DNA from: Candidatus Omnitrophota bacterium
Lineage (GTDB): Bacteria > Omnitrophota > Gorgyraeia > Zapsychrales > Zapsychraceae
Length of the DNA stretch: 47,307 bases
Assembly: GCA_016214285.1 (NCBI GenBank)
Contig: JACROV010000078.1
Span: 1-47,307 of the forward strand
Direction: 5' to 3'
Position 1 is the stretch's first letter. The number at the start of each line of letters is the position of its first letter. Positions 1-47,307 of the stretch are shown here, piece after piece. The translations under genes and the position numbers were made by a program. Under the pieces are notes generated by a model, which made no database searches, was not told the DNA's origin, and saw only the letters and a program-made list of their open reading frames with translations.

Positions 1-448
<448 letters not shown>

Positions 449-631
449 ATTTTACTTTTGTAAGATAGAAAATTGTTGTCCCTCTTATTCTTTTCGAATA
501 AGAGTTCGATTAAAGTTAGTTTCAGATTCTTCACTAAACTTGGCTTTTTTTATTTTATGTGATCAGTGGTCAGTTCTCAGTGTTCAGACATTGACTGATC
601 ACTGATCACTTGACCACTGACTCATTCTTTT

Positions 632-719
632 CGGGCCCGTAGCTCAGCTCCGACGTTCGCTAACGCTCAGTCGGAGTCCCGACCGCTACGAAGTAGCGCG
701 TCGGGATTGGTTAGAGCAC
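632..719 (+). pseudogene. Partial tRNA-Ile copy interrupted by a 59-nt two-hairpin insert
   Basis: GGGCCCGTAGCTCAG (632-646/647) then insert CTCCGACG...CGTCGGGA (~648-706) then TTGGTTAGAGCAC (707-719); the flanks join exactly to the intact tRNA-Ile starting at 745. No anticodon arm follows. Confidence 0.85.
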
Positions 720-744
720 AATCGATGCCCACATGAGTTTTTAG

Positions 745-821
745 GGGCCCGTAGCTCAGTTGGTTAGAGCACGTCCCTGATAAGGACGGGGTCAGCGGTT
801 CGAATCCTCTCGGGCCCACCA
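745..821 (+). tRNA. tRNA-Ile(GAT), CCA encoded
   Basis: gggcccgtagctcagttggttagagcacgtccctGATaaggacggggtcagcggttcgaatcctctcgggccca-cca; full cloverleaf. Confidence 0.96.
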
Positions 822-982
822 CTTGACTTTCCTATTTATTTTTAGGGAAAGTCAAGTGTTGTCCCGAGCATCATTATTTTTTGACTCGGAATGCGAGGGG
901 CTGTCCCTCGTCTGCGCGAGAAGAAAATTCTGAGACTCGGGACTAGACCCAGATTTATCTGAATAAAATATTGTGGTAATCT

Positions 983-1055
983 GGGGCTGTAGCTCAGCTG
1001 GGAGAGCACCTGCTTTGCAAGCAGGGGGTCAGGAGTTCGATCCTCCTCAGCTCCA
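983..1055 (+). tRNA. tRNA-Ala(TGC)
   Basis: ggggctgtagctcagctgggagagcacctgctttTGCaagcagggggtcaggagttcgatcctcctcagctcca. Confidence 0.96.
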
Positions 1056-1249
1056 TAGCCGGAGTTGAGGGGAAAGACAGCGGAAAAAATAAGATTTGCG
1101 AAATAAATTTTAATGAGTCATCAGACGTCAGACATCGGTCGCCAGCATTTTTTTGCTGATGACTGAAAACTGATGACTCAACTGTTCTTTGACAATTATG
1201 TAAGATAAAAAGCGGAAACAATTCAGCCGATTTTTTATTGTAGAGAAAT

Positions 1250-4222
<2,973 letters not shown>

Positions 4223-4306
4223 TATTTACAAAAGAGTCTGCTGAAGTGTTCCGGGTTTTGTCTTACATAATTGTCTACCTATTGCCAATGCAATTGGCGA
4301 AATGTT

Positions 4307-4424
4307 CTCCGGTAACTTTACCGAAGGGGCTACACCCGTTCCCATTCCGAATACGGCAGTTAAGCCCTTCGAGGTCGATGGTACTCTAGTCGCAAGGCTA
4401 TGGGAGAGTAGAACGTTACCGGGT
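4307..4424 (+). rRNA. 5S ribosomal RNA (ends approximate)
   Basis: ggggctacacccgttcccattccgaatacggcagttaagcccttcgaggtcgatggtactctagtcgcaaggctatgggagagtagaacg. Confidence 0.93.
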
Positions 4425-4429
4425 TCATT

Positions 4430-4460
4430 TAAACCCTGCACCATACGGTGCAGGGTTTTT
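4430..4460 (+). terminator. Intrinsic terminator of the rRNA operon
   Basis: aaccctgcacc-atac-ggtgcagggttttt hairpin followed by T run. Confidence 0.9.
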
Positions 4461-4532
4461 ATTTTTTATTTTTTTAGAGCATATCGACGGAAAATTTGTT
4501 AATATAATATAGAAATATTCGAAAGGCCACAA

Positions 4533-5168
4533 ATGTCCCAGGAACGTTCGACCCTAAAGTTTCCAAAAATTTCTTTATATGGTCTTGTTTTAGCCGGCGG
4601 CAAGAGCACGCGGATGAAAAAGGACAAATCCCTGCTTGAATACCACGGCAAGAAACAAGTGCTTTATTGTTTTGATCTCTTGGGGCAGTTTTGCGACCAA
4701 GTGTTTATTTCCAACCGCAAGGAGCAGTCCCGGCTAGCGGCGTATAGAAACTTGCCGCAAATTCATGATGTCTTTGTGGATATCGGACCATTAGGAGGCA
4801 TCTTAAGCGCCATGATCCGGCACCCCGAAGCCGCCTGGTTGGTATTGGCCTGTGATCTGCCGTTCGTCAGGGAATCTACGATCAAAACATTGATCAGGAA
4901 ACGTAATTTTTCGAAGATGGCAACAGCTTACCGCAGTACCTATGAACCGAACTTGCCGGAGCCTTTATGCGCGATCTATGAGATGAAGGCATTATTTCAG
5001 CTTTTGCAATTTTTAGCCCAGGGCATTCAGTGCCCACGCGCTATTCTTCTTCGTTCAGATACGCATCTTGTTACGCAAGGCCTGGGTGTTTCATTGGATA
5101 ACGTCAATAGTCCGCAGGAATACCGTGAAGCTCTTAGCTTAATTAAGCACAAACCTACCCGCAAATAA
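4533..5168 (+). CDS. mobA: Molybdenum cofactor guanylyltransferase (MobA family)
   Basis: LVLAGGKSTRMKKDKSLLEYHGK NTP-transferase signature, LACDLPFV, GPLGGI. Confidence 0.85.
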   Translation: MSQERSTLKFPKISLYGLVLAGGKSTRMKKDKSLLEYHGKKQVLYCFDLLGQFCDQVFISNRKEQSRLAAYRNLPQIHDVFVDIGPLGGILSAMIRHPEAAWLVLACDLPFVRESTIKTLIRKRNFSKMATAYRSTYEPNLPEPLCAIYEMKALFQLLQFLAQGIQCPRAILLRSDTHLVTQGLGVSLDNVNSPQEYREALSLIKHKPTRK

Positions 5169-5236
5169 GCCCTGGTTTTCTCTTTGCATGCCTTTGAGAA
5201 TAGTGTATAATTATTTAATTTTAGTATTAATATATC

Positions 5237-5310
5237 CGGGGCGTAGCGCAGTTGGCTAGCGCACTTGAATGGGGTTCAAGAGGTCGACGGTTCAAACCCG
5301 TCCGCCCCGA
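5237..5310 (+). tRNA. tRNA-Pro(GGG)
   Basis: cggggcgtagcgcagttggctagcgcacttgaatGGGgttcaagaggtcgacggttcaaacccgtccgccccga. Confidence 0.94.
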
Positions 5311-5390
5311 TCTGAAAATTCGAAAAAGGCCCCGCCATGGGTGGGGAAACCCTGTCGCTCCGATTAGATCTTTTATCTTTGGTGAGAAAT

Positions 5391-5786
5391 ATGCCCAGCA
5401 ACCCGGAAAAAAGCGAGAATAAAATGGACCAAGACCGACGCAAGAGCAGGCGCATTCGTAAACATTTTATCCTTTCTTATTTTGAAAAAGAATACCCTGA
5501 CCGCCGGTATGAATTAACACAGTTGAAAAATATCAGCCATGGAGGGATGTGCTTCATTACATCCCAAAAATTTAATTTGGGGATAAAACTTGGGATAGAG
5601 TTAAAAACGCCGTATGTGGCCGAAACGACGTATTTAGAAGGTGTTGTCATGGAGTCACACGAGAAGGTAAGGAATGTGATCTATGAAACACGGCTTAAGT
5701 TTGAATTCCTTGACCCGCAAGGGGAATTTTTGGTCGCCAAGTTGATCGAATTCTTTGTAAACGGAGAAAATGGCAGTCATGCGTAA
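5391..5786 (+). CDS. PilZ domain protein
   Basis: RRKSRRIRKHFILSYFEK ... LKNISHGGMCFIT ... start site uncertain (5337, 5391 or 5424). Confidence 0.7.
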   Translation: MPSNPEKSENKMDQDRRKSRRIRKHFILSYFEKEYPDRRYELTQLKNISHGGMCFITSQKFNLGIKLGIELKTPYVAETTYLEGVVMESHEKVRNVIYETRLKFEFLDPQGEFLVAKLIEFFVNGENGSHA

Positions 5787-7071
5787 GATCAATGTCGGAC
5801 TTATCGGCTACGGTGTCGTTGGCGACGGTGTCATCAAATTTCTGCAAAAGCGGCAAAATTATATCCGCGATAAATACCGGGTTGAATTCGTTGTGCGTAC
5901 GATCTGCGACCGGAGCATCCATAGAAAAGACACCCGGGGATTGGGTTCAGTTAAGTTGACCAAAAAGATCGCGGATGTTTTGGATGATAGAAGTACTGAA
6001 GTTGTTATCGAACTTATCGGCGGTTTGCATCCGGCCAAGGAGATCGTGACAACGGCACTGCGCCGCGGCAAACACGTGGTCACGGCCAATAAAGTGCTGA
6101 TCGCCCATTATGGCAAGGAATTGTTTCAACTGGCTAAAAAGCAGAACCGCCAGTTATATTTTGAGTCATCGGTCGGTGCCGGGATCCCGATCATCAAAAC
6201 GATCACGGAAGGGATGGTCGGCAATACCTACAACCGCATTTACGGGATCATCAACGGGACGTGCAATTTTATCCTGACCGAGATGACCAAAAATAATCTT
6301 TCGTTTACCAAAGCTCTGAAGCTGGCTCAAGAAAAAGGGTTCGCGGAAAGTAATCCGACGCTGGATATCAACGGGATGGATTCCACGCACAAGCTGGCGA
6401 TCTTGGTGTATTTAGCTTTTGGAAAATTCGTGAAGGTCAGCGATATATATACCGAAGGCATTACGCATATTTCGCATGATGATATCGCTTATGCCGAGAG
6501 TTTGAACCTGACCATTAAACTTTTGGCAATCGCCAAGCGTTATGAGAATATCGTGGAAGCCCGCGTGCATCCGACGCTTATTCCCAAGAGCCATCCGCTG
6601 GCTTCGATCAGCGGTATTTATAACGCGTTTTATCTCAATGCCAATCCATTGGGCGATGTGCTCCTTTCCGGGGAGGGTGCGGGGCAGATGGCGGCGGCAT
6701 CGGGGGTGGTGAGCGACCTTTTGAATCTGGCGTCCCGCGGCGCGGACGCTAATTTGCTTTGTAATCTTTACAGTGAGGCGCCCAATTTCCGGATCCGCAA
6801 GATCGACCAGATCAAGACACGATTTTATATTCGGTTTATGGCAACCGATAAGACCGGGGTCCTGGGAAAGATCACCAGTGTTTTGGGTCGTTACGGCATC
6901 GGACTTAATTCCGTCACGCAGCCGGCGCATACCGCGGCATGGGCTGTGCCGGTTGTCATGTTGACGGATTATACGCTGGAGAAAAATGTGCGCCTGGCCC
7001 TCAAAAAAATTTGGGAACTTCCGATCGTCAAGAGCAAACCCGTTGCCATCCGCATGGAGAAATTGTGGTGA
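5779..7071 (+). CDS. hom: Homoserine dehydrogenase with C-terminal ACT domain
   Basis: INVGLIGYGVVGDGVIKFL; GINGTCNFILTEM-type motif (GIINGTCNFILTEMTKN); C-terminal DKTGVLGKITSVLGRYGI ACT motif. Confidence 0.95.
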   Translation: MRKINVGLIGYGVVGDGVIKFLQKRQNYIRDKYRVEFVVRTICDRSIHRKDTRGLGSVKLTKKIADVLDDRSTEVVIELIGGLHPAKEIVTTALRRGKHVVTANKVLIAHYGKELFQLAKKQNRQLYFESSVGAGIPIIKTITEGMVGNTYNRIYGIINGTCNFILTEMTKNNLSFTKALKLAQEKGFAESNPTLDINGMDSTHKLAILVYLAFGKFVKVSDIYTEGITHISHDDIAYAESLNLTIKLLAIAKRYENIVEARVHPTLIPKSHPLASISGIYNAFYLNANPLGDVLLSGEGAGQMAAASGVVSDLLNLASRGADANLLCNLYSEAPNFRIRKIDQIKTRFYIRFMATDKTGVLGKITSVLGRYGIGLNSVTQPAHTAAWAVPVVMLTDYTLEKNVRLALKKIWELPIVKSKPVAIRMEKLW

Positions 7072-8123
7072 GCTGGAGAGGCGTCATTGAAGAGTACCGG
7101 GATTTCCTGCCCGTTACCAAGAAAACCCCCGTCGTTACGCTGCTTGAGGGAAATACTCCGCTTATCCCTTCCCGAGATTTGTCCGACGAAACAGGTTTGG
7201 AAGTTTATTTAAAATACGAAGGACTTAATCCGACCGGGTCGTTTAAGGATCGGGGTATGACGATGGCCATCTCCAAAGCCAAGGAGAAGGGTTGCACGAT
7301 CGTTATGTGCGCCTCAACGGGAAACACCTCGGCCTCAGCCGCCGCCTACGCGGCGCGCAGCGGCATGCGTTGTGCGGTTTTGATCCCTGAAGGAAATATC
7401 GCGTTGGGCAAACTCGCCCAGGCGATGATCCATCAGGCCAAGGTCATCGCGATCAAAGGAAATTTTGACGAGGCTTTAACTCTGGTGCGGGAAATCACGC
7501 AAAAATACCCGGTTGAACTGGTCAATTCGATCAATCCATTTCGCATTGAAGGGCAAAAGTCGGCGGCCTTCGAGATCTGCGATACGCTGAAAGACGCGCC
7601 GGAATTTCACGCGATCCCCGTCGGTAACGCCGGCAATATTACCGCGTATTGGAAAGGTTACGGAGAATATAAAAAAGCCGGAAGATCAAAGCAGTTGCCG
7701 AAGATGCTCGGATTTCAGGCCGCGGGAGCAGCTCCGATTGTTTCAGGTAAAGTGGTCGAAGATCCCAAGACGATTGCAACCGCCATCAAAATTGGCAATC
7801 CTGCCAGTTGGAAAAGCGCGGTTGCCGCGCGGGACGAGTCAAAAGGCCTCATCGATGCGGTAGCGGACGCGGAAATCCTCGAAGCCTACAAACGCCTGGC
7901 GGCACGAAGCGGTGTTTTTGCTGAACCGGCCTCCGCGGCATCCGTTGCCGGAATGCTGAAGGTGCATAAGGCAGGTTATTTCAAGAAGCATAAAGGCGCC
8001 CGCATCGTATGTACCCTCACTGGCCACGGCCTTAAAGACCCGGATATCGCCATCAAGAACGTTCAGCCGCCGGTCTCCTTGAAGCCGGAGGTTAAGGCCA
8101 TCTTAAAAGAGATCGGGCTTTAA
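7068..8123 (+). CDS. thrC: Threonine synthase (GTG start overlapping hom stop)
   Basis: EGNTPLIPSRDL, YLKYEGLNPTGSFKDRGM PLP lysine motif, CASTGNTSASAAAYAA, PVGNAGNITAYWKG. Confidence 0.95.
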   Translation: MSWRGVIEEYRDFLPVTKKTPVVTLLEGNTPLIPSRDLSDETGLEVYLKYEGLNPTGSFKDRGMTMAISKAKEKGCTIVMCASTGNTSASAAAYAARSGMRCAVLIPEGNIALGKLAQAMIHQAKVIAIKGNFDEALTLVREITQKYPVELVNSINPFRIEGQKSAAFEICDTLKDAPEFHAIPVGNAGNITAYWKGYGEYKKAGRSKQLPKMLGFQAAGAAPIVSGKVVEDPKTIATAIKIGNPASWKSAVAARDESKGLIDAVADAEILEAYKRLAARSGVFAEPASAASVAGMLKVHKAGYFKKHKGARIVCTLTGHGLKDPDIAIKNVQPPVSLKPEVKAILKEIGL

Positions 8124-8135
8124 GGATCTGCCGCC

Positions 8136-8780
8136 GTGGGATATTCCCTGAAGAACAAGAAAATTCTTATCACCTGCGGACCAACGTGGGTCCCCATCGA
8201 CGCGGTACGCGTGGTCAGCAATGTTTCCAGCGGCGAATTAGGCCAATGCATCGCGCTGGATTGTGTGAATGCCGGGGCGCACGTCACGCTTTTGGAGGGG
8301 CCTGTTGCCCGTCCTCTGACGTCACGGTCGATACGAATTTTGAAGTTTTGTTTTTTTGATGAATTGCAGAGGTTATTGAAACAGGAATTGCGCAAAAACG
8401 TCGACGCGGTGATCCATGCCGCCGCAGTGGCCGATTATAAATTAAAAGTGCCCGTGCGGCATAAGCTTTCTTCGGGAAAGAAGACGTTAAGGCTGGAGTT
8501 CATCGCGACTCCTAAATTGATCCGCATCATCAAACGCGTTCATCCGAAGACGTTTTTGGTCGGGTTTAAACTGGACCAAAATATTACGCGCGAATCGGCA
8601 CATCGCAAGGCTAAAAATCTTTTTTGTGAGGCGGATTGTGATGTCGTTGTGGCCAATCAATTGACCTCGCGGGGATATAAAGGATTTATTTTGGATAAAC
8701 ATAATACCATTTCCGCAAGCGCGGACGATCGCAAGAAAATGTCGAAGTCTTTAGTGCGTATTTTAAGCGAGCGACTATGA
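8136..8780 (+). CDS. Standalone phosphopantothenate-cysteine ligase (CoaB/DFP) domain
   Basis: KKILITCGPTWVPIDAVRVVSNVSSGELGQCIA, VIHAAAVADY; no CoaC flavin domain upstream. Confidence 0.82.
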   Translation: MGYSLKNKKILITCGPTWVPIDAVRVVSNVSSGELGQCIALDCVNAGAHVTLLEGPVARPLTSRSIRILKFCFFDELQRLLKQELRKNVDAVIHAAAVADYKLKVPVRHKLSSGKKTLRLEFIATPKLIRIIKRVHPKTFLVGFKLDQNITRESAHRKAKNLFCEADCDVVVANQLTSRGYKGFILDKHNTISASADDRKKMSKSLVRILSERL

Positions 8781-9979
8781 AATACATTGTTATTGTTCCA
8801 GACGGCATGGCGGATTATCCTATCGCGCGGATAGGAAATAAAACGCCTCTGGAAGCGGCCAGGACGCCCAACATGGATTTTCTCGCCCAGCAGGGAGCGG
8901 TGGGCCTGGTGCAGACCATTCCCGAAGGGATGAAGCCGGGATCGGATATCGGGAACATGGCGATTTTGGGATATGATCCCAAAAAATGCCATACGGGCCG
9001 CGCGCCGCTGGAGGCCGCCAACCAGAATATTATCCTCGCGGATGATGAGGTGGCGTTCCGTTGCAATCTGATCACGGTTGCCGATCATAAAATGATCGAT
9101 TACAGCGCCGGGCATATTTCCACGAAAGAGGCCGCGATCTTGATCGAAGCGCTCAATCGGGAGATTATCCAGGAGGGTATCAAATTTTATCCGGGGAAAA
9201 GTTATCGACACCTTTTGATCGTGAAGGGAAACAGAGTTAAAGAATATATGCAGGTCAAAACCCATCCGCCTCACGATATCATCGACCAGGACATCCGGGA
9301 TTATCTCCCCGGCAAAGCGCCAGCGGCGGAGATGCTTTTGATGTTGATGGAAAAATCCAAAACTATTTTTGCGCAACATTCCGTCAACCAGGTACGCGCC
9401 GACTTGAAAGAACACCCGGCCACGATGATCTGGTTGTGGGGCCAGGGGGTACGTCCGAATTTGCCGCCATTTGAACAGAAATTCGGTGTGCGCGGAGGCA
9501 TCATCTCCGCCGTCGATCTGGTCAACGGGATCGGCCGGCTCGCCGGGCTCGAAGTTATTGACGTCCCCGGCGTAACGGGGTATTATGATACGAATTATTT
9601 GGGCAAAGCGCAGTATGCCATCGAATCTTTGAAGAAAAATGATTTTGTGTATGTCCATGTCGAGGCTCCCGATGAGGCCGGGCATAACGGTGATCTGGAT
9701 GCCAAGATCAGCTGCATCGAGAGGATCGACCGGGAGATCATCGGCACGATCCTGAATTATTTCGGGCAATATGAGGACGTGCACATCCTGGTCTTGCCGG
9801 ATCATCCAACGCCCGTCGGATTACGCACGCACACCTCGGACCCTGTCTGCTTTGTGATGTATGGTAAAGATGTCATCCCTGATGCCGCGGCGCGACTTAC
9901 TGAAACACTGGCGAAGGAAAAAGGATTGAAATTCGCCAGCGGCGAGGCGCTTCTTAAAAAATTTATGGGCAAGAATTAG
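8777..9979 (+). CDS. Cofactor-independent phosphoglycerate mutase-like (ApgM/COG3635) protein; possible homoserine kinase
   Basis: MKYIVIVPDGMADYPIARIGNKTPLEAARTPNMDFLAQQG; VHVEAPDEAGHNGD; VLPDHPTPVGLRTHTSDPV. Confidence 0.9.
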   Translation: MKYIVIVPDGMADYPIARIGNKTPLEAARTPNMDFLAQQGAVGLVQTIPEGMKPGSDIGNMAILGYDPKKCHTGRAPLEAANQNIILADDEVAFRCNLITVADHKMIDYSAGHISTKEAAILIEALNREIIQEGIKFYPGKSYRHLLIVKGNRVKEYMQVKTHPPHDIIDQDIRDYLPGKAPAAEMLLMLMEKSKTIFAQHSVNQVRADLKEHPATMIWLWGQGVRPNLPPFEQKFGVRGGIISAVDLVNGIGRLAGLEVIDVPGVTGYYDTNYLGKAQYAIESLKKNDFVYVHVEAPDEAGHNGDLDAKISCIERIDREIIGTILNYFGQYEDVHILVLPDHPTPVGLRTHTSDPVCFVMYGKDVIPDAAARLTETLAKEKGLKFASGEALLKKFMGKN

Positions 9980-10001
9980 CGAAAAGGATCAAAGAACAAA
10001 G

Positions 10002-11228
10002 ATGAAGAAATATATTGTCGTCCAGAAATACGGCGGCTCATCAGTGGCCAATATTGAGCGTATCCGGGCGGTCGCGCGCAGGGTTGTCGCCACAAAAAAC
10101 AATAATAATCATTTAGTCGTGGTTGTCTCTGCTTTGGGAGACACGACCGATGAACTCGAGGCGATGGCCCTTAAACTTTCCAAGGCGCCCTCGGACCGGG
10201 AGATGGACATGTTAATGTCCACGGGTGAGCAAATTTCGTGCGCGCTTTTGGCGATAGCCGTCAAGCAATGCGGGCATGACGCCATTTCTTTTACCGGGCC
10301 GCAGGTGGGGATCAGGACCGATCACAGCCACACGAACGCCCGTATTGAAACAATTAGCGGCCGGCGGATCCGCAAGGCGCTTGCCGAAAATAAGATCGTT
10401 ATTGTCGCCGGCTATCAAGGCGTCACAGCTGAGAATGAGATCACGACTTTGGGCCGCGGCGGATCGGATCTGACGGCCGTGGCCTTGGCCAAGGCCTTAA
10501 GGGCGAAGGTCTGTGAGATCTACACGGACGTCAAAGGGATCTATACGACGGACCCGCGTATTGAGCCTAAAGCCAAGAAGATCAAGCTGATCACATTCGA
10601 AGAAATGCTGGAAATGGCATCTTTGGGCGCGCAGGTCATGCAGGCGCGTTCCATTGAAGTCGCCAAGAGATATAATATTCCCATTCACGTGCGTTCAAGC
10701 TTCTCGAAGGAGAAAGGGACCATGATCGTCAAGAAAAATGAAAAAATGGAAGAGATCGCCGTTCGCGGCGTGACCTGTAACAAGGCGGAGGCGAAGATCA
10801 CTATCTGCGCCGTGCCTGACCAGACGGGGATCGCGGCAAAAATATTTACCGATATTTCCAGGATGGATGTTAACGTCGATATGATCGTCCAAAACGTCAG
10901 CCATACCAAACTCACGGATATTTCTTTTACGGTGTCCAAAAGCGATCTGCCTAAAGCCATTCAGGCGGCCAAGGCGGTTGCCCAGAAGATCCGCGCGGGG
11001 GAAGTCCTTTTTGATAAAGGCATTGCGCGCATTTCAGTCGTCGGTTCCGGAATGCGTTCCCATCACGGTATCGCGGCAAAGATGTTCCAGGTGCTGGCGG
11101 AGAACAAGATCAATATCGACATGATCTCGACATCAGAGATCAGCATTTCCTGTATTATCAGCCAACGGCACGCGGAAAAAGCGGTACGCGCTTTACACCA
11201 GAAATTCGGATTAGAGGCGTTGGTTTAA
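10002..11228 (+). CDS. lysC: Aspartate kinase
   Basis: VQKYGGSSVANIERI, TLGRGGSDLTAVALA, tandem ACT domains. Confidence 0.96.
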   Translation: MKKYIVVQKYGGSSVANIERIRAVARRVVATKNNNNHLVVVVSALGDTTDELEAMALKLSKAPSDREMDMLMSTGEQISCALLAIAVKQCGHDAISFTGPQVGIRTDHSHTNARIETISGRRIRKALAENKIVIVAGYQGVTAENEITTLGRGGSDLTAVALAKALRAKVCEIYTDVKGIYTTDPRIEPKAKKIKLITFEEMLEMASLGAQVMQARSIEVAKRYNIPIHVRSSFSKEKGTMIVKKNEKMEEIAVRGVTCNKAEAKITICAVPDQTGIAAKIFTDISRMDVNVDMIVQNVSHTKLTDISFTVSKSDLPKAIQAAKAVAQKIRAGEVLFDKGIARISVVGSGMRSHHGIAAKMFQVLAENKINIDMISTSEISISCIISQRHAEKAVRALHQKFGLEALV

Positions 11229-12802
11229 TGACCAAGATAACCATATACGATACGACACTGCGCGACGGTTCCCAGACCGAGGGGATCTCTTTTACGGTGC
11301 AGGACAAGATCAAGATCACCGAGAAACTCGATGAACTGGGCGTTCATTATATCGAGGGCGGATGGCCGGGATCCAATCCGAAGGATAAGGAGTATTTCCA
11401 GAGCGTCAAAGGCCGCAAGTGGAAGCACGCGGCGATCGCCGCGTTCGGTTCGACCCGCCGCGCTAAAGTTAAGGCCGCGGAAGATCAGAATCTCAAAGAA
11501 TTGGTCGCTTCGGAAACTCCCACGGTAACTATCTTTGGAAAGAGCTGGGACCTTCACGTTACTGACGTGCTGCGCACCACCCTCGAGGAGAATCTGGAAA
11601 TGATCTCCAGCTCGGTCGCCTATCTTAAGAAAAACAAGCGTGAGGTGATTTACGATGCCGAGCATTTTTTTGATGGATATAAACGCAACCCCGGATATGC
11701 CCTGAAAACCATTCTGGCGGCCGAAAAAGCCGGAGCGGATTGCGTTGTGTTGTGCGATACCAACGGCGGGACATTGCCGACGGAAGTCAAAGAGATCGTT
11801 AGTGCAGTAAAAAAGAAGATCCGCGTACCGCTGGGCATTCATACTCATGATGATCTGGGGATGGGTGTGGCGAACAGCATCGCCGCCATTGAGGCCGGGT
11901 GCGTGCATGTGCAGGGGACGTTCAATGGCCTTGGCGAGCGTTGCGGGAACGCGGATTTGGGCACGATCATCGGGATTTTGCACACAAAAATGGACCTCAA
12001 GTCCATCCCCGACGCCAAGGTTAAGCATTTGATGGAGGCGTCGTATTTTTTAAGCGAGATCAGCAATATTAAATTGCCGGACAATCACGCTTTCGTTGGA
12101 CATTCAGCGTTCGCGCATAAGGGTGGAGTTCACATCGATGCGATCTTAAAGAATCCTTTAGCCTACGAGCATATTGATCCAGCTTTGGTGGGGAACCATC
12201 GCCGTCTTTTGACCTCGGAGTTGGCGGGCAAGATGCCGATAATTTTAAAAGCTGAACAGTTAGGTGTCAAAATTGATAAAAAATCTCCTGAAGCGCAAAA
12301 AATACTTTTGGATCTTCAGAAAAAAGAAAACGAAGGATATCAATTTGAAGCCGCGGACGCCTCGTTTGAACTTTTTATCAAACGGTACTTCAAGAAATAT
12401 CCCAATTTTTTTGAGTTGCAAGAGTTTAAGGTTGAGACGGGGAAAGGCAGGGACGGTAAGGTTTCAGCCACGGCTTTTGTCCAACTGAGTGTCAATGGTA
12501 AAGGGGAGCGCAGCACTTTTCTTGGTGCCGGGCCGGTCGATGCTCTGGACCGGGCGTTGCGTGCGGCTCTTGCCGGATTTTATCCGGCATTGTCTGACAT
12601 GCGTTTGTCCGATTACAAAGTACGGGTGCTCGATTCCAGGCAAGCGACCGCCTCCAGGGTGCGCGTTTTGATCGAGTCGCAGGATAACAGCGATTCCTGG
12701 ACCACGGTGGGGGTGCATGAGAATATTATTGAAGCATCATGGGAAGCGCTGACGGACAGCATAGAATATAAATTATTGAAAGACCAAAAGGCGCAAAAAT
12801 AA
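11228..12802 (+). CDS. cimA: Citramalate synthase
   Basis: TIYDTTLRDGSQTEGISFTVQDKIKI, GGWPGSNPKD, HTHDDLGMGVANSIAAIEAGCVHVQGTFNGLGERCGN. Confidence 0.92.
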   Translation: MTKITIYDTTLRDGSQTEGISFTVQDKIKITEKLDELGVHYIEGGWPGSNPKDKEYFQSVKGRKWKHAAIAAFGSTRRAKVKAAEDQNLKELVASETPTVTIFGKSWDLHVTDVLRTTLEENLEMISSSVAYLKKNKREVIYDAEHFFDGYKRNPGYALKTILAAEKAGADCVVLCDTNGGTLPTEVKEIVSAVKKKIRVPLGIHTHDDLGMGVANSIAAIEAGCVHVQGTFNGLGERCGNADLGTIIGILHTKMDLKSIPDAKVKHLMEASYFLSEISNIKLPDNHAFVGHSAFAHKGGVHIDAILKNPLAYEHIDPALVGNHRRLLTSELAGKMPIILKAEQLGVKIDKKSPEAQKILLDLQKKENEGYQFEAADASFELFIKRYFKKYPNFFELQEFKVETGKGRDGKVSATAFVQLSVNGKGERSTFLGAGPVDALDRALRAALAGFYPALSDMRLSDYKVRVLDSRQATASRVRVLIESQDNSDSWTTVGVHENIIEASWEALTDSIEYKLLKDQKAQK

Positions 12803-12888
12803 CGCAAAATTTTACGCGAAATCACGCGAAAAGGCGAGTCTTTGGCGTATTTTTTGCGTAAAGTTTCGCGTTTTTTTGCGATTTTTTC

Positions 12889-15570
12889 ATGGAATTATCC
12901 TCACGCTTTAATTTCAGCGAAGTCGACGCCAAATGGAGCCAGTATTGGGTCGACAACAACCTTTTTCACGCCGAAGTCAATCCTGACAAAAAGCCCTACA
13001 CGGTCGTTATCCCGCCGCCCAATGTGACGGGGATCCTGCACATGGGCCATGCTCTCAACAATACCTTGCAAGATATTATGATCCGCTACAAACGGATGCG
13101 CGGGTTTGAAGCGCTCTGGATGCCGGGCACCGACCATGCGGGCATTGCCACCCAAAATGTCGTTGAGCGCCAGCTTTCCAAAGAAGGCAAGACCCGGCAC
13201 GATCTTAGCCGCGAAGAATTTTTGGAGCGCCTTTGGGCGTGGAAGCGCGAATACGGCGATACGATCATTCATCAATTAAAGAAACTAGGGGCGTCCTGCG
13301 ATTGGCCGCGCGCGCGCTTTACGATGGACGAAGGTTACAGTCAGGCGGTGCGCAGCGTATTTATTCGTTTGTATAAGAAAGGGTTGATCTATCAGGGCGA
13401 GTATATCATCAACTGGTGCCCGCGCTGCCAGACGGCCCTCTCGGATGAAGAGGCTGAACATCGCGAACTGCAGGGCAATTTGTATCATCTGCGTTATCCG
13501 TTCCAGGACGAGCCCGATCAATTTATTGTTGTGGCCACCACCCGTCCGGAAACCATGCTGGGCGACACGGCGGTCGCGGTCAATCCTAAGGACAAACGGT
13601 ACAAAAAATATATCGGCAAGACACTGATATTGCCGTTTGTTAATCGGGAGATCAAAGTGATCAGCGATGAATTCGTCGATTCCAAATTCGGGACCGGGGC
13701 GGTGAAGGTCACGCCGGCGCATGACCCCAATGACTTCGCGATGGGCAAGCGGCACAAGCTGGAATTCGTCAATGTCATGAAACCGGACGGTGTTCTCAAC
13801 CAGCACGCCGGACAGTTTGAGGGGATGGACCGTTTTGAAGCGAGGGAGGCCATTGTTGAGGAATTGGGTCAGCTGAAATTGATCGAGAAAATAGAGCCGC
13901 ATACGCATGCCGTCGGTCATTGTTACCGATGCCACACGGTTGTTGAGCCGTATTTATCGAAACAGTGGTTCGTAAAAATGGAACCTTTGGCCAAGCCTGC
14001 AATTGAAGCGGTGCGTAAAGGTAAAATTAAATTTTATCCGTCCCGGTGGACGAAAGTTTATCTTAACTGGATGGAAAATATCCGTGACTGGTGCATTTCC
14101 CGCCAGATATGGTGGGGGCACCGGATCCCTGTCTGGTATTGTGTCGGCGATGACCACTGCCAGCTCGCCTGCAAAGCTCCTATTGTCTCAGAGACAGTAC
14201 CCGTGGCATGTCCCCATTGCGGTTCAACTAACCTGAAACAGGATGAGGATGTCCTCGATACCTGGTTTTCTTCGTGGCTGTGGCCGTTTGCCACTTTCGG
14301 TTGGCCGGATTCGGGGAAAAAGGACCTCGATTATTTTTATCCGACGGCATCCTTGTTCACGGCTCCGGAGATCATCTTTTTCTGGGTGGCACGCATGATC
14401 ATGGCCGGGAAGGAATTTATGGGCGATATTCCGTTTTCGGATGTGTACATCCACGGCACCGTGCGCGACGCGAAGGGGCGCAAGATGTCCAAGTCGTTGG
14501 GTAATGCCATTGATCCTTTGGAGATCATCAAGGAGTACGGGGCTGACGCGCTGCGGTTTAGCCTGGTCATCAATTCCGGACAGGATCTGTTCATCTCTAA
14601 AGAAAAATTTGAGATCGGCCGCAATTTTGCCAACAAATTGTGGAACGCGTCGCGGCTTGTCCTGATGAATATCAAAGATCCCGATATCGACGTTGATCTG
14701 GGCAAGCTCGATAAAAAGGCGTTGGATCTGCCTTCCCGCTGGATCATCTTCCGTTTTTATGCGACGGCGGAGAAGGTCAGCGCGGCAAACGAGCGGTACC
14801 AGTTCTCGCAGGCGGAATCTTTGCTTTATGAGTTTTTCCGGGGAAATTTCTGCGATTGGTATCTCGAGCTCATCAAGGATCGCTGGCCCGACCCGGCCGT
14901 CCAGAAAATTGCTTTCGGGATACTGCGTGACACATTGAAGATCATGCACCCTTTTATGCCATTTGTCACCGAGGAGTTGTGGGAGAAGATCAGTAAAGAG
15001 AAGGGACCTTTATGCCGCCAGAGCTGGCCGGTTGTTTCCAGGAAATTGATCGATAAAAACGCGGACAAAGAAATGCAGACGCTGATGGCGCTTGTGGCGG
15101 CCATCCGCAATGTCCGTTCCCAATGGAATGTTAATCCGGCAGAACAGATCGAATGCCGTTTGATAACAGTGTCTACGAAAGACGCCGTTTTGATCGAAGA
15201 AAATACGGCCGTTCTGAAACAAATGGCGCGGCTGGGGAATGCCCGGATTGAGCCTGCCCGGATTGTTGGCCCCGCTACCGGCGGGGCCAAGAATTCTGAC
15301 ACGGTCAAAAACGCCGTCACGGTCCTGGTCGGAAATATCAAGTGCGTCATTCCGCTGGGTGGGGTCATCGACGTGGATAAAGAGAAAAAGAAGATCCTCG
15401 GCCAAGTCCAGGAACAGGAAAAGGCGCTTGACGGCTTGGCGCAGCGGCTCAAGAACAAGGAGTTTTTGAAGAAAGCCCCGGCGGAGATCGTGGCCAAAGA
15501 AAAAGAGCGGTTAACGTCGTTAAATGCCAGAGTGACGGAATTAAGGCTGGTCATTGCCAGTCTGGAATAA
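12889..15570 (+). CDS. valS: Valyl-tRNA synthetase
   Basis: PPPNVTGILHMGHALNNTLQD (HIGH), GRKMSKSLGNAIDPLE (KMSKS), WFSSWLWPF, C-terminal coiled coil. Confidence 0.97.
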   Translation: MELSSRFNFSEVDAKWSQYWVDNNLFHAEVNPDKKPYTVVIPPPNVTGILHMGHALNNTLQDIMIRYKRMRGFEALWMPGTDHAGIATQNVVERQLSKEGKTRHDLSREEFLERLWAWKREYGDTIIHQLKKLGASCDWPRARFTMDEGYSQAVRSVFIRLYKKGLIYQGEYIINWCPRCQTALSDEEAEHRELQGNLYHLRYPFQDEPDQFIVVATTRPETMLGDTAVAVNPKDKRYKKYIGKTLILPFVNREIKVISDEFVDSKFGTGAVKVTPAHDPNDFAMGKRHKLEFVNVMKPDGVLNQHAGQFEGMDRFEAREAIVEELGQLKLIEKIEPHTHAVGHCYRCHTVVEPYLSKQWFVKMEPLAKPAIEAVRKGKIKFYPSRWTKVYLNWMENIRDWCISRQIWWGHRIPVWYCVGDDHCQLACKAPIVSETVPVACPHCGSTNLKQDEDVLDTWFSSWLWPFATFGWPDSGKKDLDYFYPTASLFTAPEIIFFWVARMIMAGKEFMGDIPFSDVYIHGTVRDAKGRKMSKSLGNAIDPLEIIKEYGADALRFSLVINSGQDLFISKEKFEIGRNFANKLWNASRLVLMNIKDPDIDVDLGKLDKKALDLPSRWIIFRFYATAEKVSAANERYQFSQAESLLYEFFRGNFCDWYLELIKDRWPDPAVQKIAFGILRDTLKIMHPFMPFVTEELWEKISKEKGPLCRQSWPVVSRKLIDKNADKEMQTLMALVAAIRNVRSQWNVNPAEQIECRLITVSTKDAVLIEENTAVLKQMARLGNARIEPARIVGPATGGAKNSDTVKNAVTVLVGNIKCVIPLGGVIDVDKEKKKILGQVQEQEKALDGLAQRLKNKEFLKKAPAEIVAKEKERLTSLNARVTELRLVIASLE

Positions 15571-15576
15571 TCTTGT

Positions 15577-16437
15577 ATGCGCGCTTCCGGTGTTCCTCAA
15601 TTCGATTCGATCATTCGCAAAGCTCTTGAAGAAGATCGTGTCCGGCATGATGTCACGACGCAACGCCTTATTGGGCCTTCGGAGGCATCATCCGCCCGGA
15701 TCGTTGTTAAGGAAAAAGCCGTTGTTTGCGGCTTGGCCGTTGTCCGGCAGGTCTTTCAGGAACTGGATAAAAAAGTTCGGTGTGTTTTTTTATGTCCCGA
15801 AGGCAGGGAGGCAGGGAAGAATGCGACCGTTTTGACCGTTCAGGGGAAAACCAGGGCGCTTCTGGCGGGGGAGAGGACGGCGCTTAATTTTTTAGGTTAT
15901 CTTTCGGGGATCGCGACCAATGCTCGCCGGTACGTCCGGGCGGTTTTACCGTACAAAGTTGCCATTCTGGATACGCGTAAAACAACGCCGACTTTACGGG
16001 AATTGGAGAAATACGCGGTGCGCTGTGGCGGAGCAGAAAATCACCGCTCCGATCTGGAAGACATGGTCCTTGTGAAAGATAATCATCGCTGGGCTTGCCG
16101 CCGCATGAGTGTTGCGCAGATGGTTAAACGTCTTCGAAAAGGAACCACGAAAGTGATAGAATTCGAGGTCGATACTTTGGCTCAATTTGAGCAGGCGCTG
16201 GCCGCGGGGGTCGATATTATCTTGCTGGATAACATGAATTGCGTTCAAATGAAAAAGGCGGTAACATTGAGAAATAAGAATGGAAAATGGCGACGGCCGC
16301 TTCTGGAGGCCTCCGGCGGCATTACGCTTAAGAATATAGAACAGGTTGCCCGAACGGGTGTTGACCGTATTTCCGTCGGGGCGTTAACGCATTCCCGCAG
16401 ATCCATCGATGTTTCTATGGAGTTCATTGAGGAATAA
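15577..16437 (+). CDS. nadC: Nicotinate-nucleotide pyrophosphorylase (carboxylating)
   Basis: ERTALNFLGYLSGIAT, DTRKTTPTLRELEKYAVRCGG, EFEVDTLAQ, LLDNM, LEASGGI. Confidence 0.95.
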   Translation: MRASGVPQFDSIIRKALEEDRVRHDVTTQRLIGPSEASSARIVVKEKAVVCGLAVVRQVFQELDKKVRCVFLCPEGREAGKNATVLTVQGKTRALLAGERTALNFLGYLSGIATNARRYVRAVLPYKVAILDTRKTTPTLRELEKYAVRCGGAENHRSDLEDMVLVKDNHRWACRRMSVAQMVKRLRKGTTKVIEFEVDTLAQFEQALAAGVDIILLDNMNCVQMKKAVTLRNKNGKWRRPLLEASGGITLKNIEQVARTGVDRISVGALTHSRRSIDVSMEFIEE

Positions 16438-16441
16438 TATT

Positions 16442-17119
16442 ATGAAGCGGATCCAGGCCGGTGTCCTTATCATTTTTGTTTTGTCAGCGGTTTGTCCGTC
16501 GGTGCCGCAGGCGCATGGTCAGGATGGCCTTGCCGGGCAACCTATTTTTGACGATCAACAGCTCCTTGAGGGTTACGCGCAGAAGTACGCTGATCTCTCC
16601 AAGGACATTATCCTCGAAATGATCATGGATGACACGCTCAATTCTTATCAGATCGCCGCGGCCGTGCGGGTATTCAAGGAACGTTACAGCGGGGAAGTCG
16701 TCTCAAGGGAAAAAAGCCGGGGGGAGCGTATTTTAGTGCGACGGCTCAAGTTGACGGAGTCACCCTTCGTGGAAGTGGAGATCATGCACACTCTCTGTCT
16801 AATGGACCATTACCGTTATTTTCAGTCGATGGTCCCCGCGCTGATCCAGAAGCTTAACCATTATAACGCCGCCGTCAATGAGATCGTTTTTAACAGCCTC
16901 AATGATATTATCGGTCCCAACAATAAACGCGCGCGGGAGGCGCGGATCGTTTTTAGCACGATCCGCAAGATGTTGTTTTTGTCCCGCAACCGTTTGGTCA
17001 ACGTCACCGAACCCGACGAGAAACTGGCGAGAAAGTTAAAATTGTTGCGCTGGGCGATCAAAGTGCTCGGCCGCCAGGAACTCAACCGGCTGCCGGCGGA
17101 AGTCATTAATCTGCTCTGA
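16442..17119 (+). CDS. Hypothetical exported protein
   Basis: Signal-peptide-like N-terminus MKRIQAGVLIIFVLSAVCPSVPQAHG; ORF starts 16409 in the track, start at 16442 preferred. Confidence 0.7.
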   Translation: MKRIQAGVLIIFVLSAVCPSVPQAHGQDGLAGQPIFDDQQLLEGYAQKYADLSKDIILEMIMDDTLNSYQIAAAVRVFKERYSGEVVSREKSRGERILVRRLKLTESPFVEVEIMHTLCLMDHYRYFQSMVPALIQKLNHYNAAVNEIVFNSLNDIIGPNNKRAREARIVFSTIRKMLFLSRNRLVNVTEPDEKLARKLKLLRWAIKVLGRQELNRLPAEVINLL

Positions 17120-17121
17120 AG

Positions 17122-18969
17122 ATGAAAACCAGCCGTCAAACATGGATCCTCTTCGCGGGTTTATCCACCTTAAGTTTCATTCTTTGGTTGTGGTTAAGTT
17201 ATCCTCAACTGGAATTCGTCAATCTTTCCGTTGGCCGCGCGAAGGCCGCGGGAATTGCCCGGGAATATCTGCGCGCGCGCCAGGAAGACCCGGCGCGTTT
17301 TCGGATGGCAGTTGTTTTTTCTTCAGATGAGGAGGCCGATCGCTATTTGCAGCATAGCGTTGGTTTTGCTGAGCTTATTCAGTTTGTCCAAAAATATGAT
17401 TTCGATTTGTTCTTCTGGGTGGTCCGTTTTTACCGGGAGAATGAAAAGGAGGCGTATAAAGCTTTTGTCAGCTCGGCAACCGGCGGGATCATCGGCTTTC
17501 AGCACACGATCGATGACAGCGCGGCGCGGGAACCTTTAGAAAGGGAGGAGGCACGGCGTAAGGCTGTCGAATTTTTACGGAAAAGATTTCAATTTAACCC
17601 GGAGCTCTATACCGTCAAGGGCGATCTTGAAACTGTCCACGATAACCGGTCGGATTTTTCGTTCAGCTGGCAAAGAAAAGACGTCCACATCCCCTGGAGT
17701 CGGGAGGAGCCTAGCGGCGGGACCGGAAAATTGCTTATCGGCGCAAAAGTATCAGGCCAGGAGACCCTCACGTTCTACAAGAACACGTTTTCCATCCCGG
17801 ACCAGTTCAACCGTTATCTTGCTCGCGTCCAGGACACGGGAAAGATCCTTTCGCAGGCAGTATATGTCCTTGGTCTGGCGCTTTTTACATCAGCCGTTTT
17901 TTTCATGATTGTCCGCCGCAACCATCTGGCCACCCATACGACCAAACGGTTTTACATCGGCCTTATGGCTTTTTCATTCGTCTTATCCCTATTGGCTGTC
18001 CTCAACCAGTGGCAAAGCGTTTTGTTCGATTATGACACAACAGGTGATTTCCGGGTTTATATCGGGCAGTTAACGATGCAAACCTTGATTACTGCCCTGT
18101 TTGTAAGTGCCGCAGTTATCATGCCTGGATTAGCTGGAGAAGCTCTTCATTACCAAGCTTTCAAAGAAAAACCTGAAGGATCTTTTTTGTATTATCTGCA
18201 TTCGACTTTTTTTTCACGGGAAGTGGCGAAAGCTATTTCCCTGGGGTACGGCGTCTGGATAGTAATGTTAGGCATACAATCAGTTGTTATCGCGTTGGGC
18301 CAGCGATATGCCGGGGTGTGGGTGGAACATACGTGGATGAATAGTCTTTCTACGGCATATTGGCCGTTTTTTGTGGCCTTTACTTTGGGATTCAAGGCAA
18401 GTATAACCGAGGAGTTGATGTTCCGGATGTTTGCGATCAGCTTCGGGAAGAAAATACTCGGCAATACTATGGCCGCCGTTATTCTTGCGTCGTTGTTATG
18501 GGGGTTCAGCCATAGCAATTATCCGGTTTTTCCGATGTGGTTCCGTGGTGTCGAGGTCACCTGTTTGGGGTTATTTCTGTCATGGGCGTATCTGCGTTTC
18601 GGTATCATCCCGGTCATTGTCGGCCACTATCTCTTCGATGTGTTCTGGAATTGCGCGGAATATATATTCGGCGTTACTAACCCGTTTTATTTCGCGAGTT
18701 CTTTACTGATCCTTCTTCTGCCTTGCCTGTGGGCAGTCGTTGTATTTATTTTAAATAAAAAAGTGGAACTTCGGCCAATGCGCTGGCGCATGACCAAGCA
18801 CCAATTTTACAACCTCGAAGTGTTAAAGACGTTTTTCCGCCAGCATCCTGAAGAGACCTGTGGAAAACCGCCGCAACAAATTGTTGATGAGATTTCCGGT
18901 CATGGGTGGGACCCTGCGGTCGTGGAGGCAGCCCTGGAAGATGCGGGAATTCGGGCGCCTAAAACATAG
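17122..18969 (+). CDS. CPBP-family intramembrane metalloprotease
   Basis: EELMFRMFAI, WGFSHSNYP, VIVGHYLFDVFWN motifs; multiple TM helices. Confidence 0.85.
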   Translation: MKTSRQTWILFAGLSTLSFILWLWLSYPQLEFVNLSVGRAKAAGIAREYLRARQEDPARFRMAVVFSSDEEADRYLQHSVGFAELIQFVQKYDFDLFFWVVRFYRENEKEAYKAFVSSATGGIIGFQHTIDDSAAREPLEREEARRKAVEFLRKRFQFNPELYTVKGDLETVHDNRSDFSFSWQRKDVHIPWSREEPSGGTGKLLIGAKVSGQETLTFYKNTFSIPDQFNRYLARVQDTGKILSQAVYVLGLALFTSAVFFMIVRRNHLATHTTKRFYIGLMAFSFVLSLLAVLNQWQSVLFDYDTTGDFRVYIGQLTMQTLITALFVSAAVIMPGLAGEALHYQAFKEKPEGSFLYYLHSTFFSREVAKAISLGYGVWIVMLGIQSVVIALGQRYAGVWVEHTWMNSLSTAYWPFFVAFTLGFKASITEELMFRMFAISFGKKILGNTMAAVILASLLWGFSHSNYPVFPMWFRGVEVTCLGLFLSWAYLRFGIIPVIVGHYLFDVFWNCAEYIFGVTNPFYFASSLLILLLPCLWAVVVFILNKKVELRPMRWRMTKHQFYNLEVLKTFFRQHPEETCGKPPQQIVDEISGHGWDPAVVEAALEDAGIRAPKT

Positions 18970-18992
18970 ATCGGTATTTGCCGACATTATTC

Positions 18993-19045
18993 TTGCGCAA
19001 ATCGGATTCTTTGGTATACTACACCAAATAGTAAAATTTTACTAT
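18993..19045 (+). promoter_or_regulatory. Promoter plus 18-bp perfect palindrome upstream of Mo-hydroxylase operon
   Basis: TTGCGC-N16-TATACT (18993-19020) followed by ATAGTAAAATTTTACTAT (19028-19045). Confidence 0.6.
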
Positions 19046-19065
19046 ATTTCGACTGTCAGAGAACT

Positions 19066-19917
19066 ATGCTTTTAAAACCCTTTAACTTCCATACTCCCAA
19101 CAGTTTAGAATCTGCCCTTCAGGCCTACGGGAGTCTGCAGGACGTCAAATTGCAGGCAGGCGGGACCTTTTTGTTTAATAGTTTGAAGACAATGAAGCGA
19201 AAAGGCGCCAAAACCCCGCAAAATATCATCAGCCTGGCGCATATTCCGGAACTGAAAGGTATAGAGGATCAGGGGGAATACCTTTTGGTCAAGTCCATGA
19301 CCAACATCGATGAGATCTATGATTCGCCGTTGTTGACCGACAATGTGGCTGTCTTGAGAGCGGCGGCAAAGAACATTTCATCGCAGTTGATCCGTAATAT
19401 GGCCACTTTGGGTGGAAATCTGACGTGCCGCTACACCTGGACTGAAATGCCGGCGGTCATGATCGCCTTACGGGCCCGGATGCATTTTATAGGCGCTGAT
19501 GGCAAGGAAGAGATCGTCCCAGCCGAAGAATTTTTCAAGAACGCCGCCAAGACAGATAAAATCCTTACCCATGTGAGCATTAAGAAGGACAGGGATGTTT
19601 CGTTTGCTTATTCCCGCGCGAAAAAAACACCGTACGTTGATATTCCGTTATTGTCCTTGTGTATCACCACCCGATTCGTTAAAGGAAAGTTTTCGCAGAC
19701 GATCGTGGCCGTTAATAATTGTGTCGCCTTCGCGCAAAGGGATCGCAGGCTTGAAGAATTCCTCAATGGAAAGAGCGTCGATAAAACTCTCGCGGAAACG
19801 GCCCTGGAGCATCTTGATGGATCCATCTATGACGCGCGCAGTACCGACTATAAAAAGCATATGTTTCGCGTAGGGATAGGGCAGGCCTTGCGTGATCTGG
19901 AGGGAAACAAACGATGA
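19066..19917 (+). CDS. Xanthine dehydrogenase family, FAD-binding subunit
   Basis: LQAGGTFLFNSLK, IRNMATLGGNLTCRYTW. Confidence 0.9.
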   Translation: MLLKPFNFHTPNSLESALQAYGSLQDVKLQAGGTFLFNSLKTMKRKGAKTPQNIISLAHIPELKGIEDQGEYLLVKSMTNIDEIYDSPLLTDNVAVLRAAAKNISSQLIRNMATLGGNLTCRYTWTEMPAVMIALRARMHFIGADGKEEIVPAEEFFKNAAKTDKILTHVSIKKDRDVSFAYSRAKKTPYVDIPLLSLCITTRFVKGKFSQTIVAVNNCVAFAQRDRRLEEFLNGKSVDKTLAETALEHLDGSIYDARSTDYKKHMFRVGIGQALRDLEGNKR

Positions 19918-20384
19918 CGACACTGAACATCAATAAAAAAGAATACCAGCTTGATCTAAAGGGGCATGAGACGCTTCTGGAGGTCTTACGCGATCGTCTG
20001 GGCATGACCGGCACCAAGACCGCGTGCGAAGAATCCGAATGCGGGACGTGCACGGTGGTCATGGGCGGCAAGGCGGTCCTCTCCTGTATTACCTTGGCGG
20101 CAGATTGCGTTGGCAGGGAGATCACGACCATTGAAGGTTTGGCCGACGCAGAGCAGCTGCATCCCGTTCAGCAGGCGTTCATCGACCATGGCGCCGTGCA
20201 ATGCGGGTTTTGTATCCCCGGGATGATCATGTCGGCCAAGGCTCTATTGGATAAGAATCCCGAGCCGATCAGGGAAGAGATCGAATATGGTTTGGATGGG
20301 AATCTCTGCCGCTGCGGGTGTTATTTAAAGATCTTTGACGCGATCCGCGACGCGGGCCAGAGGATGAAAGCAGTGAAGAATTAA
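19914..20384 (+). CDS. Xanthine dehydrogenase family, 2Fe-2S subunit
   Basis: CEESECGTCTVVMGGKAVLSC and CGFCIPGM ... NLCRCGCY cluster ligands. Confidence 0.96.
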   Translation: MTTLNINKKEYQLDLKGHETLLEVLRDRLGMTGTKTACEESECGTCTVVMGGKAVLSCITLAADCVGREITTIEGLADAEQLHPVQQAFIDHGAVQCGFCIPGMIMSAKALLDKNPEPIREEIEYGLDGNLCRCGCYLKIFDAIRDAGQRMKAVKN

Positions 20385-20385
20385 T

Positions 20386-22737
20386 ATGGTTCCCTCGGTT
20401 AAAAAAACATTTTTGAAGGAATATGTCGACCCCGTTGGCAAAAGCGTTCCGCGCATTGACGGCAGGGGGATTGTCACGGGCCAGACCAAATACGCCTTTG
20501 ACGTCAGCTTCCCGAACATGCTCGTTGGTAAAATGATCCGTAGTCCGCATCCGCACGCGCGGATCATCAGTATCGATACTTCCAAGGCTGAAAAACTCCC
20601 CGGCGTGCGCGCCGTCATCACGGCCAAAGATACCAGCAATATCAAGTTTGGTTCCAATGAATATTTCTTCCCGCATACCGTTGACCAGATGGCGATCGAG
20701 GCTGAAAAAGTACGTTATGTCGGCGATGAGCTTGGAGCCGTCGCCGCTGTTGATGAAGAAACCGCACTGGAGGCATTAGGCCTGATCGACGTCCAGTATG
20801 AGATCCTTCCGGCCGTTTTTGACGTTCGGGAAGCCATGAAGCCGGGCGCCCCGCAGATCCACGAATCGCTTAACAATATCGCCGTTATTTTGCCGGTCAA
20901 TTTCGGGAATCCCGACCGGGCCTTAAAGGAAGCGGATTACGTCCGTGAAGATCTGTTTTTCGCGCCGGCCGCGCATATGGCCGCTTTAGAGCCCCATGTC
21001 TGCGTCGGGCAATGGGAAACATTCTCCAGCAAGGTAACGTTGTGGGCTTCCAGCCAGGCGCCTTTTAAATGCCGTGAAGCCTTGGCCAAAACCCTTCAAC
21101 TGGATCTTAACGACGTGCGTGTCATCAAAATGGCGGTAGGGGGGGGATTTGGCGGGAAACTGGAAATGCTTCCGATGGATTTTTCCGCTTGCTTATTATC
21201 GAAAAAGGCCGGCGGATTGCCGGTCAAGATCTGCTGCAATCGTGAAGAAGAATTCCTGGCTACCCGGCGTAAACACAGCATGATCTATAAAATTAAATCC
21301 GGCGTCAAGAAAGATGGGACATTGGTCGCCATTACCGGGGAAGTCATCGCCGACGGCGGCGCTTATTGCAGTTACGGCCCGACGGTTTTGGCCGCGGCCA
21401 TTATGCGCATCTTTATGCTGTATAAGATCCAGCATTTCCGGATGACCGGTTATCGCGTTTATACCAATACTCCGATCAGCGGCGCGATGCGAGGATTCGG
21501 CGGCGTGCAAGCCGGATTTGCCATCGAATCCCATATGGATATGCTCGCCGAAGCCATTGGCATGGATCCGGTTGAATTCCGTTTGAAAAATATTACCACA
21601 CCCAATATGGTGACGATCAATAAAATGGTATTAACCACCAATGGTCTTAAAGAATGCATTGAAAAAGCTATCGCCTCCTGCCGCTGGTATGAAAAACATG
21701 GAAAACAGAAGCATCTTTGCCGCGGTATCGGCATCGGTATTGCCGCTGATGTTATGGGTTCCAAGATGTATAAATCGCATGAATCCGCCGGGTCGATCGT
21801 CAAAGTCGAAGAGGATGGGTCTGTGTATTTATTTACCGGCGCCGCGGATACGGGCCAGGGATCGAATACCGCGCTTTCCCAGATCGCCGCGCAGGAATTG
21901 GGGGTCAGCTACAGCCGGATCCGGTGTAAATCCGGAGACACGGAGATCACGCCGTTTGACACGGGAAGCTTCGCCAGCCGTGTAACGTTTATCTCCGGCA
22001 ACGCGACGCTTCTCGCCGCGCGCGATGCTAAAGATCAAATTCTAGCCATTGTCGCGGAAGAGTTAAAACTGAACATTGATGATCTGGACATTAAAGCTGA
22101 AGAAGTCATTAAAATTAAAGATAAATCTGTTCTTATGAGTTTCGATAAGGCGCTGGAACTTTGTTACGCGTTCAAGCACGGGAAGCAAATTATTGGACGA
22201 GGAAGTTACAACCCCAAGACGACACCCATTGACTTCAGGACCGGCGAAGGAAATGTTTCGGGCAGCTATGGATTCGAAGCGCAGATCGCGGAAGTGGAAG
22301 TTAACAAAGAAACCGGAGAAGTCAATATTCTCAAGCTATGGGACGCGCATGATATCGGGAAAGCCATCAATCCCCAATCCGTCGAGGGACAGATCGAAGG
22401 ATCGTTGGCGATGGGGTTAGGTTACACATTCATGGAGAACCTGCGTTTTGATAATAAAGGCCGTCCGGCCAATGGAAACTTCGCGAACTACCGGCTCCCC
22501 AGATCGATCGGGACACCGCCTATTGAATGCATTATGGTCGAAACCGATGACCCTAATGGTCCTTTTGGGGCCAAGGGAATGGGGGAAGCCGCGTTGTTGC
22601 CGACTTCCGCGGCGATCGCCAACGCGATCTATGACGCGGTCGGTATCCGGCTTAAAGAACTGCCATTCACTCCCGACAAGATCATCAAAGCGCTCAAAGA
22701 AAAAGAGCAGCCTGGATCCCTCCCAAAGGGAGCCTAA
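20386..22737 (+). CDS. Xanthine dehydrogenase family, molybdopterin-binding subunit
   Basis: GGGFGGKLEM, ISGAMRGFGGVQAGFAIE, TGAADTGQGSNT, GAKGMGEAALLPTSAAIANAI. Confidence 0.95.
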   Translation: MVPSVKKTFLKEYVDPVGKSVPRIDGRGIVTGQTKYAFDVSFPNMLVGKMIRSPHPHARIISIDTSKAEKLPGVRAVITAKDTSNIKFGSNEYFFPHTVDQMAIEAEKVRYVGDELGAVAAVDEETALEALGLIDVQYEILPAVFDVREAMKPGAPQIHESLNNIAVILPVNFGNPDRALKEADYVREDLFFAPAAHMAALEPHVCVGQWETFSSKVTLWASSQAPFKCREALAKTLQLDLNDVRVIKMAVGGGFGGKLEMLPMDFSACLLSKKAGGLPVKICCNREEEFLATRRKHSMIYKIKSGVKKDGTLVAITGEVIADGGAYCSYGPTVLAAAIMRIFMLYKIQHFRMTGYRVYTNTPISGAMRGFGGVQAGFAIESHMDMLAEAIGMDPVEFRLKNITTPNMVTINKMVLTTNGLKECIEKAIASCRWYEKHGKQKHLCRGIGIGIAADVMGSKMYKSHESAGSIVKVEEDGSVYLFTGAADTGQGSNTALSQIAAQELGVSYSRIRCKSGDTEITPFDTGSFASRVTFISGNATLLAARDAKDQILAIVAEELKLNIDDLDIKAEEVIKIKDKSVLMSFDKALELCYAFKHGKQIIGRGSYNPKTTPIDFRTGEGNVSGSYGFEAQIAEVEVNKETGEVNILKLWDAHDIGKAINPQSVEGQIEGSLAMGLGYTFMENLRFDNKGRPANGNFANYRLPRSIGTPPIECIMVETDDPNGPFGAKGMGEAALLPTSAAIANAIYDAVGIRLKELPFTPDKIIKALKEKEQPGSLPKGA

Positions 22738-22755
22738 CGGCAAACCACAGCCTCT

Positions 22756-23349
22756 TCACGTTAATTCCGCTTTCAGCTGTTCAAATTCCTCTTTTGTATC
22801 AAAACTTTGGATGACACCTGGGTCATCGACGGGCAGGACAGCCACCTCGTCTATGTGACGATGAATGACCGTATTGACCCCCAAAATATCTTCAAGGTTC
22901 TGGAATTCGTTTTTCAGTTGGATATTAAAGATGGGAGGGTGGCCTTTTCTGTCGTCATAGGAGGGGATGAGCGCCACGGGCTTTTTTTCGTCAAAATAGG
23001 TTATTAACCTATCGATGGTTTCTTTTTTAATGAGGGGGTAGTCGACCGGAAAGAGGAGGACACCCGTTGTCGGCGCGACGACTTCTTTTATGCCGCATTT
23101 GAATGAAGAAGTTTGTCCAAATTTATAATCTTTGTTATAGACAACCTTTATCTTTCTGTGCTTAAATAGGAAAGGTTTTATTTGTTCGGCGCCGTGTCCC
23201 AGAACAATAATGATCTCATGGAGTTGTGTCGCAAGAAGCAATTCCTGCAGATCCTCGATGAGCGTCTGGCGATCAAACCGGGCAAGGGCCTTGGGAGAAC
23301 CAAAGCGGCTGCTGAAACCCGCGGATAATAACAGGCATGAGATCATCAC
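22756..23349 (-). CDS. MocA/MobA-like molybdenum cofactor nucleotidyltransferase
   Basis: CLLLSAGFSSRFGSPKALARFDRQTL, LLFPVDYPLI. Confidence 0.85.
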   Translation of the reverse strand: MMISCLLLSAGFSSRFGSPKALARFDRQTLIEDLQELLLATQLHEIIIVLGHGAEQIKPFLFKHRKIKVVYNKDYKFGQTSSFKCGIKEVVAPTTGVLLFPVDYPLIKKETIDRLITYFDEKKPVALIPSYDDRKGHPPIFNIQLKNEFQNLEDILGVNTVIHRHIDEVAVLPVDDPGVIQSFDTKEEFEQLKAELT

Positions 23350-23395
23350 ATAAAATTATAGACATCATTTTGACGGTGTCAATCAGGAATATCCA

Positions 23396-24469
23396 GTGAC
23401 GACGTTCTTTATATTGATCGGGATTTCGTTTGTCGGCATTCTGGTCGTGTTCGGGCTGCTTAAAAATGAGGACAAACCCTCATTACGTAATTTTGGGGCA
23501 CCACCGGCAGCGGTAAAACCTCCCGGGACACCCAAGGCAAAAAAGCCATCCATATTGGCCGGGCTTTTTACCAAATTCAAGAAGGAGAAAAAAGAGACTA
23601 AAGTAGAGATCCCCTTGCCAAGCGTGACCGATTTTGTTGAAAAATCTTTTGCCGTTTATCAGGATAAGCCGGAAGCTGATCCTGTCGCCCCGCAGGTCAC
23701 CCTTTCGGCCGCTGAAGAAAAGAAGATTGAACAGGAGATCGACCTCGCTGCCCGGAGCGAAGAATGGAAGGAAAAATATGAACGTCTGAACAAACTTTTT
23801 AATGAAAAAAGCGCGGCGTTGACAAAATCCGAAGAGTCTTTGCAAAATGAGTTAAGTAACCGCAAGGAATTTAATAAACTCAAGGATATGCTGGAAAAAG
23901 AATTACGGGAGGCGAAAGACAAAGCACGCAACGTCCAGGTGGAGTTGAACGCCGCCAGGACCGAGGCTGAGGGAAGTAAGAAGAGAATTGCTCAACTGGA
24001 AGAGAAAATTATAAAGATGGAAAAGGCCATCCTCGAGAAAGATGATGAGGTCGCTGATCTGGCCAAGCGCCTTCAGGCGGCTGTCAGTATTCGTCCCGTG
24101 ACCGCTGCGGCGCCAGAGATTGCGGTGTCCCGGCTGGAATCTTCAGCCGCGCCAGTTGCTCCGGAGGTTACTGTGCAACCGGTGGAGGTAACGCAAGAGC
24201 CTGCGACAGCCGAACCGCTCGTTGTTTTTCCGCAACAAGCACCAGAATCTGGGCAAGCAAAAAATGAGCAGGAGCCGGGGCAAGTAAAAAAAGAGGGATT
24301 CCTTAAGCTTCAGCCCGATATTCTTGCCGTAGCCAATCCTCCTGCCTTAACGCAGGAGGGTGCACCAATCCAGTCCGAGAATCCAGTGCCGCCTGGGGCG
24401 AATCTTCAAGATGCGCGGGACAAAACAGCGTCTGAAGGTGAAACCAATAAAGATAATCAAAAGGAGTGA
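23396..24469 (+). CDS. Membrane-anchored coiled-coil protein, unknown function
   Basis: N-terminal TM helix then K/E-rich coiled coil and Pro/Gln-rich tail. Confidence 0.7.
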   Translation: MTTFFILIGISFVGILVVFGLLKNEDKPSLRNFGAPPAAVKPPGTPKAKKPSILAGLFTKFKKEKKETKVEIPLPSVTDFVEKSFAVYQDKPEADPVAPQVTLSAAEEKKIEQEIDLAARSEEWKEKYERLNKLFNEKSAALTKSEESLQNELSNRKEFNKLKDMLEKELREAKDKARNVQVELNAARTEAEGSKKRIAQLEEKIIKMEKAILEKDDEVADLAKRLQAAVSIRPVTAAAPEIAVSRLESSAAPVAPEVTVQPVEVTQEPATAEPLVVFPQQAPESGQAKNEQEPGQVKKEGFLKLQPDILAVANPPALTQEGAPIQSENPVPPGANLQDARDKTASEGETNKDNQKE

Positions 24470-24681
24470 TCGATGTTGAGATGGCTTTTAGCGAGTATGT
24501 TTTTGGCGGTAGTTTTTTATTTTAGGGTTATGCCCTTGACTACCACTTCCAGCATACGATGGGCACGAAATCCTGTTGCACTGTTCATCAAAGGCATAAC
24601 CCTAAAATTGAAAATACGAAGGTCGGAGCCGGCGATCGTCCGGTTGAAGACCAGAAGATCATCCGCGCGTATATCAAATAA
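24466..24681 (+). pseudogene. Small gene apparently interrupted by an 82-bp element
   Basis: Coding-like KIENTKVGAGDRPVEDQKIIRAYIK* resumes directly after the element; a stop (TAG) sits at the element's left edge in that frame. Confidence 0.4.
24523..24604. repeat. 82-bp inverted-repeat-bounded element, copy 1
   Basis: TAGGGTTATGCCCTTGA...TCAAAGGCATAACCCTA; identical to 42926-43007. Confidence 0.9.
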
Positions 24682-24684
24682 ACC

Positions 24685-25500
24685 ATGGAACACGAATTAT
24701 TAGTAAAGGCCCTGCGGGCCAGCGAAAAAGGACGGAGTTATGCCGTGGCCACGCTGGTAGACTCCACCATCAAGGGGACCCCGCGTAAGGCCGGGGCCAA
24801 GATGATCGTTCTGGAGGATGGGGCCCTCTGGGGGTCGATCGGAGGGGGACGGAACGAAAAAGCGGTCCAAAAAGAATGCCTAAAAGCCATAAAATCCGGC
24901 AAGCCGTCCTTTCTGACCTATGATTATTTTGGCGGGGTGGGGCAGTCCGTTTGCGGTGGCCAGATCAAGGTCTTTATCGAGCCTTTTAGGGGAACCAGGC
25001 ATTTTGTGATCTGCGGAGCGGGGCATATTGCCTTGCCGTTGTCGGTTTTAGGCAAGATGCTGAATTTTAAGGTGACCATTATCGACAACCGTAAGGAGTT
25101 CGCGAATCCTAATCGTTTTCCACATGTGGATAAAATTATCGTAGGCGATCATGCCCGCAAACTTTCCAAGTTGTCCATTGACCAGAATACCTATATTATG
25201 GTGGTCACCCAGGGCAATGAATACGATTTTGAGTGCCTTAGAGCCGCTATTAACACCGATGCCGGTTACCTAGGGGTCATCTCCAGCAGGGCCAAGCGCG
25301 TCAAATTTTTGGGGCGGTTGAAAAAAATGGGGATCTCCCAAAGCCAGCTTAACCGGGTCAAAATACCGGCTGGAGTGGATATCGGGGCCCAGACCCCTGA
25401 GGAGATCGCTATCTCCATAGCCGCGGAAATAGTGGCGGTAAAAAACGTCGCGTTTTTGGGTACCGATAAGTTCAAACCTAAGGGCAAGTCGGAGGAATAG
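24685..25500 (+). CDS. XdhC/CoxI family molybdenum-enzyme accessory protein
   Basis: GGGRNEKAVQKE, FVICGAGHIALPLSVLGKMLNFKVTIIDNRKEFAN, GVDIGAQTPEEIAISIAAEI. Confidence 0.9.
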   Translation: MEHELLVKALRASEKGRSYAVATLVDSTIKGTPRKAGAKMIVLEDGALWGSIGGGRNEKAVQKECLKAIKSGKPSFLTYDYFGGVGQSVCGGQIKVFIEPFRGTRHFVICGAGHIALPLSVLGKMLNFKVTIIDNRKEFANPNRFPHVDKIIVGDHARKLSKLSIDQNTYIMVVTQGNEYDFECLRAAINTDAGYLGVISSRAKRVKFLGRLKKMGISQSQLNRVKIPAGVDIGAQTPEEIAISIAAEIVAVKNVAFLGTDKFKPKGKSEE

Positions 25501-25525
25501 TAAAGATTAGAGAAAGGATGGAGCG

Positions 25526-25936
25526 ATGAAGAAGGAAGAAGTCGTCGATTTAATACGGGATGCCGGATTCGGGTATTTGGCGACTGTGGATGGTAACCAG
25601 CCGCGCGTGCGCCCTATGATGCCTTATTTGTTGGAAGATGAAAAACGGTTTTTGGTGGCTTTTTTGAGCCGCTCCAGAAGCATCGCGGATATCAAGAAAA
25701 ACCCCCGGGTTGAATTTTGTTTTGTGGATCGGAAAATGTGGTATTGCCGTGTTGCCGGTCAAGCGAAGATCAGTACAGATATTGAGAAAAAGACAATCCT
25801 CTGGGATAACATTCCCATGTTGAAGCAGTATTTTGGCAGCCCGGATGACCCCAATTTTATCCTCGCTGAGGTGATCATTGATTGGGCCGAAGCCATGACC
25901 CCGCACCAAAAGACCCCTGATATTATTCATTTTTAG
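25526..25936 (+). CDS. Pyridoxamine 5'-phosphate oxidase-like FMN-binding protein
   Basis: GFGYLATVDGNQPRVRPMMPYL ... SRSIADIKKNPRVEFCF. Confidence 0.85.
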   Translation: MKKEEVVDLIRDAGFGYLATVDGNQPRVRPMMPYLLEDEKRFLVAFLSRSRSIADIKKNPRVEFCFVDRKMWYCRVAGQAKISTDIEKKTILWDNIPMLKQYFGSPDDPNFILAEVIIDWAEAMTPHQKTPDIIHF

Positions 25937-26226
25937 AGGTCCTGCGCATCTCTTTTTTTATGCGCCCCTTCGCTGGTTTTCAGTAAAACTGGAGGGATGG
26001 TAAATTCTTCATATTTTCCGGATGTTTTGCCTAAAAAGGGCGCTTTCTGCCGAGAAAGCGCCTGTATTTTATAGCTTAACAAAATCAAAGTAAATTCCCG
26101 CACAGATTTCAACAGGGCAAGCAGAAAACAACCCAACAGCTAGAACAATATGTCTTTATAAACAGTTTTCTCTGTCTGCGTAGTTAACATAATATGTATT
26201 ATAAGAAGTTGACGAAAAGTAAAGAA

Positions 26227-26661
26227 TCAGGTGTTCTGGGATGTTTGGCCGGGCCGGAATTTCAAGATGTCCTCCCGAATGCTTGTTTCGGTGAGTTTTC
26301 TGCCAGTTTTTTGGGGTACTTCTGGCAGATTTTGTCTGATCGGCAGATTGCCGGCTAGGGGGCGTACTCCCACTTGAGTGTTTCCGGTGCGAATGCGAAT
26401 TATTTTGCTGTTGGTAAGGGCGTCGGCCAGGATCCCGCGGCCTTCCCTTAAGATTCGGCCAAATGTGGGCCGGGAAATGCCCATGGCTTTAGCGCCTTCA
26501 GACTGGTTGTAGCCCTGATAGTCGGCCAGTTTTATGGCCTCGTAATGGTCGATATTGAGCTGTGCTTCGTCAGGCCGCCCCGGGTTTCCTCTGGGGCTGA
26601 ATTTGGCCGTTTTGGGCATTTTTTGGATGAAGCGGATCTTTTTGTGTCTGCCGCGACGCAT
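26227..26661 (-). CDS. DUF134 family HTH DNA-binding protein
   Basis: MRRGRHKKIRFIQKMPKTAKFSPRG ... LNIDHYEAIKLADYQGYNQSEGAKAMGISRPTFGRILREGR. Confidence 0.88.
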   Translation of the reverse strand: MRRGRHKKIRFIQKMPKTAKFSPRGNPGRPDEAQLNIDHYEAIKLADYQGYNQSEGAKAMGISRPTFGRILREGRGILADALTNSKIIRIRTGNTQVGVRPLAGNLPIRQNLPEVPQKTGRKLTETSIREDILKFRPGQTSQNT

Positions 26662-26693
26662 TATCGGAGTCCCTGTCCGGCATGTATTTATTG

Positions 26694-26768
26694 TAAGCAA
26701 TTGCTCACAATAACCTGCCATTTAATTTGAGCATATGCTTATTATAAATTAAGTTTCCGGGCACGCAA
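26694..26768 (-). promoter_or_regulatory. DUF134 promoter with two related palindromes
   Basis: TTGCGT-N16-TATAAT (minus strand, 26741-26768) with TAAGCATATGCTCA (26728-26741) and TGAGCAATTGCTTA (26694-26707). Confidence 0.6.
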
Positions 26769-26809
26769 TGTCTTTTTTAGCTTTTTATTTACGATTTTAT
26801 TGAGTGGGA

Positions 26810-27844
26810 TCAAACAACGGATGAAAGCAGATTGGAAAGATATTGCAGGTTCTCGATATTGTTCTCGATGCTGCATTGAGCTTCACGGGTATGCAGATTT
26901 AGGACCCCGAAGATCCGGCGTTTGGCCATCAGAGGCATAACCAGGGCGTGTTGAATTTCCGGTCGTTTTAGAAAAGGTGTGATCCGGTTATCGCCCCCTT
27001 GCTGTCCGTGGATAACAAAGGGCTTATTTTCCTTGGCGGCCAGGCCGGCAACGCCTTCCCCGATACGCACACGAGTATTTTTGACCCGTTCCTCATTGAG
27101 CCCACGGGAAACTTTAATGGTTAAGTCTCCCTGTTTTTCCTGGTCCACCACCATGATCGAGCCGCATTCGGTATTGGTCATTTTCAGGGCCACATCCAGG
27201 AGGGTCACCAGCAGTTCATCCAGGCAAACAGTGGAGTAAAGGTCCTTTGCCGCCTCTTTGATCTCTTCAGAGAAGCCTTCTTTGCCCTCCCCCTGCCGGC
27301 GCATTTCACTTTTGATACCGCTTAATTCGATGTTGTTTTTGACGATCTCGCAGAGCAAATCCAGAATGGAGTTCATCATCACGTTGGAAACCACCCGTAA
27401 CCCGTTGACCTCATTGATAAGATCTTGCACTGGAATATTACGTTCACGGGCAAGGGCCGTATATTCGGCATTTTCCAGGCGCTTGTTCAGGATGACCGGA
27501 CCGACGATCATGTATCCCAAAGGCCCCCCTTCCCCGTTTATATCGATAGGAATGGCGAACTGATGTAAATTGAGAGGGCTGGTATATTCCAGATAGGATC
27601 CGTATTGTTCGAATTTTTTCAAGTATTCGGCCGGTTCCTGGGTGGGATGAAATCCTAAGGAGCGCTCCGTAAGCAGGCGGCCGCCGTATTTGCCTTCTTC
27701 GGGAGGGAGAATAGTAAGCCCTTTACGGTCCACAATAAATATATTGATGTGCAAAACATCGATAAAGCGCGACAAGATGTCCCACCATTTTTCTTTATTG
27801 ATGACTTTCAGGGCAAGTTGTCGGGAAGCGTCCTCGTTTAGCAT
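26810..27844 (-). CDS. PocR-like sensory plus GAF domain protein
   Basis: N-terminal PocR-like segment (KWWDILSRFIDVLHINIFIVDRKGL...), C-terminal GAF (VRIGEGVAGLAAKENKPFVI). Confidence 0.75.
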   Translation of the reverse strand: MLNEDASRQLALKVINKEKWWDILSRFIDVLHINIFIVDRKGLTILPPEEGKYGGRLLTERSLGFHPTQEPAEYLKKFEQYGSYLEYTSPLNLHQFAIPIDINGEGGPLGYMIVGPVILNKRLENAEYTALARERNIPVQDLINEVNGLRVVSNVMMNSILDLLCEIVKNNIELSGIKSEMRRQGEGKEGFSEEIKEAAKDLYSTVCLDELLVTLLDVALKMTNTECGSIMVVDQEKQGDLTIKVSRGLNEERVKNTRVRIGEGVAGLAAKENKPFVIHGQQGGDNRITPFLKRPEIQHALVMPLMAKRRIFGVLNLHTREAQCSIENNIENLQYLSNLLSSVV

Positions 27845-29247
27845 CAGATCGTCTCTTCGCTGATATTGTATTTTTTCATTTTATTATACAATGTCGTCCG
27901 GTTTACCCCCAAAGAGGCGGCCGATTTGTTACGGTTCCAGTTGCAGTCTTTGAGAATTGAGATGATGTGTTCCTTTTCCGGCTGTTCCACGGCGCGCTTG
28001 AGATTTTTTTCGGGTGATTTTAAAAATTTTGGCGGGGCGATCGTGAATTTTGTAAAATTGGGGATATCCGCTCTGTTGACGATGCCGGCCTTGGCCATAA
28101 TGACGGCCCCCTCAATGGCATTTTCCAGTTCGCGGATGTTCCCGGGCCAGGAATATTCGCTGAACATTTTTTGCACGTCTCCAGACATTCCGGTGATTTT
28201 TTTATTGTTGATCGCGCAATATTTCTTTAAGAAATGGCCGGCCAGGATCGGGATGTCTTCTTTACGGTCCCGCAAAGGCGGCACCTGCACGCAAATGACG
28301 TTAATGCGGTAATAAAGGTCTTCGCGGAATTTACCCTGACGCACCAGGTCCGTGAGGTTCTGATTCGTGGCCACAATGATACGCGCTTCAGCCCGGCGCG
28401 GTATGTTGTCTCCTACCCGTTCAAAAATGCCTTCCTGCAAGACACGCAAAAGTTTTACCTGGAGGGTTGGGGAAAAGGCGTCGATTTCATCCAGGAAGAT
28501 GGTGCCGCCGCGGGCGTATTCGAAGCGGCCCTCCTTGTCCTTGATGGCCCCCGTAAAGGCCCCTTTCATATGGCCGAAAAGTTCGCTTTCAAGGAGCGTC
28601 TCGGTCAAGGCGCCACAGCTGATCTCAACGAAGGGCTTGTCCTTGCGCGTCTGGTCCGTTTGACGGATGGCCCGGGCGATCAACCCCTTGCCTGTCCCGC
28701 TTTCTCCGGTAATGAGGATCGTGGCGTTGCTGCTGGCGACCGAATCAATGATGCGGTAAACTTCCTGGATCCTGGCGCTGACGCCGATCAAGTCGCAAAA
28801 ATGATCACGCCGTCCTTTCGCGATGATTTGCTTTAATTCCTCGTTCTCGGCGACGATCTGCTTTCTTTCGATCAATTTCTGGATGATGATCTTTATTTCA
28901 GTGTCGTTAATCGGCTTGGTGATGTAATCGAAGGCGCCCTTTTTCATGGCCGCGACGGCCGATTCAATGGTGCCATAGCCGGTGATGAGGATGACCTCTG
29001 TCTTGGGGGACCAGCGTTTGACTTCTTCCAGTAACTGGATTCCGGTCATTTTGGGAAGCTGAAAATCCGTTACAACAACGTCGATGTGCTCTTTTTTGAG
29101 AATACCCAGGGCGGCTTCCCCCGTTTCGGCCATCTGGACGCGGTAGCCCTCAATGCGCATGATCTCATAGAGAGATTTGCGGATCAACGGTTCATCATCA
29201 ACGATCAGGATCTGTACGTTTTTTTCTGGTTTGCTGACCATGATCAT
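27844..29247 (-). CDS. Sigma54-dependent response regulator (NtrC family)
   Basis: Receiver ILIVDDEPLIRKSL; GESGTGKGLIARAI; GAFTGA (MKGAFTGAIKDKEGRFEYA); C-terminal Fis-type HTH (NRNKSAASLGVNRTTLYNKMKKY). Confidence 0.96.
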   Translation of the reverse strand: MIMVSKPEKNVQILIVDDEPLIRKSLYEIMRIEGYRVQMAETGEAALGILKKEHIDVVVTDFQLPKMTGIQLLEEVKRWSPKTEVILITGYGTIESAVAAMKKGAFDYITKPINDTEIKIIIQKLIERKQIVAENEELKQIIAKGRRDHFCDLIGVSARIQEVYRIIDSVASSNATILITGESGTGKGLIARAIRQTDQTRKDKPFVEISCGALTETLLESELFGHMKGAFTGAIKDKEGRFEYARGGTIFLDEIDAFSPTLQVKLLRVLQEGIFERVGDNIPRRAEARIIVATNQNLTDLVRQGKFREDLYYRINVICVQVPPLRDRKEDIPILAGHFLKKYCAINNKKITGMSGDVQKMFSEYSWPGNIRELENAIEGAVIMAKAGIVNRADIPNFTKFTIAPPKFLKSPEKNLKRAVEQPEKEHIISILKDCNWNRNKSAASLGVNRTTLYNKMKKYNISEETI

Positions 29248-30542
29248 TATCTCAGGGGCAGATCGATGAAAAATGTGGTTTGCCTGCCGGGCCCGCTTTC
29301 CACATAGATTTTTCCATTATAACTTTTGACGATCTCACTGACGATCGTCAGCCCAAGCCCGCAACCTTTATTGATCGATTTTGTGGTGTAGAACGGTTCG
29401 AAGATCTTCTCCGCGTCACCCGCCGGGATGCCCGCGCCCGTGTCACAGATCTTAACGTGGAGTGTGTTGTTTTGACATTCGGCCCCGATGGTGATCTTTC
29501 CGTCATTGTTATCAATGGCCTCAACGGCATTCCGGATAATATTGGCAAGGATGCGCTCCAGTCCCAGGTCCCTGATGAGGGGGATATCCCCTGCCATGTT
29601 TTTTTTGACTTCAATGTTTTTATGCTCAATTTCTGTTTGTACGCTTCCCAGAGAACGGTCTAACGCCTGCTGGAAACTGACGCGCTGTTCGCCGTGCGGC
29701 AATTCATTGCGCGAACAAGCCAGCAGATTTCGCACGATGTTCGCCATCCGGTTAAGCCCGTGCTTGATCTCCAGGAGGTATCCCCGAACGACTTCATCGT
29801 CTTTGATGTGTTCGAGGCAAAGGTTGGTATAGCGCATGACCCCATCGAGAGGATTATTGAATTCGTGCGCGATGCCGCCGGCGAGTTTGCCGATAGTGGC
29901 AAGCCGTTCATGGATATGGATCTGCTTTTTAAGGTTTTGGGCCTCCTGATCGCTTTGGCCCAGGCGGTCTTTAAGGGTTTGGGTTTCCCTGACGATATTC
30001 TTGAATTTTTGGTACAGCTCGATACGGCGGTAATTTAACGCGATCTGACTGGAAAGAAAATCCAGCACCTGCATTTCATTTTTGGTAAAGCGCAGACCGG
30101 ATCCCTTGTCCGTGATATTAATGACACCGATCAGTTTGTCTTTGATGAGCAACGGCGCGCAGATAAATGACGGCGTCTGGTAGCTCTTTCGGGCCTTAAA
30201 GTCATGAAAACGGTCGTCGGTTTCGATGTCATCGACAACGATGGGGAGCTTGCGCTTGGCGACATGGCCGATGATCCCCTCCCCCATTTTTTTTACCATT
30301 TGTTTTTGTTCGTCTTTCTTGAGGCCAATGGCGGTCTTGAGGGTCAGGTCCTTGCCGCCGGGATCAAGCAAGAAAATGGAGCCGCGGGTCGCGCCGACAA
30401 GCTGCATGGTCTGCTGCAGAGATTGCTCAAGCAGGTCCTTTTCGCTGATGGCGGTGGCAACCAGCGCGCAGATATCGCTCACTTGCTGGAAAACGTCAAG
30501 TTGTGCGCTTTCTTTTTGTTCTGTCTTGGTAAAGAGTCCCAT
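29247..30542 (-). CDS. GAF-domain sensor histidine kinase
   Basis: GAF region, GGIAHEFNNPLDGVMRY H-box, GAGIPAGDAEKIFEPFYTTKSINKGCGLGLTIV. Confidence 0.95.
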   Translation of the reverse strand: MGLFTKTEQKESAQLDVFQQVSDICALVATAISEKDLLEQSLQQTMQLVGATRGSIFLLDPGGKDLTLKTAIGLKKDEQKQMVKKMGEGIIGHVAKRKLPIVVDDIETDDRFHDFKARKSYQTPSFICAPLLIKDKLIGVINITDKGSGLRFTKNEMQVLDFLSSQIALNYRRIELYQKFKNIVRETQTLKDRLGQSDQEAQNLKKQIHIHERLATIGKLAGGIAHEFNNPLDGVMRYTNLCLEHIKDDEVVRGYLLEIKHGLNRMANIVRNLLACSRNELPHGEQRVSFQQALDRSLGSVQTEIEHKNIEVKKNMAGDIPLIRDLGLERILANIIRNAVEAIDNNDGKITIGAECQNNTLHVKICDTGAGIPAGDAEKIFEPFYTTKSINKGCGLGLTIVSEIVKSYNGKIYVESGPGRQTTFFIDLPLR

Positions 30543-30561
30543 GGCACTTCCGTGTTAATTT

Positions 30562-31461
30562 TTATTGTGCCGGCGAAACTTGAACGCTTTTGGCTTTTAG
30601 CGTTGACAGGGTATCGATCATTTTCTGGAAGTAGTCTTTCCAGGGATGGTTTGGATCTTTCGTGATGATGTCCTGATATATCTGCCGTGGAAGTTCATAG
30701 TCTTTTAATTGATAAACAGAGACCGTATTGATGGTCTTAAGGATGGTATCCAGGGTGCGGATATTCATGTATTCGGGGCGGCCGTATTTATCCGTGATCT
30801 TGCCCAAAATTTCCACCGCCTCCTTCCATCGCTTTTGGTCCAGATAGCAATTACTGAGATAGCGTAGCGAGTTGTATTCTGCGGGGGAATCCGGATTCTG
30901 GGCCGCCAGAGCGTTGTAGTGCGTGATCGCCCGATCATACGCGTCCATGGCTTTCTGGTAGTCATTCTGCGCTTTGTAATGGTTGGCGATATAGATCGGG
31001 ACGCCCAGCCCGGTCATGGTCAGCGCATGGTCGGCAACGATACGGTCATAGACTTTTCTGGCCCCGGGCCAGTTATCTTGGGCCTCATAAGTCCTCCCGA
31101 TGGCGCTGAGGGCCTGCGCCTGTAATTCTCTGTTCTGCGGGTAAAGTTTGATGACCTCATTGAATTTTTCCCGGGAGGTTTCATAATCCTTTTTCACATG
31201 GTAGAGGTTCCCCACCAACATCCGGATCACCGGGGTGAGTTTGGAGTCGGGATACCGCTCGATGATCCTTTGATAATCCCGAATGACTTTATTAAATGTT
31301 TGTTCCGGGACGACTTTAGGGTCCTTGAGTATGTCCACATACTCTCTCTGGACTTTCCAGGCCATTTGTTCAACGGTGTAATCGCTGTTGCGGTCAAGCA
31401 GGGAAAACAGGACAAAGACACCCGCGAGAATGCCGACATAGATCAGAACAACCTTTTTCAT
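30562..31461 (-). CDS. TPR-repeat protein with N-terminal TM anchor
   Basis: MKKVVLIYVGILAGVFVLFSLL then tetratricopeptide-like helices; overlaps upstream gene stop. Confidence 0.75.
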   Translation of the reverse strand: MKKVVLIYVGILAGVFVLFSLLDRNSDYTVEQMAWKVQREYVDILKDPKVVPEQTFNKVIRDYQRIIERYPDSKLTPVIRMLVGNLYHVKKDYETSREKFNEVIKLYPQNRELQAQALSAIGRTYEAQDNWPGARKVYDRIVADHALTMTGLGVPIYIANHYKAQNDYQKAMDAYDRAITHYNALAAQNPDSPAEYNSLRYLSNCYLDQKRWKEAVEILGKITDKYGRPEYMNIRTLDTILKTINTVSVYQLKDYELPRQIYQDIITKDPNHPWKDYFQKMIDTLSTLKAKSVQVSPAQ

Positions 31462-32345
31462 GCAGATTCCTTCTTCAATAAAAAGTAGGTTGTGATGGCG
31501 GTATACACCGTGGCATCGATCAGGGTCAACACGACAATACTTATGGCCGGCGACAGCAGCCGCATCCCTTCGAACGTCCGGCCGGCTATGGAGGACAGGT
31601 TGCCTTGTAATAATAGAATGGGGACATAGAATAACATGGGGATCAAGACAACAAAGAAAATAAACCAGAAAGATCCCCATAAATATTTGAAGTTGAGGGT
31701 GATCGCCTGAAGGATTTTTTTACGTTCGATGACAATGATCGGAAGAACAAAGGCAAATACGGCTGTGGCGAAGGTCCCGATCAACAGATTGAAATACGGC
31801 GCTCCGTAGAGGACAACCGTCTTGAGCATATAGAAAATACCCGTGTCCGAACGGATCTGTAGTGCCCTGCCCATGATCGATCCCTGAAGCTTCGAAAGAG
31901 CGTAAAATACGAAAAACGTCAGGATGGCTGCCAGGCAAATATGAACGTACTGCGGCAGCATGGCGCGCAGCGCGTTAGGGAACGTCGCTTTTTTGTTGTT
32001 GTTGATGTTCTTGATGATCTCGATGGCAACGGCGATCAAAAAGTTGCTGACAAATATAAATAGGAAATATTGGGCGGTCTGGAACCATTTCGGCAGGATA
32101 AGCAAATGCTGTGGATAGTGCAGGTACGCCTCCCCTTCCATCCTGCGGATAATGGGGCCGAAAAAATGAACAAGCGGAAACCGGGGGGCGAAATAGACGA
32201 TCTCAAGGATGAACAGCTGGATAAAAGCCGTTGTTATAAAGGGAAGCAGGATAATTGGATTGGCAACAAAGGAATTTACCGATTCGCGAAGGAGCGGAAT
32301 AATCTGTTTTTGGAATTTTGGGGCCATGTCCTGACCAAGGTTCAA
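31458..32345 (-). CDS. Polytopic membrane protein, unknown function
   Basis: Several TM helices; no family recognised. Confidence 0.7.
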   Translation of the reverse strand: MNLGQDMAPKFQKQIIPLLRESVNSFVANPIILLPFITTAFIQLFILEIVYFAPRFPLVHFFGPIIRRMEGEAYLHYPQHLLILPKWFQTAQYFLFIFVSNFLIAVAIEIIKNINNNKKATFPNALRAMLPQYVHICLAAILTFFVFYALSKLQGSIMGRALQIRSDTGIFYMLKTVVLYGAPYFNLLIGTFATAVFAFVLPIIVIERKKILQAITLNFKYLWGSFWFIFFVVLIPMLFYVPILLLQGNLSSIAGRTFEGMRLLSPAISIVVLTLIDATVYTAITTYFLLKKESA

Positions 32346-32375
32346 TAAGTCTTTGGGGTTTAATGAATTGTGAAA

Positions 32376-32404
32376 ATTTTAACACAGCTTATCAGTGCTG
32401 TCAA
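32376..32404 (-). promoter_or_regulatory. Sigma70-type promoter for the 32345 to 26810 signalling operon
   Basis: Minus strand TTGACA-N17-TAAAAT. Confidence 0.7.
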
Positions 32405-32438
32405 TTGATATGGCGGTAATTCAAGGTTCCCTTTGGGC

Positions 32439-32480
32439 ATAAAAAAAGCAGATTATTTTTCAATAATCTGCTTTTTTTAT
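32439..32480. terminator. Bidirectional intrinsic terminator
   Basis: aaaaaaagcagattattttt-caataatctgctttttttat. Confidence 0.85.
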
Positions 32481-32511
32481 GTTCTACGCATGAGAGAATA
32501 ACCGGTGCCGA

Positions 32512-32826
32512 TCAGCCTCGCTTTTTTCGGTCGCGCGCGAATCTCATCGCGGCGATCCCGCTTCCGAACAGGAGCATGGTTGCCGGTTCCGGATGGTGAA
32601 GCGTGGCTAGTTGTGTGCTCGTTGTCGTATCTGTGCTCGAGAACGAACTGAGTGACGAGGATGAACCCGTATCGTCACCACCACCGAACGCGAAACTGCT
32701 CAAAGAGGCGCCGCTGTTACTACCGCTACCTGCACCACTGCCGCCTTGACAACCATAGAGGCAAGGAAGCAAGAGAGCCAGTGCAAGCACTTTCATCGTA
32801 TGTAAGTATTTTTTTTGCATAGCCAT
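32512..32826 (-). CDS. PEP-CTERM protein, Ser/Gly-rich, lipoprotein-like N-terminus
   Basis: C-terminus HPEPATMLLFGSGIAAMRFARDRKKRG; N-terminal LALALLLPCLYGC. Confidence 0.85.
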   Translation of the reverse strand: MAMQKKYLHTMKVLALALLLPCLYGCQGGSGAGSGSNSGASLSSFAFGGGDDTGSSSSLSSFSSTDTTTSTQLATLHHPEPATMLLFGSGIAAMRFARDRKKRG

Positions 32827-32859
32827 CTTAACCTCCTCTCCTCAAAGGTATGAAAATTT

Positions 32860-33450
32860 TTAGCTTCTTTTTTTACGTAATCCGACAAACCCTAAAAGGC
32901 CGCTTCCCAGCAAGGCCATGGTCGCCGGTTCGGGGACTACACCATTATCTGTTGGCGGCGGTGTTTGACCATCATAAGTAAGATCATCCATGACCCAAAA
33001 ATCTGGGCTAGGCGTATTGATAACCACCTGATCAACCGATCCATTATAACCCGTGGAGAAAAAAGTAGGAACACTGCTGGGGGCAAATGTACCGGTACTG
33101 TGGACTAAAGTTGAGCTTAAGTAGAGGTCCATTTGAACGGTTGCATAGTCGTAGCCAGAAAAATAGGAACCATTATAAACCACCGGACTTACAAAACTCC
33201 AGCTTGGCGTAGTGTCGCTGGTACTTTCGTATGTCCTGACAATTCCGGATGACGGATTATAAGGAGGTTGAGACCAATTATAGAAGAACCAGGACCCGTT
33301 TTCCCAGTTAATGATTCCCTGATATGGGTTAAGCGACGACAGGTCACCATTAGTCAATTCTTCAAAAGTAAGCACCGTTGCACTTGCATTTCCCACCATC
33401 CCAAAAGCCAGTACCATTGCCACTGCCACCACTAGAATCAATTTCTTCAT
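32860..33450 (-). CDS. PEP-CTERM sorting domain protein
   Basis: MKKLILVVAVAMVLAFGMVGNASA signal; C-terminus VPEPATMALLGSGLLGFVGLRKKRS. Confidence 0.9.
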   Translation of the reverse strand: MKKLILVVAVAMVLAFGMVGNASATVLTFEELTNGDLSSLNPYQGIINWENGSWFFYNWSQPPYNPSSGIVRTYESTSDTTPSWSFVSPVVYNGSYFSGYDYATVQMDLYLSSTLVHSTGTFAPSSVPTFFSTGYNGSVDQVVINTPSPDFWVMDDLTYDGQTPPPTDNGVVPEPATMALLGSGLLGFVGLRKKRS

Positions 33451-33517
33451 CTTCTCTCTCCCCTCATTAATGGTTACCTTTCCCACTGATTTAGAATAAA
33501 TAATCCAATGCCGCTAT

Positions 33518-34393
33518 TTATCGGGCACCTTCACCCGTGAATACTACGCGGACGGTTCTAAAAAGAATGCGTACATCCGTCCACAGGCAGAGTTTTTTAA
33601 TATAAAGAAGATCGTATTTGATCTTTTTCCGGACGTCTTGAATGGTCTCATCGTAGCTGTGCCACACCTGGGCCAGTCCGGTGAGCCCGGGTTTTACAGC
33701 CAAACGTTTTTCATAATCCGTAATTTCCTTTTTAAATTTCTGGACAAACACGGGACGTTCCGGCCGCGGGCCGATCAAGCTCATTTCCCCTTTTAGGATG
33801 TTGATAAACTGCGGGATTTCATCGATATGCGCTTTGCGCAAGAATCTGCCGATGGGGATAATCCGGGGATCGTTATTCTCCGCCCAAACGGGGCCGGTTT
33901 CTTTTTCCGCGTCAACCCGCATGGTGCGGAATTTATAAATTTCAAATAATTTTCCGTCCTTCCCGACGCGGGTTTGGGTGAATAAAACCGGCCCTTTGGA
34001 AGTGCATTTGATCAGAATGGCCGTAAGTAAAAATAAAGGTGACAGGAAAACGATCCCGAATAAAGAAGCGATGGTATCAAACGCGCGCTTGACCATATGG
34101 TATGTTCTGCGGACAAAGCTGGCCGCCATGCCCAAAACACCACCCCCGAATAACATCATCGTGGATGGTTCTGGAGCGCGCGACCGCGGCTTCTCCGTTT
34201 GGTCAGGTATAGCCGTAACGGCTGGATGTTGGGTTGGCTGCTGTACTGAAGTCGTTGTGTCATGTGGCATGATAGAGGATAACGCGGCCCCCGCGGCGGT
34301 CACGAAAAAGACACTCGCCGCAAGCATACCCGTGATCAGGGCAATGTTCAAAACTTTTTCTTTAATGGAATGCATCGAATTTCTCGAGTTCAT
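33518..34393 (-). CDS. Sugar transferase (initiating polyprenyl-phosphate glycosylphosphotransferase) with N-terminal PEP-CTERM-like module
   Basis: RAPEPSTMMLFGGGVLGMAASFVRR followed by KRAFDTIASLFGIVFLSPLFLLTAILIK, KFRTMRVDAE, LRKAHIDEIPQFINILKGEMSLIGPRPERP. Start may be M7 (34375). Confidence 0.92.
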   Translation of the reverse strand: MNSRNSMHSIKEKVLNIALITGMLAASVFFVTAAGAALSSIMPHDTTTSVQQPTQHPAVTAIPDQTEKPRSRAPEPSTMMLFGGGVLGMAASFVRRTYHMVKRAFDTIASLFGIVFLSPLFLLTAILIKCTSKGPVLFTQTRVGKDGKLFEIYKFRTMRVDAEKETGPVWAENNDPRIIPIGRFLRKAHIDEIPQFINILKGEMSLIGPRPERPVFVQKFKKEITDYEKRLAVKPGLTGLAQVWHSYDETIQDVRKKIKYDLLYIKKLCLWTDVRILFRTVRVVFTGEGAR

Positions 34394-34408
34394 ACGTACT
34401 CATTAAGA

Positions 34409-34424
34409 AGCAAATTGTGTGCCA
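34409..34424 (-). promoter_or_regulatory. Sigma54 promoter (-24/-12)
   Basis: Minus strand TGGCAC-ACAAT-TTGCT, near-consensus. Confidence 0.8.
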
Positions 34425-34520
34425 ACAATGTGCTCTTTGTGATGTATTTTGAGAGAGTGTAATTTATTGCAGATCAACTAGTTGCGGCATAATATTTGTG
34501 GGTTGGATTAATAATGTGAG

Positions 34521-34550
34521 ACAGTCTTGGTATGTCCTGGACTGTCCTGG
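34521..34550. promoter_or_regulatory. Three 10-bp-phased iterons, candidate enhancer-binding-protein site
   Basis: acaGTCTTGG tatGTCCTGG actGTCCTGG, ~100-125 bp upstream of the -24 element. Confidence 0.5.
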
Positions 34551-34696
34551 ATTATAAATGTTTAAATTGCACAACACATGTTGCGTCAGATAGACATTTA
34601 TATGGTACATATTCCACCGGACGCACCAAGGTTATCAGTAATAGGGATGCCAATGGCATGATGAGTTTAGGTCATCCAGGAAAAGACTTTTGAAGT

Positions 34697-35347
34697 TCAG
34701 GGCAGATATTTTTGCAGGTACGGAAGGATCATGCGTCCGAAGTCTTTCAATTTCTGCGCGGCGTTTGCGTCGTCCTCTTCCTTCTTTGCGGAAATCGAAA
34801 TGCGGATCAGGGCGCTGCTGGAAGGCTGGCCGAGGAAAGATTTCAGAGCAATAAGTCCTTGCTGTTTCCAATAGTTGGGCGTAAACGTGTCCCCCACCTT
34901 GAACCAATAAAAGAATATTTGTCTTTCTCTGCCTTGCTCAACTGTCACCCGATTGACCTTGATGTCCTTTAGTGCCGATGAATCGGCACTAAAGGAGTCA
35001 TGAACATTGCTCAAGATGGTTGCCCCGCTTCCCGTGTAACAGACTTCAGGGGGATGGGAAACCTTGCGGTTATTTTGGGAATAAACAATGAAGAGGTACG
35101 CCTCCTCCCCTCGCGGATTGGTGTAACGGCGGACAAAAACGTTGTCGGTCTCCAAAATGGCTTTGTCTTGCCGGCTGATCGGGATCTCTTCCGCGCTCCA
35201 GTCGGCGATTTTTTGTGGGAAGGAGTGGATGCTCACAGTATCTTTCTGGCTGTAGACCTTAAAATAGAGATGCCAGGAGATCGCGGCGGATATGAGCATC
35301 AGGGCGATGATGAGGATGTGATTTTTGTCGTATGTTTTGTTTTTCAT
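34697..35347 (-). CDS. Exosortase-associated EpsI family protein
   Basis: FPQKIADWSAEEIPI ... YSQNNRKVSHPPEVCYTGSGATI; located directly downstream of exosortase. Confidence 0.88.
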   Translation of the reverse strand: MKNKTYDKNHILIIALMLISAAISWHLYFKVYSQKDTVSIHSFPQKIADWSAEEIPISRQDKAILETDNVFVRRYTNPRGEEAYLFIVYSQNNRKVSHPPEVCYTGSGATILSNVHDSFSADSSALKDIKVNRVTVEQGRERQIFFYWFKVGDTFTPNYWKQQGLIALKSFLGQPSSSALIRISISAKKEEDDANAAQKLKDFGRMILPYLQKYLP

Positions 35348-35372
35348 GGTTTTGATTTCTTTGCCTACGTAT

Positions 35373-36191
35373 TTATTCCAGAATCTTTCCCACCGCGTAC
35401 AACAAGATGAATGCCAGGGCAAAGACCATGAAGCCCGAGAGATCATGGACAAAGCCGGTGGCGTATTCCGCCCCCCAGACTTCGGAAACGAACGATAAAA
35501 AGACGATCCGCAGGACATTCGTCGCGACGGCGATGGGGATCGTCGAACAAAATAAAATGGTCCGTTTGTACGTCGGCCCCTTCATCCACCAGGCAAAAAT
35601 GCTTCCCAGGGCGGTTAAAGAGATCAGTGACCGCAGGCCGCTGCAGATATCGTCCACCACCACATAGGTATGCTGCATTTTAAGGATGCTTCCGGAGCGG
35701 ACAGCCACCAGTCCCATGCCATTTAGGGCGGCAGTGGCGATCTGCGCGGCGAAAATTTTCATTTTGAAGCTGATATTGGTAATCACAACCAGGGGAACGG
35801 GGATCATGAAGATCAGAAAGCAAACGGGAAAGATGATCTTTTTAAGAATTTTTGAGCCGTAGACGAACAGGATCAACCCGGAGAGGACGATCAACATGGA
35901 AAAGCCGGAGGTAAAATAAATGCGAAATAGCGAACTGCCCAGGTGAATGATCAAACCGGCGACGATAAGCGGCATCCCCCATGGGGATCGCTTGGGACGG
36001 ATCGCCGCCAATTCCCCGCGCATTTGCCAGATCAGAAATCCGCTGACAAACGGGATCAGGATGCCGTGGCTGTAATAGGAATCCCGGGCGAACCACCGGT
36101 CCCACATCCAGAGGGAGGTTGGGATGTAGGTGAGGATAAACATCCCCGCGAGGAGAAGTTCGGCAGTGTGGGATTTAAGTAAATTTTTCAT
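35373..36191 (-). CDS. Exosortase
   Basis: YSHGILIPFVSGFLIW, VVDDICSGLRSLISL (Cys), NVLRIVFLSFV (Arg), FVHDLSGFMVF (His). Confidence 0.95.
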   Translation of the reverse strand: MKNLLKSHTAELLLAGMFILTYIPTSLWMWDRWFARDSYYSHGILIPFVSGFLIWQMRGELAAIRPKRSPWGMPLIVAGLIIHLGSSLFRIYFTSGFSMLIVLSGLILFVYGSKILKKIIFPVCFLIFMIPVPLVVITNISFKMKIFAAQIATAALNGMGLVAVRSGSILKMQHTYVVVDDICSGLRSLISLTALGSIFAWWMKGPTYKRTILFCSTIPIAVATNVLRIVFLSFVSEVWGAEYATGFVHDLSGFMVFALAFILLYAVGKILE

Positions 36192-37357
36192 GTTTTTTCT
36201 TTTATCCCCCTGGCTTTTTCCCACGTGACTTCCTGTTTTGAACCAAAAAAACGTAATGTTCCTGCCAGCGCTGAAAAGTTCAGCAAACAAAAGACATACG
36301 GTATGTAACAGATTTTAGATATGAGGTTAAAGATACCATGCTTCTGGTATCTTGACAAGGCTCCTGTCACGGCCATCCCGTAAAAGACAATTTGCAGATA
36401 AAACATGATTTGGTATAACGGTTCGCCGATTAGGAGCAGATCCAGGATAAACAGCAGAATTAAAAATAACGGTATAAGCACCCGCAATAGTTTGTGTGAG
36501 AATAACTGGATGGCTATTGGGCTGCACAACGGGTTAAAGAGGTCAGGGAAAAGACCGAAAATTTGATAATTCCCGAAAAGCGTCCGGGTCTTGCGGCGGT
36601 GCTCTTCGCGCGGGCTGTCCGCCGCCTGATCATAGGCCTTGGCGGATTCATCCATAACCGCCCGATATCCTTTACGGATGATCTGTAAAGGGACAAACAT
36701 GTCATCCAGGACGATCCCTGCAGGGATCGGGACGAACAACTCCCGCCGGATGGCGTAAATGGCTCCTGTAGCGCCGAGCATGGAATGAAGACGGCTTTCG
36801 CGCGTGCGGATGAATTTTTCGTAATTCCAGTACAGGCCGACGCCTTTGGCCGTAGCCCCCTCTTCCTTCTTTTCTTTAAAAATAAGTTCGCCGCTTACGC
36901 ATCCCACGTGACGATCGGCAAGATTTGCCACGAGCTCCCGGATGGCGTTGGGAGCGAACGTTTGCCGCGCGTCGCAAAAAACGATCGCTTCATTTTTGGC
37001 CGCTTGGACAAGCTCGTTGATGGCCGCCATTTTTCCCTGGCGCCGCGGCCGTTCGATCAAATGGATCCGCGGATCGTTGAAGCCGCGGATGACCCGGGTC
37101 GTTTTGTCGGTGGAACCGTCCGAGCCGATGAGGATCTCCATTTTCTCTTTGGGATAATCCAGGGACAAAAGATTCCGGAGTTTTTCTTTTATAACATCTT
37201 CTTCATTCCAGACCGAAAGGACGACTGAAATTCTTGGTTCATAACTCCCCTTTTGGACAGGGTTTGACCATAACTGCGCCATGAGCCATAACAGCAATGG
37301 ATAGCCGAAGTAGCAGTAGAGCGTGAGTGATATAAGGATCCAGAACGCGAGGATCAT
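36188..37357 (-). CDS. Family 2 glycosyltransferase, membrane-bound
   Basis: PRISVVLSVWNEEDVIKEKLRNLLSLDYP, ILIGSDGSTDKT, AIVFCDARQTFAPNA; TM helices. Confidence 0.93.
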   Translation of the reverse strand: MILAFWILISLTLYCYFGYPLLLWLMAQLWSNPVQKGSYEPRISVVLSVWNEEDVIKEKLRNLLSLDYPKEKMEILIGSDGSTDKTTRVIRGFNDPRIHLIERPRRQGKMAAINELVQAAKNEAIVFCDARQTFAPNAIRELVANLADRHVGCVSGELIFKEKKEEGATAKGVGLYWNYEKFIRTRESRLHSMLGATGAIYAIRRELFVPIPAGIVLDDMFVPLQIIRKGYRAVMDESAKAYDQAADSPREEHRRKTRTLFGNYQIFGLFPDLFNPLCSPIAIQLFSHKLLRVLIPLFLILLFILDLLLIGEPLYQIMFYLQIVFYGMAVTGALSRYQKHGIFNLISKICYIPYVFCLLNFSALAGTLRFFGSKQEVTWEKARGIKEKT

Positions 37358-37893
37358 AATTGAGACACGAACTGAACCATTACTTTATGGCCCAGCGCTC
37401 CAACGACTTGTTTAATAGTCAAAAGGCTGACATTATCGCGGCCGCTCTCAATGCGTGAAATGACCTGTTGGGACACGCCGAGCTTTTGAGCCAGACCGCT
37501 TTGTGTTAAACCGGCTTGCTTGCGCAAATTTTTGATCTGTTCCCCCACATCCCGGAACAGTTCCTCCCTCGGAGGAATCGTTTTGAGGGGCCGGATGGTG
37601 ATGCCTTTTTCCCTGAATGTTTCCGTCACTTTTTCATGGATGGCCTGCCAAAAGATAATCCTGTCTTCAGTCCATTTATCCTGCCGCATTTTTTTCTTGA
37701 TACGTTGCCAGTTGCGGAGAAAAATATTTTTAGGAAGGTAGTTTTTAAAAACTTCTTTCGGTATATTTTTTCTGGCCAGAAGAAGCGCGGCAAGTTCGGC
37801 AAACTTCGGATGCCGCTCATCCGTCAGGATATTTCTAATTTTTTGGGGAGGGATATTCCGGTCCCACAGCCAATCGGGTTTTTTTACCGTCAT
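37354..37893 (-). CDS. XRE-family HTH protein with N-terminal domain of unknown function; candidate antitoxin
   Basis: VGEQIKNLRKQAGLTQSGLAQKLGVSQQVISRIESGRDNVSLLTIKQVVGALG; ATGA overlaps on both sides. Confidence 0.85.
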   Translation of the reverse strand: MTVKKPDWLWDRNIPPQKIRNILTDERHPKFAELAALLLARKNIPKEVFKNYLPKNIFLRNWQRIKKKMRQDKWTEDRIIFWQAIHEKVTETFREKGITIRPLKTIPPREELFRDVGEQIKNLRKQAGLTQSGLAQKLGVSQQVISRIESGRDNVSLLTIKQVVGALGHKVMVQFVSQL

Positions 37894-38606
37894 TTGACTT
37901 CCTCCGCCAAAAGCGCGCCCACTTCATTTTTAAAATATTGATCCATCCGGCGAAAATCAATGGTTTTTTCCGTGACCAAATCCAGCATGCCCGTTTTTAT
38001 AGCCATCCGGTCGAATGTGCGATACCAGCGGATCAGGCCTTCCTTGACGGTTGCCGTCCCATAGCGCGCAACAAATTTGGCCAGAGGCGTCGAAATACTG
38101 GAAAGGCAATATAGATCATAAAAATCCTTAGCTTCCTGCCGGCCTCCGATGGTGATATGCTGGCCGACATCGTTTTGTGATGCCGTATGGCCGGCCACGG
38201 CATAAAGTTTTCTTAAGTAGATGTCTTCCAGAGAAACAACGTAAATACCGTCAACGTCTCTCAGAGGCTTAACGACCCGGACAAAGTCTTCCACAAAATC
38301 AATCTTGCACGTTTTTTCTTTTTTGTCCGTAAGCGTATACATCATGATCTTGGCGAATTGGTCCCCCGTTTTTTGGGCAACCAATTCCGCTTTCATGTTG
38401 AGTTCTTGCCGAAGGCAGGTTATGGCTTCCGCGATTTCTTTCGGTGAGAAAGATTTTGTAAAAAAGTCCAGATCATACGATTCCCGGTGTTGAAAATAGT
38501 AAAGCGACAAAGCGGTCCCGCCAACCAGGTAATAATGGTCGAGCTTGCCGGCCAGGCATGTTAATAGCCGTTTTTGTATGGAGAAATTTAGTTTGGATAC
38601 CTTCAT
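37890..38606 (-). CDS. AbiEii/AbiGii-type nucleotidyltransferase; candidate toxin
   Basis: YYLVGGTALSLYYFQHRESYDLDFFTKSF; KIDFVEDFV; AKDFYDLYCL. Confidence 0.88.
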   Translation of the reverse strand: MKVSKLNFSIQKRLLTCLAGKLDHYYLVGGTALSLYYFQHRESYDLDFFTKSFSPKEIAEAITCLRQELNMKAELVAQKTGDQFAKIMMYTLTDKKEKTCKIDFVEDFVRVVKPLRDVDGIYVVSLEDIYLRKLYAVAGHTASQNDVGQHITIGGRQEAKDFYDLYCLSSISTPLAKFVARYGTATVKEGLIRWYRTFDRMAIKTGMLDLVTEKTIDFRRMDQYFKNEVGALLAEEVK

Positions 38607-38611
38607 GGCCT

Positions 38612-38641
38612 GAATATACAACAAATATGTTGTGTTGTCAA
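38612..38641 (-). promoter_or_regulatory. Sigma70 promoter with palindromic operator inside the spacer
   Basis: Minus strand TTGACA-ACACAACATATTTGTTG-TATATT (17-bp spacer); palindrome ACAACA-TATT-TGTTGT at 38618-38633. Confidence 0.75.
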
Positions 38642-38668
38642 GTATTATACAATTTATATAATGTATTT

Positions 38669-38700
38669 AAGTAGGGGCGTATTGTAATGCGCCCCTACTT
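38669..38700. repeat. Palindromic element GTAGGGGCG...CGCCCCTAC
   Basis: AAGTAGGGGCG-TATTGTAATG-CGCCCCTACTT; supplies the stop codon of the deacetylase. Confidence 0.8.
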
Positions 38701-39486
38701 CATCTTCAGCATCATCCGCCGGATCCAGTCATAAACGGACCCGCCCAACACTTTTTTTACACCGTTTTTGCAAGACCCAAGGACCATTTCCTTGAAGGGC
38801 GCTTTTCCATCGAGCGCTTGGGCGAAGCGGTCGATGGTCCAGTTCGACTTGACGGCAACGCGGCTGAAACAGTTTGTTCCAGCGCCTGACGGCGCTGGAA
38901 CAACGCCGTCAGGTTTTTCGGACACAAAAATATATCGATATCCCGCCTCACTGGCCATGCGGATGATCTTCTCGTTGCAGAATCCGCGCGGGATCGAAAT
39001 GCTTTCAACCGGGACCCCCAGGTTACGTTCCAGGTGTTTTTTGGAAGCGGAGAGTTCCTCCTGGATCTGCGTGTCCAGCAGATTGGTGAGGATCTCATGG
39101 CTGAAACCGTGGGAGCCGATGATCATCCCTTCAGCATTAAGTTGACGGATCTGGTCCCAGCCCATGTACCCATCCTTGCCGATGCGTTTGGCGATCAGGA
39201 AAAAGTGGCCGATAAATCCGAATTCCTTGAGCAATGGCAGAGCGACGGTGCAATTGTTCATTTCCCCGTCGTCGAACGTCAGAATGACCTCCTTGGTGCT
39301 AAAAACGTCCAGATTTTTACGGATGGTGATGGCCCGATAGAGGTGTTCTTTAAGCCACCCCAATTGGGCGTGGAAATTCTCCGTGGTGACGTCATAGAGA
39401 TCGGCGCCCGTTTCGCGCTTCCGCGGCATCGGCGTCTGCGGCGCAACGATCCCGTGGTACATGAGGACTATGGGTTGAGTGATCAT
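38695..39486 (-). CDS. Polysaccharide deacetylase family protein
   Basis: PIVLMYHGIVAP, VILTFDDGEMNN, GSHGFSHEILT, ISIPRGFCNEKII. Confidence 0.92.
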   Translation of the reverse strand: MITQPIVLMYHGIVAPQTPMPRKRETGADLYDVTTENFHAQLGWLKEHLYRAITIRKNLDVFSTKEVILTFDDGEMNNCTVALPLLKEFGFIGHFFLIAKRIGKDGYMGWDQIRQLNAEGMIIGSHGFSHEILTNLLDTQIQEELSASKKHLERNLGVPVESISIPRGFCNEKIIRMASEAGYRYIFVSEKPDGVVPAPSGAGTNCFSRVAVKSNWTIDRFAQALDGKAPFKEMVLGSCKNGVKKVLGGSVYDWIRRMMLKMK

Positions 39487-40271
39487 TTATATCTCTCCAG
39501 TAGTTTATATTTGAAATTTTTAATGTTATCAAACCCGCTGACTTCGATGCGTCTGAGCTCATGAAGCGGCGTGTCGGGTTTATTGACGCCCGGTATGACG
39601 CTTAACGCGTACCGGAATCCCAGTTCCCGGATGATTTTTAGTGTATCCGCGTTATACTCGCCGTAGGGATAACAAAAGGTGTCCAGCCGCTCTCCCTGCG
39701 GCAGATTTTTATTTACACGGGCGCGGCTTTGCGCGATCTCTTCACGCTGGGTTTGGTAACTGAACTTGGGAAGATGCGGGTGGGACACCGTGTGGGCGCC
39801 GAAACTGATCCGGTTCGCGTACATTTCGGCGATCTCTTCCCAGCCAAGCATATCGCGTCCCGGAATATCCGCGTAACGGTTGAATTTTTGGTCGGTACCG
39901 ATGAGCCCGGTCGTCAAAAAAACGGCGGCTGGAAACCCGAATTTTCTCAAAACCGGGAACGCGTTGAGGTAATTATCCCGGTATCCGTCATCGAAGGTGA
40001 TGATGACCTTTGTTTTGGGATCTTGCCCGAATACCGCCGGATGCCCGGTCTCGAATTCCCTGAGACTGATCACCTGGCAGACGTTGGGATGCCGGTATAA
40101 GAACCGCATTTGCTCCGCGAAGGCTTTGGTGCGCGTGACGAGATTGTGCGCCGGCAGATTATCGTTGACGCGATGGTACATCAGGATGAGCACTCCCTCG
40201 GGAGAGTCGTATAGCCCCGCCAAATCTTTTACTTTTCTGAAGATTTTCTTGAACACTGATTCGTGCGGCAT
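39483..40271 (-). CDS. Polysaccharide deacetylase family protein
   Basis: VLILMYHRVNDN, KVIITFDDGYRDNYLNAFPVL, GAHTVSHPHLPK, FCYPYGEYNADT. Confidence 0.95.
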   Translation of the reverse strand: MPHESVFKKIFRKVKDLAGLYDSPEGVLILMYHRVNDNLPAHNLVTRTKAFAEQMRFLYRHPNVCQVISLREFETGHPAVFGQDPKTKVIITFDDGYRDNYLNAFPVLRKFGFPAAVFLTTGLIGTDQKFNRYADIPGRDMLGWEEIAEMYANRISFGAHTVSHPHLPKFSYQTQREEIAQSRARVNKNLPQGERLDTFCYPYGEYNADTLKIIRELGFRYALSVIPGVNKPDTPLHELRRIEVSGFDNIKNFKYKLLERYK

Positions 40272-40317
40272 GTTTTTTCTAAGACCGCTTTCCGCATTTT
40301 CATGAAGGTAATAAAGA

Positions 40318-40857
40318 TCATTTTTTTATTGGAACTTTCTTTTCAGTTTGCTCCTCGAAAACAGTCAAACTGGACTTGAGAACATACAACGATTGTAATT
40401 TCATCTCTTCGGTCTGATTGCCGGGACTCTTCCGGTCTATTTTCTCCAGGTCCTTGATCTGTCTGTTAATTCGACTCAATCGCTCTTTCAACTCTTTCGG
40501 TGTTTCCCCCCTCCGCTCCATATGCCCTGCGGCATTTGAATGGAGCAAGGTTTTCTTCATATTAACATCCCACATATCAACATCCCATTGTGCCCGATTT
40601 AAGTGCAGATCCCTGTCCGTGAGGACCTGAATATTGTATCGCGCCGGATCCTCGGAGATCAAAGGATTATTCTTTGGCTCCCGCAAAACAGTCTTAACAG
40701 TTTCTTTGGGGATGGCAATAACATTTCCAGGCCGGTTTTTTAATATGCCGGGGTCATTGACGTATGAACTGATCAGCCTGTTCGTCATACCGATCAAAAA
40801 GACAAAAAGAATGACGAGTATAATTGTGAGGCTTAAAATATGTTGTTTGATCTGCAT
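40318..40857 (-). CDS. Hypothetical single-TM protein
   Basis: N-terminal TM; otherwise no family recognised; embedded between prepilin-like and deacetylase genes. Confidence 0.65.
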   Translation of the reverse strand: MQIKQHILSLTIILVILFVFLIGMTNRLISSYVNDPGILKNRPGNVIAIPKETVKTVLREPKNNPLISEDPARYNIQVLTDRDLHLNRAQWDVDMWDVNMKKTLLHSNAAGHMERRGETPKELKERLSRINRQIKDLEKIDRKSPGNQTEEMKLQSLYVLKSSLTVFEEQTEKKVPIKK

Positions 40858-40863
40858 ATAATG

Positions 40864-41991
40864 CTAGATAGCCTTCCACGCATCGGGCTTTGCGACATAC
40901 CCTGAAGTACCGCCGCCGATCAACCCTTCGAACCCCGCGGGGACGATCTCATCAATTGTTGTGTCGGCATAATTAAATGCCTTTGTCGACCAAATCTCGC
41001 CAATGGCAATGCCCCCGTTGGCGATGACGCTGCCGTTAGTGACCGTCGTATCGTAAATGCCGTCAAAGTGAGCGATGCCATGGGTATAGATCACTCCGTT
41101 ATGACTGGATGGTAAAGCAACTGTTTCCAAATACCCTGCCCAGGAAATAATGTTAAGCTGTGAATCAGGCGCCGCGAAGCCCGTTTGATTATGGACAACT
41201 GTCCCCGTTGAAATAATAGTCATTTTTTGGTCCTTCTTCAACCCTTCCCCAAAAAGAATAATGACGTTCCCGTTGCCCTCGTCTCCCTCGACATAAATTA
41301 TTTTTTTCCCATCCAGGGAACTGTTGGGGGCCAGCAAGTACGTTCCGTTCCCCTTGATGTAGAGGACCTCTTCGGGGGGATAGTTTTGCAAGATGTCACG
41401 GTTGACCTGTACAAAATCGGCGAATTCATCCGCAATGCCGTTATTATTGGCATCGGGATAGGTCAGCGAAACAAGACCCGCGTTGACCCCCTCGTCCTTG
41501 TCTTCGATAAACACCCTTGAATGTTCACCGCGGTCAATTATTTTCCCGTTAAGACGCGTTTTATCATTAATGGCGACCATCGCCTTTTTACCGTCGATCA
41601 CAAGGTCGCCATTCGCGGAAACGGTGTTTCTGAAAACCTCCGGGGCTTTGGCCGGATATGTGATCTGTATGCTTTTTTCTATTCCGGCAAAGGTGCCGGT
41701 AGCCGTAACTGTGCGGTGCCTGAAATTTGAATCATCTTTTGTGACATGGATCATGCTATTGCCATCTTGTATGGTGTATGAACCTGTTTGATCCAGCATC
41801 CGCGGGTCTTTCATAAATGTATTTATTCCGGCTTCAGCAAGCCAAAAGGCGGCCGTTGTAAAGTAATGCCGGCGGGCATAGTTGTGCTCGTTGATATTAA
41901 AACTCGCGATCCCCGCGGACAGCGTGAGCAGGACGAACAAAACAATATAAGCCAATATAAGCACAGCCCCTTTATTGTTCAGCTTTTTCAT
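40864..41991 (-). CDS. PilX-like / type IV pilus-assembly-like protein
   Basis: MKKLNNKGAVLILAYIVLFVLLTLSAGIASFNINEHNYARRHYFTTAAFWLAEAGIN. Confidence 0.65.
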   Translation of the reverse strand: MKKLNNKGAVLILAYIVLFVLLTLSAGIASFNINEHNYARRHYFTTAAFWLAEAGINTFMKDPRMLDQTGSYTIQDGNSMIHVTKDDSNFRHRTVTATGTFAGIEKSIQITYPAKAPEVFRNTVSANGDLVIDGKKAMVAINDKTRLNGKIIDRGEHSRVFIEDKDEGVNAGLVSLTYPDANNNGIADEFADFVQVNRDILQNYPPEEVLYIKGNGTYLLAPNSSLDGKKIIYVEGDEGNGNVIILFGEGLKKDQKMTIISTGTVVHNQTGFAAPDSQLNIISWAGYLETVALPSSHNGVIYTHGIAHFDGIYDTTVTNGSVIANGGIAIGEIWSTKAFNYADTTIDEIVPAGFEGLIGGGTSGYVAKPDAWKAI

Positions 41992-42514
41992 TCCGTTCCT
42001 TTTGGGGTTTAAACCGGCTGGTCCTGGCTCTGAAGGCCACTTGTTCTTTGAGGTTCAAATCTATTGGCTGTATCACATTGGGTTTGGATTTCGCGCTGAT
42101 ATCAATAGAAATTAAATCCCCCGTTATGACATAATTAACGGAAGAAATATTGTTAGCGATAACTCTCGTGCCTGAACTATCCTGCCGGATCAGTTTGTTC
42201 GCGTCCTCTCCGCTGCCGGTCCAAAGATAGGAAATTTGTCCCGCGGAAGGCTTTAAGAAATTAAGCCTCACGCCGGGAGGAGTCTCCTCTTTAACGATCA
42301 AGGCCCCCCTGGCCTCACGCAGTTCATTGGTTAAGACAAGCAATGCCATGCGGACCTGCTGTCTTGCCATAATGCTGTCGACATAATAGCTCCACGTTCT
42401 CTCGCCCGCAAGAAATGTCGCGTAGATGCCGGCCAGAATGGAAACCGACAATACGGTCGTTACCATGACTTCGACCAAACTAACGCCTTGTCTGGTGTTT
42501 ATTCTCATTTGGTT
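41972..42514 (-). CDS. Prepilin-type N-terminal methylation protein (PilW-like)
   Basis: MRINTRQGVSLVEVMVTTVLSVSILAGIYATFLAGERTW; start inside ORF 41972..42562. Confidence 0.8.
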   Translation of the reverse strand, partial: NQMRINTRQGVSLVEVMVTTVLSVSILAGIYATFLAGERTWSYYVDSIMARQQVRMALLVLTNELREARGALIVKEETPPGVRLNFLKPSAGQISYLWTGSGEDANKLIRQDSSGTRVIANNISSVNYVITGDLISIDISAKSKPNVIQPIDLNLKEQVAFRARTSRFKPQKERNEKAEQ

Positions 42515-42897
42515 AATTTGGTTCTTAAAGTAATTTGATTTGTCCGTAATTGTCTTTGCCAACTGACGGTTATTTGAATATTTAAGGGATCGCTCGCGGG
42601 ATCGGCAAAGTCAATGCTAAACGCTTCCGCGGGAAGCGTATTCAGGCCATGATCCTGGGCCCACCGCGCCCAATCAGTATTGACAATGCCGGCAAGAGAA
42701 CCGCGGGCCTGCATTTCTTCAAGCATATGTTCGGCGTTTGATGTCGCCACCGTCATGTCCCAGGCAGTGGCAGCCGATAACATCGAGCTGGTATATAACA
42801 TAAGGACCGCGGATATCCCGACCGACAAAATAAAGACCGCTAGGAGCAGTTCAATAAACGTAAAACCCCTGTTTCGTAGCTGCCTTATCCTGTTCAC
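42505..42897 (-). CDS. Prepilin-type N-terminal methylation protein (PilV-like)
   Basis: MNRIRQLRNRGFTFIELLLAVFILSVGISAVLMLYTSSM. Confidence 0.85.
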   Translation of the reverse strand: MNRIRQLRNRGFTFIELLLAVFILSVGISAVLMLYTSSMLSAATAWDMTVATSNAEHMLEEMQARGSLAGIVNTDWARWAQDHGLNTLPAEAFSIDFADPASDPLNIQITVSWQRQLRTNQITLRTKLTK

Positions 42898-42925
42898 GGG
42901 TCGCGTCCTCTTTGAAATTAAATTA

Positions 42926-43007
42926 TAGGGTTATGCCCTTGACTACCACTTCCAGCATACGATGGGCACGAAATCCTGTTGCACTGTTCATCAAAGGCAT
43001 AACCCTA
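42926..43007. repeat. 82-bp inverted-repeat-bounded element, copy 2
   Basis: Identical to 24523-24604; flanked by direct repeat TTAAATTA on both sides. Confidence 0.92.
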
Positions 43008-43062
43008 TTAAATTATAACAGATTATTGACGGCGGGGAAGGAATGATGGGAGAATGTCAAGT

Positions 43063-46000
43063 CTAGTCGCCTGATAACCAACGCAGCATCTTTCGCCAAA
43101 GACCAGTGATCCGTATTATGGTCTTGTCTAACGGTGTTTCACTTTCTGTTTTGGTCAAATTCACATTTTCGTCAGGCTGATTTTTGTCAGATTTGACTGT
43201 CGGTTCAGACGCGACCTCTGCTTGCGCTGCAATGTCATCCCGGGTTAGACTGATCGAGGTATTATCCGTCAGATGTAATGACGGGGTAATTAAAACTGAG
43301 TCGGTTTTATTCACTGGTACAGGTTGAGGAGTTGTTGTTGGGGCCGCTCCTTTTGCCGATCGAGAAGGTGTTGCCTGGGGTGCTCCCTTTATTAAATTTG
43401 AAGACAATTCTCCTGGCAGCGCCGTTGACTTTACAGGCGACGGCGTATCGGAAATGTTTGCCGGCACACCCGTTCCTTTTCCGGCGGCACCTATTAAACT
43501 TGTCCCACCTCTTCCAGACCCCCCGCGTGATTTCCCACCGCCCCCCCTGCCTTCGCCACCGCGACCACCCCCGCCAGAACTTCCTGTGCTTGTATTCTGC
43601 GTTCCGCCGCCACTACTGCTGGTCAAAAACACTGGCTGAGAACTGCTTGGTTCAACAGATTTAGCCTTGACGTCTCCAGATACTCCTGTACCCGTATTTT
43701 TAGACTCGCTGCCACTATTGCTGGTCAAAGACACTGGTTGAGAACTGCTTGGTTCGGTAGACCCGACTTTGACATCACTGCTTTCTGTAGAGATGTTTGC
43801 CGTCGAGTTGTTATCACTAATCGGCCCGGGTGTCAGAGCAAGGTTGTTATCTGGTCTGGAAAGCAAGGGGGGTGAGTTTAATGTTAATGACTCTTGTTTC
43901 GGCTGAGACTGGGGCGTTGGTTGGACTTTAGGCTCGAGATTACAGCTATTGGCGTACCAGTAATAGCCCCGCCCTTCACATTCACTTTTGGTCGAGCAAT
44001 ATTGAATACCGTCCGTGCAGGTCAGTGGTTTCGGCTGGGCGTTGCAGGTGTTGTTGTACCAGAAGTAGCTTTGTCCTTCGCAGGCAATCTTGGTTGTGCA
44101 GTACTGGATACCATCGGCGCAAGTCTTTGTTTTGGGCTGCGCGTTGCACGTATTGTTGTACCAGAAGTAATTTTGTCCTTCACAGGTGGCCCGGGTTGTG
44201 CAGTACTGGATGCCGTCCACGCAAGTCAGCGGTTTAGGCTGGGCGTTACAGGTGTTGTTATACCAGAAGTAGCTTTGTCCTTCGCAGGCAATCTTGGTTG
44301 TGCAGTACTGAATGCCATCGACGCAAGTCTTTGGCTTCGGTTGCGTGTTACACGTATTGTTGTACCAGAAATAGCTTTGTCCTTCGCAGGCGATCTTGGT
44401 TGTGCAGTACTGAATACCATCAGCGCAGGTCTTTGGCTTGGGCTGTGCGTTGCACATATTATTGTACCAATAATAGCCCTGCCCTTCACAGGCGGTTTGT
44501 GTTGTACAATATTGAATACCGTCTGCACATGTCGATGGTTTAGGTTGAGCATTGCAAGTATTGTTGTACCAATAATACCCGTTGTTGGTACAATCCGTCT
44601 TGGTCAAGCAATACTGGATACCATCCACGCAGGTCTTGGGCTGTGGTTGGGCATTGCAGACGTTATTGTACCAGTAATGCCCGTTGTTAACGCAATCCGT
44701 CTGGGTTGTGCAATATTGAATGCCGTCCACGCAAGTCAGCGGTTTCGGTTGCGCGTTACAGGCATTGTTGTACCAATAATGGCCGTTGTTGACACAATCC
44801 GTCTGCGTTGAGCAATACTGGATGCCGTCGGCACAGGTAAGTGTTTGCGTAGTTTCTCCACGAACAGAACCGTATTCCAGCGCCCCAATGTCCCATGTCG
44901 AACCACGGTCATAGCCGTTATAATCAAGGCTTGATTTTCCTGTCAAGACAAGTGCGGCATCTTTAGCCGGGCTGTCATTTTTAAGATAAGCGTTATATCC
45001 ACTTCCGCTATAAAAGCCAGTAGAAGTTTCCTGGAATTTAGGATCTGCACAAATCGAATGAGTTCCTTTATTTTTACAAACTGTTTGATTACTTTTTACG
45101 TTCCAAATGAGAGAATAATCTTCATTAAGTTTCAACTGACCGCAAGGGCCATCCCCATTTCCACTCGTCCCGCCTGCCCAATAAAGGCAGGAATTCTCAA
45201 AAGGCTGCTGAAAATCTGTTCCAGCAGAAAATATGGTATTTCTCGCGGTTAAAGTTTCTGAACCATCACAAAAACTGGCACCAGAAAGCACCAAACAGTC
45301 CCCATTGCTTGTTACCGTTGAATTGTAGATGCCAAAAGAATGTCCTGGCTTTGGGGAAAAACCTATGGCATTCCCTTGCGCACGGCAATTGTCAAAACCT
45401 GGAGATCGGGTTGACGTAAACGGCTGATTATTAAAGTAGGCACAGTTACCGATGATTATACTGTTATCAATGGTAGTTCCAGTTCCTGTTTTCACCTGAT
45501 TGCCGGCATTGCCTTCAAACCTTGAACGCTTGATTGTTATTATGCCATTCCCATCATGATAAAGTAGATCCAATCCGTCAGAAGTGTTATGACTGATATT
45601 GCATTCATTAAATACCCAATTGGCCCCTGTCAGATGCGTCCCTAGTCCATCTCCATAACCACCTTGACTTTGCGACCAGCACCCTTGAGGCTGCTTTTGT
45701 GGATATGTCTCACCACAACCGTTCCATTCAATGCGAACCTTATTGAACGTCATTGTTCCAGAATTGGATGATTGATTAGCTCCAATGTCCCCATCCCAAC
45801 CGACCCACCCGTTGCCCACGATTTCGGTCATATCAATAGTCCAATCCTTCAGTCTTCCTGCATGAATTCCTGTATGCCCAAGCCCATGAACCTTAACATT
45901 TCTTAATAGCACGTTTGAACTGTCTGTAGCTTCAATTCCTGTAGAGGCCCAATCTCCAAGCGAAGGAGCCTGACCGTCACGAATACAACCTATTTCTGGA

Positions 46001-46551
46001 TGAAATTCAACGCAGCCTGATCGATCTGTAATATTAAGGCATTGCATTTCGATGTTATTGCTATTTCTTAAATTGACAACCATAATTGCTCTTTGCGTTC
46101 CCCACAATTCCGGAGGATTGCTGCAGCCTGTATCCCATCCTTTTCCTAGAATTCGTGTTGGATGTAAAGGATCCGGACCTGAAGGAACAGCTTTCATATA
46201 ACAGTCATATGACCAAGATGCATTACAGCTAGTTGTATTGGGCGCATTCCAACCCATCTTGTATTGAGCGTTGTTAGAACCGTCAATAATTAAAGTGTCC
46301 CCACCCTGTAATTTGGTAGAACTTTGATCTTTAGGAGTTATTACCCAAAATGGGTGCGAAAAGGCGCAGGGTTGATTGTTTCCAGAACCTAGATAGGGCG
46401 CGTCGGTTAAACCCGTACACTGGGTGGCCGTGCCTCCATCGGGCCGCACATAATAGGTCGCGCTGTACGCGGGCGAAATAATAAGGAAAGCTAGTCCCAC
46501 CGCAACGACAAGTCCAAAAAATCCGTGTTTTAATGTATATCGGTTCATCAA
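43063..46551 (-). CDS. Secreted parallel-beta-helix-like protein with nine 34-aa Cys-rich repeats and low-complexity C-terminus
   Basis: Signal peptide; N-terminal region with right-handed beta-helix-like features; TCxDGIQYCxTxxxCxxxxYxWYNNxCNxQPKP repeats; Gly/Ser/Pro-rich tail. Confidence 0.85.
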   Translation of the reverse strand: MMNRYTLKHGFFGLVVAVGLAFLIISPAYSATYYVRPDGGTATQCTGLTDAPYLGSGNNQPCAFSHPFWVITPKDQSSTKLQGGDTLIIDGSNNAQYKMGWNAPNTTSCNASWSYDCYMKAVPSGPDPLHPTRILGKGWDTGCSNPPELWGTQRAIMVVNLRNSNNIEMQCLNITDRSGCVEFHPEIGCIRDGQAPSLGDWASTGIEATDSSNVLLRNVKVHGLGHTGIHAGRLKDWTIDMTEIVGNGWVGWDGDIGANQSSNSGTMTFNKVRIEWNGCGETYPQKQPQGCWSQSQGGYGDGLGTHLTGANWVFNECNISHNTSDGLDLLYHDGNGIITIKRSRFEGNAGNQVKTGTGTTIDNSIIIGNCAYFNNQPFTSTRSPGFDNCRAQGNAIGFSPKPGHSFGIYNSTVTSNGDCLVLSGASFCDGSETLTARNTIFSAGTDFQQPFENSCLYWAGGTSGNGDGPCGQLKLNEDYSLIWNVKSNQTVCKNKGTHSICADPKFQETSTGFYSGSGYNAYLKNDSPAKDAALVLTGKSSLDYNGYDRGSTWDIGALEYGSVRGETTQTLTCADGIQYCSTQTDCVNNGHYWYNNACNAQPKPLTCVDGIQYCTTQTDCVNNGHYWYNNVCNAQPQPKTCVDGIQYCLTKTDCTNNGYYWYNNTCNAQPKPSTCADGIQYCTTQTACEGQGYYWYNNMCNAQPKPKTCADGIQYCTTKIACEGQSYFWYNNTCNTQPKPKTCVDGIQYCTTKIACEGQSYFWYNNTCNAQPKPLTCVDGIQYCTTRATCEGQNYFWYNNTCNAQPKTKTCADGIQYCTTKIACEGQSYFWYNNTCNAQPKPLTCTDGIQYCSTKSECEGRGYYWYANSCNLEPKVQPTPQSQPKQESLTLNSPPLLSRPDNNLALTPGPISDNNSTANISTESSDVKVGSTEPSSSQPVSLTSNSGSESKNTGTGVSGDVKAKSVEPSSSQPVFLTSSSGGGTQNTSTGSSGGGGRGGEGRGGGGKSRGGSGRGGTSLIGAAGKGTGVPANISDTPSPVKSTALPGELSSNLIKGAPQATPSRSAKGAAPTTTPQPVPVNKTDSVLITPSLHLTDNTSISLTRDDIAAQAEVASEPTVKSDKNQPDENVNLTKTESETPLDKTIIRITGLWRKMLRWLSGD
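43921..44838 (-). repeat. Nine tandem 102-bp coding repeats (918 bp)
   Basis: Each unit 34 aa starting TC(A/V/T)DGIQYC; 9 x 102 = 918 bp counted from the sequence. Confidence 0.95.
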
Positions 46552-46574
46552 CCTGTCCTCGAGTCACCCCCGCT

Positions 46575-46611
46575 GTTTCGTTTTGAATTATTTGACATTA
46601 CAAAACGAAAC
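46575..46611. promoter_or_regulatory. 11-bp inverted repeat just upstream of the 1162-aa gene
   Basis: GTTTCGTTTTG-N15-CAAAACGAAAC. Confidence 0.5.
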
Positions 46612-46758
46612 ATTACGTTGGGGTATTGTCGGCTAATCCAGCCGACAATAAAAAACCTATTCTCTGTTACTTCCCACAAAGAATAGGTTAGCGTTGTCCA
46701 TGGCGACTTCATCACTGTTGGCAACTGGCTGCCCTGTGCCTCGCGGCCGAGGGCCCTA

Positions 46759-46811
46759 CCCCGACGCTTCGGTCGGGGTCCCTATTTCCAGCTTCGCTGG
46801 AACGTCGGGAT
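46759..46811. repeat. Two-hairpin palindromic element related to the tRNA-Ile insert
   Basis: CCCCGACGCTTCGGTCGGGG-TCCC-TATTTCCAGCTTCGCTGGAA-CGTCGGGAT. Confidence 0.6.
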
Positions 46812-46946
46812 AGCTTTGTGTCCCACCCTTTCGAGTGGTTTACCTTTTTACGAACAGCCTATTTTTTCGATCCATGGGAAGTATGCCATGCCGTTTTCAT
46901 TGTGTCAAGGCCACGACAACAAAGGGTGCATCCCAGTTTCGGGGGG

Positions 46947-47185
46947 TTAATTCCAGCGGGAGTTTTGCACGCGGCCCCAGTCATCGTTGAGATAAGCCAC
47001 CCGTAAACACAGCAGATGTTCAGCGCCTTTTCGTGACCATCTCATCCCGGATCGTTTGAATCGATGACCGATCACATGCTTGCATCCCGCCTCTATCACG
47101 CCAGAGCCGATATGAAAACCCAGCCGCTTATACTCATCATACTTCATATGGTCTTCGTGATTCTTCTGACCTTCCCCAATCCAGT
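46947..47185 (-). mobile_element. ISKra4-family transposase C-terminal fragment
   Basis: HWIGEGQKNHEDHMKYDEYKRLGFHIGSGVIEAGCKHVIGHRFKRSGMRWSRKGAEHLLCLRVAYLNDDW; 5' part missing at IS3 junction. Confidence 0.8.
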
Positions 47186-47307
47186 GGACGTTTTATTAAG
47201 TTAGAATCGCCTGTCTTTCGTACTCAAAAGGGCTCAGATTGCCAAGCGTTGAATGAGCCCGTCTGCAATTGTAATACATTTCCACGTATTCAAAGATCTT
47301 TCTTTTC
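47186..47307 (-). mobile_element. IS3-family insertion sequence, right end with OrfB C-terminus (truncated by window edge)
   Basis: Minus-strand translation RKIFEYVEMYYNCRRAHSTLGNLSPFEYERQAILT*; TG-starting end TGGACGTTTTATTAAG. Confidence 0.85.

Follow-up and report, generated by a model that had tools for sequence, protein, structure and literature searches.

A probable cysteine-bead spacer behind a conserved beta-helix head at a riboswitch-preceded exosortase locus: a candidate surface protein of uncultured Omnitrophota

The window, that is, the whole 47,307-nucleotide stretch of Candidatus Omnitrophota contig JACROV010000078.1 analysed here, encodes on its minus strand a large, predicted secreted protein with a beta-helix head and an array of cysteine-rich repeats. 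On balance, we lean towards the view that this is a c-di-GMP-controlled surface protein whose polysaccharide-acting or polysaccharide-binding head is held off the cell by a spacer of disulfide beads. Support comes from the repeated, confident fold of the spacer unit, the swapping of stalks behind the head, the exopolysaccharide (EPS), exosortase and pseudopilin neighbourhood and a riboswitch match. Counted against it are a pTM of 0.49 for the modelled units, a VKOR that was not found, a head for which HMMs name no enzyme family and a 52-bp insert in the riboswitch. The genome concerned measures 1.82 Mb in 104 contigs and is 88% complete; among named relatives, Omnitrophica WOR_2 bacterium RIFCSPHIGHO2_01_FULL_52_10 comes closest. 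The protein is composed as follows.

43063-46548, minus strand: gene of the beta-helix/Cys-repeat protein, 1161 aa, ATG start, with an in-frame TTG one codon upstream
46459-46548, minus strand: signal peptide MNRYTLKHGFFGLVVAVGLAFLIISPAYSA, read from the sequence
44872-46455, minus strand: predicted right-handed beta-helix head (PF13229, AlphaFold, Foldseek, conservation)
43921-44838, minus strand: nine 34-aa units with four Cys each (TRF, Cys spacing, four-unit fold)
43066-43920, minus strand: Cys-free tail of 285 aa, rich in Ser, Gly, Thr and Pro (composition)
from about 43134, minus strand: amphipathic helix ending the tail, ...DKTIIRITGLWRKMLRWLSGD (hydrophobic moment)

The first-pass annotation had described a secreted, beta-helix-like protein with a Cys-rich spacer between its head and a Gly/Ser/Pro-rich tail. 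This outline stands: a signal peptide can be read, the head matches PF13229 and is modelled as a beta-helix, the position of the spacer is supported by translation, unit alignment and Cys spacing, and the composition of the tail agrees. The C-terminal helix has the top hydrophobic moment among the 268 windows of the tail. A role as exosortase substrate was considered and rejected, the protein ending in this helix and giving no PEP-CTERM match.

The ORF translation contains nine units in direct succession, each exactly 34 aa (102 bp) long, as first proposed, and TRF picks up the array independently. Cys residues occupy unit positions 2, 9, 15 and 27 in 9/9 units, and the 36 Cys of the array keep a 7-6-12-9 spacing with zero exceptions. 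The claim that unit length does not vary is valid for the window genome only, where the unit is confined to this one protein; in relatives the unit measures 33-36 aa, and it is nearly always the linker behind the fourth Cys that varies. The near-identity of units 5, 6 and 8, earlier taken as a sign of recent duplication or conversion, is borne out by 31-33 identical residues of 34 and by the DNA bases shared per 102 (95 for units 6/8, 88 for 5/8 and 85 for 5/6). The remaining pairs, however, mostly lie further apart, many of them differing at numerous synonymous sites; most duplications are therefore old. The last unit is 93.5-100% identical at the DNA level among genomes G000, G005 and G001 and reaches about 70-72% at best with other units of its own array; in G000 and G005 the interior units show partial homogenisation. 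The last unit thus has orthologues throughout the genus, and turnover takes place inside the array, with the C-terminal end fixed.

An AlphaFold model of four units, for which the earlier suggestion had been three, was computed from an alignment of 27 four-unit rows. Each unit folds confidently (mean pLDDT 92.4) and with the same predicted pattern, in which residues 12-17 make a helix and residues 21-28 a hairpin, besides two short helical turns. Because the pTM is 0.49, the prediction does not fix how the units are placed relative to one another, and the array may be pictured as beads on a string, the shape of the whole string being left open. Of the "rigid stalk" suggested at first, the stalk is retained, as orthologous heads carry other repeat types at this place; the rigidity finds no support in the pTM of the chain. 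The four Cys of a unit plausibly form two disulfides.

The unit matches no well-described domain family among those searched; such a match would have counted against the first-pass annotation. Queries with the protein and with two units gave no family match for the unit in Pfam or NCBIfam at E up to 10. A profile search of the PDB had as its best match T-cell receptors at a meaningless E of 0.48, Foldseek matched neither the PDB (best E 1.9) nor a viral library (best 0.05), and searches of plasmids and phages were negative; identity with a known domain was rejected on these results. DUF4215/myxo_disulf_rpt was rejected as well, since the unit matches neither PF13948 nor TIGR02232 at E up to 10, whereas the homologues in G035 and G043 do match. 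In G062, a genome from a distant Omnitrophota family, three tandem four-Cys YWYN units were found with model A1 (2.3e-8) in an unrelated protein, so that the unit class extends beyond the window protein. A scan of viral contigs gave one weak half-unit match, an isolated CCEGLGYYWYDNKC motif of unrelated context in a phage-like protein (L090).

The head is predicted to be a right-handed beta-helix on three grounds. PF13229 is matched above its cut-off (9.6e-9; 35.5 bits against 25.9), AlphaFold gives this fold for the head with two units at a pTM of 0.81, and Foldseek finds beta-helix enzymes, with GH136 lacto-N-biosidases on top (3.6e-7), followed by PL9 (6.3e-6) and AlgE4 (3.4e-4) and including rhamnogalacturonan lyase and PL6 enzymes. 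HMM searches assign the head to no named enzyme family, and no PL family matches at E up to 10. Among 15 homologues, counting columns with at least 13 rows, 100 columns are invariant; they include 14 Cys and D223, D225, D271, D295, D298, K324 and R360 (numbered on the first row of alignment A4, counting the Ala that directly precedes TYYVR as residue 1). Such invariant residues favour an active or ligand-binding site.

The head occurs in 17 of the 81 genomes of the order, and in a class-wide sample all 11 head-bearing genomes belong to this same order. Identity is 53-63% in most order members and falls to 36% in distant ones. What follows the head differs. Units of the 34-aa type are present in 9, 9, 7, 14, at least 5 and at least 2 copies depending on the species, the sister species G005 having nine like the window and separately assembled relatives having 9, 7 and 14. 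In G026 and G054 the units are mixed with a second Cys module. DUF4215/myxo_disulf_rpt repeats stand behind the head in G035, G033 and G043, with a variant of them in G327, five Big_7 Ig domains in G319, and a Ser/Thr/Pro-rich chain in G032, G328 and G050; in G033 a CBM60 module comes after the disulfide repeats. The head is thus kept while the segment behind it consists of unrelated, mostly elongated modules, a pattern best read as that of a spacer. On these sequence comparisons, the array is well supported as an exchangeable spacer or stalk behind a conserved head family. Many of the proteins finish with Trp and/or basic residues (examples are GWWTKNTVRVK, RGWYWWRKN, KWSWWR and SSRRKW), and together with the hydrophobic moment of the terminal helix in the window protein this suggests that the helix may help to retain the protein at the surface.

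The second Cys module, CVPTWCDxPLIECGxTPxTGTDSCGNxCTKPSEEWPNC, alternates with 34-aa units at L065 5673-8189 and L066 4837-7148 and has no Pfam match in G026. Outside the phylum, a Chloroflexi homologue (L025, MAG HGW-Chloroflexi-1) consists of the head alone without stalk, at 48% identity; no exosortase gene was seen in the 7.8 kb covered there, and lateral transfer is possible.

Upstream of the gene lie the following elements.

46880-46908, minus strand: sigma-70-type promoter-like site TTGACA-17-CATACT, a 10/12 consensus match only, upstream of the riboswitch
46715-46857, minus strand: c-di-GMP-I (GEMM-I) aptamer, RF01051, with P1 arms CTGTT/AACAG, extent from the sister aptamer alignment
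46758-46809, minus strand: 52-bp two-hairpin insert within the aptamer (alignment with L063, fold)
46648-46689, minus strand: intrinsic-terminator-like hairpin (14 pairs) with a T run behind it (scan), the likely expression platform

By its sequence, the aptamer is assigned to the c-di-GMP-I class: it scores 44.8 bits with RF01051 against a gathering score of 35, the match itself covering 46784-46854, and 39.1 bits with RF03167, below the 59 of that family. Its full extent was set by alignment to the sister aptamer of G005 (L063:6150-6255). A G before and an A after the first short helix would mark the c-di-GMP type; the covariance-model alignment has both, and a cGAMP-type (GEMM-Ib) reading was therefore dropped. 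The 52-bp insert is absent from G005 and present in one copy in the window; it may impair the window copy of the riboswitch. The terminator-like hairpin has a nearly identical sequence in L063 and a similar CCTATTCTTTG... in several others. Seven homologous loci have a riboswitch of the same clan that scores above cut-off and directly precedes the head gene. The match in G328 is weak, in G327 no riboswitch match was found, and in G029 and G319 the contig starts close to the head gene. The aptamer of G328 (L096 13120-13290) apparently carries a different insert at another point. Upstream of the window riboswitch, transposase fragments can be made out by eye at 46890-47307 (an IS3-like rve C-terminus and another transposase end) up to the contig end.

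Downstream of the head gene, and presumably co-transcribed with it, follow these genes.

42505-42897, minus strand: PilV/GspI-like pseudopilin, 130 aa (PF07963 N_methyl, 2.6e-7)
41972-42562, minus strand: PilW/GspJ-like pseudopilin, 196 aa (PF07963, 0.0033, under cut-off; conserved position)
40864-41991, minus strand: putative PilX/GspK-like pseudopilin, 375 aa (conserved position and hydrophobic N-terminus only; no PilX_N or T2SSK match)
38695-40271, minus strand: two polysaccharide deacetylases (PF01522, 5.4e-26 and 1.9e-30)
36188-37357, minus strand: family 2 glycosyltransferase (PF00535, 3.1e-24)
35373-36290, minus strand: exosortase EpsH (PF09721, 7e-64; NCBIfam exosortase)
34697-35518, minus strand: EpsI (PF11984, 2.5e-34; NCBIfam EpsI_fam)
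33518-34393, minus strand: sugar transferase (PF02397, 1.2e-69)
32860-33486, minus strand: PEP-CTERM protein (PF07589, 1.4e-7)

Between the pseudopilin trio and the deacetylases lies a protein of 179 aa that is hydrophobic in an N-terminal segment, and a TPR protein and a sensor kinase/sigma-54 regulator pair come after the PEP-CTERM protein. The succession of head, pseudopilin trio, deacetylase/GT2, exosortase and EpsI recurs in several families of the order, with varying details. Inside this cluster, an AbiEii nucleotidyltransferase and HTH pair of toxin-antitoxin type occupies 37354-38624, and a similar pair is similarly placed in G005 (L063 14210-15459). The far end of the window (1-4424) is an rRNA operon with the 3' part of 16S (1-446), two tRNAs, 23S (1251-4220) and 5S (4308-4424).

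Taken as a mechanism, the favoured reading would run as follows. The c-di-GMP-I riboswitch would switch synthesis when c-di-GMP changes at attachment, in a direction that we can only infer. The protein would be secreted and then oxidised, for which the genome encodes a DsbA-like protein; no VKOR was found in its 88%-complete sequence. Nine independently folding, probably disulfide-stapled beads would form a semi-flexible and presumably protease-resistant string that keeps the beta-helix head at a distance from the envelope, while the Ser/Gly/Pro-rich linker and the Trp-rich amphipathic C-terminal helix would hold the protein at the envelope or surface. There the head would probably bind or act on the exopolysaccharide of the cell itself, the product of the same locus.

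A possible, if less probable, alternative concerns the adjacent pseudopilins, which might present the protein in the fashion of PilY1. In that case the trio would make up a tip complex, priming or extending a pseudopilus and moving the beta-helix protein outwards, where it would grip or process exopolysaccharide at the filament tip. The head gene directly precedes the trio in ten genomes (G000, G001, G005, G030, G033, G035, G043, G050, G319, G276), the trio being partly visible in G029, and at least seven long T2SSE matches and six secretin matches exist elsewhere in the genome. There is precedent in Myxococcus, where PilY1 and minor pilins constitute a priming tip complex (PMC7541494). PilY1.1, for its part, plays a part in motility that depends on EPS (PMC9109919). 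However, the window protein does not match PF05567, the PilY1 beta-propeller. The pseudopilins match the N_methyl motif only, in 14 of 22 trio members, and the 22 gave no PilX_N, T2SSK, PilW or T2SSJ match at E up to 0.01. Moreover, in the stretch covered for G032 and G327 the head gene is not followed by pseudopilins, and those of G328 are convergent to it. A bolder version, which we regard as rather unlikely, would be an exosortase-locus pseudopilus under control of the c-di-GMP riboswitch, the tip of which shows the polysaccharide-acting beta-helix head, mounted on a stalk that can be exchanged. It would be an EPS-devoted PilY1 analogue, with the 34-aa four-Cys unit as a new mini-domain family that supplies the beads.

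It is equally doubtful that the units are primarily ligand-binding modules for sugar or surface, repeated for avidity. In 25 aligned units Tyr8 and Trp22 are invariant and Tyr23 is nearly so; these aromatics could equally well serve ligand binding, which speaks against a pure spacer, and the CBM60 of the G033 homologue fits such a role. Yet they may be core residues of the 34-aa fold, and specific binding is hardly compatible with orthologous heads that carry DUF4215, Ig or disordered segments instead.

We see little reason to take the protein for a lyase or hydrolase that is secreted to attack polysaccharide for general nutrition and is placed at an EPS locus by accident. The Foldseek matches to GH136, PL9, rhamnogalacturonan lyase and PL6 would suit it, but several families of the order share the arrangement of this gene with the EPS/exosortase cluster, exosortases occur at EPS loci in most organisms (PMC12188702), and the riboswitch class is tied to surface lifestyle genes. 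Several related contigs do end within arrays (L065, L066, L068), but an assembly or binning artefact, which the first-pass annotation had considered, is rejected as having next to no probability, since a longest exact internal repeat of just 50 bp makes collapse or expansion unlikely and separate assemblies carry comparable arrays with an orthologous last unit.

The favoured reading of a surface protein on a bead spacer brings together a disulfide mini-domain that is uncharacterised, a pseudopilin trio, a second-messenger riboswitch and a beta-helix family spanning one Omnitrophota order plus one Chloroflexi genome. The bacteria concerned are uncultured, and how they attach to surfaces or hosts is poorly understood. 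Stalk types swapped naturally behind one head offer a ready comparison for stalk requirements, and the sister aptamers make a link from c-di-GMP to surface polysaccharide directly testable in this phylum.

Among known systems, DUF4215/myxo_disulf_rpt (PF13948, TIGR02232) is likewise a tandem Cys-rich extracellular repeat of similar length and occupies the exact place of the array behind orthologous heads in three genomes; its pattern, CGNG..E..EQCDDGN..DGCS..C, differs from that of the window units. The units of G062 (CDSQHLNLC...GGYWYNDKCN) share a similar Cys spacing and the GGYWYNDKCN motif and have HLNLC where the window units have DGIQYC; their protein carries PKD and MopE-type motifs, and no beta-helix head was found in it, unlike the window protein.

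At the level of the locus, HpsA and its pseudopilins may offer a comparison, and a literature search found no paper joining hormogonium polysaccharide with pseudopilins. The cyanobacterial hormogonium polysaccharide system with cyanoexosortase B links exosortase, EPS genes and surface behaviour (PMC12188702), a likeness to the window locus without demonstrated homology. PilY1 is likewise large and secreted, and its gene too stands together with three minor-pilin-like genes, whereas the window protein lacks its domain and is encoded at an EPS/exosortase rather than a pilus locus.

Concerning the head, the choice-of-anchor Q model (NF041518) matches the end of it with 17.4 bits, below the cut-off of 25, while the homologue in G327 reaches 33.8. 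GH136 (LnbX), PL9 (Pel9A), AlgE4 and RbmB share the predicted fold; identity of these beta-helix carbohydrate enzymes to the head is only 8-14%, with no family-level HMM match. In PL9, PpPel9a has Asp202, Asp226 and Asp230 in its Ca-binding set and Lys271 as base (PMC6627557). The head likewise has conserved acidic residues and a Lys, but their spacing agrees only in part, which makes the head at most a candidate PL9 member: D271 and D295 are 24 apart as in PL9, D295 and D298 are 3 apart (PL9: 4), and D298 and K324 are 26 apart (PL9: 41). RbmB, in turn, is a lyase of Vibrio cholerae, solved with Vibrio polysaccharide.
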